64,000 bases of DNA, from contig NZ_VCEI01000021.1 in assembly GCF_005860765.1 (NCBI RefSeq), positions 186,001-250,000 of the forward strand, given 5' to 3'. The notes under the pieces were generated by a model. It was given only the letters and a program-made list of their open reading frames with translations, searched no databases and was not told the DNA's origin. Below, piece by piece: positions 1 to 64,000 of the stretch; within the stretch, counting starts at the first letter, position 1; each line of letters begins with the position of its first letter. The stretch comes from Dyadobacter sediminis (GTDB taxonomy: Bacteria > Bacteroidota > Bacteroidia > Cytophagales > Spirosomataceae). The position numbers were made by a program, and so were the translations under genes.

Positions 1-1
1 G

Positions 2-796
2 AACGAATCTCCTTTTTACCGTTCCGGCAACGGCGGAACCAATACAAAAGTCACCAAGCAATTGGTTGATTATCTGAAAGCATTGAACGATACTCGATTG
101 TATGCTTATGCATTGCCAACACCTGCAAGCAGCGCCGTGGATGCAAACGGCAACCGCCCCGATCCTAAAAACTTTCAGTATGCGGGCGACCTGAACGGCA
201 TCGGAAATTTCCCGGACAACAACCTTACTTCGCCGACGGGCATGTTGTGGATGTCTATTCAGTATTCACCCGATCTGGCGTCTGCAACGGCCGGACAGGG
301 AATCATCATCAGTTACTCGGAAGTACAGTTTATTCTGGCGGAAGCAGCTGAAAAGGGATTTATTGCAGGCGGATCGGCAGCGGCGGAAACGTATTACAAA
401 AACGGCATCAAAGATCAGTTCAAGTATTACAGCAGCCGCATTTCGTCCAACTTGGCAACTTCTTATCTGAAACTTACGCCCGCGAGCATTTCGGTGAGTG
501 ACAGCTATTTTACACAACCCGCCGTTGCCTATGCCGGAACGCAGCCGCAGAAACTGGAAAAAATCGCCCTGCAGAAATGGATCTCACTTTATATGGTCGG
601 TTATGAAGCCTGGTCGGAATGGCGGCGCACCGGATTTCCTGCTATTCCCGTTGGCCCGATTGGTCCCGGTTATGTGCCAAGAAGGATTTTGTACCCTGCG
701 GATGAAATCAGGATTAATCAGGCAAATTACAATGAAGCCGTAAGCTGGCTTGGCGCAGATGATCTGAAAACGCGCGTCTGGTGGGATAAACAGTAA
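2..796 (+). CDS. SusD-like nutrient-binding outer-membrane lipoprotein, 3' part only
   Basis: This is the C-terminal part of a SusD/RagB-type protein. The reading frame is open from base 2, so the true start and lipoprotein signal lie outside the window. The stretch around PQKLEKIALQKWISLYMVG, followed by EAWSEWRRTGFP and the closing RILYPADEIRINQANY and WWDKQ, is typical of the SusD-like_2 subfamily (PF12771), whose C-terminal helices pack beside a SusC transporter. SusD proteins sit on the outer surface of the outer membrane and deliver ligands to the partner SusC, which should lie just upstream. A phosphatase lipoprotein starts 18 bp downstream, so the two are probably co-transcribed. The ligand cannot be read from the sequence. 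Assignment to the family is firm; the subfamily is from memory. Confidence 0.88.
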   Translation, partial: NESPFYRSGNGGTNTKVTKQLVDYLKALNDTRLYAYALPTPASSAVDANGNRPDPKNFQYAGDLNGIGNFPDNNLTSPTGMLWMSIQYSPDLASATAGQGIIISYSEVQFILAEAAEKGFIAGGSAAAETYYKNGIKDQFKYYSSRISSNLATSYLKLTPASISVSDSYFTQPAVAYAGTQPQKLEKIALQKWISLYMVGYEAWSEWRRTGFPAIPVGPIGPGYVPRRILYPADEIRINQANYNEAVSWLGADDLKTRVWWDKQ

Positions 797-814
797 TACG
801 TTAACTTAAAAACT

Positions 815-2479
815 ATGTTATCAAAAGTATTGTGCATGCTGTCATCGGTAAGTTTGCTGATGACGGCATGTACCAAAAGTTCCGAAGAAAAACCTTCCGG
901 CATTGAGCATGTAATTGTGATTGGCGTGGACGGACTAAGCCCGGACGGCATTCAAAAAGCCGAAACGCCGCATCTCGACAATATGGTTGCCAACGGCAGC
1001 GTCAAATGGAATGTGCGTTCCGTGCTCACTTCCAGCAGCAGCCAGAACTGGGCTTCCATGATTATGGGCGCCGGACCGGAGCAGCACGGCATCATCAACA
1101 ACGACTGGGAAATGGACGATCACACGTTGCCGCCGGTTGTGGAGGAAGCAGACGGACGTTTTCCGACCATTTTCAGTATTCTTCACAAGAGTAAACCGGA
1201 AGCAGAGATCGGAACTGTTTATCACTGGGACGGATTTGGCCGGTTATTTCAAAAGAATGCCGTTAATTATGACAAGCGTTTTTCAACAGAAGATTCCACT
1301 GCCGCCGATTTTATCAATTATATCAAAACAAAAAAGCCCGTTCTCGGTTTTGTTCATTTTGATCACGTGGATCATGCGGGGCATCACGGCGGGCACGGTT
1401 CGCCGGAATATTACAAAGCGGTTGCCAAAGCGGATTCGCTGATCGGGAACATACTGGCGGGAATTAGGGCAGCGGGAATCGAGGATAAAACGCTGGTGAT
1501 TGTTTGGGCGGATCATGGCGGGATCGGGTACGGACATGGAGGCGCCACGCCGCAGGAAGCCGAAATTGCCGGGATTTTTTACGGAAAAGATGTTAAAAAA
1601 GGGTATAAAATTGAGCAGCAGGTTTATACGTACGATCTGGCGTCTACAATCGCCTTTGCGCTTGATGTTCAGCAGCCTTATGCGTGGATCGGCCGTCCTG
1701 TAAAACCGGTTTTTGAAGGATTAAAAGAACCTGAAAATCTGTGGCTTGGCGAAAAAAGGATTGCTTCTCCGGTTATTTACCCCGAACGGAAATTGTATCA
1801 GCAGGCTGGCGGATTGTATACAGATCAAACGGCTTCTGTCAAAATTGATACGAAAGCTGAAAACAGCGTAACAAGATACACGACGGACGGAAGCGAGCCG
1901 GACAGCACATCGGTAGTTTATAAAAATCCTTTTACGGTAGCTAAAACGACGGTCGTAAAAGCAAAATCATTTAATAAGGAAGGCAAGGAAAGTTTGTCGG
2001 AAACTGCTTATTTCAGGCTGGTGAAATCAGGGTCCGGCAACGGGCTGAAAACTTCTTTTTACCAGGGCAAGGATCTGAACAAAATGCCTGATTTTTCCGG
2101 AATGAAAAAAGGCAAAACCTGGACAAGTGCCGAATTTACTATTAACCGGGACCAGCTTAATGCGATCCTCGAGAAAGACAATGCCAGCTTTGCATTGCGG
2201 TTTGAAGGTTTTATACAGATAGACAAGCCGGGAAAATACCTTTTTGCAACACAGTCGGACGATGGCAGTAAACTCTATATCGACGGCAAGGAAGTTGTGG
2301 ATAATGACGGAAATCACGGCGTAACAGAAGCAACCGGAAGCATGGAACTGACCGCCGGAAAACATCCGGTAAAAGTTGAATATTGTAATAATGGCGGCGG
2401 GTTCTGGCTGGATGCTTTTTACAAAGGTCCGGGAATTGCCAAACAACTGATTCCCGCGGATAAACTTTTTACAGAATAA
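815..2479 (+). CDS. Alkaline-phosphatase-superfamily lipoprotein with chitobiase-C-like and PA14 domains
   Basis: A 554-residue exported hydrolase. A short signal ends in a lipobox (LLMTAC, Cys about 19), so it is probably membrane-anchored. Residues about 30-310 carry the metal-dependent phosphodiesterase/phosphatase core: GVDGLSPDG with the first metal Asp, SSSSQNWASM with the Ser/Thr nucleophile region, GPEQHGI, FDHVDHAGHHGGHG and WADHGGIGYGHGG. Residues about 320-400 resemble the chitobiase C-terminal domain (TTDGSEPDSTS), and about 410-550 a PA14 domain (ATQSDDGSKLYIDG), a carbohydrate- or ligand-binding module. The superfamily includes nucleotide pyrophosphatases, phosphodiesterases and phosphonoacetate hydrolase; the exact substrate is unknown. 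The gene lies 18 bp after a SusD-like gene and before a phosphonate-type PLP enzyme, which suggests an organophosphorus ligand (inference). Confidence 0.85.
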   Translation: MLSKVLCMLSSVSLLMTACTKSSEEKPSGIEHVIVIGVDGLSPDGIQKAETPHLDNMVANGSVKWNVRSVLTSSSSQNWASMIMGAGPEQHGIINNDWEMDDHTLPPVVEEADGRFPTIFSILHKSKPEAEIGTVYHWDGFGRLFQKNAVNYDKRFSTEDSTAADFINYIKTKKPVLGFVHFDHVDHAGHHGGHGSPEYYKAVAKADSLIGNILAGIRAAGIEDKTLVIVWADHGGIGYGHGGATPQEAEIAGIFYGKDVKKGYKIEQQVYTYDLASTIAFALDVQQPYAWIGRPVKPVFEGLKEPENLWLGEKRIASPVIYPERKLYQQAGGLYTDQTASVKIDTKAENSVTRYTTDGSEPDSTSVVYKNPFTVAKTTVVKAKSFNKEGKESLSETAYFRLVKSGSGNGLKTSFYQGKDLNKMPDFSGMKKGKTWTSAEFTINRDQLNAILEKDNASFALRFEGFIQIDKPGKYLFATQSDDGSKLYIDGKEVVDNDGNHGVTEATGSMELTAGKHPVKVEYCNNGGGFWLDAFYKGPGIAKQLIPADKLFTE

Positions 2480-2512
2480 CCCACTATTCCTATACCTTTC
2501 GATCCATCAAGT

Positions 2513-2540
2513 CCCCGGATGAAAGTCCGGGGCATTTTTA
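2513..2540 (+). terminator. Intrinsic terminator or attenuator after the phosphatase gene
   Basis: CCCCGGA (2513-2519) pairs with TCCGGGG (2526-2532) around a 6-nt loop, followed by CATTTTTA. The hairpin ends only 12 bp before the ATG of the next gene, so it would either separate the two genes or act as an attenuator. Confidence 0.75.
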
Positions 2541-2544
2541 AAAA

Positions 2545-3903
2545 ATGACAGAAACCCATAACAGAACCGAAGGCGATATCAACCTTTCTGCGGCACGGCG
2601 AAACTGGTATTCCGTCATGAATGATCCGGATACGCAGCATTACCTTCAGGAAGACGCCGAGTATTTTCTCCATCAAGCCTTATCCACGCCATGTCTGGAT
2701 GTACTCGCTTCCTGCGAAGGTATTTACCTGACGGATATTCAGGGGAAACGCTACATGGATTTTCACGGGAACAACGTACATCAGCTCGGGTACCGCAATC
2801 CTTATATTGTAGATAAAATAAAGCAGCAGCTGGATGTGCTGCCGTTCTCACCGCGCCGGTTTACCAATGTGCCGGCCATCGAGCTAGCAAAAAAACTGGG
2901 CAGTCTTTTGCCGGCTGATCTGAACCGCGTGCTTTTTGCGCCCGGCGGCACTTCTTCCATCAGTATGGCGCTTAAGCTGGCCCGTGTCGTCACGGGAAAG
3001 CATAAAGTAATTTCGCTATGGGATTCTTTTCACGGCGCATCGCTGGATGCCATTTCCGCAGGCGGCGAGCTGGATTTCCGCAAGGATATGGGTCCGCTGA
3101 TGCCGGGCGTAGAGCGCATTCCGCCGCCCATGACATACCGCGGGCCGTTTCTGGCAGCGGGCAGCGGTGATCTTCCGTATGCGGAATATCTTGAATACGT
3201 CATTCAAAAAGAAGGCGATATCGGTGCGTTCATGATTGAAACGATCCGGAACACGGACGTGCAGATTCCTTCGCAGGCTTACTGGAACAGAGTCCGGGAA
3301 ATATGTACAAAGCACAAGGTTTTACTGATTCTGGATGAGATTCCGATTGCTTTCGGACGCACCGGGAAAATGTTTGCATTTGAACATTACGGCATTGAAC
3401 CGGATATCATTTGTCTCGGAAAAGGGCTGGGCGGCGGTGTGATGCCGATGGCCGCCATTGTGGCAAGAAATGAGTACAACGTTGCCCGAAGCATTTCGCT
3501 TGGTCATTTTACGCATGAGAAAAGCCCGCTGGGAAGCGTAGCCGCGCTGGCCATGTTCGAGTTTATGGAACAAAATCATATTCTGGAGAAAGTGCAGCAG
3601 GACGAACGGTTTATGGCATCCGAAATGGAAAAACTGATGGATAAATTCCCGCTGATCGGGGATGTGCGGGGAATCGGGTTGTTGTGGGGCGTGGAGCTTG
3701 TGAAAGACAGGCAAACCAGGGAAAAAGCCATTGAAGCAGCTGAAACGGTTATGTATGAATGTCTTAAAAACGGATTGAGCTTTAAAGTTTCACAGGGAAA
3801 TGTACTGCAGTTATCGCCTCCGCTGATCATCAACAGGGTGGAACTGAAAGAAGCATTGCGGATTCTTGAAAATGCCCTAAGTACCGCGTCAGGCGTTCTT
3901 TAA
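2545..3903 (+). CDS. Class III PLP enzyme, probable (R)-1-hydroxy-2-aminoethylphosphonate ammonia-lyase (PbfA-like)
   Basis: A 452-residue class III aminotransferase-fold protein, full length for the family. Visible motifs are FAPGGTSSISMALKLAR, the PLP-Asp region LDEIPIAFGRTGKMFAFE, and CLGKGLGGGVMP with the Schiff-base Lys. The N-terminal pattern TEGDINLS...FLHQALSTPCLDVLAS is one I associate with PbfA, which removes ammonia from 1-hydroxy-2-aminoethylphosphonate to give phosphonoacetaldehyde; this rests on memory and has not been searched. An ordinary omega-aminotransferase is the alternative. The start at 2545 is kept because that N-terminal motif appears conserved, although a terminator hairpin ends 12 bp upstream; Met25 (2617) is the next ATG. 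A DUF5690 permease follows 17 bp downstream and is probably co-transcribed. Confidence 0.8.
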   Translation: MTETHNRTEGDINLSAARRNWYSVMNDPDTQHYLQEDAEYFLHQALSTPCLDVLASCEGIYLTDIQGKRYMDFHGNNVHQLGYRNPYIVDKIKQQLDVLPFSPRRFTNVPAIELAKKLGSLLPADLNRVLFAPGGTSSISMALKLARVVTGKHKVISLWDSFHGASLDAISAGGELDFRKDMGPLMPGVERIPPPMTYRGPFLAAGSGDLPYAEYLEYVIQKEGDIGAFMIETIRNTDVQIPSQAYWNRVREICTKHKVLLILDEIPIAFGRTGKMFAFEHYGIEPDIICLGKGLGGGVMPMAAIVARNEYNVARSISLGHFTHEKSPLGSVAALAMFEFMEQNHILEKVQQDERFMASEMEKLMDKFPLIGDVRGIGLLWGVELVKDRQTREKAIEAAETVMYECLKNGLSFKVSQGNVLQLSPPLIINRVELKEALRILENALSTASGVL

Positions 3904-3920
3904 AACCTAAATTCCGGATT

Positions 3921-5216
3921 ATGCGTCTGAAAGAGATGTTGTTGCGTTCCAACGCGTTTTTTATTTCGTGGGCTGTTATTGCTTCGTTTGGTACCTATTT
4001 CTGCATGTATGCATTCCGGAAGCCGTTCAGCGCAGGACTTTACGAGGGTCTGGAAATAGGAAATATCGGTTACAAAGCCATCCTGATCATTTCTCAGGTT
4101 GCCGGTTATACGTTGTCCAAATTTGCCGGCATCAAGGTCATTTCCGAGCTGCGGCACCGTTCCAGAATCCGGCTTATTATCTTACTGATCCTTGTTGCTG
4201 AAGCTGCACTGCTGCTGTTCGGACTGGTGCCGTTTCCGTACAACTTCATTTTTCTGTTTATCAACGGATTGCCTCTTGGCATTGTTTACGGCATTGTGTT
4301 CAGTTTTCTGGAAGGACGGCGATTTACGGAAATGCTGGCTTTGGGATTGAATATCAGCGTAGTGGTTGCGTCGGGAATCCTTAAAACCATTTACATCGAA
4401 CTGCATGGATTATTTCCGGTCATTTCGGAATTCAGTATGCCTTTCTTTATGGGATTATTATTTTTACCGCTGTTCCTGATCTTTGTCTGGATGCTTTCGG
4501 TGATCCCGGAGCCCAATGCGGAAGATATCCGTTTAAGGACAAAAAGGCTGCCCATGACGCAGGAAGACAAGTGCGCCGTCATGCGGCAATTCGGATTTCC
4601 GATCGTTTGTCTGGTTCTATTCTATGCTTCCATGGTCGTGCTGCGTGATTTTCGGGACAATTTCACTATTGAGATCTGGAATGAAATCGATATGCATTGG
4701 GCGAGCAGTGTTTTAACCACAACCGAAATGATCAGCGGCATCATCGTGCTCGTTATTATCGGCAGCCTGGCCTTTGTCCGGGATAACGTAAAAGGTTTCA
4801 GGTTAACCAATTTTATTCTCTTCCTTTCCATTTGTCTGATCGGCTCGGGCACTTTGCTGTTTCAGAAGGCGCTCGTGAGCGGTTTTTTATGGATGCTGCT
4901 TGTGGGTTTGGGAACGTTTCTGGCTTACACCGTTCTTCAGACCGTTATTTTTGATCGCATGATCGCTCTTTTCAGGATCAAGGCCAATGCCGGTTTCTTT
5001 ATTTATATCTGCGAAAGCATCGGTTATATGGGCAGCGCCGGCTTGCTGCTGTACAAGGAATTTTTTATGAAGGAAATGAACTGGTCCGCCGTTCTGATGC
5101 AGTTTACATACGTGCAGTTTTTCACCGGGTTCCTGCTGCTTCTGGCGAGCAACATTTTCTTTGAGCGTTACAGGCAGCAAAAAGAATCGGAAAGCGGGCC
5201 GCTGCAAGCAGTATAA
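3921..5216 (+). CDS. DUF5690-family MFS-like permease
   Basis: A 431-residue integral membrane protein with about 12 hydrophobic segments. The N-terminal region (FFISWAVIASFGTYFCMYAF, then RKPFSAGLYEG) and the stretch INGLPLGIVYGIVFSFLEGR identify the Bacteroidota family DUF5690, which is MFS-like and has no assigned substrate. It starts 17 bp after the PbfA-like gene and ends just before a strong terminator, so it closes the operon. Its context argues for inner-membrane transport of the substrate or product of the adjacent phosphatase and PLP enzyme, possibly an aminophosphonate; that is inference. The family assignment is confident and the function is not. Confidence 0.85.
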   Translation: MRLKEMLLRSNAFFISWAVIASFGTYFCMYAFRKPFSAGLYEGLEIGNIGYKAILIISQVAGYTLSKFAGIKVISELRHRSRIRLIILLILVAEAALLLFGLVPFPYNFIFLFINGLPLGIVYGIVFSFLEGRRFTEMLALGLNISVVVASGILKTIYIELHGLFPVISEFSMPFFMGLLFLPLFLIFVWMLSVIPEPNAEDIRLRTKRLPMTQEDKCAVMRQFGFPIVCLVLFYASMVVLRDFRDNFTIEIWNEIDMHWASSVLTTTEMISGIIVLVIIGSLAFVRDNVKGFRLTNFILFLSICLIGSGTLLFQKALVSGFLWMLLVGLGTFLAYTVLQTVIFDRMIALFRIKANAGFFIYICESIGYMGSAGLLLYKEFFMKEMNWSAVLMQFTYVQFFTGFLLLLASNIFFERYRQQKESESGPLQAV

Positions 5217-5227
5217 ATCTTCAACAA

Positions 5228-5258
5228 AAAAAGAGAGAACAAGCCGTTCTCTCTTTTT
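5228..5258. terminator. Bidirectional terminator between convergent genes
   Basis: AAAGAGAGAAC and GTTCTCTCTTT form an 11-bp stem with a 5-nt loop (AAGCC). An A-run on the left and a T-run on the right let it work on both strands, between the DUF5690 gene and the minus-strand small secreted protein. Confidence 0.85.
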
Positions 5259-5293
5259 AAATCTCAATTCACCTTAATAACTTGTTTACTTTA

Positions 5294-5518
5294 CTATTTT
5301 GCTACTTTAAGTGCTACAATAGATGCTTTTTGCGCAGGCGTATATTTTCCGTAATCATTGCTGGTTTTGGTACGCTTCGGTGCCGGTGTTTCCAGAACAG
5401 GTTCGGCTGGCGGCAGGTTTTTTACTCCGGACTTGTTTTTATCTTCCATATGGCCAGCAAATACGATAGAAGTGCTCAGCGCCATAGCGGAAACGAAAGT
5501 TGTTAGTACATTTTTCAT
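5294..5518 (-). CDS. Small secreted hypothetical protein (74 aa)
   Basis: I do not recognise a family. The product has a clean signal peptide (MKNVLTTFVSAMALSTSIVFA, cut about residue 21) and a short, polar, Pro- and Lys-rich mature part (PPAEPVLETPAPKRTKT) ending in YTPAQKASIVALKVAK. It is probably a periplasmic or surface peptide. The coding claim rests on the signal peptide, a possible -7 element 44 bp upstream (CAAACTTA on the plus strand) and the bidirectional terminator immediately after the stop. There is no obvious operon partner. Confidence 0.7.
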   Translation of the reverse strand: MKNVLTTFVSAMALSTSIVFAGHMEDKNKSGVKNLPPAEPVLETPAPKRTKTSNDYGKYTPAQKASIVALKVAK

Positions 5519-5561
5519 AGCTGAATTATTTTAATTCTTCTCTTTGTCTTATTCGACGTCA

Positions 5562-5569
5562 CAAACTTA
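5562..5569 (-). promoter_or_regulatory. Candidate -7 element of the small secreted protein gene
   Basis: Read on the minus strand this is TAAGTTTG, an exact match to the Bacteroidota -7 consensus TAnnTTTG, 44 bp before the ATG. I see no clear TTG at -33, so the call is tentative. Confidence 0.4.
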
Positions 5570-5784
5570 ATGCATTTCAAAGGATGGAAAATTCATGTGT
5601 TGAATGAGCGATATATATTCAAGATAGATGGTTTAAGTTGATGATGAGTTATTTAACGGATGTTTGCGGCCTGTGCTTTACTTTTCCTTTGTCAGTTCAA
5701 AGTCTTTGGATATGTATTGTTTTGTGGAGGAATAGTACAAATTGCTTGCTGATGTGACAATTATTTTTTTCTTAAATTGCTCGG

Positions 5785-6978
5785 ATGGAACAGCTAATTA
5801 ATCTCAGACCGTTTAAAGAATTTGTAAAATCGGGTTCGTTCGGGGGTGTGCTCCTGATCGTTTGTGTAATTATCTCACTGATCATTGCCAATTCTTCACT
5901 CGGGCCGGGTTTTGAACAGTTGCTGACGACCGAACTCGGTTTTGAAACAGCCCAAATTCATCTGAACTATTCCATTCTGCTCTGGATCAATGATGGATTG
6001 ATGGCTATTTTTTTCCTGATGGTCGGACTGGAAATTAAAAGGGAACTGATCGAAGGCGAACTTTCTTCACTGAAAATGGCAGCTCTGCCGGTTTTTGCGG
6101 CATTGGGCGGCGTCATTGCTCCGGCAACCATTTATTTTCTGCTGAATAAAAATACGGAAACAGCTGCGGGATGGGGAATTCCGATGGCAACGGACATTGC
6201 ATTTGCGATTGCCATAATCACCATGCTTGGCAATAAAGTGCCGCCTTCTCTCAAAATATTTCTGGCCGCGCTCGCTATTGTAGACGACCTCATGGCCATT
6301 CTGGTAATAGCCATTTTTTATTCATCCGATCTGCATTATACTTTTCTGCTGTATGCGGCGGGGATTTTTGCCATGCTGCTGGTCATTAACAAACTGGGTG
6401 TCAAAAATCTGGCTGCGTATCTTGTTCCGGGTGTCTTTATCTGGTATTTTATTCATCATTCGGGCGTGCATGCCACCATTGCCGGTGTCCTCACCGCTTT
6501 CGCCATTCCGACCAATCCCGTTTCAGAAGAATCACCGCTGGAAAAACTGGAACATATGCTCGTTAATCCGGTAAATTTTTTCATTATGCCGTTGTTTGCG
6601 CTGGTTAATACAAACATCAAATTTGAGCCGGAAATGGTGGACGGGCTTACAACAACGCTCGGACTTGGAATCATCCTTGGCCTTGTTATCGGCAAGCCTT
6701 TGGGAATTGCTTTACTTTCCTGGATTTCAGTAAAATTGGGAATCAGCGATAGACCGAAAGGAGCGGAATGGGCGCATATTGTCGGCGTCGGTATGCTGGG
6801 CGGAATTGGCTTCACCATGTCCGTCTTCATCGCCTTGCTTTCCTTTTCCGGCAAACACCTGATTCTGTCTGAAGCCAAATTTTCTATTCTCATCGGCTCC
6901 ATTTTGTCCGGTTTGCTGGGTTATGTAACGCTTACAATGATCAGTCGCAAGAATTTGAAAAATAATCCTGAATTGTAA
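5785..6978 (+). CDS. nhaA: Na+/H+ antiporter NhaA
   Basis: A 397-residue, 12-segment inner-membrane antiporter that exports Na+ in exchange for H+, supporting pH and sodium homeostasis. Family hallmarks are GLMAIFFLMVGLEIKREL, the TM4 motif MATDIAFAIA, and the paired ion-binding aspartates in LAIVDDLMAILVIA; the C-terminal half has GVGMLGGIGFTMSVFIA. Its length matches the family (about 390). It stands alone: the upstream neighbour is divergent and the downstream neighbour convergent, with only 3 bp between its stop and the opposite gene's stop. The 266 bp upstream are AT-rich with no exact TAnnTTTG element that I could place. Confidence 0.97.
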   Translation: MEQLINLRPFKEFVKSGSFGGVLLIVCVIISLIIANSSLGPGFEQLLTTELGFETAQIHLNYSILLWINDGLMAIFFLMVGLEIKRELIEGELSSLKMAALPVFAALGGVIAPATIYFLLNKNTETAAGWGIPMATDIAFAIAIITMLGNKVPPSLKIFLAALAIVDDLMAILVIAIFYSSDLHYTFLLYAAGIFAMLLVINKLGVKNLAAYLVPGVFIWYFIHHSGVHATIAGVLTAFAIPTNPVSEESPLEKLEHMLVNPVNFFIMPLFALVNTNIKFEPEMVDGLTTTLGLGIILGLVIGKPLGIALLSWISVKLGISDRPKGAEWAHIVGVGMLGGIGFTMSVFIALLSFSGKHLILSEAKFSILIGSILSGLLGYVTLTMISRKNLKNNPEL

Positions 6979-6981
6979 ACC

Positions 6982-7488
6982 CTACTCCGTCTTGCTCTTG
7001 ATCAGAATATAATCAATGTCGTTTCCATCCGCAAAGGCTGAAATCTGCGTGTATTTTTCGTAATTATCCCATTGCTTTAATTTATCATCGTCGATTTTTG
7101 GCTCCACGTTGTCTTTCAAATTAAGCAGGCCAAGAATGACGCGGTTTTCAAAATCAAAATCTGAAAGGTTATTCAGGGTAATTCGGTCCGCAATGTCATT
7201 GATAAATATGATTTCGACTTTTCCTTCTTTATAAATCATTTTGGGGCATTTGTCGCAGCCTGCATTTTCATCCTTGTAATAGCTGTCCAGTTTTCCCGGC
7301 CCCAGTACGGCTTCCACTTCTTTTTCACTGCGCAGCGCAATTCTCGGCAAATCCATTTCCACGGTTACAGGCGCATTTTCATCACCGTCGCCCATGACAA
7401 AGAATTTGATAAAAACGGCAATCAAAATCAGGATAAATGCAATAAACTTCCAGTTTGCCCACTTGCGTTTCAGTGTAACGTTATTCAT
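6982..7488 (-). CDS. Single-pass membrane-anchored hypothetical protein
   Basis: I cannot name a family. The 168-residue product begins with a basic segment, then one membrane span (FIAFILILIAVFIKFFVMG), and an extracytoplasmic domain of about 130 residues containing DENAGCDKCPK, whose close Cys pair could bind metal or form a disulfide. The chosen ATG (7488) gives a normal N-in/C-out anchor; the open frame extends 16 codons further to 7536 but that part looks non-coding and would crowd the divergent endonuclease V gene. The gene converges with nhaA at its 3' end. Confidence 0.7.
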   Translation of the reverse strand: MNNVTLKRKWANWKFIAFILILIAVFIKFFVMGDGDENAPVTVEMDLPRIALRSEKEVEAVLGPGKLDSYYKDENAGCDKCPKMIYKEGKVEIIFINDIADRITLNNLSDFDFENRVILGLLNLKDNVEPKIDDDKLKQWDNYEKYTQISAFADGNDIDYILIKSKTE

Positions 7489-7557
7489 GAATGGCTTGGT
7501 TTTTGATATAGACAGAACAATAAATTGTGTAAACACGAAATATCATGCCAGCCGCTT

Positions 7558-8286
7558 ATGAATTCAATTACTGACACTCCGGAATCAAATTATGATATGC
7601 TTACCATTACTGAAGCAACCCTTATTCAGAAAAACCTGAGAGAACAGCTGAATCTGAAGCCGCTTCAGTCACCGATCCGCACCATTGCCGGAGCAGACAT
7701 ATCGTTATCGCTTTACAGTGAAACTGTTTATGCAGGAATGGTCATACTGAGTTTTCCCGATCTGCAACCCGTAGCGTATTCACTTGTGAAAAGCAGCACC
7801 ACATTTCCGTATGTGCCCGGCTTTCTGGCTTTCCGCGAAATACCGTCGTTACTGAAAGTTTATGAACAGATTCCGGTAAAGCCCGACGTGATTATGTTTG
7901 ATGGAAACGGCATTATACATAAAAGAAGAATGGGGATTGCTTCCCATTTCGGGGTACTGACGGACTCGGTTACCATGGGCTGCGCCAAGAAAAAACTGAC
8001 GGGCCAATATGAAGATCCCGGCGAAAACAGGGGCGAATATTCATTGCTTACCGATAAAGGCGAAACGATCGGGTACGTGCTGAGAAGCAAGAATAATGTA
8101 AAACCGGTTTTTATTTCGCCGGGACACAATATGAGCCTTGATGACAGCCTGAACATTGCTATGAAATGCATTCACAAATACCGCCTTCCGGAGCCTACAC
8201 GCAAAGCGCATGAGTTTGTAAATCTTTTCAGAACGGGCGAGCTGAAAGAAGGGTACCATGAAATCGGTTCATTGCAGCTCTTCTGA
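7558..8286 (+). CDS. nfi: Endonuclease V (deoxyinosine 3' endonuclease)
   Basis: A 242-residue DNA-repair nuclease. Endonuclease V cuts the second phosphodiester bond 3' to deoxyinosine, repairing deaminated adenine. Conserved blocks are present in order: TIAGADIS with catalytic Asp about 47, YVPGFLAFREIPS (the strand-separating wedge), FDGNGIIHKRRMGIASHFG with the second metal Asp, and TMGCAKKKL. The ATG at 7558 fits the family; open frame upstream to 7525 has only a TTG, and Met14 (7597) is a shorter alternative. It is divergent from the membrane protein gene at 7488 with 69 bp between them, so they may share a control region. Confidence 0.93.
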   Translation: MNSITDTPESNYDMLTITEATLIQKNLREQLNLKPLQSPIRTIAGADISLSLYSETVYAGMVILSFPDLQPVAYSLVKSSTTFPYVPGFLAFREIPSLLKVYEQIPVKPDVIMFDGNGIIHKRRMGIASHFGVLTDSVTMGCAKKKLTGQYEDPGENRGEYSLLTDKGETIGYVLRSKNNVKPVFISPGHNMSLDDSLNIAMKCIHKYRLPEPTRKAHEFVNLFRTGELKEGYHEIGSLQLF

Positions 8287-8314
8287 AAATAAGATTGAAG
8301 CAAAGTTATTTGTT

Positions 8315-8446
8315 GTCACATTGAGCACGGAAGGTCACTTTTTGTACCGGAATGTCATGAATGGTCATTTATTGTCATGTATTGTTTTGAATGTCATTCA
8401 TGGTTTTTACTGGTGACATATAACCTGATGTTTCGCTCAATGTGAC
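8315..8446. repeat. 12-bp inverted repeat enclosing a 10-bp-periodic GTCAT motif
   Basis: GTCACATTGAGC (8315-8326) and GCTCAATGTGAC (8435-8446) are perfect inverted repeats 108 bp apart. Between them GTCAT recurs at 8354, 8364 and 8374, exactly 10 bp apart, and again at 8393. It fills the intergenic space between convergent endonuclease V and chitinase genes and could be a small non-autonomous element or a binding-site array. Confidence 0.65.
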
Positions 8447-8486
8447 CTTTTTTGTTGTACAAAGATTTGGATAAACCTTCAACCGC

Positions 8487-9653
8487 TTATTTCAAAGATT
8501 TGTCAATTTCGTCCAGCAAATAATTTTTCGAGTCCGAAGTGGATTCCCAGAACATGACGCCGGCCATTTTGTGATCCAATACATATCTGCATTTTTCCCG
8601 TACCGATTCCTCATCGTCGTAGCTGAGTATGGCGCCAGTTGCTGCATTCATTAAATAAGGTGCTTTTGCGACGGTATCGCGGTATTCCCTGAATCCTTTT
8701 TTATTAACCAGACTGTCTTTGATGTAAGTATAACCGTCTATATATTCCTGCGAAATCTGCTTTTGTCCCAAACCTTTTTCCAGCTTGCTTACCTTGAACA
8801 TGCGGCCATAAAACGGAAGTCCCATCACGAGCTTTCCGGCAGGAACGCCGGCAGCCGTAAACGCCTTGAAAGCATCATCCGCCGATCTTTCAGATTTATA
8901 CATTTTACTGGGATAAAGGCTTGCATGATGCACGACGGTATCACCCTGAAAAAGGTCGTAAGTCATCAGATTTACGTAATCCAGATATTCCTGCGCTTTG
9001 CCCATTTCGGTGACATTCAGGAAACTGGCGAATCCGGCAACGGCGGTAGTCAGCAGCTTTTTTTGATTGGTTTCTTTTTCCAGCCTGTCGAGTTCATGGC
9101 GGATTTCCTGAAACATCAGTGTAAAATTCTGCTTGTCTTCCGGGCGGAAAACATTTCCTTCTTCGCCGGGCATTCCGGGATATTCCCAGTCAATGTCAAC
9201 GCCGTCCAGATCGTATTTTTTAATAATATCAACAGAACTTCTGGCAAAAATTTTTCTGGAAGAATCCGTCAGTACGGCGTCGGAGAAGTTTTCGCTCCAT
9301 GCCCAGCCGCCAATGGAAATCAGGAGTTTAAGCTCCGGGTTTTTATCTTTCAGCAATTTTAGTTTCCGGAAATTCGTAGAATCCGTTTTTTCGTTGGTCA
9401 GAAACGCCTTGCCGCCTTTTACGTCCACAAACGCATAATTGATATGCGTCAGTTTTTCCGCTTTGATGTCGTCCGTATTGATCAGACCTTTGAATCCGCC
9501 CACATAACCGATTACAACAGGCCATGACTTTGTTTCGGATTGCTGTTCGTTTTTATCGGCGGAGCCGCATGATGTTAAAAGAAAAGATGAAAAAGCAACA
9601 GATAAGAGTGCAGAGGAAAACGGGAATGTTTTGATTTTTTTAAAAAGGTACAT
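8487..9653 (-). CDS. GH18 chitinase-type lipoprotein
   Basis: A 388-residue glycoside hydrolase family 18 protein that should cleave beta-1,4-N-acetylglucosamine linkages in chitin or related glycans. The catalytic motif DxxDxDxE is intact in LDGVDIDWEYPGMPGEEG; substrate-side motifs are LLISIGGWAWSENF, VNLMTYDLFQG and GVMFWESTSD near the C-terminus. The N-terminus from Met (9653) is a lipoprotein signal ending LLTSCGSADK, so it is anchored to the membrane, likely on the surface. The open frame runs 23 codons further but the chosen start gives a proper signal. There are no carbohydrate-binding modules and no sus genes beside it. Confidence 0.93.
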   Translation of the reverse strand: MYLFKKIKTFPFSSALLSVAFSSFLLTSCGSADKNEQQSETKSWPVVIGYVGGFKGLINTDDIKAEKLTHINYAFVDVKGGKAFLTNEKTDSTNFRKLKLLKDKNPELKLLISIGGWAWSENFSDAVLTDSSRKIFARSSVDIIKKYDLDGVDIDWEYPGMPGEEGNVFRPEDKQNFTLMFQEIRHELDRLEKETNQKKLLTTAVAGFASFLNVTEMGKAQEYLDYVNLMTYDLFQGDTVVHHASLYPSKMYKSERSADDAFKAFTAAGVPAGKLVMGLPFYGRMFKVSKLEKGLGQKQISQEYIDGYTYIKDSLVNKKGFREYRDTVAKAPYLMNAATGAILSYDDEESVREKCRYVLDHKMAGVMFWESTSDSKNYLLDEIDKSLK

Positions 9654-9737
9654 ACAAGAGTGGTTTAGAAGGAAGCTAAAAATAAACATTACTTCCAGAC
9701 AACTCCTAATGCAATTACCCAAAATGACAAAATTGCG

Positions 9738-10511
9738 TCAGGATGCTTTCCGTTTTGGTGCGCTGAGGCTTTCTTTGAGCTGCGCAAGCAAATCCTGGCT
9801 TTTTGAATGCACTACTTTCATGCGCGGAGCAGTGGTTTTCTGGCCTTTAGCCTTGGCCATGATCAGTTTCATGAGCTTTTCATTATACGTATCCGCATAT
9901 CTCGAAATGTCAAAGTCGGTGCTCAGCTGATCAATTAACTGAACAGCCATTTCCATTTCTGCGGGCTTTAAATCAACTTCCGGAACTTCAAGGTCTTCGG
10001 GATTGCGTATTTCCTGCTGAAACCGGATCTTGTTCAGTACAAGTAAATCGCCGGCTGCTTTGATCAGTACCAGACTTTCCCTGTTCCGCAGCACATACGT
10101 TCCGAGCCCGGCTTTTCCGGTTTTTTTAAGTGCTTCGCGCAGTAATGCATAAGGTTTTGCACCTGCTTTGTCGGGCTGAAGATAATACGGCGTTTCATAA
10201 TAAATGCTGTCAATGTCCTTTTCATCAACGAATTCGGCAATTTCAATGGTCTTCGTTTTTTCAGGACTTGCTTTTTCAAAATCGCTTTCATCGAGCACGA
10301 TGTAAGTGTCATCGACTTTAAAGCCTCTCACAATATTTTCCCACTCCACTTCTTTGCCAGTATTGGCATTGATGCGCTGGAACTTGATATTGGCGTGATC
10401 TTTTTTGTCCAGCATATCCAAGTCCAGTTCGCTTGCCTGAACTGCGCTGAAAAGTTTGACGGGAATATTAACAAGGCCAAATCCGATGGCCCCGGACCAT
10501 ATTGCTCTCAT
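9738..10511 (-). CDS. ku: Ku, non-homologous end-joining DNA-binding protein
   Basis: A 257-residue bacterial Ku. The homodimer threads onto DNA double-strand ends and recruits LigD for end joining. The N-terminus MRAIWSGAIGFGLVNIPVKL is diagnostic; the core continues with IKFQRINANTGKEVEWENIV, VDEKDIDSIYYETPYYLQPD and the LVLIKAAGDLLVL block, and the basic C-terminal tail (APKRKAS) fits the flexible DNA/LigD-binding end. The length is normal. No ligase D lies in the window, so the partner must be encoded elsewhere or the pair is split. The gene is monocistronic: the next upstream gene on the strand begins beyond 138 bp of non-coding DNA. Confidence 0.96.
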   Translation of the reverse strand: MRAIWSGAIGFGLVNIPVKLFSAVQASELDLDMLDKKDHANIKFQRINANTGKEVEWENIVRGFKVDDTYIVLDESDFEKASPEKTKTIEIAEFVDEKDIDSIYYETPYYLQPDKAGAKPYALLREALKKTGKAGLGTYVLRNRESLVLIKAAGDLLVLNKIRFQQEIRNPEDLEVPEVDLKPAEMEMAVQLIDQLSTDFDISRYADTYNEKLMKLIMAKAKGQKTTAPRMKVVHSKSQDLLAQLKESLSAPKRKAS

Positions 10512-10649
10512 ATTTTTCTTTAAAAAAATGACCAGATTATTACAGAAAAATATTGCTTTAAAAATCCATGCCTTTGCTAAATTTCATGCCTGCCGCCACA
10601 ACCAAAGGCATAATGCGACAGCTTTTTACAGCCGTATTTATCAAAGTAT

Positions 10650-11402
10650 TCATTGCCCGAGCCAACTTTTAAAAGCGCCCGTTTTTTCCCGGCTGATCAG
10701 AATGTCGTTGTCCGTGCAATTTTCAAGATGTATTTTCAGGCGGCTGCTGGAGTACGTGAAAACGTCTTTGATAGCGGCTACGGAACTGATGTATTTTCTG
10801 TTCATTCTGAAAAAATCGTCCGGTGAAATCATACTTTCGACTTCGTCCAGCGTGTAGTCAATGATGAATTTTTTGCCTTGCCGGGTTTGAAGGAGCGTTG
10901 CTTTGTCTTCACTGAAGAAAAAGGCAATTTCCTGCACATCAACAGTTTGTATGCGTTCGCCGGTTTTTACAAGAAACCTGTTTTTAAACGTTTTCTGCGT
11001 ATTCTGAAGCAGGTTCCGGATTTCGTCCAACGAAACGGCAGGCACTTTCCGGCCGGACTGAAACTTGTTTAAAGCCTGTTCCAGCTCATCCGGATCAACG
11101 GGTTTCAGAAGGTAGTCAATGCTATTAAGCTTGAATGCTTTGATAGCATACTGGTCATATGCCGTGCAGAAAATGATCGGAGCCGTTACTTTCACCTTTT
11201 CAAATATTTCAAAACTGATGCCGTCTGCTAGCTGTATGTCCAGAAAAACAAGGTCTGGATGCGGATTTTTGTTCAGCCATTCCACGGCAGAAGTAACCGT
11301 ATCGATGTTGCTGTATATTTCAGCTTCCGGGATCTTTTCGGTAATCAGCTGAACGAGCCTTCTGGCTGCGGGTTTTTCATCTTCAATAATCAGGATTTTC
11401 AT
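10650..11402 (-). CDS. LytTR-family response regulator
   Basis: A 250-residue two-domain regulator. Residues 1-120 form a receiver domain with the acidic pocket IIEDEKPA, phospho-Asp55 in LVFLDIQLADG, Thr/Ser switch FCTAYDQYAI and the Lys in YLLKPVDPDE. Residues about 135-250 are a LytTR DNA-binding domain (VKTGERIQTVDVQEIAFFFS and FFRMNRKYISSVAAIKDV). It binds DNA as a beta-fold protein, usually at paired direct repeats. It follows the sensor kinase gene by 18 bp and is surely its cognate partner. Targets are not visible; the TonB receptor operon that encodes it is the first candidate. Confidence 0.95.
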   Translation of the reverse strand: MKILIIEDEKPAARRLVQLITEKIPEAEIYSNIDTVTSAVEWLNKNPHPDLVFLDIQLADGISFEIFEKVKVTAPIIFCTAYDQYAIKAFKLNSIDYLLKPVDPDELEQALNKFQSGRKVPAVSLDEIRNLLQNTQKTFKNRFLVKTGERIQTVDVQEIAFFFSEDKATLLQTRQGKKFIIDYTLDEVESMISPDDFFRMNRKYISSVAAIKDVFTYSSSRLKIHLENCTDNDILISREKTGAFKSWLGQ

Positions 11403-11420
11403 TGTAATGCTTGAAAGCTT

Positions 11421-12548
11421 TTAAAGCCGGTAATCCGGTTTTGCAGTTTGTCTGTATTCAGGAAAGGATTGCTTCTTCTGATCGGGAATTTTGAGCAAGG
11501 GAAGTTTTACAACAAAGCTTCCGCCGGTATCCTGAATGGAAATCGCTTGATTGCTGAGCAGTTCATACCTTTTAACAATATTCATCAGCCCGATCCCGGC
11601 CGAGTTTTCAGGCATGCTGCTTTTCGGCTGAAGATTGTTTTCTACAATCAATTCCTGATTTTCCATAAAAATCGTAATCCGCAAAGGATTTTCGGTGGAA
11701 GCAATATTGTGCTTGATTGCATTTTCCAGCAGCAACTGAAGGGAAAGCGGCGGCAGATTTCCGGACATGTTTTGATCCATGCGGATTTCATACTGAAGAT
11801 TGTCTTCAAACCGGATTTTCTGCAAAGACAAATAATCCGCGGCAAATTCAAGTTCCTTTTCCAGCGAAACCAGTTCTTCATGCTGCACGTCGAGCACATA
11901 GCGGTAAATGCGGGACAGTTTATGCACGAACTTGGCAGCCGTATCCGGATTTTCATAAACCAGATTGCTCAGCACATTCAGCGAATTGAACAGAAAATGC
12001 GGATTCAGCTGATCTTTCAGCGATTGGTACTGACGCGCAAACCTTTCTGTTTTCAGTTGTTCCGCTTCAATGGCCGCTTTCCGCCATTCCATCAGAAAAG
12101 ACCTGCTGATAAATACAAATGAAATGAAGAATGCAATCTGCATCGGAAATTTGGTCCAGAGTATCAGTTGCTTCCACGGAATAGCGTTCAGGGTAAAATT
12201 TTTTGTGACCAGCCATGTAAATAGAAATATCAGAACCAGACTTGCGCAGAAAACATAGATGAAGTAACTCGCAGATTCCAGAACAAGCCTCTTTACCGGA
12301 TACTGAATCCATGACAGTTTATCATCGTAGTAACTTTCGATCAGAAATCCGCCGTAACTCAGTGTGGTTGAAAGCAGGAAGGCAAGTAACAAATCATCCG
12401 CAGCGTCCCGCATGCGGTTGAGGTCGGCCATGCAGGACGGATCGGAAAGCAATATTATGGCAAGTGCAATCACCAAATTGATTCCAATGAAACCGGGAGA
12501 AAAGTTCCAGAACTTTCTGGTGCCTTTGATGGAAATGTTAAAGGTCAT
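11421..12548 (-). CDS. LytS-type sensor histidine kinase (His_kinase/HATPase)
   Basis: A 375-residue membrane kinase. Four hydrophobic segments occupy about residues 18-170, with no large periplasmic domain, so sensing is probably within the membrane. A short coiled segment (EAEQLKTERFARQYQSLKDQ) leads to the phospho-acceptor motif LNPHFLFNSLNVLSNLVYEN, followed by the ATP-binding N box LLLENAIKHNI and the G box AGIGLMNIVKRYELL. The start at 12548 places the first membrane helix properly; the frame stays open 56 codons further upstream but that part overlaps the end of the TPR gene. It lies 44 bp after the TPR gene and 18 bp before its response regulator. Confidence 0.94.
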   Translation of the reverse strand: MTFNISIKGTRKFWNFSPGFIGINLVIALAIILLSDPSCMADLNRMRDAADDLLLAFLLSTTLSYGGFLIESYYDDKLSWIQYPVKRLVLESASYFIYVFCASLVLIFLFTWLVTKNFTLNAIPWKQLILWTKFPMQIAFFISFVFISRSFLMEWRKAAIEAEQLKTERFARQYQSLKDQLNPHFLFNSLNVLSNLVYENPDTAAKFVHKLSRIYRYVLDVQHEELVSLEKELEFAADYLSLQKIRFEDNLQYEIRMDQNMSGNLPPLSLQLLLENAIKHNIASTENPLRITIFMENQELIVENNLQPKSSMPENSAGIGLMNIVKRYELLSNQAISIQDTGGSFVVKLPLLKIPDQKKQSFPEYRQTAKPDYRL

Positions 12549-12592
12549 GATTACGGGGTTCGTTTGTCGTTTTGCTCCGGAACATTCCTGAA

Positions 12593-13246
12593 TTATTCGC
12601 AACTTTTCGACATGCTTTCCGCGATTCTTTTTCCCCATGTCGGCTTCATTGCTGCTGTTAGCGCTTCTTCGTCCTGAGCGGCAAATATAGCCATACTTTG
12701 TTTTGCAAGACTGCATGCTTTTTCCGTTCCCGATCCGAAAAACCGGGCTATACCGGCTTCCATTTGTGCCATCAATGCAAGTGCACGCGGATTTTTGCTG
12801 TCTATGGCCAATGATCTGCCAAATTCCGCAAGCGCCTGTCCCGACAAGCTCTGTCCTCTGCCGGCAGGATCGGCGCTTACTTTTGCCATGGTGATAAATC
12901 CCTTTAAAGCAATGATTTCCGAGTTGTCTGCGGATATGGCTTCTGCTTTTTTTACAAGCTCTTCTGCTTTTGCCAGTGCCTCGTCTTTTTTGTCCGGCGT
13001 GAGTTTATGGTTCATACCCTGAAAAGTACAGGCCAGTGCCTGATAATACAAAGGCTGCCATTCGGTCGGGTTGAGTTCGGCAATGCGTGAAAAGGCATTG
13101 GCCGATTGCTGAAACTGCGAAAGAGAATCCGCCTTGTTTATTTTCCCGATTTCCTTCTTCATGATTTTCTGAAAAGGAGAATCCTGTGCTTTAACGGACA
13201 GAACGGCAAGCAGTAAAACGGCGATGATGAAAGTCAGTTTGTTCAT
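12593..13246 (-). CDS. Periplasmic TPR-like hypothetical protein
   Basis: A 217-residue exported helical protein. The signal peptide (MNKLTFIIAVLLLAVLSVKA, cut before QD) is clear. The mature part is built of helical repeats rich in Ala and Leu that read as degenerate TPRs (NPTEWQPLYYQALACTFQGM; PRALALMAQMEAGIARFFG); two Cys near the end may form a disulfide. No catalytic motif is visible. It lies between a TonB receptor (78 bp upstream) and a LytS kinase (44 bp downstream), so it may couple occupancy of the receptor to the kinase or serve assembly of the receptor; that is inference. Confidence 0.8.
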   Translation of the reverse strand: MNKLTFIIAVLLLAVLSVKAQDSPFQKIMKKEIGKINKADSLSQFQQSANAFSRIAELNPTEWQPLYYQALACTFQGMNHKLTPDKKDEALAKAEELVKKAEAISADNSEIIALKGFITMAKVSADPAGRGQSLSGQALAEFGRSLAIDSKNPRALALMAQMEAGIARFFGSGTEKACSLAKQSMAIFAAQDEEALTAAMKPTWGKRIAESMSKSCE

Positions 13247-13324
13247 TGGTAAATTTGATTGTAATAGTTAAAAATTTGTGGAAGCTTGAAGTCTGCATGT
13301 AATCCGGACATTTCAGGCAATGGT

Positions 13325-15490
13325 TCAGAGATTGTTGAGCTGATTGGCATTTTTATCCCTGGAAATGGTAATGAACAAAGCTGCAAAAGCAAACCTTTTC
13401 GCACCTTGTCCGACCGGCAGGCCGATATAAGCGCCGCTTTCGTCCGGCTGTAAAGCATAGCGGTATCCGAAGACATTGTTTCTGCCCAGCACATTGGAAC
13501 AGGCCACATGTAAAATGATATCCGGTCGTGGCAAATAACTCCAGCTGATGCTCAAATCACTGTACATTTTTGTTTTTTGCTGCATTTCGCCCGTTCTGTT
13601 CGGGTTGCTGAACGGGTAGCCGCTGTTCCACGACCACGAAGTTCCGAGCTGTGATTTCAGTGCGGATGCAAAATGCTTGACAACGATAGAGCCATTGTGT
13701 TTCGGAGCAAATGAGGGCTGTACGAGGGTTTCGTATGCGGCATATTTTCGCTTGCTGTCTACAAAGCTGTAAGTAATCCAGAAATCGGTTCCTTTGATAC
13801 TTTTCCGGTCGCGGTAAAAGAAATCCATGCCTCTTGCATAGCCTGAGCCGTTTTGAGAGAAGTTACTGTAATTTCCCGCAGCGTCGTCATACGTGACAAG
13901 ATGATCGTAAATCTTGTAAAATGATTCTGCGCGGAATGTGCGGTTATTATTTACAATGAAATAGTTAAGAATGTAATGCGTTGCGGCGGTATTCTGCAGA
14001 TTGTTTTGCGCTACCCTGATTTTCTCTTCCGGAAGCTGTTTGAATTTCCCGGCTGCAAAGGAAAATTGTCCCTGATGATCCAGTTTCCAGGCTACGGAAA
14101 ATCTCGGCGTCATCCAGACTTGTTCTGCCAGCGAACTGTGCCCGCTTCTGACACCGGCAACCATAATCAGGCGATTGCTGAAATAATACGTGGCTTCTGC
14201 AAAATGATTAAGCTGGTGATCGGTATAATTTCTTGTCCGGTTTACGTCCGTCATGGTTTCCGAATAGGCTTTTACAAACCATTCCAGTCCGTTTTTGAGT
14301 GAAAACCGAGGTGAAAAATCCTTTACCGCGACTATTTTGGCATGTGCAAGCTGATTAGTCCGGCGAAGCGGGTCGGCATTCCGTTTCAGTGCATCACTGT
14401 TGTGCGAAAAAGCAAGACCACCATAAAAAAACCAGTCTTTTTTACCCGAATGACGAAAAGATACATTGGAATAACTGTAACGGTTACGAAGCTGAATGCG
14501 GTCGCCGCGCCCGTTGTCACCCGGGATTTTTTGCCAGATCGTCATCCGGTTCCCTTCTGTGTGAAAATAGGCTTTGATGAAACCTGCTTTTCCGTTTGCA
14601 GCATTTCCCCATTTATGACGTAACGAGATTTCCGAATCCCAGCTTTCAGGACTTTTTTCCCAGTCGAAATCCTGTTTTACGAGCGACTGATAGGGTGCAA
14701 GGTTGTAATAGTTCGCAGAAGCCGTCAATGCATTTTGTTTCCCGGTCAGCGTTTGTGTATAGCCACCGCCAACGGACATGATGCTGACATCACCCTGACT
14801 TCTCAGCGGAAGGTTAACGGTGCTGAGCGCCAGTGCCGAGGAAAGCGCCTGACCATATTCCGCAGAATAACCGCCGGTACTGAAAAACGAACCTCTGAAA
14901 AGATTGGCACTGAACCGGTTCCGCGTGGGAACGTTGGAAGCGGTGCTTCCGTATGCATTTCCGACCTGCAGGCCGTCGATAAAAATGGAAGTTTCGGAAG
15001 CGTCGCCGCCACGGACAAACAGACGCCCGTCATTACCGACTGTGGAAGTTCCGGGTAGTGTAAGCAGCGCACCGGTAATATCGCCCATCGCGCCTGAAGT
15101 GGTGACAATGTCCAGCGGTTTCAGTACAACTGATTTCTTTTCGTCACCGGCTTCCATGGCACCGGCGGTAATGGTTACGGCGGTAAGCAGATTGATGCTC
15201 CCGGAAAGCTTTATTTTAAGTTCAAGAGTTTGCCCGTTGCATTCAATAACGGTTTCCTGAGGCTTGAAACCTAGTGCCTGCACCATCAGAACCTGTTTTC
15301 CTGACAAGTCCGTTTCGAATGAAAAACCCCCGTTTACATCCGACGATGTGCCGTCGTAACTTCCCTTGATGTACACATTGGAGCCGGGGACTGCCTCGCC
15401 TTTCTGATCGGTTACAATGCCCGAGATTTTGGTGCCGGCGCTGGCGGCAAATGCGGTGAAGAAGATCAGAATTGTAAAATACAGTTTCAT
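13325..15490 (-). CDS. TonB-dependent outer-membrane receptor
   Basis: A 721-residue receptor. After a signal peptide (MKLYFTILIFFTAFAASA) comes a carboxypeptidase-regulatory-like beta domain (residues about 22-105, KISGIVTDQKGEAVPGSNVY), then the plug (about 110-225, with FVRGGDASETSIFIDGLQV) and a 22-strand barrel. It would import a scarce nutrient, for example a metal chelate or small organic molecule, using TonB energy; the substrate is not readable. It is not SusC-type: it lacks the VVVVGYGT box and a SusD partner. It heads an operon with a TPR protein and a LytS/LytTR pair, which suggests regulated or signalling uptake. Confidence 0.92.
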   Translation of the reverse strand: MKLYFTILIFFTAFAASAGTKISGIVTDQKGEAVPGSNVYIKGSYDGTSSDVNGGFSFETDLSGKQVLMVQALGFKPQETVIECNGQTLELKIKLSGSINLLTAVTITAGAMEAGDEKKSVVLKPLDIVTTSGAMGDITGALLTLPGTSTVGNDGRLFVRGGDASETSIFIDGLQVGNAYGSTASNVPTRNRFSANLFRGSFFSTGGYSAEYGQALSSALALSTVNLPLRSQGDVSIMSVGGGYTQTLTGKQNALTASANYYNLAPYQSLVKQDFDWEKSPESWDSEISLRHKWGNAANGKAGFIKAYFHTEGNRMTIWQKIPGDNGRGDRIQLRNRYSYSNVSFRHSGKKDWFFYGGLAFSHNSDALKRNADPLRRTNQLAHAKIVAVKDFSPRFSLKNGLEWFVKAYSETMTDVNRTRNYTDHQLNHFAEATYYFSNRLIMVAGVRSGHSSLAEQVWMTPRFSVAWKLDHQGQFSFAAGKFKQLPEEKIRVAQNNLQNTAATHYILNYFIVNNNRTFRAESFYKIYDHLVTYDDAAGNYSNFSQNGSGYARGMDFFYRDRKSIKGTDFWITYSFVDSKRKYAAYETLVQPSFAPKHNGSIVVKHFASALKSQLGTSWSWNSGYPFSNPNRTGEMQQKTKMYSDLSISWSYLPRPDIILHVACSNVLGRNNVFGYRYALQPDESGAYIGLPVGQGAKRFAFAALFITISRDKNANQLNNL

Positions 15491-15872
15491 TTTGCTCTTT
15501 GTTTAATCCAAAATTCAGCAGAATGAAAAACTGTGGAAAATGAAGCCCGCCGAAGTGCAGAATGGAGTGGATGAAGTTCACAGTTGGCTGGCCGGAGTGA
15601 AATACAGGCAACCTTCAGAGATGTATTTCCGGAACAGGTCTACACTTTGCAAGAGGTAATCAGAATATTTTTCTGTGTTTTTCTGATTTTTTGCAAATAT
15701 TTTCAAATTCCTTGCTATCAGATATTTAATTTGATAAATTCATTATATTCTTCCTTTGTGAAACGGTAAAATGATCTTTGTGCTTCCGAAGTTTATGCCG
15801 GCTGGCATATTTATTTATAAAACAGATTCCGAACGATTACACTGTAAGACTAACTCTTAATTTAAGTATAAC
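15491..15872. promoter_or_regulatory. Divergent intergenic region with a palindrome
   Basis: The 382 bp between the minus-strand TonB receptor and the plus-strand small genes are AT-rich. TTTG (15730-15733) and TTCCTTTG (15751-15758, one mismatch to TAnnTTTG) are 17 bp apart and could be a plus-strand promoter. TATGCC-ggct-GGCATA (15794-15809) is a perfect 6-bp inverted repeat just after it, a plausible operator. I see no gene here. Confidence 0.4.
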
Positions 15873-16085
15873 ATGATAGCGACACTTGAAAACAACGCAA
15901 TAAGTACATTAAAGCCTGGCGCAGTTCTTTCCGTTACAGGTGCAGATAACATAACAGATGCCCAAAGAGAAGTGGCGGATTTGCTGCAATCAAGCAACAG
16001 AACGGATCTTGGTTATTTTCATATTTCGAAAAATTATTTCTTGTTGTATTTAAAACCAGGAAATCTGGCAGGTGGAATTGCATAA
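15873..16085 (+). CDS. Small cytoplasmic hypothetical protein (70 aa)
   Basis: I do not recognise it. The product begins MIATLENNAISTLKPGAVLS, has no signal peptide or membrane span, and has a mixed alpha/beta look with an aromatic segment (YFHISKNYFLLYLKPGN) near the end. It precedes a second tiny gene by 27 bp, and a single terminator follows the second, so the two form a dicistron. Candidate promoter elements and a palindrome lie upstream at about 15730-15809. The neat operon architecture supports real coding; the function is unknown. Confidence 0.6.
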   Translation: MIATLENNAISTLKPGAVLSVTGADNITDAQREVADLLQSSNRTDLGYFHISKNYFLLYLKPGNLAGGIA

Positions 16086-16112
16086 GGCATTCACATTTCA
16101 CATTATAGTAAC

Positions 16113-16307
16113 ATGGTACAATCAGGTACATTTCAGTTGCTGGGACAAAAGCTCATCAACATTATTATTCACAGAGAAGACGTAGTTAAAATAGCACCGA
16201 TCAAAAAAGGACGCGGATGTATCATTTATCTCAAGAACAAGGTTCCATATGCAGTGAGCGAAAGCGAGCGGGAAGTTTATAAAAAACTGGATTGGGTTAC
16301 CGCTTAA
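16113..16307 (+). CDS. Small LytTR/FlbD-like hypothetical protein (64 aa)
   Basis: A 64-residue protein without signal or membrane span. The central part (HREDVVKIAPIKKGRGCIIY then LKNKVPYAVSESEREVYKKL) has the strand-turn-strand-helix pattern seen in FlbD-like proteins and in one half of LytTR domains: a hydrophobic 'I/V..I' strand, a charged turn, a second strand, then a helix beginning after 'V.ES'. This resemblance is by eye only. It may be a small DNA- or protein-binding regulator, possibly of its own dicistron. It lies 27 bp after the 70-aa gene and is closed by a terminator at 16335. Confidence 0.6.
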   Translation: MVQSGTFQLLGQKLINIIIHREDVVKIAPIKKGRGCIIYLKNKVPYAVSESEREVYKKLDWVTA

Positions 16308-16334
16308 AAGGTTTTCTTTACTATACAACATACC

Positions 16335-16366
16335 AGAGACTCCATAAACATGGTGTCTCTTTTTTG
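16335..16366 (+). terminator. Intrinsic terminator of the small dicistron
   Basis: AGAGACtCCAT pairs with ATGGtGTCTCT around a 4-nt AAAC loop, followed directly by a T-run. One T-T mismatch sits in the stem. Confidence 0.85.
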
Positions 16367-16450
16367 TTTTATTATGCTGCTTTACCGAACCGGACGGTAC
16401 ATATCCCTGTTATCAGCACTTAACATACCGACTACGCCACAATATTTCAG

Positions 16451-17680
16451 ATGTCTAACAGAACGTATTTTTTTCTCATCCTCATCTTAGGAAGTTTAAC
16501 TGCACTCGGGCCTTTTTCAATTGACATGTATCTGCCCGGTTTTCCTGCGATTGCAAAAGATCTTCATACCACAGCTGCCAAAGTTTCCCTTTCCCTTTCC
16601 GGATTTTTTATCGGTATTTCACTGGGTCAACTGCTTTACGGTCCTTTGCTGGACCGGTTTGGAAGAAAAAAACCACTATTCGTTGGTCTTTGCGTCTATA
16701 TCCTTGCATCCGCCGGCTGTGCCGTTGCAACCAGCATTGATCAGCTGATTTTACTCCGGATTGTTCAGGCGATTGGGAGCTGTGCGGCTACAGTTGCATC
16801 TGTAGCCATGGTCCGCGATCTGTTTCCGGTCAGTGACAACGCCAAGGTTTTTTCATTGCTTTTACTGGTTGTAGGCGTTTCACCGATGATTGCTCCGACG
16901 GTAGGCGGCTATGTAACGGCTGCATTCGGCTGGCATGCCGTGTTCATCATCCTGACGGTAATGGGCATCGCCATATTGGCTGCAACGGTACTCTGGCTTC
17001 CCGACAGCTACAAACCGGACACATCGCTTTCGCTGAAACCCAGGCCGATCCTGATGAATTTTTTCAATGTGATCCGCGAACCGCAATTTTATACGTACTC
17101 ACTTACGGGTGCCATTGCATTTGCAGGATTGTTCGCTTACGTTTCGGGTTCCCCGCTCGTATTCATGGAAGTTTTTCATACGGACGAGAAAGTTTACGGC
17201 TGGATTTTTGCATTTCTGTCCATTGGCTTCATCGGTTCCAGCCAGTTGAATACCTTGTTTTTACGTAAATACAGCAGTGAACAGATTGTCAACATCGCAT
17301 TGATTTGTCAGGTAATAATCGGTTTTACTTTTCTGGCTGCTGCGCTGAACGGCTTGCTTGATCTTAAAATCACACTGGTGTTTTTGTTCTTATTTCTTTG
17401 CTGCATTGGTTACACTTACCCGAACGCCGCCGCACTTTCTCTGGCTCCTTTTACCAAAAATGCCGGCAGCGCTTCGGCGTTAATGGGTGCTTTCCAGATG
17501 GGAATGGGAACGTTGATTTCGGTTCTGATCAGTCTTTTTGAAGAGCCTTCCATTATTCCTATGGTTTCGGCTATGGCCGGTTCCGCGTTCCTTGCGCTTG
17601 TCGTACTGCTGTTCGGAAGACGTTTTATTACCCGGAAAGTGGAAGTCCGGGAAGGCACGGACGCAGGCATGATGCATTGA
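16451..17680 (+). CDS. Bcr/CflA-family multidrug efflux MFS transporter
   Basis: A 409-residue, 12-segment drug/H+ antiporter. The N-terminal segment TALGPFSIDMYLPGFPAIAK is the signature of the Bcr/CflA (DHA1) group, and motif A appears as GQLLYGPLLDRFGRKKPLF. Motif C-like Gly/Pro-rich text follows (VVGVSPMIAPTVGGY). Family members export bicyclomycin, chloramphenicol, florfenicol or cysteine-pathway metabolites; the substrate here is unknown. The helicase gene starts 26 bp downstream and may be co-transcribed. No adjacent regulator suggests drug-inducible control. Confidence 0.93.
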   Translation: MSNRTYFFLILILGSLTALGPFSIDMYLPGFPAIAKDLHTTAAKVSLSLSGFFIGISLGQLLYGPLLDRFGRKKPLFVGLCVYILASAGCAVATSIDQLILLRIVQAIGSCAATVASVAMVRDLFPVSDNAKVFSLLLLVVGVSPMIAPTVGGYVTAAFGWHAVFIILTVMGIAILAATVLWLPDSYKPDTSLSLKPRPILMNFFNVIREPQFYTYSLTGAIAFAGLFAYVSGSPLVFMEVFHTDEKVYGWIFAFLSIGFIGSSQLNTLFLRKYSSEQIVNIALICQVIIGFTFLAAALNGLLDLKITLVFLFLFLCCIGYTYPNAAALSLAPFTKNAGSASALMGAFQMGMGTLISVLISLFEEPSIIPMVSAMAGSAFLALVVLLFGRRFITRKVEVREGTDAGMMH

Positions 17681-17706
17681 TATTGTATTGTTGATTTTCT
17701 TTGTAC

Positions 17707-19629
17707 ATGGATTATTTTAAAAAACTTTCCGATCTGCTTAAAACCGAAAGGGAAGAAGACCGGCAATCTTACCTCAGACTGACTGAAACGACTTCTGTTT
17801 CCGAAAGGCGCGCCAACGGACTGGCATGGTACCCGGTTGCGATCAGAGGATCGGAAATGAGCCGGGGCGATTATCTGACAGTGGAAGTGGAGCGTACAAC
17901 GCATCAGGACATTTCGCATCAGCTACGTTTTGGAATGCCGGCTGTTCTTTTTTCCAATCATGATGCCAAGAAGGACAGGCTGGAAGGAATTATTTCACAC
18001 CAAAGCGGAAACCGGCTGAAAATTACCTTGCGTACCGACGAACTTCCGGAATGGTCGCGTGACGGAAAGCTTGGAATTGACGTACTGTTTGATGACAACA
18101 GCTATGATGAAATGCAGAATGCACTCAAAGCTGCCGGCATTCTTGCAGAAAACGATAAAGAAGGGCGCCTTGTGCAAATACTGACGGGTGAAAAAGCACC
18201 TGCTTTTCAAACCGATGTTCCTGAACTACGTATTCCAAAGCTGAACCCGTCCCAGCTGGAAGCAGTAAAGAAAATTGTATCGGCCAATGAACTGGCCATT
18301 GTCCACGGCCCGCCCGGAACCGGAAAAACAACAACATTGGTGCAGGCCATAAAAGCATTGATCAGCCGTGAACACAAGCAGATTCTGGTGGTGGCACCCA
18401 GTAATACAGCCGTGGACCTGTTGAGTGAAAAGCTTAGTGAGGAAGGGCTTCATGTACTCCGTGTCGGAAATCCGGTTCGGGTTTCAGAACGATTGATATC
18501 CCTGACGCTGGACAGTAAAATGAATGCGCATAGCCGTATGAAGGACGTTAAAGCACTTAAAAAGCAGGCTAACGAATTCAAGAATATGGCGCATAAATAC
18601 AAACGGAATTTTGGCAAAGCCGAGCGTGAACAGCGGAAAGCACTCTTTGACGAGGCGCACAAAATCATGAAGGAAGTCGGTACAATTGAACAATATGTTA
18701 TTGACGACCTTATTTCAAAAGCACAGGTAATTACCGCAACGCTGGTCGGGTCCAATCATTATACAGTCAGGAATCTGAAATTCGGGACAGTGATAATTGA
18801 TGAAGCCGGACAGGCACTCGAACCTGCCTGCTGGATACCCATACTGAAAGCTGGAAAAGTGATTATGGCCGGTGATCATTTACAGTTGCCGCCTACGATC
18901 AAATCTGCCGAAGCAGCCAGAAACGGCCTGAGTACAACTTTACTGGAAAAAAACGTTGCGGCACATCCTGAATCCGTCGTGCTGCTGGAAGAACAATACC
19001 GCATGCATGAAGTCATCATGGGCTTTTCTTCCAAAATATTTTATGAAAACAGGCTTGCAGCACACGCTTCGGTCGCGCACAGACTGCTGTTTCCGGAAGA
19101 TTCGCCATTGGCATTTATTGATACGGCGGGGTGCGGATTTGAGGAAAAAAAGGAAGGGACCAGTACGACAAATCCTGAGGAAGCGGCATTTCTGTTTAAA
19201 CATCTTTCACAGCTTGTTTCCGAATTTGTTCAGTCCAAGCCGGATATAACACCTGATATTTTAAAAGATTTTCCTACAGTAGCAATAATTTCCCCGTACA
19301 AGGAACAGATTAATATTCTTAAAGAACAATTGCTGCATGCGGATTCTTTACAACCTTACTTGTCCAGCATTTCAGTAAATACCATTGACAGTTTTCAGGG
19401 ACAGGAACGTGATATTGTTTATATAAGCATGACGAGGAGCAATGCAGAAGGCGAAATCGGGTTTTTAGCAGATATCCGCCGGATGAATGTAGCCATGACG
19501 CGGGCAAGGAAAAAACTGGTTGTCATCGGTGACAGCGCTACACTTTCACAATCGGCTTTTTACAGGGATTTTATTGAATATGCGGAGCAGTTTAATGCAT
19601 ATCAGAGTGCCTGGGAGTTCGTAGATTAA
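17707..19629 (+). CDS. SF1 DNA/RNA helicase of the IGHMBP2/Upf1-like type
   Basis: A 640-residue superfamily 1B helicase. Residues about 1-170 form the N-terminal beta-barrel region found in SMUBP-2-type proteins. Motif I (Walker A) is VHGPPGTGKTTTLVQAI, motif Ia VVAPSNTAVDLL, motif II VIIDEAGQALEP, motif III MAGDHLQLPPTIKS, motif IV-V VNTIDSFQGQERDIVYISMT and motif VI RRMNVAMTRARKKLVVIGD. A Lys-rich helical insert (KQANEFKNMAHKYKRNFGKA) is the stalk. Such enzymes translocate 5'-3' on nucleic acid; the bacterial role is uncharacterised. The ATG at 17707 is preferred over the TTG at 17701. A repeat array begins 20 bp after the stop. Confidence 0.93.
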   Translation: MDYFKKLSDLLKTEREEDRQSYLRLTETTSVSERRANGLAWYPVAIRGSEMSRGDYLTVEVERTTHQDISHQLRFGMPAVLFSNHDAKKDRLEGIISHQSGNRLKITLRTDELPEWSRDGKLGIDVLFDDNSYDEMQNALKAAGILAENDKEGRLVQILTGEKAPAFQTDVPELRIPKLNPSQLEAVKKIVSANELAIVHGPPGTGKTTTLVQAIKALISREHKQILVVAPSNTAVDLLSEKLSEEGLHVLRVGNPVRVSERLISLTLDSKMNAHSRMKDVKALKKQANEFKNMAHKYKRNFGKAEREQRKALFDEAHKIMKEVGTIEQYVIDDLISKAQVITATLVGSNHYTVRNLKFGTVIIDEAGQALEPACWIPILKAGKVIMAGDHLQLPPTIKSAEAARNGLSTTLLEKNVAAHPESVVLLEEQYRMHEVIMGFSSKIFYENRLAAHASVAHRLLFPEDSPLAFIDTAGCGFEEKKEGTSTTNPEEAAFLFKHLSQLVSEFVQSKPDITPDILKDFPTVAIISPYKEQINILKEQLLHADSLQPYLSSISVNTIDSFQGQERDIVYISMTRSNAEGEIGFLADIRRMNVAMTRARKKLVVIGDSATLSQSAFYRDFIEYAEQFNAYQSAWEFVD

Positions 19630-19649
19630 TTTGTTGCCTAGCGCCACAT

Positions 19650-20399
19650 CCTGTTTATAGCAACGGGTTGTTGGGGGCATTTGATTATGCAAGGAGGCTC
19701 CGCAGGAGCCTTGCATAATGCGAACTTTGGACGTGCTACAAACAGGGCGCTCCTCCGGAGCGGAGCGGATGCCGCCATGGAGTGGTACCCTGTTTATAGC
19801 AAAGGATTATTCGGTGCATAATGCGAACTTTGAACGTGCTACAAACAGGGCGCTCCTCCGGAGCGGAGCGGATGCCGCCACGGAGTGGTACCCTGTTTAT
19901 AGCAAAGGATTATTCGGTGCATAATGCGAACTTTGGACGTGCTACAAACAGGACGCTCCTCCGGAGCGGAGCGGATGCCGCCACGGAATGGTACGCTGTT
20001 TATAGCAAAGGATTATTCGGTGGACTATGCGAACTTTGGACGTGCTACAAACAGGGCGCTCCTCGGGATCGGAGCGGATGCCGCCACGGAGTGGTACCCT
20101 GTTTATAGCAAAGGATTATTCGGTGCATAATGCGAACTTTGAACGTGCTACAAACAGGGCGCTCCTCCAGAACGGAGCGGATGCCACCACGGAGTGGTAC
20201 CCTGTTTATAGCAAAGGATTATTCGGTGCATAATGCGAACTTTGGACGTGCTACAAACAGGGCGCTCCTCCGGAGCGGAGCGGATGCTGCCACGGAGTGG
20301 CACCCTGTTTATAGCAAAGGATTATTCGGTGCATTATATTGCAAGGCTCCGGAGGAGCCTCCTGATTGTTGCTTTAAATGCATATTTTCTACAAACAGG
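19650..20399. repeat. Modular palindromic repeat array, 103-bp period, seven modules
   Basis: Seven modules each begin with CCTGTTTATAGC (one copy GCTGTTTATAGC, 19995) and end with CTACAAACAGG, its near-perfect inverse. The two outer modules are 97 and 96 bp (19650-19746 and 20304-20399) and carry their own GC-rich hairpins (19684-19719; AGGCTCC/GGAGCCT at 20344-20360). Five inner modules are 61 bp and contain the AGGATTATTCGGTGCATAAT core. Six 42-bp linkers between modules hold a CGCTCC/GGAGCG and a CCAC/GTGG stem. These lengths sum exactly to 750 bp. Copies differ by a few point changes. The period is not a multiple of 3, so the open frames found here (ATG at each repeat, ending at a TAATG overlap) are read in two frames of the same unit and are not considered genes. 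Confidence 0.92.
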
Positions 20400-20426
20400 C
20401 TCCTGCGCAGCCTTGATCTATAAGTT

Positions 20427-23402
20427 TTAAATCATTGCTTCCCATAAAATTTCTGCCGGATGCATGGCTTTTCTTCCGGTTCCGTCATGGATTTGATGGC
20501 GGCAGCTTGTTCCGGGCGCGGCAATGATTACTTCCTCAGGTTGCTGGCGGACGGCCGGGAAAAGTACCAGTTCTCCAATTTGCATGGAAATATCGTAATG
20601 CTCTTTTTCATACCCGAAAGATCCCGCCATTCCGCAGCAACCTGAAGGAATCAGTTGGACCGTATAATTTTCCGGAAGTGAAAGCATTTTCTTGGTCGGA
20701 ACCATGCTTGAAATGGCTTTTTGCTGGCAATGTCCGTGCAGTTTGATGAGGCGTTTTTCCTTTGTAAAGCTGGCTTTTGAAATATGTTTCAGTTCCATTT
20801 CTCTTGCAATGAACTCGTCAAACTGAAGTGCGTTCTGCGCCAGTTTCTTGGCTTCTTCCACGAGTTCGTCGCTGACAAGATCGGGATATTCGTCGCGGAA
20901 AGTCAGAATAGCAGACGGTTCGATGCCGACCAAAGGCGTATCGTAGGAAATAATATCTTTTAGCAAACGGATGTTTTCTTCTGCAATTTTCTTGGCATCT
21001 TTTAATAAACCTTTGGAAAGCTGAGGCCGTCCGGACGGGCCGTGATTTGGAATAACCACTTCATAGCCGAGTTTTTCCAATGTGAAAATGGATTTTTTGC
21101 CTATTTCAACATCATTATAATTGGTGAATTCATCACAGAACAGATAAACGAGGCGTGCACCTGACTTTACATGGTTGTTTTTTCTCTGTTCGTACCACTT
21201 TTTCAGCGTTGTACTATGCAGTAATGGCATTGTGCGTTCCGGGTGAAAACCAACCATGCGGTTTGCCATTTTACGCAGCGGTGCATTTTTGAACACCATA
21301 TTATATGCCCACGGAACATAACTGGCAATGCCGGTCATTTTTGAAAAATTCCCGACCAGCCATGATCGCATCGGAACGCCGTGGACGTCATGATATTGCT
21401 GCAGAAATTCCATTTTCAGTTTAGCCACGTCTACATTGGAAGGGCATTCTCCTTTGCAGCCTTTACAGGCAAGGCATAAATCGTAAACCTCCTTGATTTC
21501 TTCATGGTCAAACCGATTTTCTTTTGGAGAACGCGTCAGCATTTCACGCAGGATATTGGCGCGGCCTCGGGTTGTGTCTTTTTCATTCCGCGTTGCCATA
21601 AAGCTCGGGCACATGGTTCCGCCGCTCATCTCCGTCTTGCGACAGTCGCCCGAACCGTTGCATTGCTCGGCATGCTGAAGAACATCCTGATCGTGAAAGC
21701 GGAAATAAGTTTTGAACTCAGGCGTTTTCTGATCGGCTTCGTACCGCAGGAAAGTATCCATTGGCGCAGTATCCACAATTTTGCCGGGATTAAAAATATT
21801 ATTCGGGTCCCACGTTTTCTTGATTTCCTTGAACAGCCCGTAATTATGTTCACCAACCATTTTCGGGATAAATTCTCCACGAAGCCGTCCGTCGCCGTGC
21901 TCGCCGGATAATGAACCGTCGTATTTTTTAACCAGATCGGCAATTTCTTCTGCAATCATCCGGAACTGGCGGTGACCTTCACTGGTTTTCAGATTGATAA
22001 TCGGACGCAAGTGGATTTCACCGGTTCCGGCATGTGCATAGTGAACAGCCGACATGCCGTGCTTCTTCAGAATCACATTGAAATCACGGATATAATCAGG
22101 CTGATCGTATACGTCCACAGCGGTATCTTCAATAACGGCCACGGCTTTATCATCGCCCGGAATGTTGGCCAGCAAGCCAAGACCGGCTTTTCGCAGGGAC
22201 CAGATTTTCTTGGTGTCTTCACCAAAGAGCAGCGGATAATGAAAACCGATTCCGGCTTCCTGCAGTTCTTTTGTCATTTCCGCAGCAAGTGACTCCACTT
22301 CGTCCTTTGTTTCGCGCGAAAGATCCACAACCAGAATAGCGGGAAATTTTCCATCCGGCTTATTTTTTACAAAAAAGGCATTTTTCTTTTGCTCTGCATT
22401 GGTTGTAGCGCATTCCAGCACATAATCGTCGATCAGTTCCACGGCATGCGGCTGATATTTCAGTGTCAGGATTGTTGCCCGCAAAGCTTCATCGATGGTG
22501 TCGCAATGCACGCAAACGAGTCCCGGCGTTCTGGGCGGAAGCGGAACAAGGTTTAATTTTATTTCTGTTAAAAAGCAAAGTGTTCCTTCCGAGCCGGCAA
22601 TCAGACTGCACATATTAAAAGGTTTTGCAGCTTCCTTTGCTTCCAGATAGGGTTCCGTGTTGAGCAGCATATCCAGCGCGTAGCCGGTATTCCTTCTTTC
22701 AATACTTGGCTTCGGAAAATTTTTCCTGATCTCAGCCTGATTTTCAGGCAAGTTCAGGATCTCATCTGTTTTCAGGTATATCTTATCAAGAAGCGTTGGG
22801 CTGCCGTTTTTCTGCTGCGCATGGCCAATCAGATTTTGAAAATCCTTTCCTGCAATACTTTTAAACTCCACTTCCGAGCCGTCCGCCAGAATTGCTTTTA
22901 CTTCCAGCGTATGTTCCCTGGCACTTCCGTAAACGATCGAATTGGAACCGCAGGAATTATTGCCGACCATTCCACCGATCATGGCGCGGTTGGCTGTCGA
23001 GGTTTCCGGTCCGAAATACAGGCCGTAAGGTTTGAGGGCCATGTTCAGTTCATCACGCACAACGCCGGGCTGCACACGCACCCATTTCTCCTCTGCGTTA
23101 ACTTCCAGTATTTTGGTGAAAGTTCTGGAAACATCCACGACAATTCCGCTTCCTACAACCTGTCCTGCAAGTGAAGTTCCGGCTGTACGCGGAATCAGCG
23201 AAATGCTGTTTGCCGTTGCGTAGGAAATCAGCGTTTTGATGTCTTTTATGCTTTTGGGCATTGCTACGGCCAGCGGCATTTCGCGGTAAGCAGAAGCATC
23301 GGTAGCGTAAAGGGTCCGCATGGTATTGTCAAAATACAGATCACCTTCAAGTTGTCTGGCAAGTAAGCTTAAATCAGAATTGGTTACAGACGGCAATGTC
23401 AT
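20427..23402 (-). CDS. FAD-linked oxidase / Fe-S oxidoreductase fusion (D-lactate/glycolate dehydrogenase-like)
   Basis: A 991-residue cytoplasmic or membrane-associated dehydrogenase. Residues about 45-230 are an FAD-binding PCMH domain (PRTAGTSLAGQVVGSGIVVD; MVGNNSCGSNSIVYGS) and about 240-540 the FAD-linked oxidase C-terminal domain (AGTGEIHLRPIINL; GSLSGEHGDGRLRG). A ferredoxin-like segment follows with CNGSGDCRKTEMSGGTMCPS and CLACKGCKGECPSNVDV (about 580-680), then a glycolate-oxidase Fe-S type CCG region (SGCCGMAGSFGYEKEHY). The family oxidises D-lactate, D-2-hydroxyglutarate or similar 2-hydroxyacids to the oxoacid and passes electrons to quinone. The ATG at 23402 begins the conserved region; the frame is open 16 codons further. 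The stop lies 27 bp from the repeat array. Confidence 0.93.
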   Translation of the reverse strand: MTLPSVTNSDLSLLARQLEGDLYFDNTMRTLYATDASAYREMPLAVAMPKSIKDIKTLISYATANSISLIPRTAGTSLAGQVVGSGIVVDVSRTFTKILEVNAEEKWVRVQPGVVRDELNMALKPYGLYFGPETSTANRAMIGGMVGNNSCGSNSIVYGSAREHTLEVKAILADGSEVEFKSIAGKDFQNLIGHAQQKNGSPTLLDKIYLKTDEILNLPENQAEIRKNFPKPSIERRNTGYALDMLLNTEPYLEAKEAAKPFNMCSLIAGSEGTLCFLTEIKLNLVPLPPRTPGLVCVHCDTIDEALRATILTLKYQPHAVELIDDYVLECATTNAEQKKNAFFVKNKPDGKFPAILVVDLSRETKDEVESLAAEMTKELQEAGIGFHYPLLFGEDTKKIWSLRKAGLGLLANIPGDDKAVAVIEDTAVDVYDQPDYIRDFNVILKKHGMSAVHYAHAGTGEIHLRPIINLKTSEGHRQFRMIAEEIADLVKKYDGSLSGEHGDGRLRGEFIPKMVGEHNYGLFKEIKKTWDPNNIFNPGKIVDTAPMDTFLRYEADQKTPEFKTYFRFHDQDVLQHAEQCNGSGDCRKTEMSGGTMCPSFMATRNEKDTTRGRANILREMLTRSPKENRFDHEEIKEVYDLCLACKGCKGECPSNVDVAKLKMEFLQQYHDVHGVPMRSWLVGNFSKMTGIASYVPWAYNMVFKNAPLRKMANRMVGFHPERTMPLLHSTTLKKWYEQRKNNHVKSGARLVYLFCDEFTNYNDVEIGKKSIFTLEKLGYEVVIPNHGPSGRPQLSKGLLKDAKKIAEENIRLLKDIISYDTPLVGIEPSAILTFRDEYPDLVSDELVEEAKKLAQNALQFDEFIAREMELKHISKASFTKEKRLIKLHGHCQQKAISSMVPTKKMLSLPENYTVQLIPSGCCGMAGSFGYEKEHYDISMQIGELVLFPAVRQQPEEVIIAAPGTSCRHQIHDGTGRKAMHPAEILWEAMI

Positions 23403-23431
23403 AAAAGTATTATACTGGAAAATAATGACTG

Positions 23432-23439
23432 CAAAGTTA
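23432..23439 (-). promoter_or_regulatory. Candidate -7 element of the FAD/Fe-S oxidoreductase gene
   Basis: On the minus strand this reads TAACTTTG, an exact TAnnTTTG match about 30 bp before the ATG at 23402. A TTG lies about 24 bp upstream of it, slightly far for the -33 element. Confidence 0.5.
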
Positions 23440-23552
23440 CGCACAAGCAAGATGGTTTTCCAGCAATATTTTCATACGTTATAATTCACCGTCCATCAAG
23501 CCAAGTGAAGGCTTGATTATGTAACCGAACAGTCCTGTTTTGTATTTTTCAA

Positions 23553-23570
23553 ATAGCACTTTTGTGCTAT
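23553..23570. promoter_or_regulatory. Perfect palindrome upstream of susC (possible operator)
   Basis: ATAGCAC-tttt-GTGCTAT is a perfect 7-bp inverted repeat with a 4-nt spacer in the 417-bp gap between divergent genes, about 100 bp upstream of the best susC promoter candidate. It could bind a dimeric regulator. The rest of the gap is AT-rich with no gene visible. Confidence 0.35.
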
Positions 23571-23634
23571 AATCAGATATGAAGAGTGGTTGTAAAATAT
23601 TGTGATTAAAGTGAACAAATTTGGGGTAATCGAG

Positions 23635-23665
23635 TTGTATTATTCAAGCCATTTGTATTATTTTG
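23635..23665 (+). promoter_or_regulatory. Candidate Bacteroidota-type promoter of the susC operon
   Basis: TTG (23635-23637), a 20-bp spacer, then TTATTTTG (23658-23665), one mismatch to TAnnTTTG. Spacing fits the -33/-7 rule for the Bacteroidota primary sigma factor. It would give a leader of about 150 nt before the SusC start. Confidence 0.45.
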
Positions 23666-23819
23666 TACGATCGCTAATGTAAAATTTCAATTTTTTCGCC
23701 TTTTAATTTATAAAAAAGCAGGCTTGATTAACTTGAAAGGCAGTTTTTTGAAAATAGCAGGAGAACGAGTTGATATGATACAACAGCGATGCATTCAGAC
23801 CTAATTAATTATATAACCT

Positions 23820-26800
23820 ATGATGAATTTATCCTTTCATTTATTCAATGATCGAAGTGCCCGTTATGCTTTTGATTCAAGGACTAAAACAAGCCGCAGC
23901 AGAAATTCAGTGAGTTTCTACGCCTTGTTACTTACTTTGATGACGCTTGCAGGCAGCGTGTATGCACAAGATGTAAGCGTATCCGGTAAAGTTTCGGATG
24001 CAAAAGGTTCAGGCCTTCCGGGCGTTTCCATTACAGTTAAAGGAACAACAAGAGGTGCGAATTCGGACATGGATGGCAATTACACCATTGAAGCTCCGGC
24101 CAATGCAACGCTTGTTTTCAGCTTCATCGGATTTGCGACCCAGGAAATTGCCGTCGGAAATCAATCCAAAATTGACATTACGCTGAGTGATGACGTAAAA
24201 GCACTGGAAGAAGTGGTGGTAGTAGGGTACGGAACGGCCAAAAGAAAGGACGTAACCGGATCGGTTCAGTCTGTGACTTCCAAAGACTTCAATGCCGGTG
24301 TAAACCCGAATCCGCTTCAGGCTATTCAGGGAAGAGTGGCAGGTCTGACGATCACGCAGCCAAACGGTGATCCGAATACAAGCCCTACTGTAAGGCTCCG
24401 TGGTTATACTTCACTTGCAGGCGGCAGCGATCCCTTGTATGTTGTTGATGGAATCATCGGTGTTCCGATCAGTACGATTTCTCCGACAGACATTGAAACA
24501 ATGGATGTTCTGAAAGATGCTTCGGCATCTGCAATTTATGGCTCCCGTGCTGCAAACGGTGTAATTATCATTACCACAAAGCGTGGAAAATCAGGACGTG
24601 CATCGGTTTCGTTCAACAATTATGTAGGCGTTGATGTTATTTCAAACAACCTGAAACTGCTCGATGGTCCGGGCTATATCTCCGAAGTACAGCGAATCAA
24701 AGGCGAATCTTCTCTTGCAGATTCACAGCGTTTCCCGAAAGATGTAAACGGAAACTTCTATAACACAGACTGGTGGGACGAAATTTCCAGAAAAGGCGTT
24801 ACAAACAGCCATGACCTTGCAGTAGCCGGCGGATCTCCGACTTTTTCTTACCGCGGATCTGTAAACTACACAAAACGCAATGGTATTATCAAAAACACAG
24901 GATTTGACCGTCTGACAGGAAGAATCAACCTGGATCAGAAAGCACTTGACAACCGTCTTAATATCCAGTACAGCCTTTCTTATACCAACACCAATTCGGA
25001 TCTTACGGACGGCGGTATTCTTGCAAACGCTACTTTGTTCCTGCCAACTTTGCCGGTAAAAAATGCAAATGGTTCCAATTATGAGATTCCAGGTGCTTTT
25101 GACCTGAACAACCCGGTTGCCATGTTGGAAAATGAAGTTTTTCAACGTCAGAAAAACACGTTGGTTGGAGGTGTAAACCTTAAATACGAATTGTTCAACG
25201 GATTTACTGTTGGTGTGAACGGAGCAATCAAAAATGATCAGGAAGTAACAAGCCGTGCCCGTGACAGGTCTGTAAAAGCTTTTCAGATTACCAACGGTGA
25301 AGCTTCCAGAAACCTTGGCCAGATCAATGACAAACTGCTTGAACTTACAGCGACTTACGTAAGAGGATTTGGTGAAAAAGGAAGTAATTTCTCATTGCTG
25401 GGAGGTTATTCTTATCAGGATATTGTAAATGACGGATTTGGGGCCAACAATACGCAGTTTGTTGCAACAGGTCTTGGCTATAACAATCTGGGTCTTGGAT
25501 CCGGATCGCTGATTCTGCCAAAAACATCTTATACAAGTTCATACAGAAACCAGACAAGCCTTGCTTCGTTTTTTGGAAGAGGTACTTTGAACTTCAACGA
25601 AAAGTATAACCTTACTGCCACTTTAAGGTATGACGGAAGTTCCAAATTCGGTGCAAACAACAAATGGGGCCTTTTCCCATCCGTAGCCGGTGGATGGACA
25701 CTTTCTGATGAATCATTCTTTCCAAAATCCAATGCATTCAATTATCTGAAACTGCGTGCAAGCTGGGGACGTACAGGAAACTCGGAAGGTCTGGTTCCTT
25801 ATCAGTCGCTTCAGCTTTACGGCCCAACGACTTCTTACTATGACGGCAGTATCAATAACTTCCTTCCGGGATACGCAATTACCCAGAATACCAATCCTAA
25901 CCTGAAATGGGAAGTTGTAACGCAGACAAACCTTGGTCTTGATTTCCAGTTTGTAAACGGACGTTTTTCCGGATCGCTTGATTTCTTCAACAAGAAGACA
26001 AACGACATGCTTTACAAATACTCGGTACCTGCGGATGGTGTAAAATATTTTACAAACTTTATCTGGGCTAACGTAGGTTCCATGAGCAATAAGGGAATTG
26101 AGGTTTCCTTTGGTGGAGCAATCATTGAAAAAGAAAATTTTACATGGACGAGCCGTTTGGTTGGATCGTATATCAAAAACTCCATCCTTAATCTGAAAAG
26201 CGATGATTTTGATTCCGGAATTATCCGTTTCAATGCATTCGGCGGAAGAGGTTTGTCTAACGTTTATGCTTCCATCCTGACACCTGGACTGCCTTTGGGA
26301 AGCTTCAACAACGTAGGTCATTTTGTAGGATTTGATGACAAAGGTCAGATGTTGCTGCAAGGCAAAGACGGCGCAGCTCCGGTTACAAACCCGGCAGATG
26401 CACAGCTGAATTTCAAAGACAATCCACAGCCTTATATGACAGGTGCATGGGTGAACAGCTTTACTTACAGGAAATTTGACTTGAACTTTCAGTTGAGAGG
26501 TGTATTTGGAAACAGCATCCTGAACAACCTTCGTTCAAACCTTTCCATTCCGGGATCTATTCTGGAAACAAACATGCTGGAAAGTGTAAGAGAAGTTCCT
26601 GCAAATTTCAGTACCAATGCATTGTCTGATTACTGGCTGGAAAAAGGAACTTACATCCGTCTTGACAACTGGCAGATCGGATATAATGTTTCGCTGGAAA
26701 GTAAATTCCTTACCAATGCAAGGATTTATCTGGGCGGTAACAACCTGTTTATCATTACAAAGTACCGTGGTGTAGACCCTGAGCTTGAAGTTAAAGGAGA

Positions 26801-26903
26801 TTTCAACAATGACAACTCTGCGCCAAACAGCCTTGGTCTGGATGCTACCGGTATCTACCCGAAAACCCGTACATTCCAGTTAGGAGTTAATTTAACATTC
26901 TAA
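23820..26903 (+). CDS. SusC/RagA-family TonB-linked outer-membrane transporter
   Basis: A 1027-residue SusC-type transporter. The extended signal peptide has about 33 residues before its hydrophobic core (YALLLTLMTLAGSVYA, cut near residue 49). Then come a carboxypeptidase-D-regulatory-like domain (about 52-130, VSVSGKVSDAKGSGLPGVSI), the SusC box EEVVVVGYGTAKRKDVTGSV, the plug (YVVDGIIGVPI; GSRAANGVIIITTKRGKSG) and a 22-strand barrel ending QLGVNLTF. It imports a ligand captured by the SusD lipoprotein encoded next. Codon use looks more biased than that of its neighbours, suggesting high expression. The ligand is unknown; no glycoside hydrolase or peptidase is encoded nearby. Confidence 0.97.
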   Translation: MMNLSFHLFNDRSARYAFDSRTKTSRSRNSVSFYALLLTLMTLAGSVYAQDVSVSGKVSDAKGSGLPGVSITVKGTTRGANSDMDGNYTIEAPANATLVFSFIGFATQEIAVGNQSKIDITLSDDVKALEEVVVVGYGTAKRKDVTGSVQSVTSKDFNAGVNPNPLQAIQGRVAGLTITQPNGDPNTSPTVRLRGYTSLAGGSDPLYVVDGIIGVPISTISPTDIETMDVLKDASASAIYGSRAANGVIIITTKRGKSGRASVSFNNYVGVDVISNNLKLLDGPGYISEVQRIKGESSLADSQRFPKDVNGNFYNTDWWDEISRKGVTNSHDLAVAGGSPTFSYRGSVNYTKRNGIIKNTGFDRLTGRINLDQKALDNRLNIQYSLSYTNTNSDLTDGGILANATLFLPTLPVKNANGSNYEIPGAFDLNNPVAMLENEVFQRQKNTLVGGVNLKYELFNGFTVGVNGAIKNDQEVTSRARDRSVKAFQITNGEASRNLGQINDKLLELTATYVRGFGEKGSNFSLLGGYSYQDIVNDGFGANNTQFVATGLGYNNLGLGSGSLILPKTSYTSSYRNQTSLASFFGRGTLNFNEKYNLTATLRYDGSSKFGANNKWGLFPSVAGGWTLSDESFFPKSNAFNYLKLRASWGRTGNSEGLVPYQSLQLYGPTTSYYDGSINNFLPGYAITQNTNPNLKWEVVTQTNLGLDFQFVNGRFSGSLDFFNKKTNDMLYKYSVPADGVKYFTNFIWANVGSMSNKGIEVSFGGAIIEKENFTWTSRLVGSYIKNSILNLKSDDFDSGIIRFNAFGGRGLSNVYASILTPGLPLGSFNNVGHFVGFDDKGQMLLQGKDGAAPVTNPADAQLNFKDNPQPYMTGAWVNSFTYRKFDLNFQLRGVFGNSILNNLRSNLSIPGSILETNMLESVREVPANFSTNALSDYWLEKGTYIRLDNWQIGYNVSLESKFLTNARIYLGGNNLFIITKYRGVDPELEVKGDFNNDNSAPNSLGLDATGIYPKTRTFQLGVNLTF

Positions 26904-26920
26904 AAAGAAGTGAAGCATTG

Positions 26921-26940
26921 CAGCCTCCGGTTTCAGGCTG
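26921..26940 (+). other. Short intercistronic hairpin between susC and susD
   Basis: CAGCCT (26921-26926) and AGGCTG (26935-26940) form a 6-bp stem with an 8-nt loop and no T-run. It could adjust the SusC:SusD expression ratio, but it is weak. Confidence 0.3.
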
Positions 26941-26967
26941 ATTCAATACCTTAAATTAATTATTACG

Positions 26968-28444
26968 ATGAAGATAAAAGTAAAAACATATATTACTAGG
27001 CTCCGCATTATTGCTGACCGGTCAGGCTTGTACTGATCTGACAGAAACGCCTTATGACGTTATTCCAACTGATCAGTTTGGATCGACTCCTGCGCAGCAA
27101 GCGGCTTTGCTGGGTCCATTGTACAGCTCATTAGGTGATTATTTCGGAAGATTTGCGGAGTTGAATACAGTTACGGACGAACAGGTGATACCCACACGCG
27201 GCGGTGACTGGAAAGACGGTGACGCATGGAAACGCTTAAAACAGCATACCTGGACTCCAACCGGAGACGACGATAAATTTAACGGTATGTGGACGTGGTG
27301 CTATAACAGTATCACTTCCATTAACCAGCAGCTGAGCAATCCGGAAATCACGGATGCAGGAACCCTCGCAGAATTGCGTGCACTCCGGGCGTTCTATCAT
27401 TATCTGCTGCTGGATCAGTTCAGAAATGTGATCATTGCCGAAAAGCTGGGCGGTGAAGGACCGGTACAGAAAACGGGACCTGAAGTTTTTGCGTGGATTG
27501 AAAAAGAACTTAAAGAGGTCTATCCAAATCTTAGCGAAACCACAGGCGGAGCTTATTACGGACGTTTCAACAAGTACGTTGCCAACATGATCCTGGCCAA
27601 GCTTTACCTTAACGCCGAGGTTTACACAGGAACACCGAAATGGGCAGAAGCAAAAGCAGAATGTGATGTGGTTATTGCATCCGGCAAGTATACGCTGACA
27701 GCAGATTTCTTCAGTAATTTCTCTACGCAGAATCAGGCATCCAAAGAAAATATTCTTGCCATTCCGTTTGATGCTTCCAAAAGGGGCGGCTTTAACATGA
27801 ACATGCGTACGCTGCATTATTTGAGCCAGCTTACTTACAATACGCCTCAGGCACCATGGAACGGGTACTGTACAGCCACTGAATTCTACAATTCTTTCAA
27901 AGAAGGTGATAACAGAAAGAATATGTGGATTGTCGGACAGCAGTATTCAGCTGATGGCAAGCCGCTAACGGACGACGGTAAACCATTTATCTTCACTCCG
28001 GAGATCCCTGCATTTGAAATGCCTGCGGGCCCGGTTGCGAGGTTGGCCGGTGCGAGAAGCCAGAAGTATGAAATTCAGCGAAACGGAGCAAGCAATGACC
28101 AGGATAATGACTTTGTCCTTTTCCGTCTCGGGGATACATATCTGATGAGAGCGGAAGCAAATCTTCGTCTGGGGAAAGTTGCAGATGCCATCAAAGATGT
28201 TAACATCGTTCGTGATCGTGCAGGAGCAACTCCGATTACTACGCTGACACTGGACGGTATGCTTGCGGAAAGAGGCTGGGAAATGGCCTGGGAATATACA
28301 AGACGTCAGGACCTTATCCGTTTCGGACAATTCAACAAGCCTTGGCAGTTCAAAGATGCATCACCTGCATTCAGAAATATTTTCCCGATTCCGGCTACGC
28401 AGCTTTCTCTGAATCCGAACCTGAAACAAAACCCAGGTTACTGA
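26968..28444 (+). CDS. SusD/RagB-family lipoprotein with an apparent +1 frameshift in the signal peptide
   Basis: The partner of the SusC above. The mature part is a complete SusD: CTDLTETPYDVIPTDQFGST at the N-terminus, LRALRAFYHYLLLDQFRNVI (TPR helices), YLMRAEANLRLGKVADAIKD and the closing RNIFPIPATQLSLNPNLKQN. However, the only ATG (26968) is in a different frame. From it the DNA reads MKIKVKTYITRL and soon stops; the mature frame has no ATG and is preceded by a stop at 26981. Removing one A from the A5 tract at 26982-26986 joins the two into MKIKVKHILLGSALLLTGQAC, a perfect lipoprotein signal with lipobox. So either the assembly has a homopolymer error, the gene is broken, or expression depends on slippage. 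Without the leader the protein could not reach the surface. Confidence 0.88.
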
Positions 28445-28481
28445 TGCACTGATAAGAATCATGTAATTCCAGTTTATTCCG

Positions 28482-28525
28482 AACAGGGGCAGCCTCCTTC
28501 ATGGCTTGCTCCTGTTTTATTTTAC
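28482..28525 (+). terminator. Imperfect terminator hairpin after susD
   Basis: AACAGGgGCAgCC pairs imperfectly with GGctTGCtCCTGTT, followed by TTATTTT. It may partly separate susCD from the VCBS genes or set their relative dose. Confidence 0.55.
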
Positions 28526-28567
28526 ATTTGTGTCAGATCTGCATTTTACCAGTAAAGAAATTCATTA

Positions 28568-31500
28568 ATGACTCGTTGCAGTACTATATTGTTGGTTTGT
28601 GGGCTTGGTATTTTCATGTTTCTGTCCTGTTCAAAAGACAGTGAAAAGAATAGCTTGTTTGAAGAAATGGCTTCTTCCGAAACCGGAATAAGCTTTGAAA
28701 ATACAATTACAAACAGTGAAGAATTCAACATCTTCAATTACAGAAATTTTTATAATGGCGGCGGCGTAGCAATCGGGGATATCAATAATGATAACCTTCC
28801 GGATATTTACCTGATTGCGAATCAGGGCTCCAATAAACTGTTTCTGAATAAGGGCAATTTCCGCTTTGAAGATGTTACGGATAAAGCCGGCGTGGCCGGA
28901 ACCAAATCGTGGAGCACAGGCGCAACGTTTGCCGACGTAAACGGAGATGGTTTCCTGGATTTATACGTTTGCAATGCCGGTCGTTCGGAAGAACGTAATA
29001 ATGAATTGTTTATCAATAATGGAAACGGGACTTTTGTTGAAAAAGCAAAAGAGTACGGCTTTGACGATCACGGATTCTCCACGCATGCCGCTTTCTTTGA
29101 TTTTGACCGGGACGGAGATCTGGACATGTTTTTGCTTAACAACAGTTTCACGCCTGTGGGCCGCCTTGCGTATGCAAATATCCGTAATCAGCGGGATAAG
29201 GAAGGCGGGCATAAATTGTTCAGAAACGATGGTTCAAAGTTTACGGATATCAGTGAACAAGCCGGAATTTACGGAAGTCTGATCGGATTCGGGCTTGGAA
29301 TTACAATCGGCGATGTCAATAATGACAACTGGCTGGATCTTTATATTTCCAATGACTTCTACGAACATGATTACTTGTATATCAACAATCATGACGGTAC
29401 TTTCAAGGAGTCTATTCAATCGGCCATGCAGCATACGAGCTTGTCTTCCATGGGTGCAGACATAGCGGATATCAACAACGACGGGAAACTGGATATTTAT
29501 GTTACAGATATGCTTCCGGCTTTTGACAGGAGGTTAAAACTCACATCCACTTACGAAGGGTATGACTTGCTGGCCTTGAAAGTATCCCGGGATTTTCATT
29601 ACCAATACATGCAGAATACGCTTCAGTTGAATCAATCGGGTGCACCGGACGGAAAAACGTGGTTTAGCGAAATTGCACGTTTCAGCGGTACACATGCCAC
29701 GGACTGGAGCTGGGGCGCTCTCATCTTTGACATGGATTCGGACGGTGAAAAGGATATCTTTGTAGCCAATGGAATCTATAAAGATCTTACGAATCAGGAC
29801 TTTGTCGCATTTCTTGCCGATCCTTCGAATATTGCGGAAGTCAGCCGTACAAGGCAGTTTGATTATAAGATGTTTCTTGACAAAATGCCTTCCGAGCCGC
29901 TTTCCAACTATGCTTTTAAAAACAACGGCAATTTGTCTTTTGTCAACCAGGCAACAGAATGGGGGTTGAACAAGCCTTCATTTTCAAACGGGGCGGCTTA
30001 CGGCGACCTTGACAATGACGGTGATCTGGATCTTGTTGTGAATAATGTAAACAGCCCGCTTTTTGTTTATAAAAACAAATCCAGTGAGCGCAAGGATTTT
30101 CATTATATCAAGTTCAGGTTAAACGGCGAACAAAATAACAAAGACGCAATCGGGACCAAAATATACGTGCATCAACAGAAAAGGACGCAAATGCTGCAGC
30201 AAATGCCAAACCGGGGATTTGAGTCATCCGTTGACCTGCGGCTGGTTTTTGGCCTGGGTGCCAATCCGGAAATTGATTCTGTAACGGTGCTGTGGCCAAA
30301 CGATAAGCAACAGGTCATTAAAAAGCCAGCTGCGGACTCGACGTATGTTCTGGATCAGAAAAATGCATCCGTTCCATGGAAACCTGAAAGTGATAACGGT
30401 AAAGGCCAGTTTACCGAAGCAACGGAAAGTGGAATTGATTTTACACATAAGGAACTGGATTACGTGGATTACAACCAGAATCCGCTCATCAAGCAAATGT
30501 ATTCCAGACTGGGTCCGGCCATTGCAGTCGGAGATGTAAACGGTGATCAGCTGGATGACGTATTTACGGGAGGAGCATCAGGCCAGAGCGGAAAGTTGTT
30601 CATTCAGAAAAAGGACGGAAACTTCGCCGAAAAAACACCTGAAGTTTTTACAAAAGAACTCGAAACCGAAGCAGTTGACGCTACATTTTTTGATGCAGAC
30701 AACGACGGTGACCAGGATCTGATCGTTGTATCCGGAAGTAATGAGTTCAAGGATAACGACCAAGCTTTGTTGCCGCAACTTTACCTGAATGACGGAAAAG
30801 GGAATTTTAGTAAAAGCAACGGGCTTCCGGGTTTAAATATAAACGCTTCCTGCGTTGCTGTAAGTGATTTCGACAAAGATGGTGACACGGATATTTTTAT
30901 CGGGTCAAGATTGAAATCCGGTCAGTACGGAATTGATCCGCCAAGTTATCTGCTGACCAACGACGGTAGCGGCAATTTCAAGAATTACACAAAACGATAC
31001 ATTCCGGAAATCGGGCGTTTGGGAATGGTAACGGATGCCATATGGGCTGATATGGACGGAGACACTTATCCAGAACTGATTGTTGCGGGTGACTGGATGC
31101 CGGTGATGGTTTTTAAAAACAAAAGAAACAAACTGGAACTGCAGTCCACTGAAAATGTAAAGAATGCAAAAGGAGAAGTTGTCAGAACCAACGGCTGGTG
31201 GAATACCTTGGCAGTTGCAGATATTGATAATGATGGCGATCCGGATATCATTGCCGGAAATCTGGGAACGAATACACGACTGAAAGCAACGCAGCAAAAG
31301 CCCGTTGACATGTATGTAAAAGATTTCGATAACAATGGTATAACCAAGCAGATTATAACCTGTCCTGATGAAACCGGCGTTTCTTATCCGATGGTTATGA
31401 AGCCGGATTTGTTGCGGGCCATGCCGTCTCTCAAGAAAAAATTCGTTAAATATGAGCAGTACGCGGGTAAAACCGTAGAGGACGTAATCAGTAAGGAAGA

Positions 31501-31900
31501 TCTGGCCAGCGCAGTGAAAAAGGAAGTTTATACTTCGGAATCCGTTATATTGAGAAATGAATCAAAAGGATCGGCATTTACAATGATTCCTTTGCCTGTG
31601 CAAGCGCAGTTATCACCCATTTACAGCATCATTCCTTCAGATTATGACCACGACGGGAATATGGATCTGATCGTTGCAGGAAATTATTATGATGTGTTGC
31701 CTGAAATCGGGAGGTACGATGCGTCCAAAGGGTTGGTTTTACGTAACAATAAAGGCAGTTTTGAAGCTTTGCTTCCATCTGAAACTGGTTTCTGGGCGGA
31801 AGATCAGGTCCGGAATATGCGGCAGCTTAGACAGGGCCAGTTGATTCTGGGCAAGAACAACAGCAAGGTACAAGTTTTCAGGCCGGTTATCAAAAAGTGA
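28568..31900 (+). CDS. VCBS/FG-GAP repeat lipoprotein with ASPIC/UnbV domain (first of two paralogues)
   Basis: A 1110-residue surface lipoprotein; the signal ends FMFLSCSKDSEK. It is a chain of FG-GAP/VCBS calcium-binding blade repeats of the form GDINNDNLPDIYL, FADVNGDGFLDLYV, DFDRDGDLDMFLL and GDLDNDGDLDLVVNN, making one or two beta-propellers. At about 510-590 lies an ASPIC/UnbV domain (NRGFESSVDLRLVFGLG), and a second propeller follows. Such proteins are frequent beside SusCD systems in Cytophagales but have no proven role; binding of a glycan or protein ligand is usual speculation. The DxDxDG-type motifs imply Ca2+ binding. It precedes a paralogue by 79 bp. Confidence 0.92.
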   Translation: MTRCSTILLVCGLGIFMFLSCSKDSEKNSLFEEMASSETGISFENTITNSEEFNIFNYRNFYNGGGVAIGDINNDNLPDIYLIANQGSNKLFLNKGNFRFEDVTDKAGVAGTKSWSTGATFADVNGDGFLDLYVCNAGRSEERNNELFINNGNGTFVEKAKEYGFDDHGFSTHAAFFDFDRDGDLDMFLLNNSFTPVGRLAYANIRNQRDKEGGHKLFRNDGSKFTDISEQAGIYGSLIGFGLGITIGDVNNDNWLDLYISNDFYEHDYLYINNHDGTFKESIQSAMQHTSLSSMGADIADINNDGKLDIYVTDMLPAFDRRLKLTSTYEGYDLLALKVSRDFHYQYMQNTLQLNQSGAPDGKTWFSEIARFSGTHATDWSWGALIFDMDSDGEKDIFVANGIYKDLTNQDFVAFLADPSNIAEVSRTRQFDYKMFLDKMPSEPLSNYAFKNNGNLSFVNQATEWGLNKPSFSNGAAYGDLDNDGDLDLVVNNVNSPLFVYKNKSSERKDFHYIKFRLNGEQNNKDAIGTKIYVHQQKRTQMLQQMPNRGFESSVDLRLVFGLGANPEIDSVTVLWPNDKQQVIKKPAADSTYVLDQKNASVPWKPESDNGKGQFTEATESGIDFTHKELDYVDYNQNPLIKQMYSRLGPAIAVGDVNGDQLDDVFTGGASGQSGKLFIQKKDGNFAEKTPEVFTKELETEAVDATFFDADNDGDQDLIVVSGSNEFKDNDQALLPQLYLNDGKGNFSKSNGLPGLNINASCVAVSDFDKDGDTDIFIGSRLKSGQYGIDPPSYLLTNDGSGNFKNYTKRYIPEIGRLGMVTDAIWADMDGDTYPELIVAGDWMPVMVFKNKRNKLELQSTENVKNAKGEVVRTNGWWNTLAVADIDNDGDPDIIAGNLGTNTRLKATQQKPVDMYVKDFDNNGITKQIITCPDETGVSYPMVMKPDLLRAMPSLKKKFVKYEQYAGKTVEDVISKEDLASAVKKEVYTSESVILRNESKGSAFTMIPLPVQAQLSPIYSIIPSDYDHDGNMDLIVAGNYYDVLPEIGRYDASKGLVLRNNKGSFEALLPSETGFWAEDQVRNMRQLRQGQLILGKNNSKVQVFRPVIKK

Positions 31901-31979
31901 TAGTTGAAGGTTTATTTATCAACGGTAATTTCCGGTTTGTATCCGGGAATGTCATTGATAAAATCAGGATTAAATCAAA

Positions 31980-34900
31980 ATGAAGAAAATAAATCTGGCA
32001 GTAATCCTTGTCTTTGCGCTTATTTTTCAGGCATGCAGTTCAAAGGAAAAAAGCAGTGAAAAGCCGTTATTTGAAGTGAAGGATTCAGCAAGTACCGGAG
32101 TCGGGTTTGTAAATCAGGTTGTTGGCAATGAAAAGGTTAACCTGATGGATTACCTTTACTTTTACAATGGCGGCGGTGTAGCTACGGGCGATATCAACAA
32201 TGACGGACTGGCTGATGTTTACTTTGTTTCCAATCAGGGCAAAAACAAGCTGTATCTGAATAAAGGCAATTTCAGGTTTGAAGATATTTCTGAAAAAGCA
32301 GGTGTGGAAGGCTTTTCCGACTGGCAGACCGGCGTTACCATGGCCGATGTCAATGGCGACGGGTTACTGGATATCTATGTTTCGGCCGTAGGAAATTTCC
32401 GGGGAATGGAAGGTTCCAATGAACTGTACATCAACAACGGGGATCTTACATTTTCTGAAAAAGCAGCGGATTACGGACTTGATTTTACAGGTTTTTCAAC
32501 GCAGGCAGTATTCTTTGATTATGACCGGGACGGCGATATGGATTGCTACCTCTTGAATCATGCCGTGCATACCTCGCGCAGTTATGATCGTGTAAGCACC
32601 CGTCATCTGCGCAACAATGAAGCCGGGGATTATTTGTATGAAAGTCAGTTGAGTGACCAGAAAGCGGGTCCGGATAAAGCTGTAAAGTTCAAGGATGTGA
32701 GTGCAAAAGCCGGAATTTACGGTGCTGCCATGGGCTACGGGCTAGGCGTTGGCGTTGCCGATCTGAACAATGACGGATGGGACGACATTTATGTTTCCAA
32801 TGATTTTCATGAAGATGATTATTGCTACATCAACAATGGCAACGGGACTTTTACTAATAAAAGCCATGAAATGTTTCGCTATACAAGCCGGTATTCCATG
32901 GGAAATGATATTGCGGACGTAAATAACGACGGTTACCCGGATGTAATGACGCTGGATATGTACCCGGAAGACGAATACGTGGAAAAGTCATCCATTGGCG
33001 AGGATGCGCTCGATATTTATTTGTACAAACTTTCTTTCGGTTATATGCCGCAGCTCAGCCGGAATTGCCTTCAGATTAATCTTTCCGGAAAGAAATTCAT
33101 GGAAGTGGCTGCCATGTCCGGCGTGGCTGCAACGGACTGGAGCTGGTCGCCTTTGCTGGCAGATTATGACAATGACGGAATAAAGGATTTGTTTGTAAGC
33201 AACGGAATTGCGCATCGTCCGAATAATCTGGATTATGCAAAGTATGCTGCGGATGATTCGCTGAGGTATGCCGCTGAAACGTCACTGGAACTGGACAAAA
33301 AAGCGCTTGACCTGATGCCCGAAGGAAAAGTTCATAATTATTTGTTTAAAGGAACCAAGGAACTGAACTTTCAGAATAAATCGCTGGAATGGGGTTTCGA
33401 AGCAAAAAATATCTCAAACGGAGCGGCTTATGCGGATTTTGACAATGACGGCGATCTGGATCTCGTGACCAACAACCTGAACGAGCGTTCTGTTTTTTAT
33501 CAGAATCATGCCAATCAAATGCCTGGTTCAGGATTCCTGAGGATCAGGCTGGAAGATTATCCCGGTAACCGGTTTGCCATTGGTGCAAAAGTAGTGATTA
33601 AAAGCCAGAGCGGACTTCAGATGCAGCAATTGGCCATGACAAGAGGATTTGAGTCGTCCAGCGAGCCGGTTGTGCATTTTGGTGTTGGCGCGCAAAAAAT
33701 CATTGACAGCCTCATCGTAGTATGGCCCGATCAGCATGAACAGGTGCTTACGCAGGTGAAAACGGGACAGTTGCTTAAAATCAAGTACGATAAAATTTCC
33801 GCAACTGAGAAAAACATCCGGATTGTAAAAACACCGGATCAGCAATTGTTTGAAGATGTAACGGATCAATTCAAAATTCCTGACAAGCACGAGGAAAACC
33901 AATACTTTGATTTTTACAGAGAAAGTCTGATGCCGTTTCTGGTTTCCACGGAAGGGCCGAAAGTTGCTGTGGCTGATGTAAACGGTGACGGGCTGGAAGA
34001 TATGTACGTGGGTGGCGCCAAATGGCAGATCGGAGCCTTGTACCTGCAAACGCCTGCCGGCAAATTCGTGAGAAGTCTGCAACCGGATTTCAGGACCGAC
34101 TCGACTTATGAAGATGTGGATGCCGTGTTCTTTGATGCCGATAAAGACGGTTTTCAGGATCTTTATGTAGTTACAGGCGGAAATGAATTTTATGATAAAA
34201 TGCCGCAGCAGTTTGACCGTTTATATATGAACGACGGCAAAGGGAATTTTAAAAGAAACGCCAATGCTCTTCCGCCGATGTTTGATAACAAATCCTGCGT
34301 CCGGCCATTTGATCTGGATCAGGACGGTGATCTGGACTTGTTTGTAGGAGGTCGGGTCGTTGGTTTTCAATACGGAATGGCTCCGAATTCTTACATTCTG
34401 ATCAATGACGGCAAAGGAAACTTTACAGATAAAACCAATGAACTCGCTCCTCAGCTCCGGAATATCGGCATGGTTACGGATGCATTATGGGCGGATATTG
34501 ACGGCGACAAGCAGAACGATCTGGTGGTTGCCGGAGACTGGATGCCGGTCACTGTTTTCTTTAACAAAAAAGGAAAGCTGGGCCGTGATCAATCGGGTAA
34601 ATATAGTACTCCTGCCGGGTTCTGGCAGTGTATAGCAGCGGCTGATTTTGATCAGGACGGCGATATGGATCTGATTGCGGGAAATCTGGGAAACAACAAC
34701 AAGTTCAGAAAAAGACCTGATACCCATTTGAAAATGTGGGTCAAAGATTTTGATAATAATCAGGGACTGGAACAGGTTCTGGCTTACAGCGTTGAAGAAA
34801 AATGGTATCCGGTGGCTTTCAAGGACGAACTTGGAAAACGTATTCCTTCGATTATCAACAAGAGATTTACGGATTACAAGTCTTTTGCAGGAAAAACGAT

Positions 34901-35333
34901 CGATGATATTTTTGAAGCCGGTGAATTAAAGGGTTCCAGGTTACTGGAAGTTGAAAAGTTTGGCTCCGTTTATCTGGAAAACAAAGAGGGACGATTTGTT
35001 ATGCATGACTTGCCGGCAGAAGCACAGGCTTCAAAGTTGTTTGCCATGACCATTACGGATCTAAACGGAGACGGCCGGCCGGATGTGCTGGGCGGAGGAA
35101 ATTATCAGGGTGTAAGCACTTATCAGGGTCGTTATGATTCCAGTTTCGGGTTAGTGCTTTTGAATAAGGGAAAAGGAAATTTCGAAGCACTTTCACCGGT
35201 TGACACCGGGTTTTTGCTGGAAGGTGAAATAAGGGATATCAAGCGTATAAAGGCAGGTAATGAATCTTTGTGGATGATAGCGCGTAATAATCTGCCATTA
35301 ACCATCATAAAGCCTTTACGCCGGGAGAAGTAA
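31980..35333 (+). CDS. VCBS/FG-GAP repeat lipoprotein with ASPIC/UnbV domain (second paralogue)
   Basis: A 1117-residue paralogue of the preceding gene, with the same order of parts. The signal ends LIFQACSSKEKS (lipoprotein). The first propeller opens with FYNGGGVATGDINNDGLADV, closely matching the neighbour; further blades read MADVNGDGLLDIYV, DYDRDGDMDCYLL and DFDNDGDLDLVTNN. An ASPIC/UnbV domain lies at about 518-600 (TRGFESSSEPVVHFGVG), then a second propeller with DADKDGFQDLYVV and DFDQDGDMDLIAG. The pair probably arose by tandem duplication and then diverged, so they may bind different ligands or form a heteromeric surface complex with SusCD. The Kelch lipoprotein gene follows 44 bp downstream. 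Confidence 0.92.
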   Translation: MKKINLAVILVFALIFQACSSKEKSSEKPLFEVKDSASTGVGFVNQVVGNEKVNLMDYLYFYNGGGVATGDINNDGLADVYFVSNQGKNKLYLNKGNFRFEDISEKAGVEGFSDWQTGVTMADVNGDGLLDIYVSAVGNFRGMEGSNELYINNGDLTFSEKAADYGLDFTGFSTQAVFFDYDRDGDMDCYLLNHAVHTSRSYDRVSTRHLRNNEAGDYLYESQLSDQKAGPDKAVKFKDVSAKAGIYGAAMGYGLGVGVADLNNDGWDDIYVSNDFHEDDYCYINNGNGTFTNKSHEMFRYTSRYSMGNDIADVNNDGYPDVMTLDMYPEDEYVEKSSIGEDALDIYLYKLSFGYMPQLSRNCLQINLSGKKFMEVAAMSGVAATDWSWSPLLADYDNDGIKDLFVSNGIAHRPNNLDYAKYAADDSLRYAAETSLELDKKALDLMPEGKVHNYLFKGTKELNFQNKSLEWGFEAKNISNGAAYADFDNDGDLDLVTNNLNERSVFYQNHANQMPGSGFLRIRLEDYPGNRFAIGAKVVIKSQSGLQMQQLAMTRGFESSSEPVVHFGVGAQKIIDSLIVVWPDQHEQVLTQVKTGQLLKIKYDKISATEKNIRIVKTPDQQLFEDVTDQFKIPDKHEENQYFDFYRESLMPFLVSTEGPKVAVADVNGDGLEDMYVGGAKWQIGALYLQTPAGKFVRSLQPDFRTDSTYEDVDAVFFDADKDGFQDLYVVTGGNEFYDKMPQQFDRLYMNDGKGNFKRNANALPPMFDNKSCVRPFDLDQDGDLDLFVGGRVVGFQYGMAPNSYILINDGKGNFTDKTNELAPQLRNIGMVTDALWADIDGDKQNDLVVAGDWMPVTVFFNKKGKLGRDQSGKYSTPAGFWQCIAAADFDQDGDMDLIAGNLGNNNKFRKRPDTHLKMWVKDFDNNQGLEQVLAYSVEEKWYPVAFKDELGKRIPSIINKRFTDYKSFAGKTIDDIFEAGELKGSRLLEVEKFGSVYLENKEGRFVMHDLPAEAQASKLFAMTITDLNGDGRPDVLGGGNYQGVSTYQGRYDSSFGLVLLNKGKGNFEALSPVDTGFLLEGEIRDIKRIKAGNESLWMIARNNLPLTIIKPLRREK

Positions 35334-35377
35334 AAGTAACGGGTGCAATACTGCAATTCACAGATCAGCAGGCACAT

Positions 35378-36706
35378 ATGACAACAGGCTTTACAGTTAC
35401 AGGATCTTTTCTTTGCCGTATATTTATAGCGGCTGTGTTCTTCATTGTGTTTTCCTGTGAGAAAAAGATATTTCCGCCAACCGGGATTACCGAGGATATC
35501 ATTGTTCCTGTTTCCATTGTTTCCGTTGAACAGAATGCAGCCGCTACCGCTGAAATTACGGTCAAAACGTCCAATGTTGCCGAAAACAACTTTGAACTTA
35601 AGCTGCTGACGGATTCAGGTGCAGAAATCCCGCTTCAGGCCGGCAGCAACGAAGTGGTAAGTGTTTTCAAGCTGACTACGTATACAAGTGGAAAGTTGCA
35701 GGACGGGAAAACATATACTTTGCAGCTGAACTACAGGAACGAGCTGGATAAAAGTATTACAATCAGCAGAAATTTTACGGCTGAATCAACTAAAAGCTGG
35801 AAAAAACTGCCACATGCCCCCATAGCCGACGGTGATTTTACCGGTGCCGCTCTGCTTTCACCGCTTTACAATTCGGAACTGGCCGTTTACAGATATGCTG
35901 ACGCTGTGAACTGGGACATTTTGAAATTCGACGGAACGTGGAGAAGTGTAGACAGCAAGAAGCCGGTTCCGAGGCATAATGCAATTGCTTTTCCGTTGGG
36001 GCAAGCTGGCGGGAGAGAGCTGATTTTCATGGGATTCGGTTTTATAAATGATGACAAGCTTCCCAGTAAAAAAGCATATCTGAACGACTTTTGGTGGACA
36101 GTCAACTACTATTACATTGGCGAGCATGCCGGTGTCGTTTTTCCGCTTTATACGGATATTGACAGAGATGTAAAATTTTTTCTGACTTATGATCATGCGT
36201 TTATGCTTAAAGAAGACTTCACAGGTGCAATGCGGTCAATGGATGTAAAATGGGATCAGAAAGAATGTCAGCCGCTTCCTGAAAAAACCGGCAAGCTGGC
36301 CACTTTTACAATAAACGGAACAGGCTATGTCATTAACCAGACGGCAGGAAAAGCTCCTCATCTTTATGCCTATTCTCCCGGGCAGGACAAATGGACAAGA
36401 ATGGCTGATTTTCCGGGCGTTCTCCGAGAATTGGGAACGGCATTTTCGGCAGCAGGAAAAGGATATTTCGGACTGGGAATTGATGCACCGGGAAATGGAT
36501 TGAGGGATATCTGGCAGTATGATCCGGTCAAAAATGCATGGAGCTATCATTCGGAATATCCGGGTCAGGGCAACCGTTTGCTAGTTTCCTTTTCGGACAA
36601 AAACAAGGCATATCTGGGATGGGGTTATGAAAGTCGGCAAATAGAGGGTTCCGCTGCCAGACAGCAAACAGGATGTACAGATTTTTGGGAATTCGATCCA
36701 CAATGA
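35378..36706 (+). CDS. Kelch-repeat lipoprotein
   Basis: A 442-residue exported lipoprotein; the signal peptide ends FFIVFSCEKKIF with Cys in a lipobox. Residues about 35-130 form an immunoglobulin- or fibronectin-like beta domain. From about 135 to the end there are Kelch-type blades, with motifs WKKLPHAPIADGDFTGA, LYAYSPGQDKWTRMADFPG, GLRDIWQYDPVKNAWSYHSE and the closing CTDFWEFDPQ. A Kelch propeller on the cell surface usually binds glycans or proteins; no catalytic residues are evident. Its stop overlaps the start of the DUF4249 gene (ATGA at 36703-36706), so the two are translationally coupled. Confidence 0.85.
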   Translation: MTTGFTVTGSFLCRIFIAAVFFIVFSCEKKIFPPTGITEDIIVPVSIVSVEQNAAATAEITVKTSNVAENNFELKLLTDSGAEIPLQAGSNEVVSVFKLTTYTSGKLQDGKTYTLQLNYRNELDKSITISRNFTAESTKSWKKLPHAPIADGDFTGAALLSPLYNSELAVYRYADAVNWDILKFDGTWRSVDSKKPVPRHNAIAFPLGQAGGRELIFMGFGFINDDKLPSKKAYLNDFWWTVNYYYIGEHAGVVFPLYTDIDRDVKFFLTYDHAFMLKEDFTGAMRSMDVKWDQKECQPLPEKTGKLATFTINGTGYVINQTAGKAPHLYAYSPGQDKWTRMADFPGVLRELGTAFSAAGKGYFGLGIDAPGNGLRDIWQYDPVKNAWSYHSEYPGQGNRLLVSFSDKNKAYLGWGYESRQIEGSAARQQTGCTDFWEFDPQ

Positions 36707-37755
36707 AATATACCGTTTTACAAACTCTCGTACGATATTCTGTTTTCCTGTTTCTGGCTTCTTGGTTGGCGGCTTGTGTGGATGAGGTCCAGCTTCCGTC
36801 CAGATCGGTGGAGTCGCGGCTTGTTGTGGAAGGGCTTATCACAAACGAAAAACCACCCTATACGATCAAGCTGACTTTTACAGGAGCTTACAATTCCTTG
36901 ATTTACGGACAAAATGAAATTCCTGTAAACGGAGCGCTTGTCAGTATAACTGAAATAGGCGGGAACACTGTTTTTCTGGATCAGGACCCGCTTACGCCTG
37001 CTAATTACTGGATGCGGGACACGGCTTTTACCGGAAAACCGGGGAAAAGTTATCAGCTTAAAATTCAACTTGAAAATGGCGTTACTTATGTGTCTGAACC
37101 GGAAATGTTACATCCCGTTGCTGAAATAGACCGAATTTACGCTGAGTTTCAGGAACGGCCCAACGACGAATTTTTTGAACCGGACCATTATGTAATTTTG
37201 CTGGATACCAAAGATCCTTCAACAACCGGAAATTATTATCGCTGGTCAGGATACGGGTATGTACCAAGGCTTTCCACCGGCGAGCCGATCGGAATGGGCG
37301 TTTGCTGCAACTGGTGCTGGGTTCCGGTTTACAGCTCACGTTCCGATGTACTTTCCGATGTGCTTGTAAACGGCAACAGCATCAGCCGCAGGCCCGTAAT
37401 GTCATCTCCGATTTATTATGCCGGCCGGCATTACATTGAAGTAAGGCAATATTCACTTACCAAGTCGGCATATCAGTTCTGGCTGAACTTTGAAGAACAG
37501 CGTAAACGAAACGGATCGTTGTTTGATCCTTTGCCGGCTTCCATTGAAGGAAATGTTCACCGTGAAGATGATGCAAGCGTTCTGGCGCTTGGCTATTTCG
37601 GCGCATCGGCCGTCAGTATAAAAAGAACGGTTATTCCGGGTGATACCTTGAATGCACAGCGGATCGCCATCAAATACAGCAACGTTTTTATTGAAAACGG
37701 GAATTGTCAGTTGGTATACAGTCAGGGTCAGCTTACGCCTCCGGCAAACTGGTGA
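36703..37755 (+). CDS. DUF4249-family lipoprotein
   Basis: A 350-residue lipoprotein of the Bacteroidota family DUF4249 (PF14054). The signal runs to FLASWLAACVDEVQLPS, with Cys in the lipobox, followed by the family's opening strand pattern VESRLVVEGLITNEKPPYTI and a mid-region Cys cluster GMGVCCNWCWVPVY that could bind metal or form disulfides. DUF4249 genes habitually sit beside a TonB receptor and probably encode its surface lid or co-receptor. Here the gene overlaps the Kelch gene by 4 bp upstream and the TonB receptor gene by 1 bp (TGATG at 37753-37757). The start at 36703 is preferred over an upstream non-ATG extension because it restores a proper signal. Confidence 0.9.
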   Translation: MKYTVLQTLVRYSVFLFLASWLAACVDEVQLPSRSVESRLVVEGLITNEKPPYTIKLTFTGAYNSLIYGQNEIPVNGALVSITEIGGNTVFLDQDPLTPANYWMRDTAFTGKPGKSYQLKIQLENGVTYVSEPEMLHPVAEIDRIYAEFQERPNDEFFEPDHYVILLDTKDPSTTGNYYRWSGYGYVPRLSTGEPIGMGVCCNWCWVPVYSSRSDVLSDVLVNGNSISRRPVMSSPIYYAGRHYIEVRQYSLTKSAYQFWLNFEEQRKRNGSLFDPLPASIEGNVHREDDASVLALGYFGASAVSIKRTVIPGDTLNAQRIAIKYSNVFIENGNCQLVYSQGQLTPPANW

Positions 37756-40145
37756 TGGAAAATCAGCGCAACATATTTTTTTGTTTAGTGTTAAAAATCC
37801 TGCTTTTCATGGCAATGATTATTTACTTGCCCCAAACAGGTTTCGGGCAGGCAAACTGGATATTGAAAGGCAGGGTAAGTGACGCTTCTTCCGGAAAAGG
37901 CCTGCCGAATGCATCCGTCGTTTCGCGCCTATCCAAAACGGCAGTTACAACAGACAGTACAGGGTATTTCGAGTTATCACTGAAAGCAGGTGAACAGCTT
38001 GTAAATTTTTCATCCGTCGGTTATTTCAGTCAGGCAAGGAATATTACTTATAAAGAGACTTTTTCAGAGCTTGAAATAAAACTTTTGCCCGAAATCCGCC
38101 AGTTGCAGGAACTGATTGTAAAAGAAAAAGCCCCGGACGAAAACGTTCGTTCCAGCCAGATGAGCGTTTCCAGGCTGGATATCAAAAACCTGAAAAACAT
38201 TCCGGTTGTTTTCGGAGAAGTGGACATTCTTAAAGCACTTACTTTACAGCCGGGTGTCAGTACGGTAGGCGAGGGTACAGCCGGTTTTAACGTGCGTGGG
38301 GGCAGAACAGATCAGAACCTTGTCCTGCTGGATGGAGCACCGCTTTTCAACACATCTCATTTGCTGGGTTTTCTGAGTAACGTCAACGTGGATGCGGTCC
38401 GGGATGTTACTTTGTTCAAAGGCGACATTCCTGCATCATACGGCGGCCGACTTTCTTCTTTGCTGGCCATCAATACGCGTACAGGAAACAAGGAAAGGGT
38501 TAATCTGACAACAGGAATCGGCCTCATGACTGCAAGCGTTATGGCTGACGGCCCGCTTACCCGAAACAGACGGCTGACCTTTCTTGCAGGCGGCAGGATT
38601 GCTTATCCCGATGTTCTTATCAAACGGTTTCCTGCGCCTGTCAACAAGAACAAGGCTTTCTTTTTTGACCTGAACGGACGTTTATCCTACGAAATTTCAG
38701 CAACCAGCATTGTGTCCGTCACAGGTTATTACAGTTTTGACCATTTCAAATTTCCTGAAGATACGCTTTACGGCTGGAAATCGGCGGCAGCTACCATAAA
38801 CTGGAACAAACAAATCAGTAAAACCTTGTCCTTGGAAGCTGGTGCCAATTTGAGCCGCTATGCATTTATACTGGAAGGTATTTCACCGACGAACGAGTAT
38901 GAATTCAGTTCGGGAATAAACCAGTACGACGGCCATTTACGGTTTCTATGGCAACCGCTTTTATCGCATAAAATAGAAGCCGGTACCAGCATAACCCGTT
39001 ACAGTCTTTCTCCGGGCAAACTTGCTCCGGTAAAACAATCCAATATCGCGCGCATGGATATGGAAAAGGAACAGGCTCTGGAACAGGCGCTTTATGTCTC
39101 GGACGAATGGAATCTATTTCCCTGGCTGGCAATTAATGCAGGAATCCGATATGTGCATTTTGCAAATGTCGGCGCGGGAAGTGTTTTTCAGTACGAAAGT
39201 ACTGTTCCGCGCAGTACGGAATCTATATTGGATACGCTTGTATATGGAAAAGGGAAAACAATCGCAGATTTCGGTGGATTGGAGCCTCGTTTTTCTGTCA
39301 GGATCAATACGGGTAAATCCAGTTCTGTCAAGATGAGCTATACCAAAACCCGTCAGTATCTGCACCTTATTTCCAATACAACTGCCATTTCACCAGTTGA
39401 TTTCTGGAAACTTGCCGACGGATTTGTGCCGCCGCAGTCTTCCGTACAGTGGGCTGCGGGTTATTTCAAGAATTTCAGTGACAATGCTTTTGAAACTTCG
39501 GTAGAGATATACCGCAAAAATCTGACTAATCTGGTAGAGTATAAAAACGGTGCAACGCTACTGCTTAATGCTGCACTTGAAACGGATTTGCTTCCTGCCA
39601 AAGGAAAAGCTTACGGCGTTGAAGTCAGCATTCAGAAAACCAAAGGAATCCTAACCGGCCTGATCGCCTACACTTACAGCCGGACTTTTGCAAAAGTCAG
39701 TTCCATTTATCCAACGGAGCAGATCAATCGTGGAAACTGGTTTCCTGCTACTGTGGACAGGCCGCATAACATGAACATTTCCACGCAATGGAAATGGAGA
39801 AAAGGCTGGACATTCGGTACCAATTTTGTTTATACATCAGGCCGGCCACTGACTTTTCCGGATGGTACTTACCGGCTGAACGACGTTGTAGTACAGGATT
39901 ATTCATCCAGAAACCTGGACCGCGTTCCGGATTACCACCGCATGGATATTTCTTTTACCAAAGACACCCGCATCAAAACAGATCAGCCGAGTTACACTTT
40001 GTGGTCGTTTTCAATTTATAATTTATACGCCAGAAAAAACCCGTATTCCATTTATTTCCGGCAATCGGGTTCAAGGCTTGTCAGTTACCGTCTTTCCGTA
40101 TTTGGGACGCTAATTCCTTCTGTAAGCTGGAAGCATTACTTTTAA
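37755..40145 (+). CDS. TonB-dependent receptor paired with DUF4249
   Basis: A 796-residue outer-membrane receptor. A signal segment (ILLFMAMIIYLPQTGFGQ) precedes a carboxypeptidase-regulatory-like domain (about 35-120, ILKGRVSDASSGKGLPNASV), a plug (about 135-240, with GFNVRGGRTDQNLVLLDGAP and PASYGGRLSSLLAI) and a barrel ending IPSVSWKHYF. It is smaller than SusC and belongs to the group that partners DUF4249 lipoproteins. Translation is coupled to the DUF4249 stop (TGATG). The start at 37755 is chosen because this overlap and the signal peptide agree; the frame is open 17 codons upstream inside the neighbour. It ends a seven-gene plus-strand block. Confidence 0.92.
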   Translation: MENQRNIFFCLVLKILLFMAMIIYLPQTGFGQANWILKGRVSDASSGKGLPNASVVSRLSKTAVTTDSTGYFELSLKAGEQLVNFSSVGYFSQARNITYKETFSELEIKLLPEIRQLQELIVKEKAPDENVRSSQMSVSRLDIKNLKNIPVVFGEVDILKALTLQPGVSTVGEGTAGFNVRGGRTDQNLVLLDGAPLFNTSHLLGFLSNVNVDAVRDVTLFKGDIPASYGGRLSSLLAINTRTGNKERVNLTTGIGLMTASVMADGPLTRNRRLTFLAGGRIAYPDVLIKRFPAPVNKNKAFFFDLNGRLSYEISATSIVSVTGYYSFDHFKFPEDTLYGWKSAAATINWNKQISKTLSLEAGANLSRYAFILEGISPTNEYEFSSGINQYDGHLRFLWQPLLSHKIEAGTSITRYSLSPGKLAPVKQSNIARMDMEKEQALEQALYVSDEWNLFPWLAINAGIRYVHFANVGAGSVFQYESTVPRSTESILDTLVYGKGKTIADFGGLEPRFSVRINTGKSSSVKMSYTKTRQYLHLISNTTAISPVDFWKLADGFVPPQSSVQWAAGYFKNFSDNAFETSVEIYRKNLTNLVEYKNGATLLLNAALETDLLPAKGKAYGVEVSIQKTKGILTGLIAYTYSRTFAKVSSIYPTEQINRGNWFPATVDRPHNMNISTQWKWRKGWTFGTNFVYTSGRPLTFPDGTYRLNDVVVQDYSSRNLDRVPDYHRMDISFTKDTRIKTDQPSYTLWSFSIYNLYARKNPYSIYFRQSGSRLVSYRLSVFGTLIPSVSWKHYF

Positions 40146-40188
40146 GCTATAACTATTCTGATTTTTATACTCGTTAGCAGCGAGCAGT

Positions 40189-40977
40189 TTACATGCTTTC
40201 CGTTTTGCCGCCGTCCACAGGCAGATTGACGCCGTTGATGCTTGCTGCTGCCGGGCTGCAAAGGAATGCAACTGCTGCTGCGACTTCTCTGGCTTCGCTG
40301 AAACGGCGTATCGGAATGGATGCCTGCATTTCGTTTGCGATTTCTTCGCGGGATTTGCCTTGTGCCTTGCTTCTCATTTCAAGAACGGCGTCCAGACGTG
40401 CTGTTTCGGTGTAGCCTGGCAGAACATTGTTGCAAGTAATTCCGAATTGTCCAAGTTCCAGCGATAAGGTTTTTGACCAGCTTGCAACGGCTCCTCTGAT
40501 TGTATTGGAAACGCCGAGGCCGACAATCGGCTGTTTAACGGAAGTGCTGATGATATTGACGATTCTTCCGAAACCTGCCTTTTTCATAAACGGAACTACC
40601 GATTGAGCCAGAAACTGATTGTTGATCAGATGCATCTGAAAGGTTTTTAAAAACTGGTCCGTTTCTGCTTCTATAACTGGCCCGCCCGCCGGTCCGCCGG
40701 TATTGTTGATCAGAATATGAACTTCCGGACAAAGGCGGAGATAATTTTCAATGGCATCCTTTACATTTTCATTATCGGAAAAATCGGCAACTACGTAGCG
40801 GTGCAACTGGCTGGCCGATGTATCCAGCGTTTCTACGGCTTTCCGCAGCTTTTCTTCATTTCTGGCAACGAGTGTAACATTTGCACCCATTAAAGCCAGT
40901 TCCACTGCCGTTGCAAGTCCGATACCCTGTGTGCTTCCGCAGACGAGAGCTGTTTTTCCTGTCAGGTTAAGATCCAT
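40189..40977 (-). CDS. SDR-family oxidoreductase with altered catalytic residues
   Basis: A 262-residue short-chain dehydrogenase/reductase. The Rossmann motif is intact (TALVCGSTQGIGLATAVELA, TGxxxGxG-like), as are the NNTGGPAGG segment and the C-terminal GGKTESM after the INGVNLPVDGG block. At the catalytic site, where classical SDRs have YxxxK, the sequence is VGLGVSNTIRGAVASW: by alignment in my head the Tyr is Ser and the Lys is Arg. Such non-classical SDRs exist as a recurring subgroup whose reaction is unclear; it may reduce a 3-oxo group by another mechanism or bind without catalysis. It is convergent with the TonB receptor gene and monocistronic. Confidence 0.88.
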   Translation of the reverse strand: MDLNLTGKTALVCGSTQGIGLATAVELALMGANVTLVARNEEKLRKAVETLDTSASQLHRYVVADFSDNENVKDAIENYLRLCPEVHILINNTGGPAGGPVIEAETDQFLKTFQMHLINNQFLAQSVVPFMKKAGFGRIVNIISTSVKQPIVGLGVSNTIRGAVASWSKTLSLELGQFGITCNNVLPGYTETARLDAVLEMRSKAQGKSREEIANEMQASIPIRRFSEAREVAAAVAFLCSPAAASINGVNLPVDGGKTESM

Positions 40978-41062
40978 TGTTTTTGATTTTGTCTTTTAAT
41001 TTCAAGGTATGGCGCTTCGGATATTTAGTACTTTCCTCTTCAGACTTCGTACTTTTTTCATC

Positions 41063-41070
41063 TATCTTTG
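41063..41070 (+). promoter_or_regulatory. Candidate -7 element of purH
   Basis: TATCTTTG matches TAnnTTTG exactly, 98 bp before the purH ATG, with no strong TTG at -33. The remaining leader shows no obvious purine riboswitch fold. Confidence 0.45.
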
Positions 41071-41168
41071 CGGCTTATTTTCAGTCCGGAAATATTGAGC
41101 AGCAAGAGAATCAGTTAACTTGGTTATCAAAATTTCCGAATTTGTAATTTTACAGCAAACATTCCGAA

Positions 41169-42704
41169 ATGTCTAAAAAAATCCAATCCGCGCTTATATC
41201 TGTATACTATAAGGACGGACTTGAACCTTTGGTTCGCCTTCTGCATGATAACGGAGTAAAACTTTACTCAACCGGCGGTACTCAGACCTTCATTGAAAGC
41301 CTGCAAATTCCAGTTACTGCTGTGGAAGAACTTACGGGTTACCCGTCTATTTTCGGCGGCAGGGTAAAAACGCTGCACCCGGCAGTAATGGGCGGGATTT
41401 TATACCGCCGTGACGATTCAGGTGATCTTGAACAGGCGCAGCAATATAATATTCCTGCTATTGACCTGGTTATTGTAGATCTTTATCCGTTTGAAGAAAC
41501 CGTTGCTTCCGGTGCAAACGAGGCCGATATCATTGAGAAAATAGACATTGGCGGCATTTCCCTGATCCGGGCAACTGCAAAGAATTTTAAAGATACGCTG
41601 ATTGTTTCTTCGCGTAGTCAGTATGAAGAAGTTGTGGAACTGCTTTCTGCCAAGGCCGGTGCCACCGATCTGGAAGACCGCCGTTATTACGCCGGACTTG
41701 CCTTTGCCGTTTCTTCGCATTATGACGGTGCCATCAATCGTTTTTTTACGGCGGACAAGGAGAAATCGGACAGCGATCTTTTCAATTTCACCAGTCTTTC
41801 TTCGCAAACTTTACGTTATGGTGAAAACCCGCACCAGAATGCTACTTACTACGGCGATCTGGAAGGAATTTTTGACAAACTGCATGGTAAGGAATTGTCT
41901 TATAACAACCTTGTTGACGTGGACGCATGCGTTAATCTGATCGATGAGTTTGAAGGTGCCCAACCGACTTTTGCAATTATCAAACATACAAACGCTTGCG
42001 GAATCGCCACGGCTGCAACTGCAAAAGAAGCTTATGACCACGCGCTGGCCTGCGATCCGGTGTCTGCATTCGGCGGTGTTGTGATCACCAACTCAAAAGT
42101 TGATCTTGCCACAGCCGAAGAACTGAACAAGCTGTTTATGGAAATCCTCATAGCGCCGCAATACGATGAAGAAGCGCTTGATTTGCTGAAATCCAAGAAA
42201 AACAGGATTCTTCTGAAACGTAATGCTGTAAACCTGCCGCAGATGATGTTTAAAACCATTCTGAACGGAGTGCTGGTGCAGGATAAGGATTTGTCTACTG
42301 AAACTGCTTCCCAGTTTACAACCGTAACGGAAAAGTCGCCTTCGGAAAATGAAGTTACGGCCCTGGAATTTGCATTGAAGGTTTGTAAACATACCAAATC
42401 CAATACGATTGTGCTGGCAAAGGAAAATCAGCTTCTTGCCAGCGGAACAGGTCAGACTTCGCGTGTGGATGCTTTGCGCCAGGCTATTGACAAGGCAAAG
42501 GCATTTGGGTTCGACCTGAACGGTGCAGTTATGGCTTCCGACGCTTTTTTCCCGTTTGCAGACTGTGTTGAAATTGCACAGCAGGCCGGTATAACTGCAG
42601 TCGTGCAGCCGGGTGGTTCTATTCGTGACAAGGATTCAATCGCCTACTGCAATGAACATGGCGTTTCAATGGTCACAACCGGAATCCGCCACTTTAAACA
42701 TTAA
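41169..42704 (+). CDS. purH: Bifunctional AICAR formyltransferase / IMP cyclohydrolase
   Basis: A 511-residue bifunctional enzyme catalysing the last two steps of de novo purine synthesis: formylation of AICAR with 10-formyl-tetrahydrofolate, then ring closure to IMP. Residues 1-150 are the MGS-like cyclohydrolase domain (GVKLYSTGGTQTFIES; VKTLHPAVMGGILYRR). From about 190 the transformylase domain has LRYGENPHQNATYYG, the catalytic Lys-His in AIIKHTNACGIAT, DPVSAFGGVV and the closing QPGGSIRDKDSIAYCNEHG. The length is normal for the family. It is monocistronic: a 69-bp inverted repeat begins 7 bp after the stop. Confidence 0.98.
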   Translation: MSKKIQSALISVYYKDGLEPLVRLLHDNGVKLYSTGGTQTFIESLQIPVTAVEELTGYPSIFGGRVKTLHPAVMGGILYRRDDSGDLEQAQQYNIPAIDLVIVDLYPFEETVASGANEADIIEKIDIGGISLIRATAKNFKDTLIVSSRSQYEEVVELLSAKAGATDLEDRRYYAGLAFAVSSHYDGAINRFFTADKEKSDSDLFNFTSLSSQTLRYGENPHQNATYYGDLEGIFDKLHGKELSYNNLVDVDACVNLIDEFEGAQPTFAIIKHTNACGIATAATAKEAYDHALACDPVSAFGGVVITNSKVDLATAEELNKLFMEILIAPQYDEEALDLLKSKKNRILLKRNAVNLPQMMFKTILNGVLVQDKDLSTETASQFTTVTEKSPSENEVTALEFALKVCKHTKSNTIVLAKENQLLASGTGQTSRVDALRQAIDKAKAFGFDLNGAVMASDAFFPFADCVEIAQQAGITAVVQPGGSIRDKDSIAYCNEHGVSMVTTGIRHFKH

Positions 42705-42710
42705 TTTTCA

Positions 42711-42779
42711 AGCCACGAATACACGGATTTACACGAATATTTCAGTATTGCATTCGTGTTAATTGGTGTATTCGTGGCT
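42711..42779. repeat. Nested inverted repeat (CACGAAT family) after purH
   Basis: AGCCACGAATACAC (42711-42724) is perfectly inverted at 42766-42779, and ACACGAAT (42731-42738) is inverted at 42752-42759, so the 69 bp form a nested hairpin. CACGAAT-rich palindromes of this kind are dispersed in many bacterial genomes. The right arm contains the GTG start of the next gene, so this is also that gene's 5' end. It may terminate purH transcription. Confidence 0.85.
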
Positions 42780-43683
42780 GATAAAAACCTATCCCAAAGC
42801 ATTTCTTTTGAAAGCAGGTAATCCAGATCAAAAACCTTTTTTCCAATGGGGAAAATTTCTTTTGGCCGGATTACTGATTATTCCGGGAAGTCTTTTTTTT
42901 CTTTACCCACAAGTATTTTACTGCGAGTTCATTCGCTTTTCCGGGTTTGTTTCTATTGACAGAAAAACCTACTTCAGCCCTGATATCCAACTGCAATCCT
43001 ATAAAGCGCTGCAAAAGACCATCCGGCAGTCAGAAACGCGGGTGGATTCATTTTACAAGGGGAAAAGATCAGATCCGGTACTGATTGTATGCAGTGATTC
43101 CCGGCAGTATCAGAAATACTGCAACAGCACAGAAGGAGCCGGATGCAGTTTGGGAACACCCTGGGGCAGTTCATATGTCATCCTGAATGCGCAGGGAATG
43201 AATGCGGACGTGATCAGTCATGAGATGAGCCATACCGAATTGCTGGAACGGCTTGGCTGGTGGACAATCGCCAAGGAAGTACCGCAGTGGTTCAATGAAG
43301 GAACAGCACTGATGCTGGACAGAAGGTTTGTAAATAACCCCGATGCAGCCGGACGCTATCTGGATTACATGGAAGAGTGGCTTTATTACACTGGCGGAGG
43401 GCAGGAAATACTTGAACTTGAGAATATAACATCCATCAAAGGATTTTTCAGCGGAGGGCAGCGGCAGGTTATGCTTGCCTATATGTCCTCGGGAATGGAA
43501 GTTTCCTACTGGCTTGCAGTTACTAGAAAAAACGCTTTGCAGAATTTGATTACCCGTATAAATAACGGACAGACTTTCGCGGAGGCTTATGCTGAAATGC
43601 AAAAGAAAGAAGATGCTTTGATGAAGAAACAATTGCCTGCCAATCCGCTGCGGATTCGGGAAGTAAAGAAAATAACAGAGTAA
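42766..43683 (+). CDS. Membrane-anchored gluzincin-type metallopeptidase (peptidase MA-like)
   Basis: A roughly 305-residue protein with one membrane span near the N-terminus (FLLAGLLIIPGSLFFLYP) and an extracytoplasmic peptidase domain. The zinc site is SHEMSHTELLERLGWW (HExxH) followed about 22 residues later by PQWFNEGTALMLDRRF, the downstream Glu ligand of gluzincins; this matches the peptidase MA-like pattern. Three Cys in CNSTEGAGCSLGTPWG may form disulfides. There is no ATG in the first 140 codons: the only plausible starts are GTG 42766, inside the right arm of the inverted repeat, TTG 42763, or later TTGs. The original 5' end may have been replaced by the repeat. Confidence 0.75.
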   Translation: MYSWLIKTYPKAFLLKAGNPDQKPFFQWGKFLLAGLLIIPGSLFFLYPQVFYCEFIRFSGFVSIDRKTYFSPDIQLQSYKALQKTIRQSETRVDSFYKGKRSDPVLIVCSDSRQYQKYCNSTEGAGCSLGTPWGSSYVILNAQGMNADVISHEMSHTELLERLGWWTIAKEVPQWFNEGTALMLDRRFVNNPDAAGRYLDYMEEWLYYTGGGQEILELENITSIKGFFSGGQRQVMLAYMSSGMEVSYWLAVTRKNALQNLITRINNGQTFAEAYAEMQKKEDALMKKQLPANPLRIREVKKITE

Positions 43684-43766
43684 AGCATCGGGAATATGTC
43701 CTTGTAGCTATATTTATGAGCAGCTAACAAAAAACAAAAAGTAATCAGCATTATGGCTGTTCGGAT

Positions 43767-43799
43767 TTTGTACTATTTTCCGAAAATAATGTACCTTTC
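43767..43799 (+). promoter_or_regulatory. Candidate promoter of the sodium/sugar symporter gene
   Basis: TTTG (43767-43770), a 21-bp spacer and TACCTTTC (43792-43799, one mismatch to TAnnTTTG), 48 bp before the ATG. Confidence 0.45.
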
Positions 43800-43847
43800 G
43801 ATTTAAACTAACAAACGATATCTATTCATTCATTTTTAATATCTGAA

Positions 43848-45467
43848 ATGCAACAATTACAGACCCTTGATTACATCGTTTTCTTCTTTTACTTCATTGT
43901 AGTTTCCGGTTACGGTTATTGGATTTATCAGCGAAAGAAATCAACTGCTGAATCGACAAAAGATTTTTTTCTGGCAGAAGGCTCGCTAACGTGGTGGGCA
44001 ATCGGAGCCTCACTGATTGCTTCCAATATTTCAGCAGAACAGTTTATCGGAATGTCGGGAAACGGGTTTTCAATGGGATTGGGTATTTCAACTTACGAAT
44101 GGATGGCAGCAGCCACACTGGTGATCGTTGCTGTATTTTTCATGCCAATTTACCTGAAAAACAAGATTTACACCATGCCTCAGTTTCTGAGTCAGCGTTA
44201 TAATCCGACGGTAAGTCTTATCATGGCCGTGTTCTGGCTTGCACTGTATATTCTGGTCAATCTTACCTCCATCCTTTATCTGGGTGCACTTGCCGTGTCG
44301 GGTATTTCCGGGCTAAATTTTCAGTTTTGCATGATTGCGCTTGCTGTTTTTGCAATCATTATCACAATCGGCGGGATGAAAGTAATCGGTTTTACGGACG
44401 TAATTCAGGTTTTCTTTCTTGTAATCGGCGGTTTGGCAACAACATATCTGGCGATCAATCTGGTTTCCGGTGATACCGGACTTGACGGTGTGATGAGCGG
44501 TATCAAAATGATGCGTGAAAATCATGACGATCATTTTCATATGATCTTCCCAAAAACCAGCCCGTTTTACATGCAGTTGCCCGGACTGGCAGTTTTGCTC
44601 GGCGGGATGTGGATCGTAAACCTGAACTATTGGGGCTGTAACCAATACATTACGCAGCGTGCTCTGGGTGCGGATCTGAAAACGGCAAGAAACGGTATTC
44701 TGTTTGCGGCATTTCTTAAACTGCTGATGCCGGTAATTGTGGTTTTGCCCGGAATTGCTGCTTATGCATTGTATAATAAAGGAATGTTTCAGGCCGAAAT
44801 GATAGGTTCAGACGGCGTGATCAACGCAGATAAAGCATATCCTGTGCTGCTGAACCTGCTGCCCTCAGGTCTGAAAGGACTTTCATTCGCTGCGCTTACA
44901 GCCGCCGTTGTGGCTTCACTGGCCGGAAAAGCCAACAGTATTTCTACCATCTTTACACTGGATATTTTCAAAAATTACATAGGAAAAAATGCAGATGAAA
45001 AAACGCTAGTAAGAATCGGCAGGCTTGTTGTCGTGATTTCCATGATTCTGGCAATTCTTGTTTCTCCGTACATGGGAATCGACAAAAAAGGCGGGTTTCA
45101 GTTTATTCAGGAAATGACAGGTTTGCTTTCTCCAGGGATTTTTGCTGCTTTCATTATGGGCTTTTTCTGGAAACGTACCAATTCGGCAGGCGCTTTGTTC
45201 GCCATTGTCGGCGGTTTCCTGATCGCACTTGCCATGCATAATAACTACTTTCCATTTGCCGACTGGACGCAGGTTCCGTTTCTCGATCGTATGGGCATTG
45301 TGTTCCTGATATGCGTTTCGGTAATGTTTGTTCTTGGGCTTGTATTGCCGGATGAGCGAAAAGGACTTGCGATTGATGCCTCCATGTTCATTCCGCACCG
45401 TACATTCATCATCGGGGCAGTCAGTGTCATTGCCATCATAAGTTTTCTGTATGCACATTTCTGGTAA
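43848..45467 (+). CDS. SGLT-type sodium/solute (probably sugar) symporter
   Basis: A 539-residue, about 14-segment SSS-family transporter driving solute uptake with the Na+ gradient. The start region DYIVFFFYFIVVSGYGYWIY and the stretch FFLAEGSLTWWAIGASLIAS, NISAEQFIGMSG are typical of the sugar-type (SGLT/YidK-like) branch; TMPQFLSQRYNPTV and NYWGCNQYITQRALGA are further family blocks. The substrate is likely a monosaccharide or inositol, by family only. It is preceded by a candidate promoter and ends at a strong bidirectional terminator, so it is monocistronic. It may cooperate with NhaA-maintained sodium gradients. Confidence 0.94.
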   Translation: MQQLQTLDYIVFFFYFIVVSGYGYWIYQRKKSTAESTKDFFLAEGSLTWWAIGASLIASNISAEQFIGMSGNGFSMGLGISTYEWMAAATLVIVAVFFMPIYLKNKIYTMPQFLSQRYNPTVSLIMAVFWLALYILVNLTSILYLGALAVSGISGLNFQFCMIALAVFAIIITIGGMKVIGFTDVIQVFFLVIGGLATTYLAINLVSGDTGLDGVMSGIKMMRENHDDHFHMIFPKTSPFYMQLPGLAVLLGGMWIVNLNYWGCNQYITQRALGADLKTARNGILFAAFLKLLMPVIVVLPGIAAYALYNKGMFQAEMIGSDGVINADKAYPVLLNLLPSGLKGLSFAALTAAVVASLAGKANSISTIFTLDIFKNYIGKNADEKTLVRIGRLVVVISMILAILVSPYMGIDKKGGFQFIQEMTGLLSPGIFAAFIMGFFWKRTNSAGALFAIVGGFLIALAMHNNYFPFADWTQVPFLDRMGIVFLICVSVMFVLGLVLPDERKGLAIDASMFIPHRTFIIGAVSVIAIISFLYAHFW

Positions 45468-45476
45468 CAACTTGCA

Positions 45477-45522
45477 TACCAACGAAAAATGCCCGGAACA
45501 AGCCGGGCATTTTTCGTTGGTA
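45477..45522. terminator. Perfect 20-bp bidirectional terminator
   Basis: A 20-bp perfect inverted repeat (45477-45496 and 45503-45522) with a 6-nt loop (AACAAG). The stem has a CCCGG core and A/T runs on both arms, so it ends transcription of both convergent genes (symporter and cyclophilin). Confidence 0.93.
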
Positions 45523-45536
45523 AGAACCAGAGATTT

Positions 45537-45983
45537 TCAGGCTTCTGTTTCTTCAATAATCGTGATTTTCTGGATTTTGTCACCCTGACGGATCTGGTCC
45601 ACGGTATCGACGCCTTCCACTACTTTTCCGAAACAAGTATGGTTTCCGTCCAGATGTGCTGTGTTTCTGCGGCTGTGACAGATAAAGAACTGTGAACCTC
45701 CGGTATCGCGTCCGGCATGTGCCATGGACAATACACCGCGGTCATGGTATTGATTGCCGCCGTTCAGTTCACACTTGATATGGTAACCCGGGCCTCCGCG
45801 GCCGGTTCCGGTCGGATCGCCTCCTTGTATCACAAAGTCAGGGATTACGCGGTGGAAAATAGTCCCGTCATAGAATCCCTTTTTTGATAAGTCAACAAAG
45901 TTTTTCACTGTGGCAGGAGCATCCTCATCGTAGAATTCGATCAGCATAGTCCCCTTGTCAGTGATCATTTCTGCTTTTGTCAT
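45537..45983 (-). CDS. Cyclophilin-type peptidyl-prolyl cis-trans isomerase
   Basis: A 148-residue cyclophilin that isomerises Xaa-Pro bonds during protein folding. Active-site blocks are FHRVIPDFVIQGGDPTGTGR, GVLSMAHAGRDTGGSQFFIC and HLDGNHTCFGKVVEGVDTVD; the usual Trp of the cyclosporin site is His in this small bacterial class. I chose ATG 45983 (MTKAEMITDKGTM), which gives a cytoplasmic protein; ATG 46085 would add 34 residues containing a hydrophobic stretch, but a CAGCAA/TTGCTG hairpin (46020-46036) sits in that extension. It follows the lytic transglycosylase gene on the same strand. Confidence 0.93.
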   Translation of the reverse strand: MTKAEMITDKGTMLIEFYDEDAPATVKNFVDLSKKGFYDGTIFHRVIPDFVIQGGDPTGTGRGGPGYHIKCELNGGNQYHDRGVLSMAHAGRDTGGSQFFICHSRRNTAHLDGNHTCFGKVVEGVDTVDQIRQGDKIQKITIIEETEA

Positions 45984-46107
45984 ATTATAAGAGCATTTAA
46001 ATAAGTTTACATTGTTACTCAGCAATGTTTTTGCTGATTGCAATAACAACACAAAGAAAAGGATATTGTAACCTTTTCTGTTCATTTAATGCCAAATAAT
46101 TGATTGA

Positions 46108-46890
46108 TCAGGAATCTGCGGAAATTTTGATCAGTTCTTCTTCCAGCGCCATACGGATCTTGCTTTGTTCCGCCCGGTATTCCGAAAGCTTTTCTACCAC
46201 ACTTCCGCTTACCCATTCCCTGCTTCTTTCCGGATTGGAAAACCATTCCTTTACTGCAAGCAGCTTATAAATGTATTTTGTAGTTTCTGAATTTAATTTG
46301 AGTTTGAAGTAGTCGTCCTTGTTCTGGGAGTCCATTCTGTTCTGAATGCGGCTCGGGCCGGCATTGTATGCGGCCGCTACGAGCGTCCATGATCCAAGTT
46401 GCCTGTGCAGGCTGCGGAGGTATTTGCCAGCGGCATGCGTTGATTTAACAAGATGTTTGCGGTCGTCTCTAGTCGAGTTGACAACCAGGCCGAGTGATTT
46501 TGCCGTGGATGGCATCAGCTGCCAGTATCCGGCAGCACCACGGTGCGATTTGACATCATCGCTCATCGCGCTCTCGATAAGGGGAATATATTTGAAATCG
46601 GCTGGTACTCCGTACTTTTTAAGAATGGGTTCAATGATTTTCATTCTTTTCTGGGTCTTTGTCATCAGCTTACGAAAGGCGGGATTGTCGTAATTTCTGA
46701 TCGTTTTCTGGTATCGCTCGGCAATTCGAAGCTCTGATAATGGTATCGCTTCGCCACAGAAGTCAATAGCAAGAAGATCTGAATCAATAATGGTGTTTTC
46801 TTTCAGCTCCTTCTTTTCCACCTTCACCTCGCTCAGGGGCGATTTGCCCATTATTGCAATTGAGAAGGCCATAAAGATTAGTCTTATCAT
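46108..46890 (-). CDS. SLT-domain lytic murein transglycosylase (MltD-like)
   Basis: A 260-residue exported enzyme that cleaves peptidoglycan between MurNAc and GlcNAc with formation of 1,6-anhydroMurNAc. The goose-lysozyme-like SLT domain occupies about 85-215: the catalytic Glu is in KYIPLIESAMSDDVKSHRGA, followed by AGYWQLMPSTAKSLGL and VAAAYNAGPSRIQNRM. The N-terminal signal is short (MIRLIFMAFSIAIMG). No LysM repeats follow, so it is a minimal version of MltD. The C-terminus is a charged coiled-coil-like helix (EYRAEQSKIRMALEEELIKI). It may share a transcript with the downstream cyclophilin gene. Confidence 0.92.
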   Translation of the reverse strand: MIRLIFMAFSIAIMGKSPLSEVKVEKKELKENTIIDSDLLAIDFCGEAIPLSELRIAERYQKTIRNYDNPAFRKLMTKTQKRMKIIEPILKKYGVPADFKYIPLIESAMSDDVKSHRGAAGYWQLMPSTAKSLGLVVNSTRDDRKHLVKSTHAAGKYLRSLHRQLGSWTLVAAAYNAGPSRIQNRMDSQNKDDYFKLKLNSETTKYIYKLLAVKEWFSNPERSREWVSGSVVEKLSEYRAEQSKIRMALEEELIKISADS

Positions 46891-47360
46891 GCATTTTTTA
46901 TTTCGTGAAACATCGGTTTATGGCATAAAGCCGGGGTGTAAAGATAACGGTATAGAATTAAAAATATTCAATATTTAGGTAAATATCTGATTTAGAACTA
47001 TTTGTACATTTGTAGTATAGAATTAAAACAAGGTCGTCCAATTTGGCAGAATTTGCTGTTCAGCGATGAATACAATTGGCTTTTTACAAGTCTGTAAAAT
47101 TTATCATGGCTGTTGGAGAAATTTGCAAAACGGCTTTTCCGGTGCATTTTGGAACAATTGGTAAAGCAAAAAAATATTTTTTTTAGCTACTTAGCTGATT
47201 ATGAAATAATTGTACAAAATGCATTTTTGAATACAATGTATTTTTCTTTTAAAATCTTTTAATATTTTAAAAAACTGCAAAATCTTTAATCATTTTCCGG
47301 AAATGTAAATGAAGTTCCGCGATGTATTAACTTGCAGAAATGATCTTCAGCAAAGCATTT
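46891..47360. promoter_or_regulatory. AT-rich divergent intergenic region upstream of moeA
   Basis: The 470 bp separate the minus-strand transglycosylase from the plus-strand molybdopterin operon. TATAGAATTAAAA occurs twice (about 46951 and 47018). TACATTTG (47005-47012) matches the TAnnTTTG -7 consensus on the plus strand but would leave a leader of about 340 nt. No convincing molybdenum-cofactor riboswitch or gene is visible. Confidence 0.35.
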
Positions 47361-48551
47361 ATGGTAACCGTAAACGAGGCCAAACAAAGGATTTTTTCAG
47401 AAACTTTCCTGAATTCAACAGCAACAAGGCCAACGTCAGAAGCAGCAGGATTTGTGCTGGCCGCTGATGTTGTCGCGCCGCTTTCCATGCCTTCTTTCCG
47501 GCAGTCGTCCATGGACGGCTATGCAATCCTGCATTCGGATATTGTTCAGAAAGACGTTTTTCTGAAAATCGCCGCTGAATCCAGAGCCGGACAGTCCGAA
47601 CTGCAGCCTTTGATCTCGGGAAATGCAATCCGGATTTTTACCGGGGCGCCCGTTCCCGACGGCGCAACGGCCGTGATTATGCAGGAACATACTTCGCTGC
47701 TAAGCGGACAGGTTATCATTCATGAATTTCCGGTTCCGCCCGGGAAAAATGTCAGGGAAATCGGAAAACAGATCTCACAAGGCGCAGTCGCACTCACGAA
47801 AGGCACTTATCTTACACCCGGGAGCATCGGGTTCTTACTGGGTATGAATGTGCAGGTCGTAGAAGTGTACAGCAAGCCGAAAACAGGTTTGCTGGTGACA
47901 GGCGATGAACTGCTCAAACCCGGCGAACCGCTTGTGCACGGCAAAGTATACGAATCCAATTCTGCCATGCTTATTGCCGCATTGCAGCAGGAAGGCATTT
48001 CCGATATTGAAATAAAATACGCAAAAGATGATTTTCAGTCTACGGTGGATGCGCTTGAAGCACTTTCACAAACCAATGACCTTGTGCTGACAACCGGAGG
48101 CGTGTCCGTCGGGGATTACGATTTTGTGGAAAAAGCTTTACAGGAAATCGGTGCGGAGACCATTTTTTATAAAGTAAGGCAAAAACCCGGAAAACCGCTT
48201 CTTTTTGCAAAAAGGCAGGAAAAACTGTTTTTCGCGTTACCGGGAAATCCTGCTTCGTCGCTCGTTTGTTACTATGAATATGTGCTGCCGGCCATCCGCA
48301 AAATGACGGGCAGAACGGATCTGTTTCTGAGAAAACTGAAAATGCCGGTTAAGCATGCTTATTCATTCGATGGCGAGCGGGACGAATTCCTGAAAGCATT
48401 TGTAGAAGAAGATCACGTAGTTCCGCTGGACGGGCAGGAGTCGTTTGCATTGCGTTCTTTTGCCATTGCGAATGCAATTATTTATCTTCCGGTTACGCAG
48501 CATGTCGTTGCGGAAGGCGACCTTGTGGAAGTACATTTGCTGCCATTCTGA
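47361..48551 (+). CDS. moeA: Molybdopterin molybdenumtransferase MoeA
   Basis: A 396-residue enzyme that inserts molybdate into adenylated molybdopterin, the last step of molybdenum cofactor assembly. Domain order is normal: N-terminal MoeA region with MPSFRQSSMDGYAI, the GNAIRIFTGAPVPDGATAVI block, the MogA-like catalytic domain (TGDELLKPGEPL; LVLTTGGVSVGDYDFVEKAL; FFALPGNPASSLVCYYEYVL) and a C-terminal beta domain. The start at 47361 (MVTVNEAKQRIF) fits family N-termini; ATG 47340 would add seven residues. It heads a five-gene operon; moaD starts 168 bp downstream. Confidence 0.95.
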   Translation: MVTVNEAKQRIFSETFLNSTATRPTSEAAGFVLAADVVAPLSMPSFRQSSMDGYAILHSDIVQKDVFLKIAAESRAGQSELQPLISGNAIRIFTGAPVPDGATAVIMQEHTSLLSGQVIIHEFPVPPGKNVREIGKQISQGAVALTKGTYLTPGSIGFLLGMNVQVVEVYSKPKTGLLVTGDELLKPGEPLVHGKVYESNSAMLIAALQQEGISDIEIKYAKDDFQSTVDALEALSQTNDLVLTTGGVSVGDYDFVEKALQEIGAETIFYKVRQKPGKPLLFAKRQEKLFFALPGNPASSLVCYYEYVLPAIRKMTGRTDLFLRKLKMPVKHAYSFDGERDEFLKAFVEEDHVVPLDGQESFALRSFAIANAIIYLPVTQHVVAEGDLVEVHLLPF

Positions 48552-48719
48552 ATTTCATTTCCGGAATACGTGTTTATGGTTTAAGGAGCTGTTGGAAATC
48601 AGCTTCAGGCTGTCAGGAAAATAAATAGCTGGTGAAAAGAGGTTTGTGGAAATCTTTGATCCAATCCAGTTGTAGTCAGTTTTTTAACAGGAAGTAATCA
48701 AGCTTAAAATACGAAATAA

Positions 48720-48959
48720 ATGAGCGTTCATGTGATGTATTACGGAATGCTGGCGGAAATAACCGGCCACGCCAACGAACTCTGGAATTCGGATGAAAAT
48801 CTTACCGTAGGCAAATTCCGAAGCCAGATTCTGGAAAAATATCCGGCACTGCGTGAAAAAAAGTTTAAAGTTGCGGTCAATCAGAAAATAGCAGAGGACT
48901 TTGCACCGATTGACCCGTCAGCCGAAATTGCGCTTTTACCGCCTTTTGCCGGCGGATAA
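48720..48959 (+). CDS. moaD: Molybdopterin synthase small (sulfur-carrier) subunit MoaD
   Basis: A 79-residue ubiquitin-fold protein. It ends in the obligatory Gly-Gly (IALLPPFAGG), which is adenylated and thiocarboxylated and then delivers sulfur within molybdopterin synthase. The family pattern VMYYGMLAEITGHANELW at the start and VAVNQKIAEDFAPID before the end is clear. It is followed 39 bp later by the large subunit gene moaE, its structural partner. The adenylating enzyme MoeB is not in the window. Confidence 0.93.
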   Translation: MSVHVMYYGMLAEITGHANELWNSDENLTVGKFRSQILEKYPALREKKFKVAVNQKIAEDFAPIDPSAEIALLPPFAGG

Positions 48960-48998
48960 GTGCCGGTTTCCTTATATCAGAAGCATAAATCCGAGTGA

Positions 48999-49448
48999 AT
49001 GGAAAAGATACACAAGCCGAAAAAAGTATTTGTTCAGGGACCGATCAGCCCGGAATTCGTTTCAAAATCCATTGCAAGCCACCAGTCCAAAACTGCTATC
49101 GGCGCGCATGCTATTTTTCTGGGGCAAATCCGTGCGGATCAGAAAGAAAGCGGTGTCGTCACCGCAATTGAGTATTCTGCTTACGAAGAAATGGCCGAAC
49201 ATGCATTTCATGAAATCAGGGAAAAAGCCTTTGCCAGATTCGAACTGACTTGCATGCATATTTATCATAGCCTTGGAACCGTACCGGTCGGCGAAATCAG
49301 CCTGTTTGTTTTCGTTTCTTCTCCGCACCGGCGTGCCGCTTTTGAGGCTTCCGAATTTGTCGTTGAGGAAATCAAGGCGAATGTTCCCGTTTTTGGAAAA
49401 GAACTGATCGGAGAAAACGGAGCATACGTCTGGAAAGAAAATAGTTGA
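48999..49448 (+). CDS. moaE: Molybdopterin synthase catalytic subunit MoaE
   Basis: A 149-residue large subunit of molybdopterin synthase, which converts cyclic pyranopterin monophosphate to molybdopterin with sulfur from two MoaD thiocarboxylates. Conserved parts are GAHAIFLGQIRADQKESGVV, TAIEYSAYEEMAEHAFHEI, IYHSLGTVPVGEISLFVFVS and the C-terminal KANVPVFGKELIGE...YVWKE containing the lysines that bind substrate. It lies between moaD and the moaC-mogA fusion with 37 bp to the next start, consistent with one transcript. Confidence 0.94.
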   Translation: MEKIHKPKKVFVQGPISPEFVSKSIASHQSKTAIGAHAIFLGQIRADQKESGVVTAIEYSAYEEMAEHAFHEIREKAFARFELTCMHIYHSLGTVPVGEISLFVFVSSPHRRAAFEASEFVVEEIKANVPVFGKELIGENGAYVWKENS

Positions 49449-49485
49449 GCTCCGGCTTTCCGCTAATGAATTTTACTGATTTTTG

Positions 49486-50394
49486 ATGGTCGATATAACG
49501 CATAAAACCAATACTTTACGGATTGCCACCGCACAGGCAACGGTGCAGGTCAGTAAACCCGAAACCATACAGGCGATTCAGGACCGGACCGTCCCAAAAG
49601 GCGATGTTTTTGAAATGGCTAAAGCAGCAGGGTTTCTGGCAGTAAAGAAAACACCGGACCTTTTGCCGGACTGTCATCCGATTCCTGTGGAGTATACGGC
49701 TGTGAATTACAGCATTGAAAACCTTTCCATTGTAATCGAACTGACGGTCAAGACAATTTACAAAACCGGCGTAGAGGTGGAAGCCATGCACGGCGTATCG
49801 GTCGTGGCCCTGACGATGTACGACATGCTCAAACCGATTGACAAAGGCGTTGAGATCAACAACATAAAGCTGCTGGAAAAGAAAGGCGGAAAAAGCGACA
49901 GAAAAGCAGTTCCGGAAAATCTGAAAACGGCCGTTGTAGTTTGCTCAGACAGTATTTCAAACGGGATCGGTGAAGATAAGTCGGGTAGAAAAATAATTGA
50001 AAAACTCGACGCCATTAAAATCAGCGTAAGCGATTACAGCATTATTCCGGATGATAAATCCAGCATTCAGGACAAGATACAAAGCCTTTGCAATGCGCAG
50101 TATCAAATGATTTTGATCACAGGCGGAACCGGTTTGTCGCACCGCGATGTTACACCGGAAGCTGTCAGTGAATTACTGGACCGCGAAATTCCCGGAATTG
50201 CAGAAACGGCGCGGCAATATGGCCAGGAACGGATTCCTACGGCCATGCTTTCACGGTCTGCGGCCGGTTTTATCAAGGAAACGCTGGTGATTACAATGCC
50301 GGGGAGTACAGGCGGCGTCACAGAATATATGGATGCGCTTTTTCCGCATGTACTGCACGTTTTCAGCGTTTTAGAAGGCACAAAGCACACATAA
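49486..50394 (+). CDS. MoaC-MogA/MoaB fusion, bifunctional molybdenum cofactor enzyme
   Basis: A 302-residue fusion. Residues 1-150 are MoaC, which with MoaA makes cyclic pyranopterin monophosphate from GTP: MVDITHKTNTLRIATAQATV, TPDLLPDCHPIPVEYT, and the catalytic Asp/Lys in LTMYDMLKPIDKGVEI, ending KKGGKSD. Residues about 155-302 are a MogA/MoaB-type molybdopterin adenylyltransferase (AVVVCSDSISNGIGEDKSGR; LITGGTGLSHRDVTPEAV; ITMPGSTGGVTEYMDALFP). The fusion joins the first and a late step in one chain. ATG 49486 begins at the normal MoaC start; a TTG precedes it by one codon. The moaA gene follows 29 bp downstream. Confidence 0.95.
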   Translation: MVDITHKTNTLRIATAQATVQVSKPETIQAIQDRTVPKGDVFEMAKAAGFLAVKKTPDLLPDCHPIPVEYTAVNYSIENLSIVIELTVKTIYKTGVEVEAMHGVSVVALTMYDMLKPIDKGVEINNIKLLEKKGGKSDRKAVPENLKTAVVVCSDSISNGIGEDKSGRKIIEKLDAIKISVSDYSIIPDDKSSIQDKIQSLCNAQYQMILITGGTGLSHRDVTPEAVSELLDREIPGIAETARQYGQERIPTAMLSRSAAGFIKETLVITMPGSTGGVTEYMDALFPHVLHVFSVLEGTKHT

Positions 50395-50423
50395 CTTTTG
50401 CTCATTTGAATTTCAGTCCATCC

Positions 50424-51416
50424 ATGTCATTGCCCATTGTAGATACATTTGGCCGTAAACATACTTATCTGCGGATTTCGCTGACGGATAAGTGCAACCT
50501 GCGCTGTACTTATTGCATGCCGCAAGAAGATATGCAGTTTATGCCGTCCAGATGGCTCATGCAGGCGGATGAAATTAAAATGCTTGCAGGTATATTTGTA
50601 GAAATGGGCGTGGACAAAATCCGTCTGACCGGTGGAGAACCGCTGATCCGGAAAGATGCAGGCCATATTATCTCCGACCTTGGCAAACTGCCGGCTTCGC
50701 TTACGCTTACAACCAATGCGGTTCTGATTGACCAGTTTATAAATAATCTGAAAGATGCAGGCGTAAGTTCACTTAATGTAAGTCTGGATACTTTGAAGGA
50801 AGAACGGTTTGCAGGCATCACAAAACGCAGTCATTTTACCAAAACGCTGGACAACATCAGGTTGCTTCTGGCAGAAGGTTTTGTCGTGAAAATCAACATG
50901 GTTGTCATGCGCGGGATTAATGATGACGAAGTTAGTGATTTTGTAAGGCTTACGGTTGACGAACCCAATCTGCATGTCCGGTTTATAGAATTCATGCCGT
51001 TCAACGGCAATCAGTGGGATATGTCCAAGATTGTTTCCTATGCCGATCTGCTTTCCGGCATCAGCACTGATTTTGACTTTCAGAAATTGCCCGGAGAATT
51101 GCAGGATACCGCACACCGTTTTCAGGTAAATGGCGGCGCAGGCACTTTCGGGATTATCGGAACCGTTACGCACCCGTTCTGCTCGGGATGCAACCGGATT
51201 CGGCTGACGGCTGACGGAAAACTGAAAAACTGCCTTTTTGATACAACTGAAATAGATTTACTGACGCCACTGCGCGCCGGAAAAGACGTTCGTACCTTAA
51301 TCTATTTGCACTTCCATAAAAAACATTTTGCTCACGGCGGGCATGCAGGCTTCACTGAAAAACATGCCAAATCGGACTACGAGCAGAACCGCACCATGAT
51401 TGCAATCGGAGGATAA
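50424..51416 (+). CDS. moaA: GTP 3',8-cyclase MoaA (radical SAM)
   Basis: A 330-residue radical SAM enzyme converting GTP to 3',8-cyclo-GTP, the first step of molybdopterin synthesis, with product passed to MoaC. The SAM [4Fe-4S] motif CxxxCxxC is DKCNLRCTYCMPQED; the SAM-binding KIRLTGGEPLIRKDAGH follows; the second [4Fe-4S] site is THPFCSGCNRIRLTADGKLK then NCLF. The C-terminus ends in the required Gly-Gly (IAIGG). The start at ATG 50424 is preferred over TTG 50406. It is the last gene of the operon; no molybdoenzyme or molybdate transporter is present in the window. Confidence 0.97.
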   Translation: MSLPIVDTFGRKHTYLRISLTDKCNLRCTYCMPQEDMQFMPSRWLMQADEIKMLAGIFVEMGVDKIRLTGGEPLIRKDAGHIISDLGKLPASLTLTTNAVLIDQFINNLKDAGVSSLNVSLDTLKEERFAGITKRSHFTKTLDNIRLLLAEGFVVKINMVVMRGINDDEVSDFVRLTVDEPNLHVRFIEFMPFNGNQWDMSKIVSYADLLSGISTDFDFQKLPGELQDTAHRFQVNGGAGTFGIIGTVTHPFCSGCNRIRLTADGKLKNCLFDTTEIDLLTPLRAGKDVRTLIYLHFHKKHFAHGGHAGFTEKHAKSDYEQNRTMIAIGG

Positions 51417-51528
51417 ACCGTTCAGCATCTTTAATTCGCCGTTTAAATAAAGCGTGCAACATGGCCTGAAACGCAGGCATCATTGGTGAAAATTGTCCCA
51501 AACTTTCACTGATAACCTTTATTCGGCC

Positions 51529-51942
51529 ATGAAAAAAATGCTCACATCACTTGCCGCAGCAGCTTTCGGAATTTTGCTGCTAAGCGCCACTGTTTCCGCG
51601 CTTCCTGTTGAAACCAAAGCGGAATGTAAAAACAACAATTGCAGGAATTTCCGTATGGGAATGTATCAGATTAAAAATACGGTAACCATGAAAGTCCTGA
51701 TTGAAAAAGCATTGGGCGAACGCATGGCATTACGCCTGCTGAACGACAAAGGCCAGATTCTTCATGAAGAACACATTGGAAAAGCAACAAGAAAGTTTGG
51801 CCGGAAACTGAATTTTTCAGAAATACAGGATGGCAATTACACACTGGAAATTTCCGACAATCAGGAAAGAATTGTGAAGTACATACGTCTTGCCACGAAA
51901 GATGTCAGTGAAGTGAACCGTACCTTGGTCGCCATGAATTAA
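51529..51942 (+). CDS. Secreted hypothetical protein with a beta-sandwich-like mature domain
   Basis: A 137-residue exported protein. The signal peptide from ATG 51529 is MKKMLTSLAAAAFGILLLSA (cut about residue 24). The mature part has an early Cys pair (ECKNNNCRNF), then alternating hydrophobic strands (MALRLLNDKGQILHEEHIGK; DGNYTLEISDNQERIVKYIR) resembling the small beta-sandwich used in Bacteroidota surface and T9SS-tail-like domains, though no sorting tail is evident. Function unknown. It is separated from moaA by 112 bp and closed by a strong terminator, so it is probably its own transcription unit. Confidence 0.72.
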   Translation: MKKMLTSLAAAAFGILLLSATVSALPVETKAECKNNNCRNFRMGMYQIKNTVTMKVLIEKALGERMALRLLNDKGQILHEEHIGKATRKFGRKLNFSEIQDGNYTLEISDNQERIVKYIRLATKDVSEVNRTLVAMN

Positions 51943-51956
51943 TTGCATAAAAAGCA

Positions 51957-51992
51957 GCGTTGCAGGAATAACTGGTTCCTGCAACGCTTTTT
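51957..51992. terminator. Bidirectional terminator between convergent genes
   Basis: GCGTTGCAGGAA (51957-51968) is inverted as TTCCTGCAACGC (51976-51987) with a 7-nt loop and followed by TTTTT; on the minus strand A-runs give a T-run as well. It separates the secreted protein from the GT87-like gene. Confidence 0.88.
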
Positions 51993-53194
51993 CATAATGC
52001 CTTTTCGGTTTTTTCTCTTGGCAGCAACTGGCTGAACAGCATATCATAAATTATTTTTCCCCAGATCAGAATACACGGGACCGCTTTTACAACGTAAGGT
52101 TTCATCCATTCATCCCGGATGAATTTCGGAAAAAGATCCGTCGGTGACAAAGCTGTAAAGACAAACGCCAGAACAAGTAAAATGTAGTTTTCTTTTTTGG
52201 GAAACTGGGCGTAATACCAGAGCGCCACGCCGCTGATCGCAATGATAAAAGTCGGCGACTCCGCACGGTGGTTGAAAATCACAACCCAGATCAGGATGGA
52301 AGAAAGCATCAGAACCCGGAATACAAAATGCTGATATGATCTGATTTTCAGCAGCGGAATGCAGAAAAGCGCCACGCCCGCCAGACTTACATACGTTTTG
52401 TTAACCTGCCAGCCAAACCACGATTTCAGCCAGCCGATTACCGAAAGCCCGTCCGAGATGGAATGATCATTCTGCAACAGATTCGCCCAGCTTTTATAAA
52501 GAAATACAAATTGTTCCCAATCAATGACAACGAGAGGCAAAATCGTGAAAAGTACAACCCAGAAAGCCGTCGTATAAGCGAGTTTGAACTTGTTCGGATA
52601 AAGTAAAAAAAGCGCCAGCGCAACAATGCCGAACACTTTGATGAAAATCGTTGAAACCACGCATAAGGTGGCCATCCAGTATTTTCCTCTTTCCAGAAAG
52701 CCAAAGCTGAAAATCAGCAAGCCGGCAATCAGCGCGTTGCTTTGTTCATTCTGCACCGAAGTAAGCAGTTCGACGAGCATGAAAACGAGGATCAGCCCTT
52801 TGGTCCGGATGTCGATACGCGGCAGATAATACACCGAATAAAGCAAGACGGCTGCATTCAGAATGTTCCATAAGGAAAGTCCCAGAACATCCGGAAGAAT
52901 CGAAAGTATGCCGAAGATCAGTGCAAAGCTCGGGCTGTACTTGTATAAATCGCCTTGTTCCTCAATGAATGGCGCATACAGATCTTTGTTCTCAAGCAGG
53001 TGAAAGAAAGACTGTTTGAAAATGATATAATTGTTATAAGTCGTATAAAGATGACCGCCTTCCACAAAGCTTTTCAAACCTCCGAAATAGGACTGCAGAC
53101 TGGCAAATACTGCAATACCCAGAAATACGAACAGAATGGATTTCGGGTTAATCAAAAAGCGGTTTACGGCATTCATGGCAAAGACTTTGTTCAA
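51992..53194 (-). CDS. GT87-like (DUF2029) polytopic membrane glycosyltransferase
   Basis: A 400-residue integral membrane protein with about 10-11 hydrophobic segments. The first extracytoplasmic loop carries the acidic, aromatic text NKDLYAPFIEEQGDLYKYSP followed by SFALIFGILSILPD, the pattern of the DUF2029/GT87 polyprenyl-phosphate-sugar glycosyltransferases (GT-C fold; a loop Asp/Glu is catalytic). It would add a mannose or related sugar to a lipid or glycan on the outer face of the inner membrane. Substrate unknown. An ATG at 53176 could replace 53194. It lies 46 bp after the esterase gene on the same strand. Confidence 0.82.
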   Translation of the reverse strand: MNKVFAMNAVNRFLINPKSILFVFLGIAVFASLQSYFGGLKSFVEGGHLYTTYNNYIIFKQSFFHLLENKDLYAPFIEEQGDLYKYSPSFALIFGILSILPDVLGLSLWNILNAAVLLYSVYYLPRIDIRTKGLILVFMLVELLTSVQNEQSNALIAGLLIFSFGFLERGKYWMATLCVVSTIFIKVFGIVALALFLLYPNKFKLAYTTAFWVVLFTILPLVVIDWEQFVFLYKSWANLLQNDHSISDGLSVIGWLKSWFGWQVNKTYVSLAGVALFCIPLLKIRSYQHFVFRVLMLSSILIWVVIFNHRAESPTFIIAISGVALWYYAQFPKKENYILLVLAFVFTALSPTDLFPKFIRDEWMKPYVVKAVPCILIWGKIIYDMLFSQLLPREKTEKAL

Positions 53195-53240
53195 CAGACT
53201 GAATTTTCGTTCAAATCTATTGATAAATCAGTGCTTATCA

Positions 53241-54170
53241 TTATTTCTTCATATAACCCATGGATTTCAGCCAGCCTTCCATCGCCGCAGGCCAGTTTGC
53301 AAGCGAACCTTTTCCTTCCGTGCGCATGCCGTAACCGTGCCCGCCGATCGGGTATAAATGCATTTCAGCGGCTATTTTATGTTTTTTCAAGGCCAGGTAA
53401 TATTCAATGCTGTTCTCGACCGGAACGGCGCCGTCGTCCATGGCATGCACGAGAAATGCCGGCGGCGTCTGCTCGCTGACCTGTAATTCATTGGAGTAAT
53501 ATCTGATCAGTTCGTCCGACTTTTCAGCACCCAGCAGATTGTCCCGCGAGCCGCCGTGCGAAATGGAAGGCAGAAATGAAATCACCGGATAAAGCAGAAT
53601 GGAAAAATCAGGCTTGGATTCCTGCGAAGCTTTCGGACCCATATTGTAGTGCGTGGAAATCGTTGCAGCAAGATGTCCGCCGGCAGAAAAACCCATTACA
53701 CCGATTTTGTTCGGATCAATATTCCATTTCGCCGCATTCTCACGGATCATTTTCATTCCCTGCATGGCATCCATCAACGGAACTTCATGCTGATGCGTCA
53801 TGGCTTTTTCGTTCGGAAGCCTGTATTTCAATACAAAAGCAGAAATACCGCGTTCATTGAACCATTTGGCAAAATCGCTGCCTTCGTGCGATGCAGCCAG
53901 AATTCCGTAGCCGCCGCCGGGACAAATCATAACGGCTGCTCCGGTTGCATTCTCTTTAGGCGCAATGTAAGCGGTCAGGGTCGGAACCGTTACGCCGCTG
54001 ATCCGCAAAATATTGCTTGCGTCCGTTTCGGATTTTTCAGCAACGCTGCTTGTTTTGAAATTAGGGATTTTGCCTTCCGGCCAAAGGTTCATTGTTTCGG
54101 TTTGTGCCGTTACAGCCATACTTATGGTCATTAGCCAGCAGAATACCGGCAGTGAAATAACTTTTTTCAT
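53241..54170 (-). CDS. Secreted alpha/beta hydrolase (BD-FAE / acetyl-xylan-esterase-like)
   Basis: A 309-residue exported esterase. A signal peptide (LPVFCWLMTISMAVTAQ) precedes an alpha/beta hydrolase with an oxyanion HGG-like segment (VMICPGGGYGILAASHEG), the nucleophile elbow GFSAGGHLAATIS, the acid in VHAMDDGAVPVENSI and the catalytic His in YPIGGHGYGMRTEGKG. The arrangement matches the bifunctional feruloyl/acetyl-xylan esterase and 1,4-beta-xylanase-associated esterase group acting on plant polysaccharides. Carboxylesterase on small esters is the alternative. The product ends in a hydrophobic-basic tail (WLKSMGYMKK). Followed 46 bp later by the GT87-like gene. Confidence 0.88.
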   Translation of the reverse strand: MKKVISLPVFCWLMTISMAVTAQTETMNLWPEGKIPNFKTSSVAEKSETDASNILRISGVTVPTLTAYIAPKENATGAAVMICPGGGYGILAASHEGSDFAKWFNERGISAFVLKYRLPNEKAMTHQHEVPLMDAMQGMKMIRENAAKWNIDPNKIGVMGFSAGGHLAATISTHYNMGPKASQESKPDFSILLYPVISFLPSISHGGSRDNLLGAEKSDELIRYYSNELQVSEQTPPAFLVHAMDDGAVPVENSIEYYLALKKHKIAAEMHLYPIGGHGYGMRTEGKGSLANWPAAMEGWLKSMGYMKK

Positions 54171-54276
54171 CGGATAAGATTTTATTTCAAAAGCATCGTC
54201 CGGTTTTATCCTACCTTAATAATAGGAATTCCCGTTCTCTGTTTCCGGTTTGTAATTTTGGAAATTCCGATAAAAG

Positions 54277-54867
54277 TCAGGGTTTTGCCGGATTGATCAT
54301 AATGTGGGCGCGGTGCGTGCCGGGGTCCATAATCCATGGCATGCCGGCAACATCCGGTTTCAGCGGCAATCCGGTACTTTCCGCAGTAGCATACGGAATG
54401 TAAATCACATAACGGAGGTAACTGTTCTTCAACGTGCCGTCGGCTGCATTGTAATTGTCTTTTGTGCCCGAAAGCACGTATAAAGTAGAAGGCTGTTTGG
54501 GCATGCTCAGCTTTTTGCTTTTGGCTTCATTTTCCCGTATATCAAAAATCTCTTTTGCATTTTTACCTTCTTTGCTGAGTATTCTGCCGCGCTCCATAAA
54601 CGGTTCCAAGTCCGCATGATAACACGAAACGCTGATGTCTTCCTTTTTGGGGTCATCGGCAAGGCATACCAGATCATTGGTTCCGTTGCGGAGCATTTTG
54701 AAAGTTCCGTCTGGCGCATAGCCGTAAACCTTGGCTCCTTCCTGCTTTTCAGACGGCGCTGCCAGCACGGCTGTTCTGATCTGGATTTCGGCTGCGGGAA
54801 TGGTTGTCTGCGCGTTGGCCTGCAAAGAGATGCAAATGGCAGCGGCGTAAAAAAAAGTCTTGCTCAT
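54277..54867 (-). CDS. Secreted hypothetical protein (196 aa)
   Basis: A 196-residue exported protein with a good signal (MSKTFFYAAAICISLQANAQ, from ATG 54867; the frame extends five codons further). The mature part has KVYGYAPDGTFKMLRNGTND, VCLADDPKKEDISVSCYHAD with two Cys, and WIMDPGTHRAHIMINP near the end. I know similar uncharacterised secreted proteins in Bacteroidota but no named family, and see no catalytic triad or metal site beyond scattered His. It lies 106 bp before the esterase gene and is divergent from the PVC-type cytochrome gene. Confidence 0.7.
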   Translation of the reverse strand: MSKTFFYAAAICISLQANAQTTIPAAEIQIRTAVLAAPSEKQEGAKVYGYAPDGTFKMLRNGTNDLVCLADDPKKEDISVSCYHADLEPFMERGRILSKEGKNAKEIFDIRENEAKSKKLSMPKQPSTLYVLSGTKDNYNAADGTLKNSYLRYVIYIPYATAESTGLPLKPDVAGMPWIMDPGTHRAHIMINPAKP

Positions 54868-54972
54868 AATAGTAAATGACATGTAGATAAACTCTTATAG
54901 ATCTAAAATTAGTAATCTTTATTCAAGAACGACGCAGACCGGCTGCAATACATGCCATAATTATTTTACCAC

Positions 54973-57900
54973 ATGAACTTTAAAAAATCCTTTTTGCTGT
55001 TTCCCGCCGGCTGTATGTTGCTGGGTTTGATGGTAAGTACTTACCAGCGATCCAATCCGAGTACATTCCAGAGTTCCGTAGTGGACAGCCTGTACAAAGA
55101 CCTGACCGATGAGCAGAAAAGATCGCCGAAATATGCGGTTGCCGGATTGTCTGTAACCGACGGACTGGAAGCCACGCTTTTTGCCTCTGAACCTGTCATT
55201 ACCAATCCTACCAATATCGATGTGGATCATCTGGGCCGGGTATGGGTTTGCGAAGCTTATAATTATCGTCCGGCCATTAACGGCAATCCTACCAAAGATG
55301 AAGGCGACCGCATCCTGATTCTGGAAGACAGCAATGGAGACGGGAAATCGGACAAAACGACTGTTTTTTATCAGGGAAAGGAAATCAATTCGCCGCTTGG
55401 AATCTGGGTTATGGGAAATAAAGTAATCGTGTCCCAAAGTCCTTACGTATGGCTTTTTACGGATGAAAACAATGACGGCAAAGCAGATAAGAAAGAAGTG
55501 ATCTTTGAAGGAGTCGGCGGTGAGCAGCACGATCACGGCATGCACGCTTTTGTATTTGCCCCGGACGGAAAGCTGTATTTCAATTTCGGGAATGAAGGCG
55601 GCCAGTTACTCGACGGAAAAGGAAAACCGATTGTCGGAAAAAACGGCGAACCGATTGATTTCAAAAAACTGAAACAGGGAATGGTGTTCCGCTGCGATCC
55701 TGATTTTAAAAATATCGAAGTACTGGCCAATAATTTCAGGAATAATTATGAAGTCGCCATCGACAGCTACGGAACCATGTGGCAGTCCGACAATGACGAT
55801 GACGGCAATAAAAGCGTAAGGATCAATTACGTGATGCAACACGGAAATTACGGCTATACCGATGAACTCACAGGCGCAGGCTGGCGTGCAAACCGTACCA
55901 ACATGGAAGATTCCATTCCGTTTCGTCACTGGCACCTGAACGATCCCGGCGTTGTTCCAAATTTGCTGCAGACCGGCTCCGGATCGCCGACCGGAATGGT
56001 CATTTACGAAGGCCGTCTTTTGCCAAAAGCATTCTGGGACCAAATGATTCACTGTGAGCCTGGCCATAACGTAGTACGCTCGTATCCGGTACAGAAAGCC
56101 GGAGCAGGGTACTCTGCCAAAATCGTAAATCTTGTGGATGGCAAGCGGGATCAATGGTTTCGTCCGTCGGATGTATGCGTGGCACCAGACGGTTCTCTGA
56201 TTGTTTCCGACTGGTATGATCCGGGCGTGGGCGGGCATCAGGCCGGAGACCAGAACAGAGGCCGTTTGTTCCGGATAGCGCCGTCCAATACGCCGTACCG
56301 CATTCCTAAAAATGATTTCACTACGCCCGAAGGTGCTGTTACTGCTTTGCAAAGCCCCAATTTATCGGTTCGTTATCTTGCATGGCAGGCACTGGAAAAA
56401 ATGAACGCAGCGGCTGTTCCTGCTTTGGAAAAGCTGTTCAATGATCCGAAAGCCAGTTCGCGTATGCGTGCAAGAGCTATGTGGATGCTGAGCAAATCGC
56501 CGGAAGCAGGGAAAAAAGCCATTAATGCCGCTATAAAAGACAGCAATCCCGACATGCGCATTGCTGCATTGCGTGCTGCAAGCGAAACCAGTTATGCAGA
56601 CGTTACAAGCTACATCAAAATACTTGTGAACGACAAAGAACCACAGGTACGCAGAGAATGCGCCTTAATGCTGCATCATAACAAATCTGCGGAAGCTCCG
56701 GCGTTGTGGACTGCGCTGGCCAGGCAATACGACGGCAAAGACCGCTGGTATCTGGAAGCATTGGGAATCGGAGCGGACGGGCAATGGGATTCGTTTTTCA
56801 AAGCGTGGGTTGCAGAAGCCGGTGCCGATCCGGTAGCGACACAAGCAGGAAAAGATATTGTCTGGCGCTCCAGAAGCAAGGAGTCGATTCCGTTGCTGGC
56901 TTCACTGGCCGGTGATCCGAACCTGGATCTGAAAAGCAGGCTGCGGTATTTCCGCGCATTTGACTTTAATCCGGGAGGAAAAGAAAAGTCAACGGCTCTT
57001 TTGCAAATCATGAAAGGAAGTGCGGCTAACAAACCCGGAATAAGTGAACTTGCATTGCGGCACCTGGATCCCGATTTTGTAAAACAAAGCCCGGAAGCCA
57101 TGGCGGCAGTTAAAAAATTGCTGGATGCTTCGTACGGAACCGCGCTTTATCTCGAACTGGTTGCCCGCTACGAACTTGCATCCGAAAACAACCGCTTGCT
57201 TGATCTTGCCATTGCGCAGGCTTCCACCAGAACGGGCGGTGCAGCAGCAACGCAGCTTATGAAACAGAACGGATCGGAACTGGTCTGGAATGTGATCAAA
57301 GGAAAAGATGCCGAAAAAAGTGAAAATATCCTAACCGCTCTAAAAGGTGTCGGGAGCAAGGAATCGCTGGAAATGCTGGAAACGGTATCGCTGGACAAGA
57401 AATATCCCGCCGGTATGCGGCTGATTGCAGTAAAATCCCTCGGCGGTACAATGAGCGGTGAAGATGAGGTGCTTGAACTGCTTAAAGAAAACAAGCTGGA
57501 AGGTGAAATGAAAACCGCAGCCGTGCAGGGACTGAGCGGTGCATGGCGGAAATCGGTAAAGATGGAAGCGGCAAAATACCTGGAAGGAGGAAGCGTAGCC
57601 GTTAAAAAACATCCTGAACTCAAAGAACTGGTGGGAATGAACGGCAACGTCAGCAAAGGCAAGGAAGTGTTTTCTTCCTACTGCTCGGTATGCCATCAGG
57701 TGAACGGCGCAGGCATGGATTTCGGGCCAAAACTTTCTGAAATCGGAAGCAAGCTGCCCAAAGAAGCGCAGTATGCGGCTATTTTCGAACCAAGTGCGGG
57801 AATCGGCTTCGGGTATGAAGGATTTGAAGTGAAGTTCAAGGACGGATCTGAAGTTTCCGGCATTATTGCCAGCAAAACGGAAACCGATCTGATCATGAAA

Positions 57901-58056
57901 TTTCCCGGCGGCTCGACGCAGGAATACAAAATGTCACAAGTAAAATCCATCAAACAATTAAATGATTCCATGATGCCGGCCGGATTGCAGGACGCCATGA
58001 GCACCGAAGAACTGGTTAGTCTGGTGACTTATCTAAGCAATCTGAAAAAGAAATAA
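54973..58056 (+). CDS. PVC-type heme-binding CxxCH dehydrogenase-like protein with HEAT repeats
   Basis: A 1027-residue exported protein. After an N-terminal signal anchor (FLLFPAGCMLLGLMVS) come: a beta-propeller resembling the PVC 'membrane-bound dehydrogenase' N-terminal family (about 55-430; DVDHLGRVWVCEAYNYRPA, VCVAPDGSLIVSDWYDPG), HEAT-like repeats (about 450-880; VRYLAWQALEKMNAAAVPAL, VRRECALMLHHN), and a C-terminal c-type cytochrome with SSYCSVCHQVNGAGMDFGP as heme site and Met ligand region SMMPAGLQD. Such proteins are thought to oxidise sugars or sugar acids and pass electrons to the heme; the exact reaction is unproven. A 15-bp-stem terminator follows, then a paralogue. Confidence 0.92.
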   Translation: MNFKKSFLLFPAGCMLLGLMVSTYQRSNPSTFQSSVVDSLYKDLTDEQKRSPKYAVAGLSVTDGLEATLFASEPVITNPTNIDVDHLGRVWVCEAYNYRPAINGNPTKDEGDRILILEDSNGDGKSDKTTVFYQGKEINSPLGIWVMGNKVIVSQSPYVWLFTDENNDGKADKKEVIFEGVGGEQHDHGMHAFVFAPDGKLYFNFGNEGGQLLDGKGKPIVGKNGEPIDFKKLKQGMVFRCDPDFKNIEVLANNFRNNYEVAIDSYGTMWQSDNDDDGNKSVRINYVMQHGNYGYTDELTGAGWRANRTNMEDSIPFRHWHLNDPGVVPNLLQTGSGSPTGMVIYEGRLLPKAFWDQMIHCEPGHNVVRSYPVQKAGAGYSAKIVNLVDGKRDQWFRPSDVCVAPDGSLIVSDWYDPGVGGHQAGDQNRGRLFRIAPSNTPYRIPKNDFTTPEGAVTALQSPNLSVRYLAWQALEKMNAAAVPALEKLFNDPKASSRMRARAMWMLSKSPEAGKKAINAAIKDSNPDMRIAALRAASETSYADVTSYIKILVNDKEPQVRRECALMLHHNKSAEAPALWTALARQYDGKDRWYLEALGIGADGQWDSFFKAWVAEAGADPVATQAGKDIVWRSRSKESIPLLASLAGDPNLDLKSRLRYFRAFDFNPGGKEKSTALLQIMKGSAANKPGISELALRHLDPDFVKQSPEAMAAVKKLLDASYGTALYLELVARYELASENNRLLDLAIAQASTRTGGAAATQLMKQNGSELVWNVIKGKDAEKSENILTALKGVGSKESLEMLETVSLDKKYPAGMRLIAVKSLGGTMSGEDEVLELLKENKLEGEMKTAAVQGLSGAWRKSVKMEAAKYLEGGSVAVKKHPELKELVGMNGNVSKGKEVFSSYCSVCHQVNGAGMDFGPKLSEIGSKLPKEAQYAAIFEPSAGIGFGYEGFEVKFKDGSEVSGIIASKTETDLIMKFPGGSTQEYKMSQVKSIKQLNDSMMPAGLQDAMSTEELVSLVTYLSNLKKK

Positions 58057-58064
58057 GAACGCCG

Positions 58065-58112
58065 ATCCTGTGAAATACAGCCGTAAAGTTGTATTTCACA
58101 GGATTAATTTTT
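58065..58112 (+). terminator. Strong terminator between the two PVC-type genes
   Basis: ATCCTGTGAAATACA (58065-58079) is perfectly inverted at 58090-58104 around a 10-nt loop, followed by TAATTTTTG. It implies that the two paralogues are separately transcribed or differently dosed. Confidence 0.85.
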
Positions 58113-58207
58113 GATCCGGCTTCATTCCTTCAAAGTTCATTTCATTATTCCCGAAACATCCGGTAATTTTATGCGAGTTTGAATATCCCGCATTATAAAA
58201 GCCTGTT

Positions 58208-60922
58208 TTGAAATCAATTCATTTTAAGAAATCCACACTATTCATTGCCGTAAATTTCCTTCTGCTGAATTTCTGCGGTTTTGGTCAAACAGCTGATTCT
58301 GTAACCGTTGTACCCGAAAGCGTCGTTACGGATCCCGACAGCATCTATGCGGCACTTTCCGAGCCTGAAAGACGGTTTTCCAGAAATGCACTTTCCGGCC
58401 TCAAAGTGGCCGAAGGCCTTGAAGCCACGCTCTTTGCATCCGAGCCTGATGTAATCAATCCCATTAATATCGATGTAGATCATCGCGGAAGGGTATGGGT
58501 TTGCGAATCCTATAATTATCGTCCTGCCGTTAACGGAAAGTCCGAACTTGGCGTCGGCGACCGCATTCTGATCCTTGAAGATAAAGATGGCGACGGTAAA
58601 TCGGATGTTACCAAAGTTTTTTACCAGGGAGCTGAAATCAATGCGCCGCTGGGAATCTGGGTCATGGGAAACAAGGCCATTGTTTCGCAAAGTCCGTACG
58701 TATGGCTTTTTACGGATACGGACGGAGACGACAAGGCGGATGTAAAAGAAGTGCTTTTCAAAGAAATCGGTGGCGTTCAGAACGATGCGGGCATACATGC
58801 TTTTGTATTCGGTCCGGACGGAAAATTTTACTTCAACTTCGGAAATGCAGGCAGACAGCTTGTGGACGGCAAAGACCGCCCTTTGCTGGATAAGTACGAA
58901 AGGCCGATCGATTTCAGACAGTTCAGGCAAGGTGTGGTTTTCAGGTGCAGCCAGGATTTTACAAAAGTGGAAATCCTTGCGCAGAATTTCCGCAATGGCT
59001 TTGAAGTTGCCGTGGACAGCTACGGAACCATGTGGCAGCCGGATCAGGAAGAGCCGGGAAATGGCGCCGACCGCGTTTCGTATGTTATGGAAAACGGCAA
59101 TTTCGGTTATATTGATGAAATGACAGGCGCAAGCTGGCGGCTCAACCGAACCAATGTGGAAGATGAAGTTGCGCGTCGTCACTGGCATCAGAATGATCCC
59201 GGCGTTGTGCCCGATTTGCTGGAAACAGGTTCCGGTTTTCCGATGGGACTAACCGTTTATGAAGGAGAATTGCTTCCGCGCCGTTACTGGGATCAGATTT
59301 TGCTGGCTGATGCTGGCCAAAACCGTGTCGGCGCTGTTCAGGTTCAGACCAGTGGGGCGGGTTATAAATCGGAGGGTATCATTCCGGTTGCGGAAGGAAA
59401 ACGTGATAAATGGTTCAGGCCGACGGACGTATGCGTGGCACCGGACGGATCGCTGATTGTCTCCGACTGGTATGATCCCGTGATTGGCTCTCATAAAATG
59501 AAGGATAAAAGCCGGGGAAGACTGTTTCGCATTGCGCCTGCAGGCACACCTTACAACATTCCGGTTTATGATCTTTCCGTACCCGAAGAAGCCGTAAAAG
59601 CATTGCGCAGTCCTAATTTATCCATGCGTTACATGGCGTGGAATGCCTGTGTAAAACACGGCTGGGCAGCAGAACCTTATCTCGAAAATCTTTTCCGGGA
59701 ATACAATGCAAACCCTAAACTGCGTGCAAGAGCATTGTGGGTTCTCAACAATATTGAAGGATTTAATTACCGTAACCTCGACATTGCTTTCCGCGAACTG
59801 AATCCGAATCTGAGAATAACTGCTTTGAGGGCCGTTCGGCAGCGGAACAGCGATCCTACCGAATACATTAAGCGGCTTACTTCCGATCCGGATCCGCAGG
59901 TAAGACGGGAATGTGCGCTGGCGATCAACCACAACCATACTTATGAGGCGCTGGACGTTTGGCTGCAACTTGCAAAACAATACAAAGGCAATGACCGCTG
60001 GTCGGTGGAAGCACTGAGCATAGGCGCATTCGAGCAATGGGAACGCATTTTTCCGGCATGGCTGGAAAGGGCAGGAGCGAACCCGGAAGCAACGGATGCA
60101 GGAAAAGACATTATCTGGCTTGCAAGAACGAGAAGGGCCATTCCATACCTGACCAACCTTGCGGCGGATACTACGGTCGGTTTTAAAGACAGGCTGCGGT
60201 ATTTCCGGGCATTCGACTTTTTCCATGCGGGATATGAAAAAACGCAGGCGTTGCTGAACGTAATGAATGTGAATTCTTCGGATCGGATTGAAGTCAGTAA
60301 GCTGGCATTGCTGCATCTGGACAAATCTTTTGTAACCAATTCACAGCAAGGACTGACCGCACTGAACAAGCTGCTGGACGAAACGTACGGAACTGCCGAT
60401 TACATTGACCTGATGACACAGTATGAACTGGAATCGGAAAGGGAAAGGCTGTTCAGGCTTGCGCTGGATAAATCCGACGAGGTAATTGGCCGTGATGCGG
60501 GTCGTCTTTTGCTGAAACAGGCCGGGATTTCGTATGTAACGCAAAAGTTTTCCAGGCTCAATGACAGGCAGAAGTCGGCTTTACTTGCTTCCATCCAGTC
60601 TGCTGGAAGTTCCGAATCCCTAAATCTGCTGCGTGGGGCAGTTACGGATAACAGCGAATCGCTGACGGTACGCAAAAATGCAGCGGAATATTTGGGTGCA
60701 AGCTGGCCGGGAGAAGAAGTGGTTGTGAAGTTGCTGAAAGACGGCCGTCTGGAAGGTGAAATCAAGGAAGCTGCACTAAATGGTGTCAAAAATGCTTTTC
60801 GGGAGGACATCAGAAATCAGCTTGCGCCGTATTTTCCCGCGCCCGAGCCGGAAGTTACGGTTACTGCGCCTGCCGAGCCGAAAAGCAGAAAGGAAAGAAG
60901 GAAAAAAAGAAAGGGAAACTAG
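58208..60922 (+). CDS. PVC-type dehydrogenase-like paralogue lacking the cytochrome domain
   Basis: A 904-residue paralogue of the previous gene. The exported N-terminus (STLFIAVNFLLLNFCGFGQ) is followed by the same propeller (DVDHRGRVWVCESYNYRPAV; VCVAPDGSLIVSDWYDPV) and the same HEAT-like repeats (DPQVRRECALAINHN). The CxxCH cytochrome is absent; the protein ends in a Pro/Val linker and a very basic tail, EPKSRKERRKKRKGN. It may be the partner or regulator of the cytochrome-bearing paralogue, or receive electrons elsewhere. No in-frame ATG precedes the signal: the frame opens after a TAA at 58196 and the likely start is TTG 58208. A Tat protein gene follows 87 bp downstream. Confidence 0.88.
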   Translation: MKSIHFKKSTLFIAVNFLLLNFCGFGQTADSVTVVPESVVTDPDSIYAALSEPERRFSRNALSGLKVAEGLEATLFASEPDVINPINIDVDHRGRVWVCESYNYRPAVNGKSELGVGDRILILEDKDGDGKSDVTKVFYQGAEINAPLGIWVMGNKAIVSQSPYVWLFTDTDGDDKADVKEVLFKEIGGVQNDAGIHAFVFGPDGKFYFNFGNAGRQLVDGKDRPLLDKYERPIDFRQFRQGVVFRCSQDFTKVEILAQNFRNGFEVAVDSYGTMWQPDQEEPGNGADRVSYVMENGNFGYIDEMTGASWRLNRTNVEDEVARRHWHQNDPGVVPDLLETGSGFPMGLTVYEGELLPRRYWDQILLADAGQNRVGAVQVQTSGAGYKSEGIIPVAEGKRDKWFRPTDVCVAPDGSLIVSDWYDPVIGSHKMKDKSRGRLFRIAPAGTPYNIPVYDLSVPEEAVKALRSPNLSMRYMAWNACVKHGWAAEPYLENLFREYNANPKLRARALWVLNNIEGFNYRNLDIAFRELNPNLRITALRAVRQRNSDPTEYIKRLTSDPDPQVRRECALAINHNHTYEALDVWLQLAKQYKGNDRWSVEALSIGAFEQWERIFPAWLERAGANPEATDAGKDIIWLARTRRAIPYLTNLAADTTVGFKDRLRYFRAFDFFHAGYEKTQALLNVMNVNSSDRIEVSKLALLHLDKSFVTNSQQGLTALNKLLDETYGTADYIDLMTQYELESERERLFRLALDKSDEVIGRDAGRLLLKQAGISYVTQKFSRLNDRQKSALLASIQSAGSSESLNLLRGAVTDNSESLTVRKNAAEYLGASWPGEEVVVKLLKDGRLEGEIKEAALNGVKNAFREDIRNQLAPYFPAPEPEVTVTAPAEPKSRKERRKKRKGN

Positions 60923-61009
60923 CGGTTTCCAAGTTTCCTGAAAAGAATTGGGGTATATTTTATAAAGCCGCTTCTTTAAATGTTTAAGTAAACAAAACCT
61001 TAAAAATAT

Positions 61010-61930
61010 ATGCTCCGCAGAAATTTTGTAAAATCTTCACTTGGAATCGCTGGTGCAGCAATCGCAACAGGAGAAGCTTTCGCAACATCCCCATTGGCAA
61101 AAAATAAATTCAAACTGAAATATGCGTCTCACTTCGGCATGTTCCAGAACAGTGCAGGAAAAGATGTCATTGATCAGCTTAAATTCATGGCCGATCAGGG
61201 CTTTATGGCTTTGGAAGATAACGGCATGATGGGCCGGCCTGTGGAGCAGCAAGAGGCGATTGCCAAGGAAATGGCCCGTCTGGGAATGGAAATGGGTGTT
61301 TTTGTAGTGGATAAGGGCGGAAACGGAGCGAATACACTGGCTGCCGGCAAAAAAGAATTCATTGATATTTTCCTGAATGGCTGCAAAAAGGCGGTGGAAA
61401 CGGCCAAGCGTGTCAATGCCAAATGGATGACCGTGGTTCCGGGCGATTTTGAAAGAAATATCCCGATTGGCGTACAAACCGGAAACGTAATCGACGCATT
61501 GCGCCGCGGAGCGGAAATTCTGGAACCGCATGGACTGGTCATGGTGCTGGAACCGCTGAGCGATTCGCCGAATCTGTTCCTGCGCACTTCGGATCAGACG
61601 TATGAAATATGCCGCGGCGTGAACAGCAAGTCCTGCAAGATCCTTTATGATATTTATCACATGCAGAAAAACGAAGGCCGCATTATTTACAACATTGACA
61701 AAACATGGAGTGAAATTGATTACTTCCAGATCGGAGACGAGCCCGGCCGGAACGAACCTACTACCGGAGAAATCAATTACAAAAACGTCTTCAAATACAT
61801 TTACGACAGAAGCAAGAAAGAGAACCGGTCCTTTATCATGGGCATGGAACACGGTAATTCGCAAAAAGGAAAAGAAGGAGAAGACGCCCTTATCAAAGCT
61901 TATGTAGAAAGCGACAACTTCGCAATCTAA
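61010..61930 (+). CDS. Tat-exported TIM-barrel protein (hydroxypyruvate isomerase / sugar-phosphate isomerase-like)
   Basis: A 306-residue AP-endonuclease-2-type TIM barrel. The N-terminus MLRRNFVKSSLGIAGAAIAT is a twin-arginine signal (Arg3-Arg4), so it is exported folded. Conserved barrel residues include FMALEDNGMMGRPVEQQE, WMTVVPGDFERNIPIGVQTG, MVLEPLSDSPNLFLRTSDQT (Glu ligand), KILYDIYHMQKNEGRI (Asp/His ligands) and DYFQIGDEPGRNEPTTGE with HGNSQKG, fitting the hydroxypyruvate isomerase/xylose-isomerase-like fold. Placed after the two PVC-type proteins, it suggests periplasmic oxidation and isomerisation of a sugar derivative. The natural substrate is unknown. Confidence 0.9.
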   Translation: MLRRNFVKSSLGIAGAAIATGEAFATSPLAKNKFKLKYASHFGMFQNSAGKDVIDQLKFMADQGFMALEDNGMMGRPVEQQEAIAKEMARLGMEMGVFVVDKGGNGANTLAAGKKEFIDIFLNGCKKAVETAKRVNAKWMTVVPGDFERNIPIGVQTGNVIDALRRGAEILEPHGLVMVLEPLSDSPNLFLRTSDQTYEICRGVNSKSCKILYDIYHMQKNEGRIIYNIDKTWSEIDYFQIGDEPGRNEPTTGEINYKNVFKYIYDRSKKENRSFIMGMEHGNSQKGKEGEDALIKAYVESDNFAI

Positions 61931-61960
61931 GACGGAAGACATCCAGTAAGTTCAAAAAAT

Positions 61961-62000
61961 AAAAAACCCGGAAGTAAATATATTTACATCCCGGGTTTTT
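61961..62000. terminator. Bidirectional terminator with palindromic loop
   Basis: AAAAACCCGG pairs with CCGGGTTTTT, and the intervening GTAAATA/TATTTAC is itself a perfect palindrome, extending the hairpin. It lies between the Tat protein and the convergent CBM48-type gene. Confidence 0.85.
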
Positions 62001-62003
62001 CTT

Positions 62004-62050
62004 CTAACAGCTAACAGCTAACAGCTAACAGCTAACAGCTAACAGCTAAC
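62004..62050. repeat. Heptanucleotide microsatellite, 6.7 copies of CTAACAG
   Basis: CTAACAG is repeated six times without error from 62004 to 62045, plus CTAAC to 62050. It begins 4 bp after the terminator T-run and abuts the stop codon (TAG on the minus strand, 62050-62052) of the CBM48-type gene. Perfect copies suggest recent or ongoing slippage. Confidence 0.95.
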
Positions 62051-62358
62051 TACAATACAACGACCGAATTTTCTGTGTAATCAACACCGGTCGGAACGTA
62101 TTTGTCAGCTTCGTTATCGTTTTGCCATTTTTCGTCGTCCAGTATATAACGGAACTGGTATTCGCCTGCTCCAAGCTCAACAATCCCTTTGAAAGAACCG
62201 TCTTTCTGTTTTTTTAACGCAATTGCTTCTTCCGGGTTCCAGCCGTTAAATTCTCCTACAAGGGCAACTTTTTTAGCTTCAACTGCTGCTTCTGCAGGTA
62301 CTGTAAACGTTACTTTGTAAACTGATTTGCTCTTTACAAACTGCTTTGTTAATGCCAT
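62050..62358 (-). CDS. Small CBM48/isoamylase-N-like (AMPK beta-type) glycogen-binding protein
   Basis: A 102-residue single-domain protein. The whole chain is an early-set beta-sandwich: KVTFTVPAEAAVEAKKVALV, then GEFNGWNPEEAIALKKQKDG, FKGIVELGAGEYQFRYILDD and EKWQNDNEADKYVPTG match the glycogen-binding/isoamylase N-terminal fold. No signal or catalytic domain is present, so it is cytoplasmic and probably binds glycogen or acts as a regulatory subunit. The promoter directly upstream is the best in the window. The stop codon borders the CTAACAG array. Confidence 0.9.
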   Translation of the reverse strand: MALTKQFVKSKSVYKVTFTVPAEAAVEAKKVALVGEFNGWNPEEAIALKKQKDGSFKGIVELGAGEYQFRYILDDEKWQNDNEADKYVPTGVDYTENSVVVL

Positions 62359-62387
62359 GATTAAGTAGTGTTAAATAGTTGATGAGA

Positions 62388-62418
62388 CAAATATACAATT
62401 AATAATTATTCAAATCAA
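62388..62418 (-). promoter_or_regulatory. Consensus Bacteroidota promoter of the CBM48-type gene
   Basis: On the minus strand: TTG (62416-62418), exactly 20 bp, then TATATTTG (62388-62395), a perfect TAnnTTTG. Transcription would start near 62381, giving a leader of about 23 nt before the ATG at 62358. Confidence 0.8.
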
Positions 62419-62505
62419 TGAATATCAATACTGTATGGCTTTTTCATCCTTGAATAATTATACCAGAACGTTTTATCGGACGTTTTTTGTGCAATTTAGC
62501 AGATT

Positions 62506-64000
62506 TTATCTTAACATATATCTTAATCCGAGAAAGCCTCTAAGTCCCTGATTTGGTGCATAAACATACGACGGATCGAAGGTCAGGCGGTAGGGATTTT
62601 CCGGCGTGGCAATGACCTGGCCGTGATCGTCAAATTTTACATTTTTGTCAAAAGGATCGGATGCGCGTGCGATGGAATTTGCCGGCGGCGTGAAGTTCAG
62701 CAGGTTTTTGATGCCTCCGTAAATTTCAAGTCCGTTGCTGAATTTCTTTGTTACCTGGATATTCTGTAGGGACCATACCGGCGAAATGCGTGCACGCGGA
62801 TCGTCCTCGCTCAGTATGGGCAGGCGCATAGGACCGTAAATATTGCCCGTATAATCAAAGGAAATTCCTGCTTTCTGGATGTCATAGGTTAAAGTCCAGA
62901 CACCCGTAAATTTTTCGGTCAGGACGGGGCGGAACCGGATGCCGTTCTCGCTCTGGAAATTATCCATGAAAGTGCCGCCCGTCATGATTTTCAGCGGAAA
63001 AGGAAAATTAAAATCAAGGTTAAGGCTGATTCCTTTTGAAACGGCATATCCGTCCAGATTATCATAAATGATCTGATTCGGATTGGTGTCGTAATCAGGC
63101 AGAATCCGGTTGGTGAAATACGTGTAAAAAGCAGAAGCGTCCAGGCCGATAAATGAATTGCCCGTTACAATCTTCTTTACAAAGTTGATATTTGCATTCC
63201 AGCTTTGCTCCGGATTAAGCGCTTCTTTCACGATGACTTGTCTCGATCCGGTCAGTGCGGCATGGTCTTCAGTAAACAGATTGACAATCCGGAACCCGCG
63301 CCCGACATTAAACCGGACAACGTCCGTCTGGTTCAGTTTGATTTTATAAGCAACTCGGGGCGTAAAAATGCTTCCGTGCCGGCTGTTGTAATCGTACCTT
63401 GCGCCAAGCAGCAGCGAATGGATGCCGGATTTGATTTCATCCTGTACAAAAAAGCCCGGCAGCAAAATCTTGTCCGGATGATCCTGTCCGTCGGTATAAC
63501 GTGTAGCCGTCGTGTTGTCATTATAAAAAGTATAGCGGAAAGGCGTTCCGAACAAAAGGCTGTGTTTCCCTATTTCCTTGTCCCAGAGAAACTGTGCAAA
63601 CGCGATTTTCTGATCGGCATTAAAAAGAACATTTCCATAAACCGAATTCTGGTTATGCGAGCTGAACGAATACTGCAGCGTGATTTTCTGGGAAACCGGA
63701 AGCTGATAATTGCCCAGTATTTCATAGCGTTTGGTGTATATGCTCTCACCGTACACTTCGCTGCCGCCGCGGTACGATTTGTTCCAGTTCATTTGTCCGC
63801 CCCAGCGGTCTTCGTAATAATACCGGGCGGCAATGCTGGCTTGCCGGTTATCTTTCAGGCTGAACGACCATTTGTTAAAAACCGAAATCCGATTCTGTAA
63901 AGTGAGGTCCGTAAAGCCGTCCTGATTGTTGTCAACCGGATTCTGATAATTGAAATAATTGATGCCCAGCAATGAACTGGCTTTTGGTCCGGCAGCGAAT
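62506..64000 (-). CDS. TonB-dependent receptor, C-terminal part (5' end outside the window)
   Basis: The barrel half of a TonB-dependent receptor, at least 498 codons, open to the window edge. It begins in the barrel (after AGPKASSLLGINYFNYQNP) with a Ca-like loop DNNQDGFTDL, and continues through typical receptor strands (FVQDEIKSGIHSLLLGARYD; VVRFNVGRGFRIVNLFTEDH; TPRVAYKIKLNQTD) to a C-terminal strand ending GFLGLRYMLR. The aromatic final residue usual for BAM recognition is absent; Tyr-Met-Leu-Arg closes it. The pattern ('GFRIVNLFTEDHAALTGSR') is seen in vitamin B12/heme/copper-type receptors of Bacteroidota. The signal, plug and ligand class are beyond the window. Confidence 0.9.
   Translation of the reverse strand, partial: FAAGPKASSLLGINYFNYQNPVDNNQDGFTDLTLQNRISVFNKWSFSLKDNRQASIAARYYYEDRWGGQMNWNKSYRGGSEVYGESIYTKRYEILGNYQLPVSQKITLQYSFSSHNQNSVYGNVLFNADQKIAFAQFLWDKEIGKHSLLFGTPFRYTFYNDNTTATRYTDGQDHPDKILLPGFFVQDEIKSGIHSLLLGARYDYNSRHGSIFTPRVAYKIKLNQTDVVRFNVGRGFRIVNLFTEDHAALTGSRQVIVKEALNPEQSWNANINFVKKIVTGNSFIGLDASAFYTYFTNRILPDYDTNPNQIIYDNLDGYAVSKGISLNLDFNFPFPLKIMTGGTFMDNFQSENGIRFRPVLTEKFTGVWTLTYDIQKAGISFDYTGNIYGPMRLPILSEDDPRARISPVWSLQNIQVTKKFSNGLEIYGGIKNLLNFTPPANSIARASDPFDKNVKFDDHGQVIATPENPYRLTFDPSYVYAPNQGLRGFLGLRYMLR

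Follow-up and report, generated by a model that had tools for sequence, protein, structure and literature searches.

Repeats of the REP type, which assemble into BIMEs or REPINs, together with TnpA-REP (RAYT) proteins constitute the REPtrons of E. coli, Pseudomonas and Stenotrophomonas. These systems (PMC2817692, PMC6006769, PMC8266576) consist of short GC-rich intergenic palindromes with compensatory stem changes, arranged as inverted pairs and in regular clusters, and of a Y1 transposase gene that is present once, does not move and has the repeats on its flanks. According to PMC6006769, canonical REPs carry GTAG or GTGG 0-2 nt 5′ of the hairpin. PMC3733652 presents GTAG- and CGTC-tagged REPs as well as TIR/TIRYT as intergenic elements that form dimers and tandem clusters and frequently lie between genes in convergent or unidirectional orientation, and PMC6006769 and PMC8266576 describe the guides of IS608 and the cleavage by TnpA-REP at CT. 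Moreover, the 2018 survey (PMC6006769) set apart subclass 1.2, whose Y1 proteins show neither IS properties nor an association with REPs. The subclass is defined by the motif Y---Q--HH, described with DH[IV]H and entered as 'no' under REP in a table.

The window analyzed here, the whole stretch of 64,000 nucleotides from Dyadobacter sediminis (genome G000; contig NZ_VCEI01000021.1, positions 186,001 to 250,000), contains a 750-bp array that is real and of a known kind, namely a REP cluster with a Y1 enzyme. However, the repeat is built differently, and the enzyme belongs to a subclass not reported together with repeats. A search of the literature, largely limited to sources other than subscription journals and bioRxiv preprints, yielded no description of this repeat family.

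The array (19650-20399) is flanked by two convergent genes, an AAA_11/AAA_12 helicase gene on the plus strand (17701-19629) and an FAD-oxidase/4Fe-4S gene on the minus strand (20427-23450), as a preliminary description had noted. A base-level recount reproduced the module arithmetic given there exactly: an outer left module of 97 bp (19650-19746), five inner modules of 61 bp (19789-19849, 19892-19952, 19995-20055, 20098-20158 and 20201-20261) and an outer right module of 96 bp (20304-20399) are joined by six 42-bp linkers, amounting to 750 bp. Correspondingly, TRF returned the same inner period of 103 bp with 6.0 copies, 94% matches and 0% indels. Tandem duplication of a 103-bp unit explains this arithmetic, and no further cause is required. 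Any two of the five inner units differ at 3-9 of their 103 bases, indicating that they are not plain assembly copies. Two open frames of 95 and 97 aa cross the array (19821-20108 and 20130-20423) and could become annotated as spurious proteins. Elsewhere in the window, the heptamer CTAACAG forms a perfect 7-bp tandem repeat of 6.7 copies (62004-62050).

The module boundaries of the preliminary description require revision. The linker together with its two arms constitutes an inverted element pair, and the 61-bp module separates one pair from the next as a spacer. In total, the array comprises 14 feet, i.e. copies of a short conserved motif specified below, which form six inverted pairs plus one foot at each end. 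Neither the array nor the pairs are assigned to a strand. The first pair (19736-19799) spans 64 bp in the order foot-hairpin/hairpin-foot, and is followed by pairs at 19839-19902, which folds as single-stranded DNA with a z-score of -3.4, at 19942-20005, one arm of which reads GCTGTTTATAG, and at 20045-20108, 20148-20211 and 20251-20314. The foot at 19995-20005 is the only one in the array with a mismatch. Examples of the GC-rich first hairpin (H1) are found at 19748-19767 (minus strand), where it adjoins a minus-strand foot and is terminator-like by a consensus scan, and at 19770-19787 (plus strand), where it adjoins a plus-strand foot. The outer modules each contain a second hairpin (H2; 19695-19711 on the left and 20344-20360 on the right, neither with an assigned strand). 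With up to two mismatches, CTACAAACAGG occurs 40 times in the window versus 12.9 expected and CCTGTTTATAGC 22 times versus 3.9, numbers reached in none of 100 shuffles.

Dispersal within the genome, named as a check in the preliminary description, was observed, as the 103-bp unit matches 170 places in G000. The stronger matches, which were listed, fall into at least 33 clusters with two or more feet; 33 stretches around these matches were taken, L049 and L060 with fewer than two feet were left out, and the remaining 31 yielded 33 clusters. None of the 33 lies wholly within a called ORF, where ORFs located mostly inside clusters had been dropped beforehand and some ORF ends overlap clusters. 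The period varies by locus (about 52, 57, 103, 116 and 161 bp, among others), so that the clusters appear to have been amplified locally and separately from each other. As in the REP/BIME systems, the regular clusters contain inverted pairs; L050 is among the clusters arranged as direct tandem repeats instead.

The repeat unit has the structure hairpin(6-3-6)-N-CCTGTTT[ACG]TAG-N~25-hairpin. Searching for the foot CCTGTTT[ACG]TAG with at most one mismatch revealed 208 feet in the G000 clusters, and the motif is nearly invariant except for its eighth base, which is G, A or C. An upstream hairpin with at least five of six Watson-Crick pairs at a fixed loop of 3 and an offset of 1 precedes 173 of the 208 feet, and some upstream hairpin is present at 186, compared with a mean of 22 and a maximum of 39 in 50 mononucleotide shuffles. 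About 25 nt past the foot we observed the second hairpin at 128 of the 208 feet (mean 13, at most 19 in 30 shuffles), often trailed by (N)CCT, with CCT located within five bases in 75 of these 128 cases.

The stems of the upstream hairpins covary, a feature that the preliminary description had suggested looking for, and thus display the compensatory changes known from REP/BIME. Among 108 distinct hairpins, 143 cells are changed on both sides, whereas 1000 shuffles gave a mean of 51 and never more than 73; the paired cells amount to 81%, as compared to at most 66%, although these controls do not fully remove the kinship of copies within clusters. Two of the four covariation measures did not discriminate, namely double-change pairs (6 vs 5.5) and pair types (23 vs a maximum of 23). 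When 165 rows were aligned in the true register, 214 doubly changed cells were counted, whereas sliding the partners by 1-3 columns gave 31-40.

Taken together, the family resembles the known REP systems in being composed of short GC-rich intergenic palindromes with compensatory stems, inverted pairs and regular clusters. It likewise shares the intergenic location, the dimers and tandem clusters and a trend towards convergent genes with the elements covered by PMC3733652. In contrast to canonical REPs, the foot follows the hairpin on its 3′ side, which on the opposite strand places it 5′ as CTANAAACAGG; moreover, the unit has no visible CGTC tag, with GTAG away from the stem in most copies. 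A hairpin directly after the foot, corresponding to the placement of GTAG/GTGG 0-2 nt 5′ of a stem, was found for 10 of the 208 feet, four of which are located at the locus of the transposase itself (L059, 3600-3950), where the feet read CCTGCTTGTAG and the hairpin follows at once in the classical REP order. This order is also seen for three of ten feet at L147 and three of six at L156.

G000 harbors two Y1 transposase genes according to Pfam. One of them, encoding a TnpA of a lineage termed clade A (G000:C26:540203-540547), stands between feet with an array directly downstream. The protein passes the IS200 model (75.6 versus a cut-off of 55 bits) and fails the NCBIfam model REP_Tyr_transpos (32.8 versus 80 bits), which distinguishes it from RAYTs by this cut-off. 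All eight PDB relatives that a sequence comparison yielded at E < 1e-3 bear the name of a transposase, one of them that of ISHp608, and others are from ISDra2. As in IS608 and ISDra2 of the IS200/IS605 family, hairpins lie near possible cut sites.

A TnpA protein of this type is encoded in 47 of 48 Dyadobacter genomes, with clade A (71-100% identity) being present in 14. It forms one branch with a support of 100/99 in a tree of 72 proteins built from few columns. In each of the 14 genomes there is a single match at E 1e-60, a limit drawn after a gap between 1e-73 and 1e-52 had been seen. Two or more feet with at most one mismatch are present at 13 of the 14 clade A loci and one at L155 (range 1 to 15); thus, as in REPtrons, a single-copy Y1 gene is accompanied by at least one foot at all 14 loci. 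The counts for L146, L147 and L158 each include one match in the neighboring glnA-like gene; this foot-like match at a fixed offset, also seen in nine of 12 genomes without clade A, was dismissed as a coding coincidence. At other TnpA loci, from which most matches below about 40% identity were left out, a foot match occurs at 13 of 55 and two or more at one of 55, with none of their 14 matches being exact. Control windows, a set that leaves out the D. flavalbus array L070, gave a match at 19 of 75 and two or more at three of 75. An earlier count had likewise yielded 14 of 14 clade A loci as compared to two of 17 other TnpA loci.

At least one of the glnA-like and SDR neighbors is conserved at 13 of the 14 clade A loci and both are present at 11, with L157 having neither. 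The retention of the neighbors indicates that the clade A gene stays put and is inherited; together with its single copy per genome, it sets clade A apart from IS200/IS605. Moreover, we observed no sign of copies carrying the TnpA gene along. In terms of relative abundance, the median number of pattern copies, counted including overlapping matches and with a pattern that covers CTAG as well as RTAG feet, is 29.5 in the 14 genomes with clade A versus 1.5 in the remaining 34 (p 5e-6, without correction for kinship). Nine of these 34 genomes nevertheless contain at least 10 pattern matches, the maximum being 51 in G014.

The suggestion that palindromes resembling CCTGTTTGTAGC occur elsewhere held within Dyadobacter; for other Bacteroidota, its scope is limited to four TnpA loci from three other genera. 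Of these, L177 is adjoined by ten matches to CCTGTT[AG]ATAG, and the other three have none to two. Judged by eye, the distribution of foot variants agrees with the TnpA tree, as exemplified by L177.

The second Y1 gene of G000 was considered as a cognate for the repeat, since an array is located about 4 kb away, and was rejected because its own flanks contain other palindromes and no foot. In this region (L064; G000:C26:129467-132811), the flanks of the gene at 1408-1947 hold TCCCGTCAGGGA and GCCGT..ACGGC palindromes, which probably represent a second repeat family with an enzyme of its own.

The site of the clade A gene was also inspected in 12 genomes without it, namely all nine that have at least ten pattern matches and three that have at most one. 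In all 12, the glnA-like and SDR genes are close together, and the site occurs in two states besides the one occupied by the enzyme. It is empty in G001, G009, G010, G012 and G031, with the neighbors 38-47 bp apart and no foot, and holds repeats only in G006, G008, G011, G014, G026, G044 and G046, with gaps of 136-346 bp containing hairpins and one or two feet. The gap comprises an inverted pair in G008, G014, G026, G044 and G046, whereas G011 has one element there, the foot of which is a variant. In G006 (L261), the foot CCTGTTTCTAGAAACAGG is a perfect palindrome, i.e. two feet sharing bases. The basic unit of hairpin, foot, about 25 nt and hairpin is plainest in G011 and G006. Seven of the nine repeat-bearing genomes without clade A would be accounted for if the enzyme had been lost and relics had remained. 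However, G012 and G031 carry 14 and 10 pattern copies elsewhere although their site is empty, which does not agree with simple loss. When empty and filled sites were compared for terminal inverted repeats with a target duplication, as in MITEs, the junctions were diverged and no duplication was defined.

On the basis of its motifs and its IS200-like scores, clade A TnpA is assigned to subclass 1.2. The G000 protein displays the set DHVH, WQ and YILNQEEHH, and the motif Y---Q--HH is found in 13 of the 14 clade A proteins, with L159 departing from it (this reading covers 72 of 73 TnpA rows, without L247). These features agree with the description of subclass 1.2 in PMC6006769, which lists the motifs WQ, Y---Q--HH and H.H, the occurrence in Bacteroidetes and a low copy number. 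In contrast to the subclass as published there, clade A is tied to abundant hairpin repeats, and only seven of its members contain DHVH, the other half having DHTH or DHAH.

Flanking repeats are not confined to clade A. A 12-mer is repeated three or more times in the flanks of 37 of 55 other TnpA loci as compared to six of 104 control windows, which here include the D. flavalbus array L070. In particular, the flanks of clade B loci (L163, L167, L172, L174, L161, L171 and others) have repeats of their own, for instance hairpin-AACGTTTATAGC and AGATGCCAGAGGCATCT-AACGTTTATAGC at L163. A hairpin followed by TTT[ACG]TAG was tried as a core of the entire subclass; as it occurs at only 28 of 73 TnpA loci (five for the reversed control), this core is not common to the whole subclass. 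On balance, we lean towards the view that the subclass 1.2 TnpAs as a whole constitute a separate class of REPtrons in Bacteroidota with lineage-specific two-hairpin repeats, whose foot lies across the stem from that of classical REPs; in that case, an IS200-type transposase would have been domesticated here either independently or as an intermediate.

The copy number at the orthologous site was addressed in D. flavalbus (G013), the nearest named match for the helicase next to the array (94%). At the same locus, this species contains a related array, the unit of which is 192 bp long and comprises four hairpins. The left outer module plus linker aligns with this unit at 115 of 140 positions, with one 53-bp gap between two similar hairpins besides smaller gaps; the gap coincides with the left H2 hairpin, which looks like a hybrid of two ancestral hairpins. 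The right outer module matches at 90 of 106 positions; for the inner unit, the alignment of which requires larger gaps, the value is 88 of 108. The alignment scores of 137, 109 and 90 (left, right and inner) exceed the best of 200 shuffles (41, 44 and 37). In our interpretation, the outer modules are what is left of a larger ancestral unit, whereas the inner 103-bp unit arose from it by deletion and multiplied in the G000 lineage, which would explain the difference between outer and inner modules.

Alignment and synteny allowed 31 array loci of G000 to be placed in D. flavalbus, and arrays are present at 30 of these. The array of L038 is absent there, and its flanks have diverged as well; with a presence/absence difference at one of 31 loci, recent movement is barely seen. 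The arrays turn over in place, as 25 of the 29 cluster pairs compared have unequal numbers of feet, the exceptions being L032, L039, L057 and L063. This comparison leaves out L051, L055 and L056, the counterparts of which are cut or rearranged, and the assignment of the latter two rests on alignment to the arrays of L209. L055 and L056 (G000:C26, about 64.5 and 74 kb) are about 9.5 kb apart and their counterparts in L209 less than 1 kb, so that 8-9 kb between the arrays differ, perhaps by recombination. L191, a candidate site specific to D. flavalbus, could be aligned without interruption to G000 and was discarded as a chance match.

Considering these data, we regard it as likely that the array is a BIME-like cluster of a dispersed, non-canonical REP family that has a subclass 1.2 TnpA of clade A as its cognate enzyme and was amplified in place, which is consistent with the REP/MITE-like element envisaged in the preliminary description. 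In this scenario, clade A TnpA would bind the hairpin in single-stranded DNA and cut near the foot. Binding and cutting would allow the elements to move rarely and the pairs to multiply or shrink in place, with the inner second hairpins of the window array having presumably been lost by deletion. The enzyme would thereby mobilize the repeat, and it would be TnpA rather than slippage or recombination that drives the amplification.

Alternatively, the arrays could be bidirectional transcription terminators or 3′-end stabilizers, for which TnpA was merely the source long ago. In support of this, 12 of the 33 clusters lie between convergent genes as compared to 10 of 87 neighboring gaps (p 0.003, with a crude ORF caller), terminator-like combinations of a hairpin and CCTGTTTGT occur 12 times in the region versus 1.2 in shuffles, and arrays are also present at 30 of 31 loci in D. 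flavalbus. Yet five of the 33 clusters are located between divergent genes, and the copy number and even the architecture of the unit change between sister species. Moreover, the hairpins of 165 distinct sites contain 35 G-T and 38 A-C mispairs, and so lack the excess of G-T expected under selection on RNA. These similar numbers indicate that neither strand is favored as RNA and speak for selection on DNA. A host function as the main explanation thus appears rather unlikely to us, but the bias towards convergent genes and the terminator-like hairpins would be compatible with an additional role in transcript termination. A role as protein-binding or DNA-structure scaffold, which had also been proposed, may be another side role of the array.

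We are similarly doubtful that the array is an inert palindromic repeat expanded by slippage or recombination, with a purely historical link to TnpA. The near-identical inner units arranged head to tail and the retention of repeats in some genomes without the enzyme are compatible with plain expansion, as are the periods that vary by locus, since amplification with a fixed period also fits slippage or unequal crossing-over. However, the feet are almost invariant while the stems covary, and the foot variants track the TnpA tree by eye, which is better explained by continuing recognition.

A structured RNA, transcribed from the array as a chain of multi-branched domains, had been offered as a further possibility. 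The 61-bp module folds as RNA with a z-score of -2.5, and six promoter-like sites were found in the region versus 1.1 in shuffles. However, there is no Rfam match at gathering scores, the mispairs reveal no strand preference, and the unit, the copy number and the spacer differ between sister species, rendering this explanation very improbable. The promoter-like matches recur in the inner modules (19793-20234) and consist of TTTATA of the foot, 18 nt and CATAAT. Finally, an assembly artefact, a concern raised at the outset as tandem arrays are prone to misassembly and G000 comprises 33 contigs, is scarcely credible in view of the related array at the same place in the separate D. flavalbus assembly, the differences among the copies and the recurrence of the family in at least 33 clusters.

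With the array understood as a REP cluster of clade A TnpA, a search for REPs that demands GTRG 5′ of the stem will miss families of this kind. The array points to the substrate of subclass 1.2 Y1 proteins. Moreover, the sister species provide a natural series of the TnpA site, from empty to repeats only to repeats plus enzyme, with arrays that turn over in place, and consequently the question of how REPs arise and multiply becomes testable within one genus.
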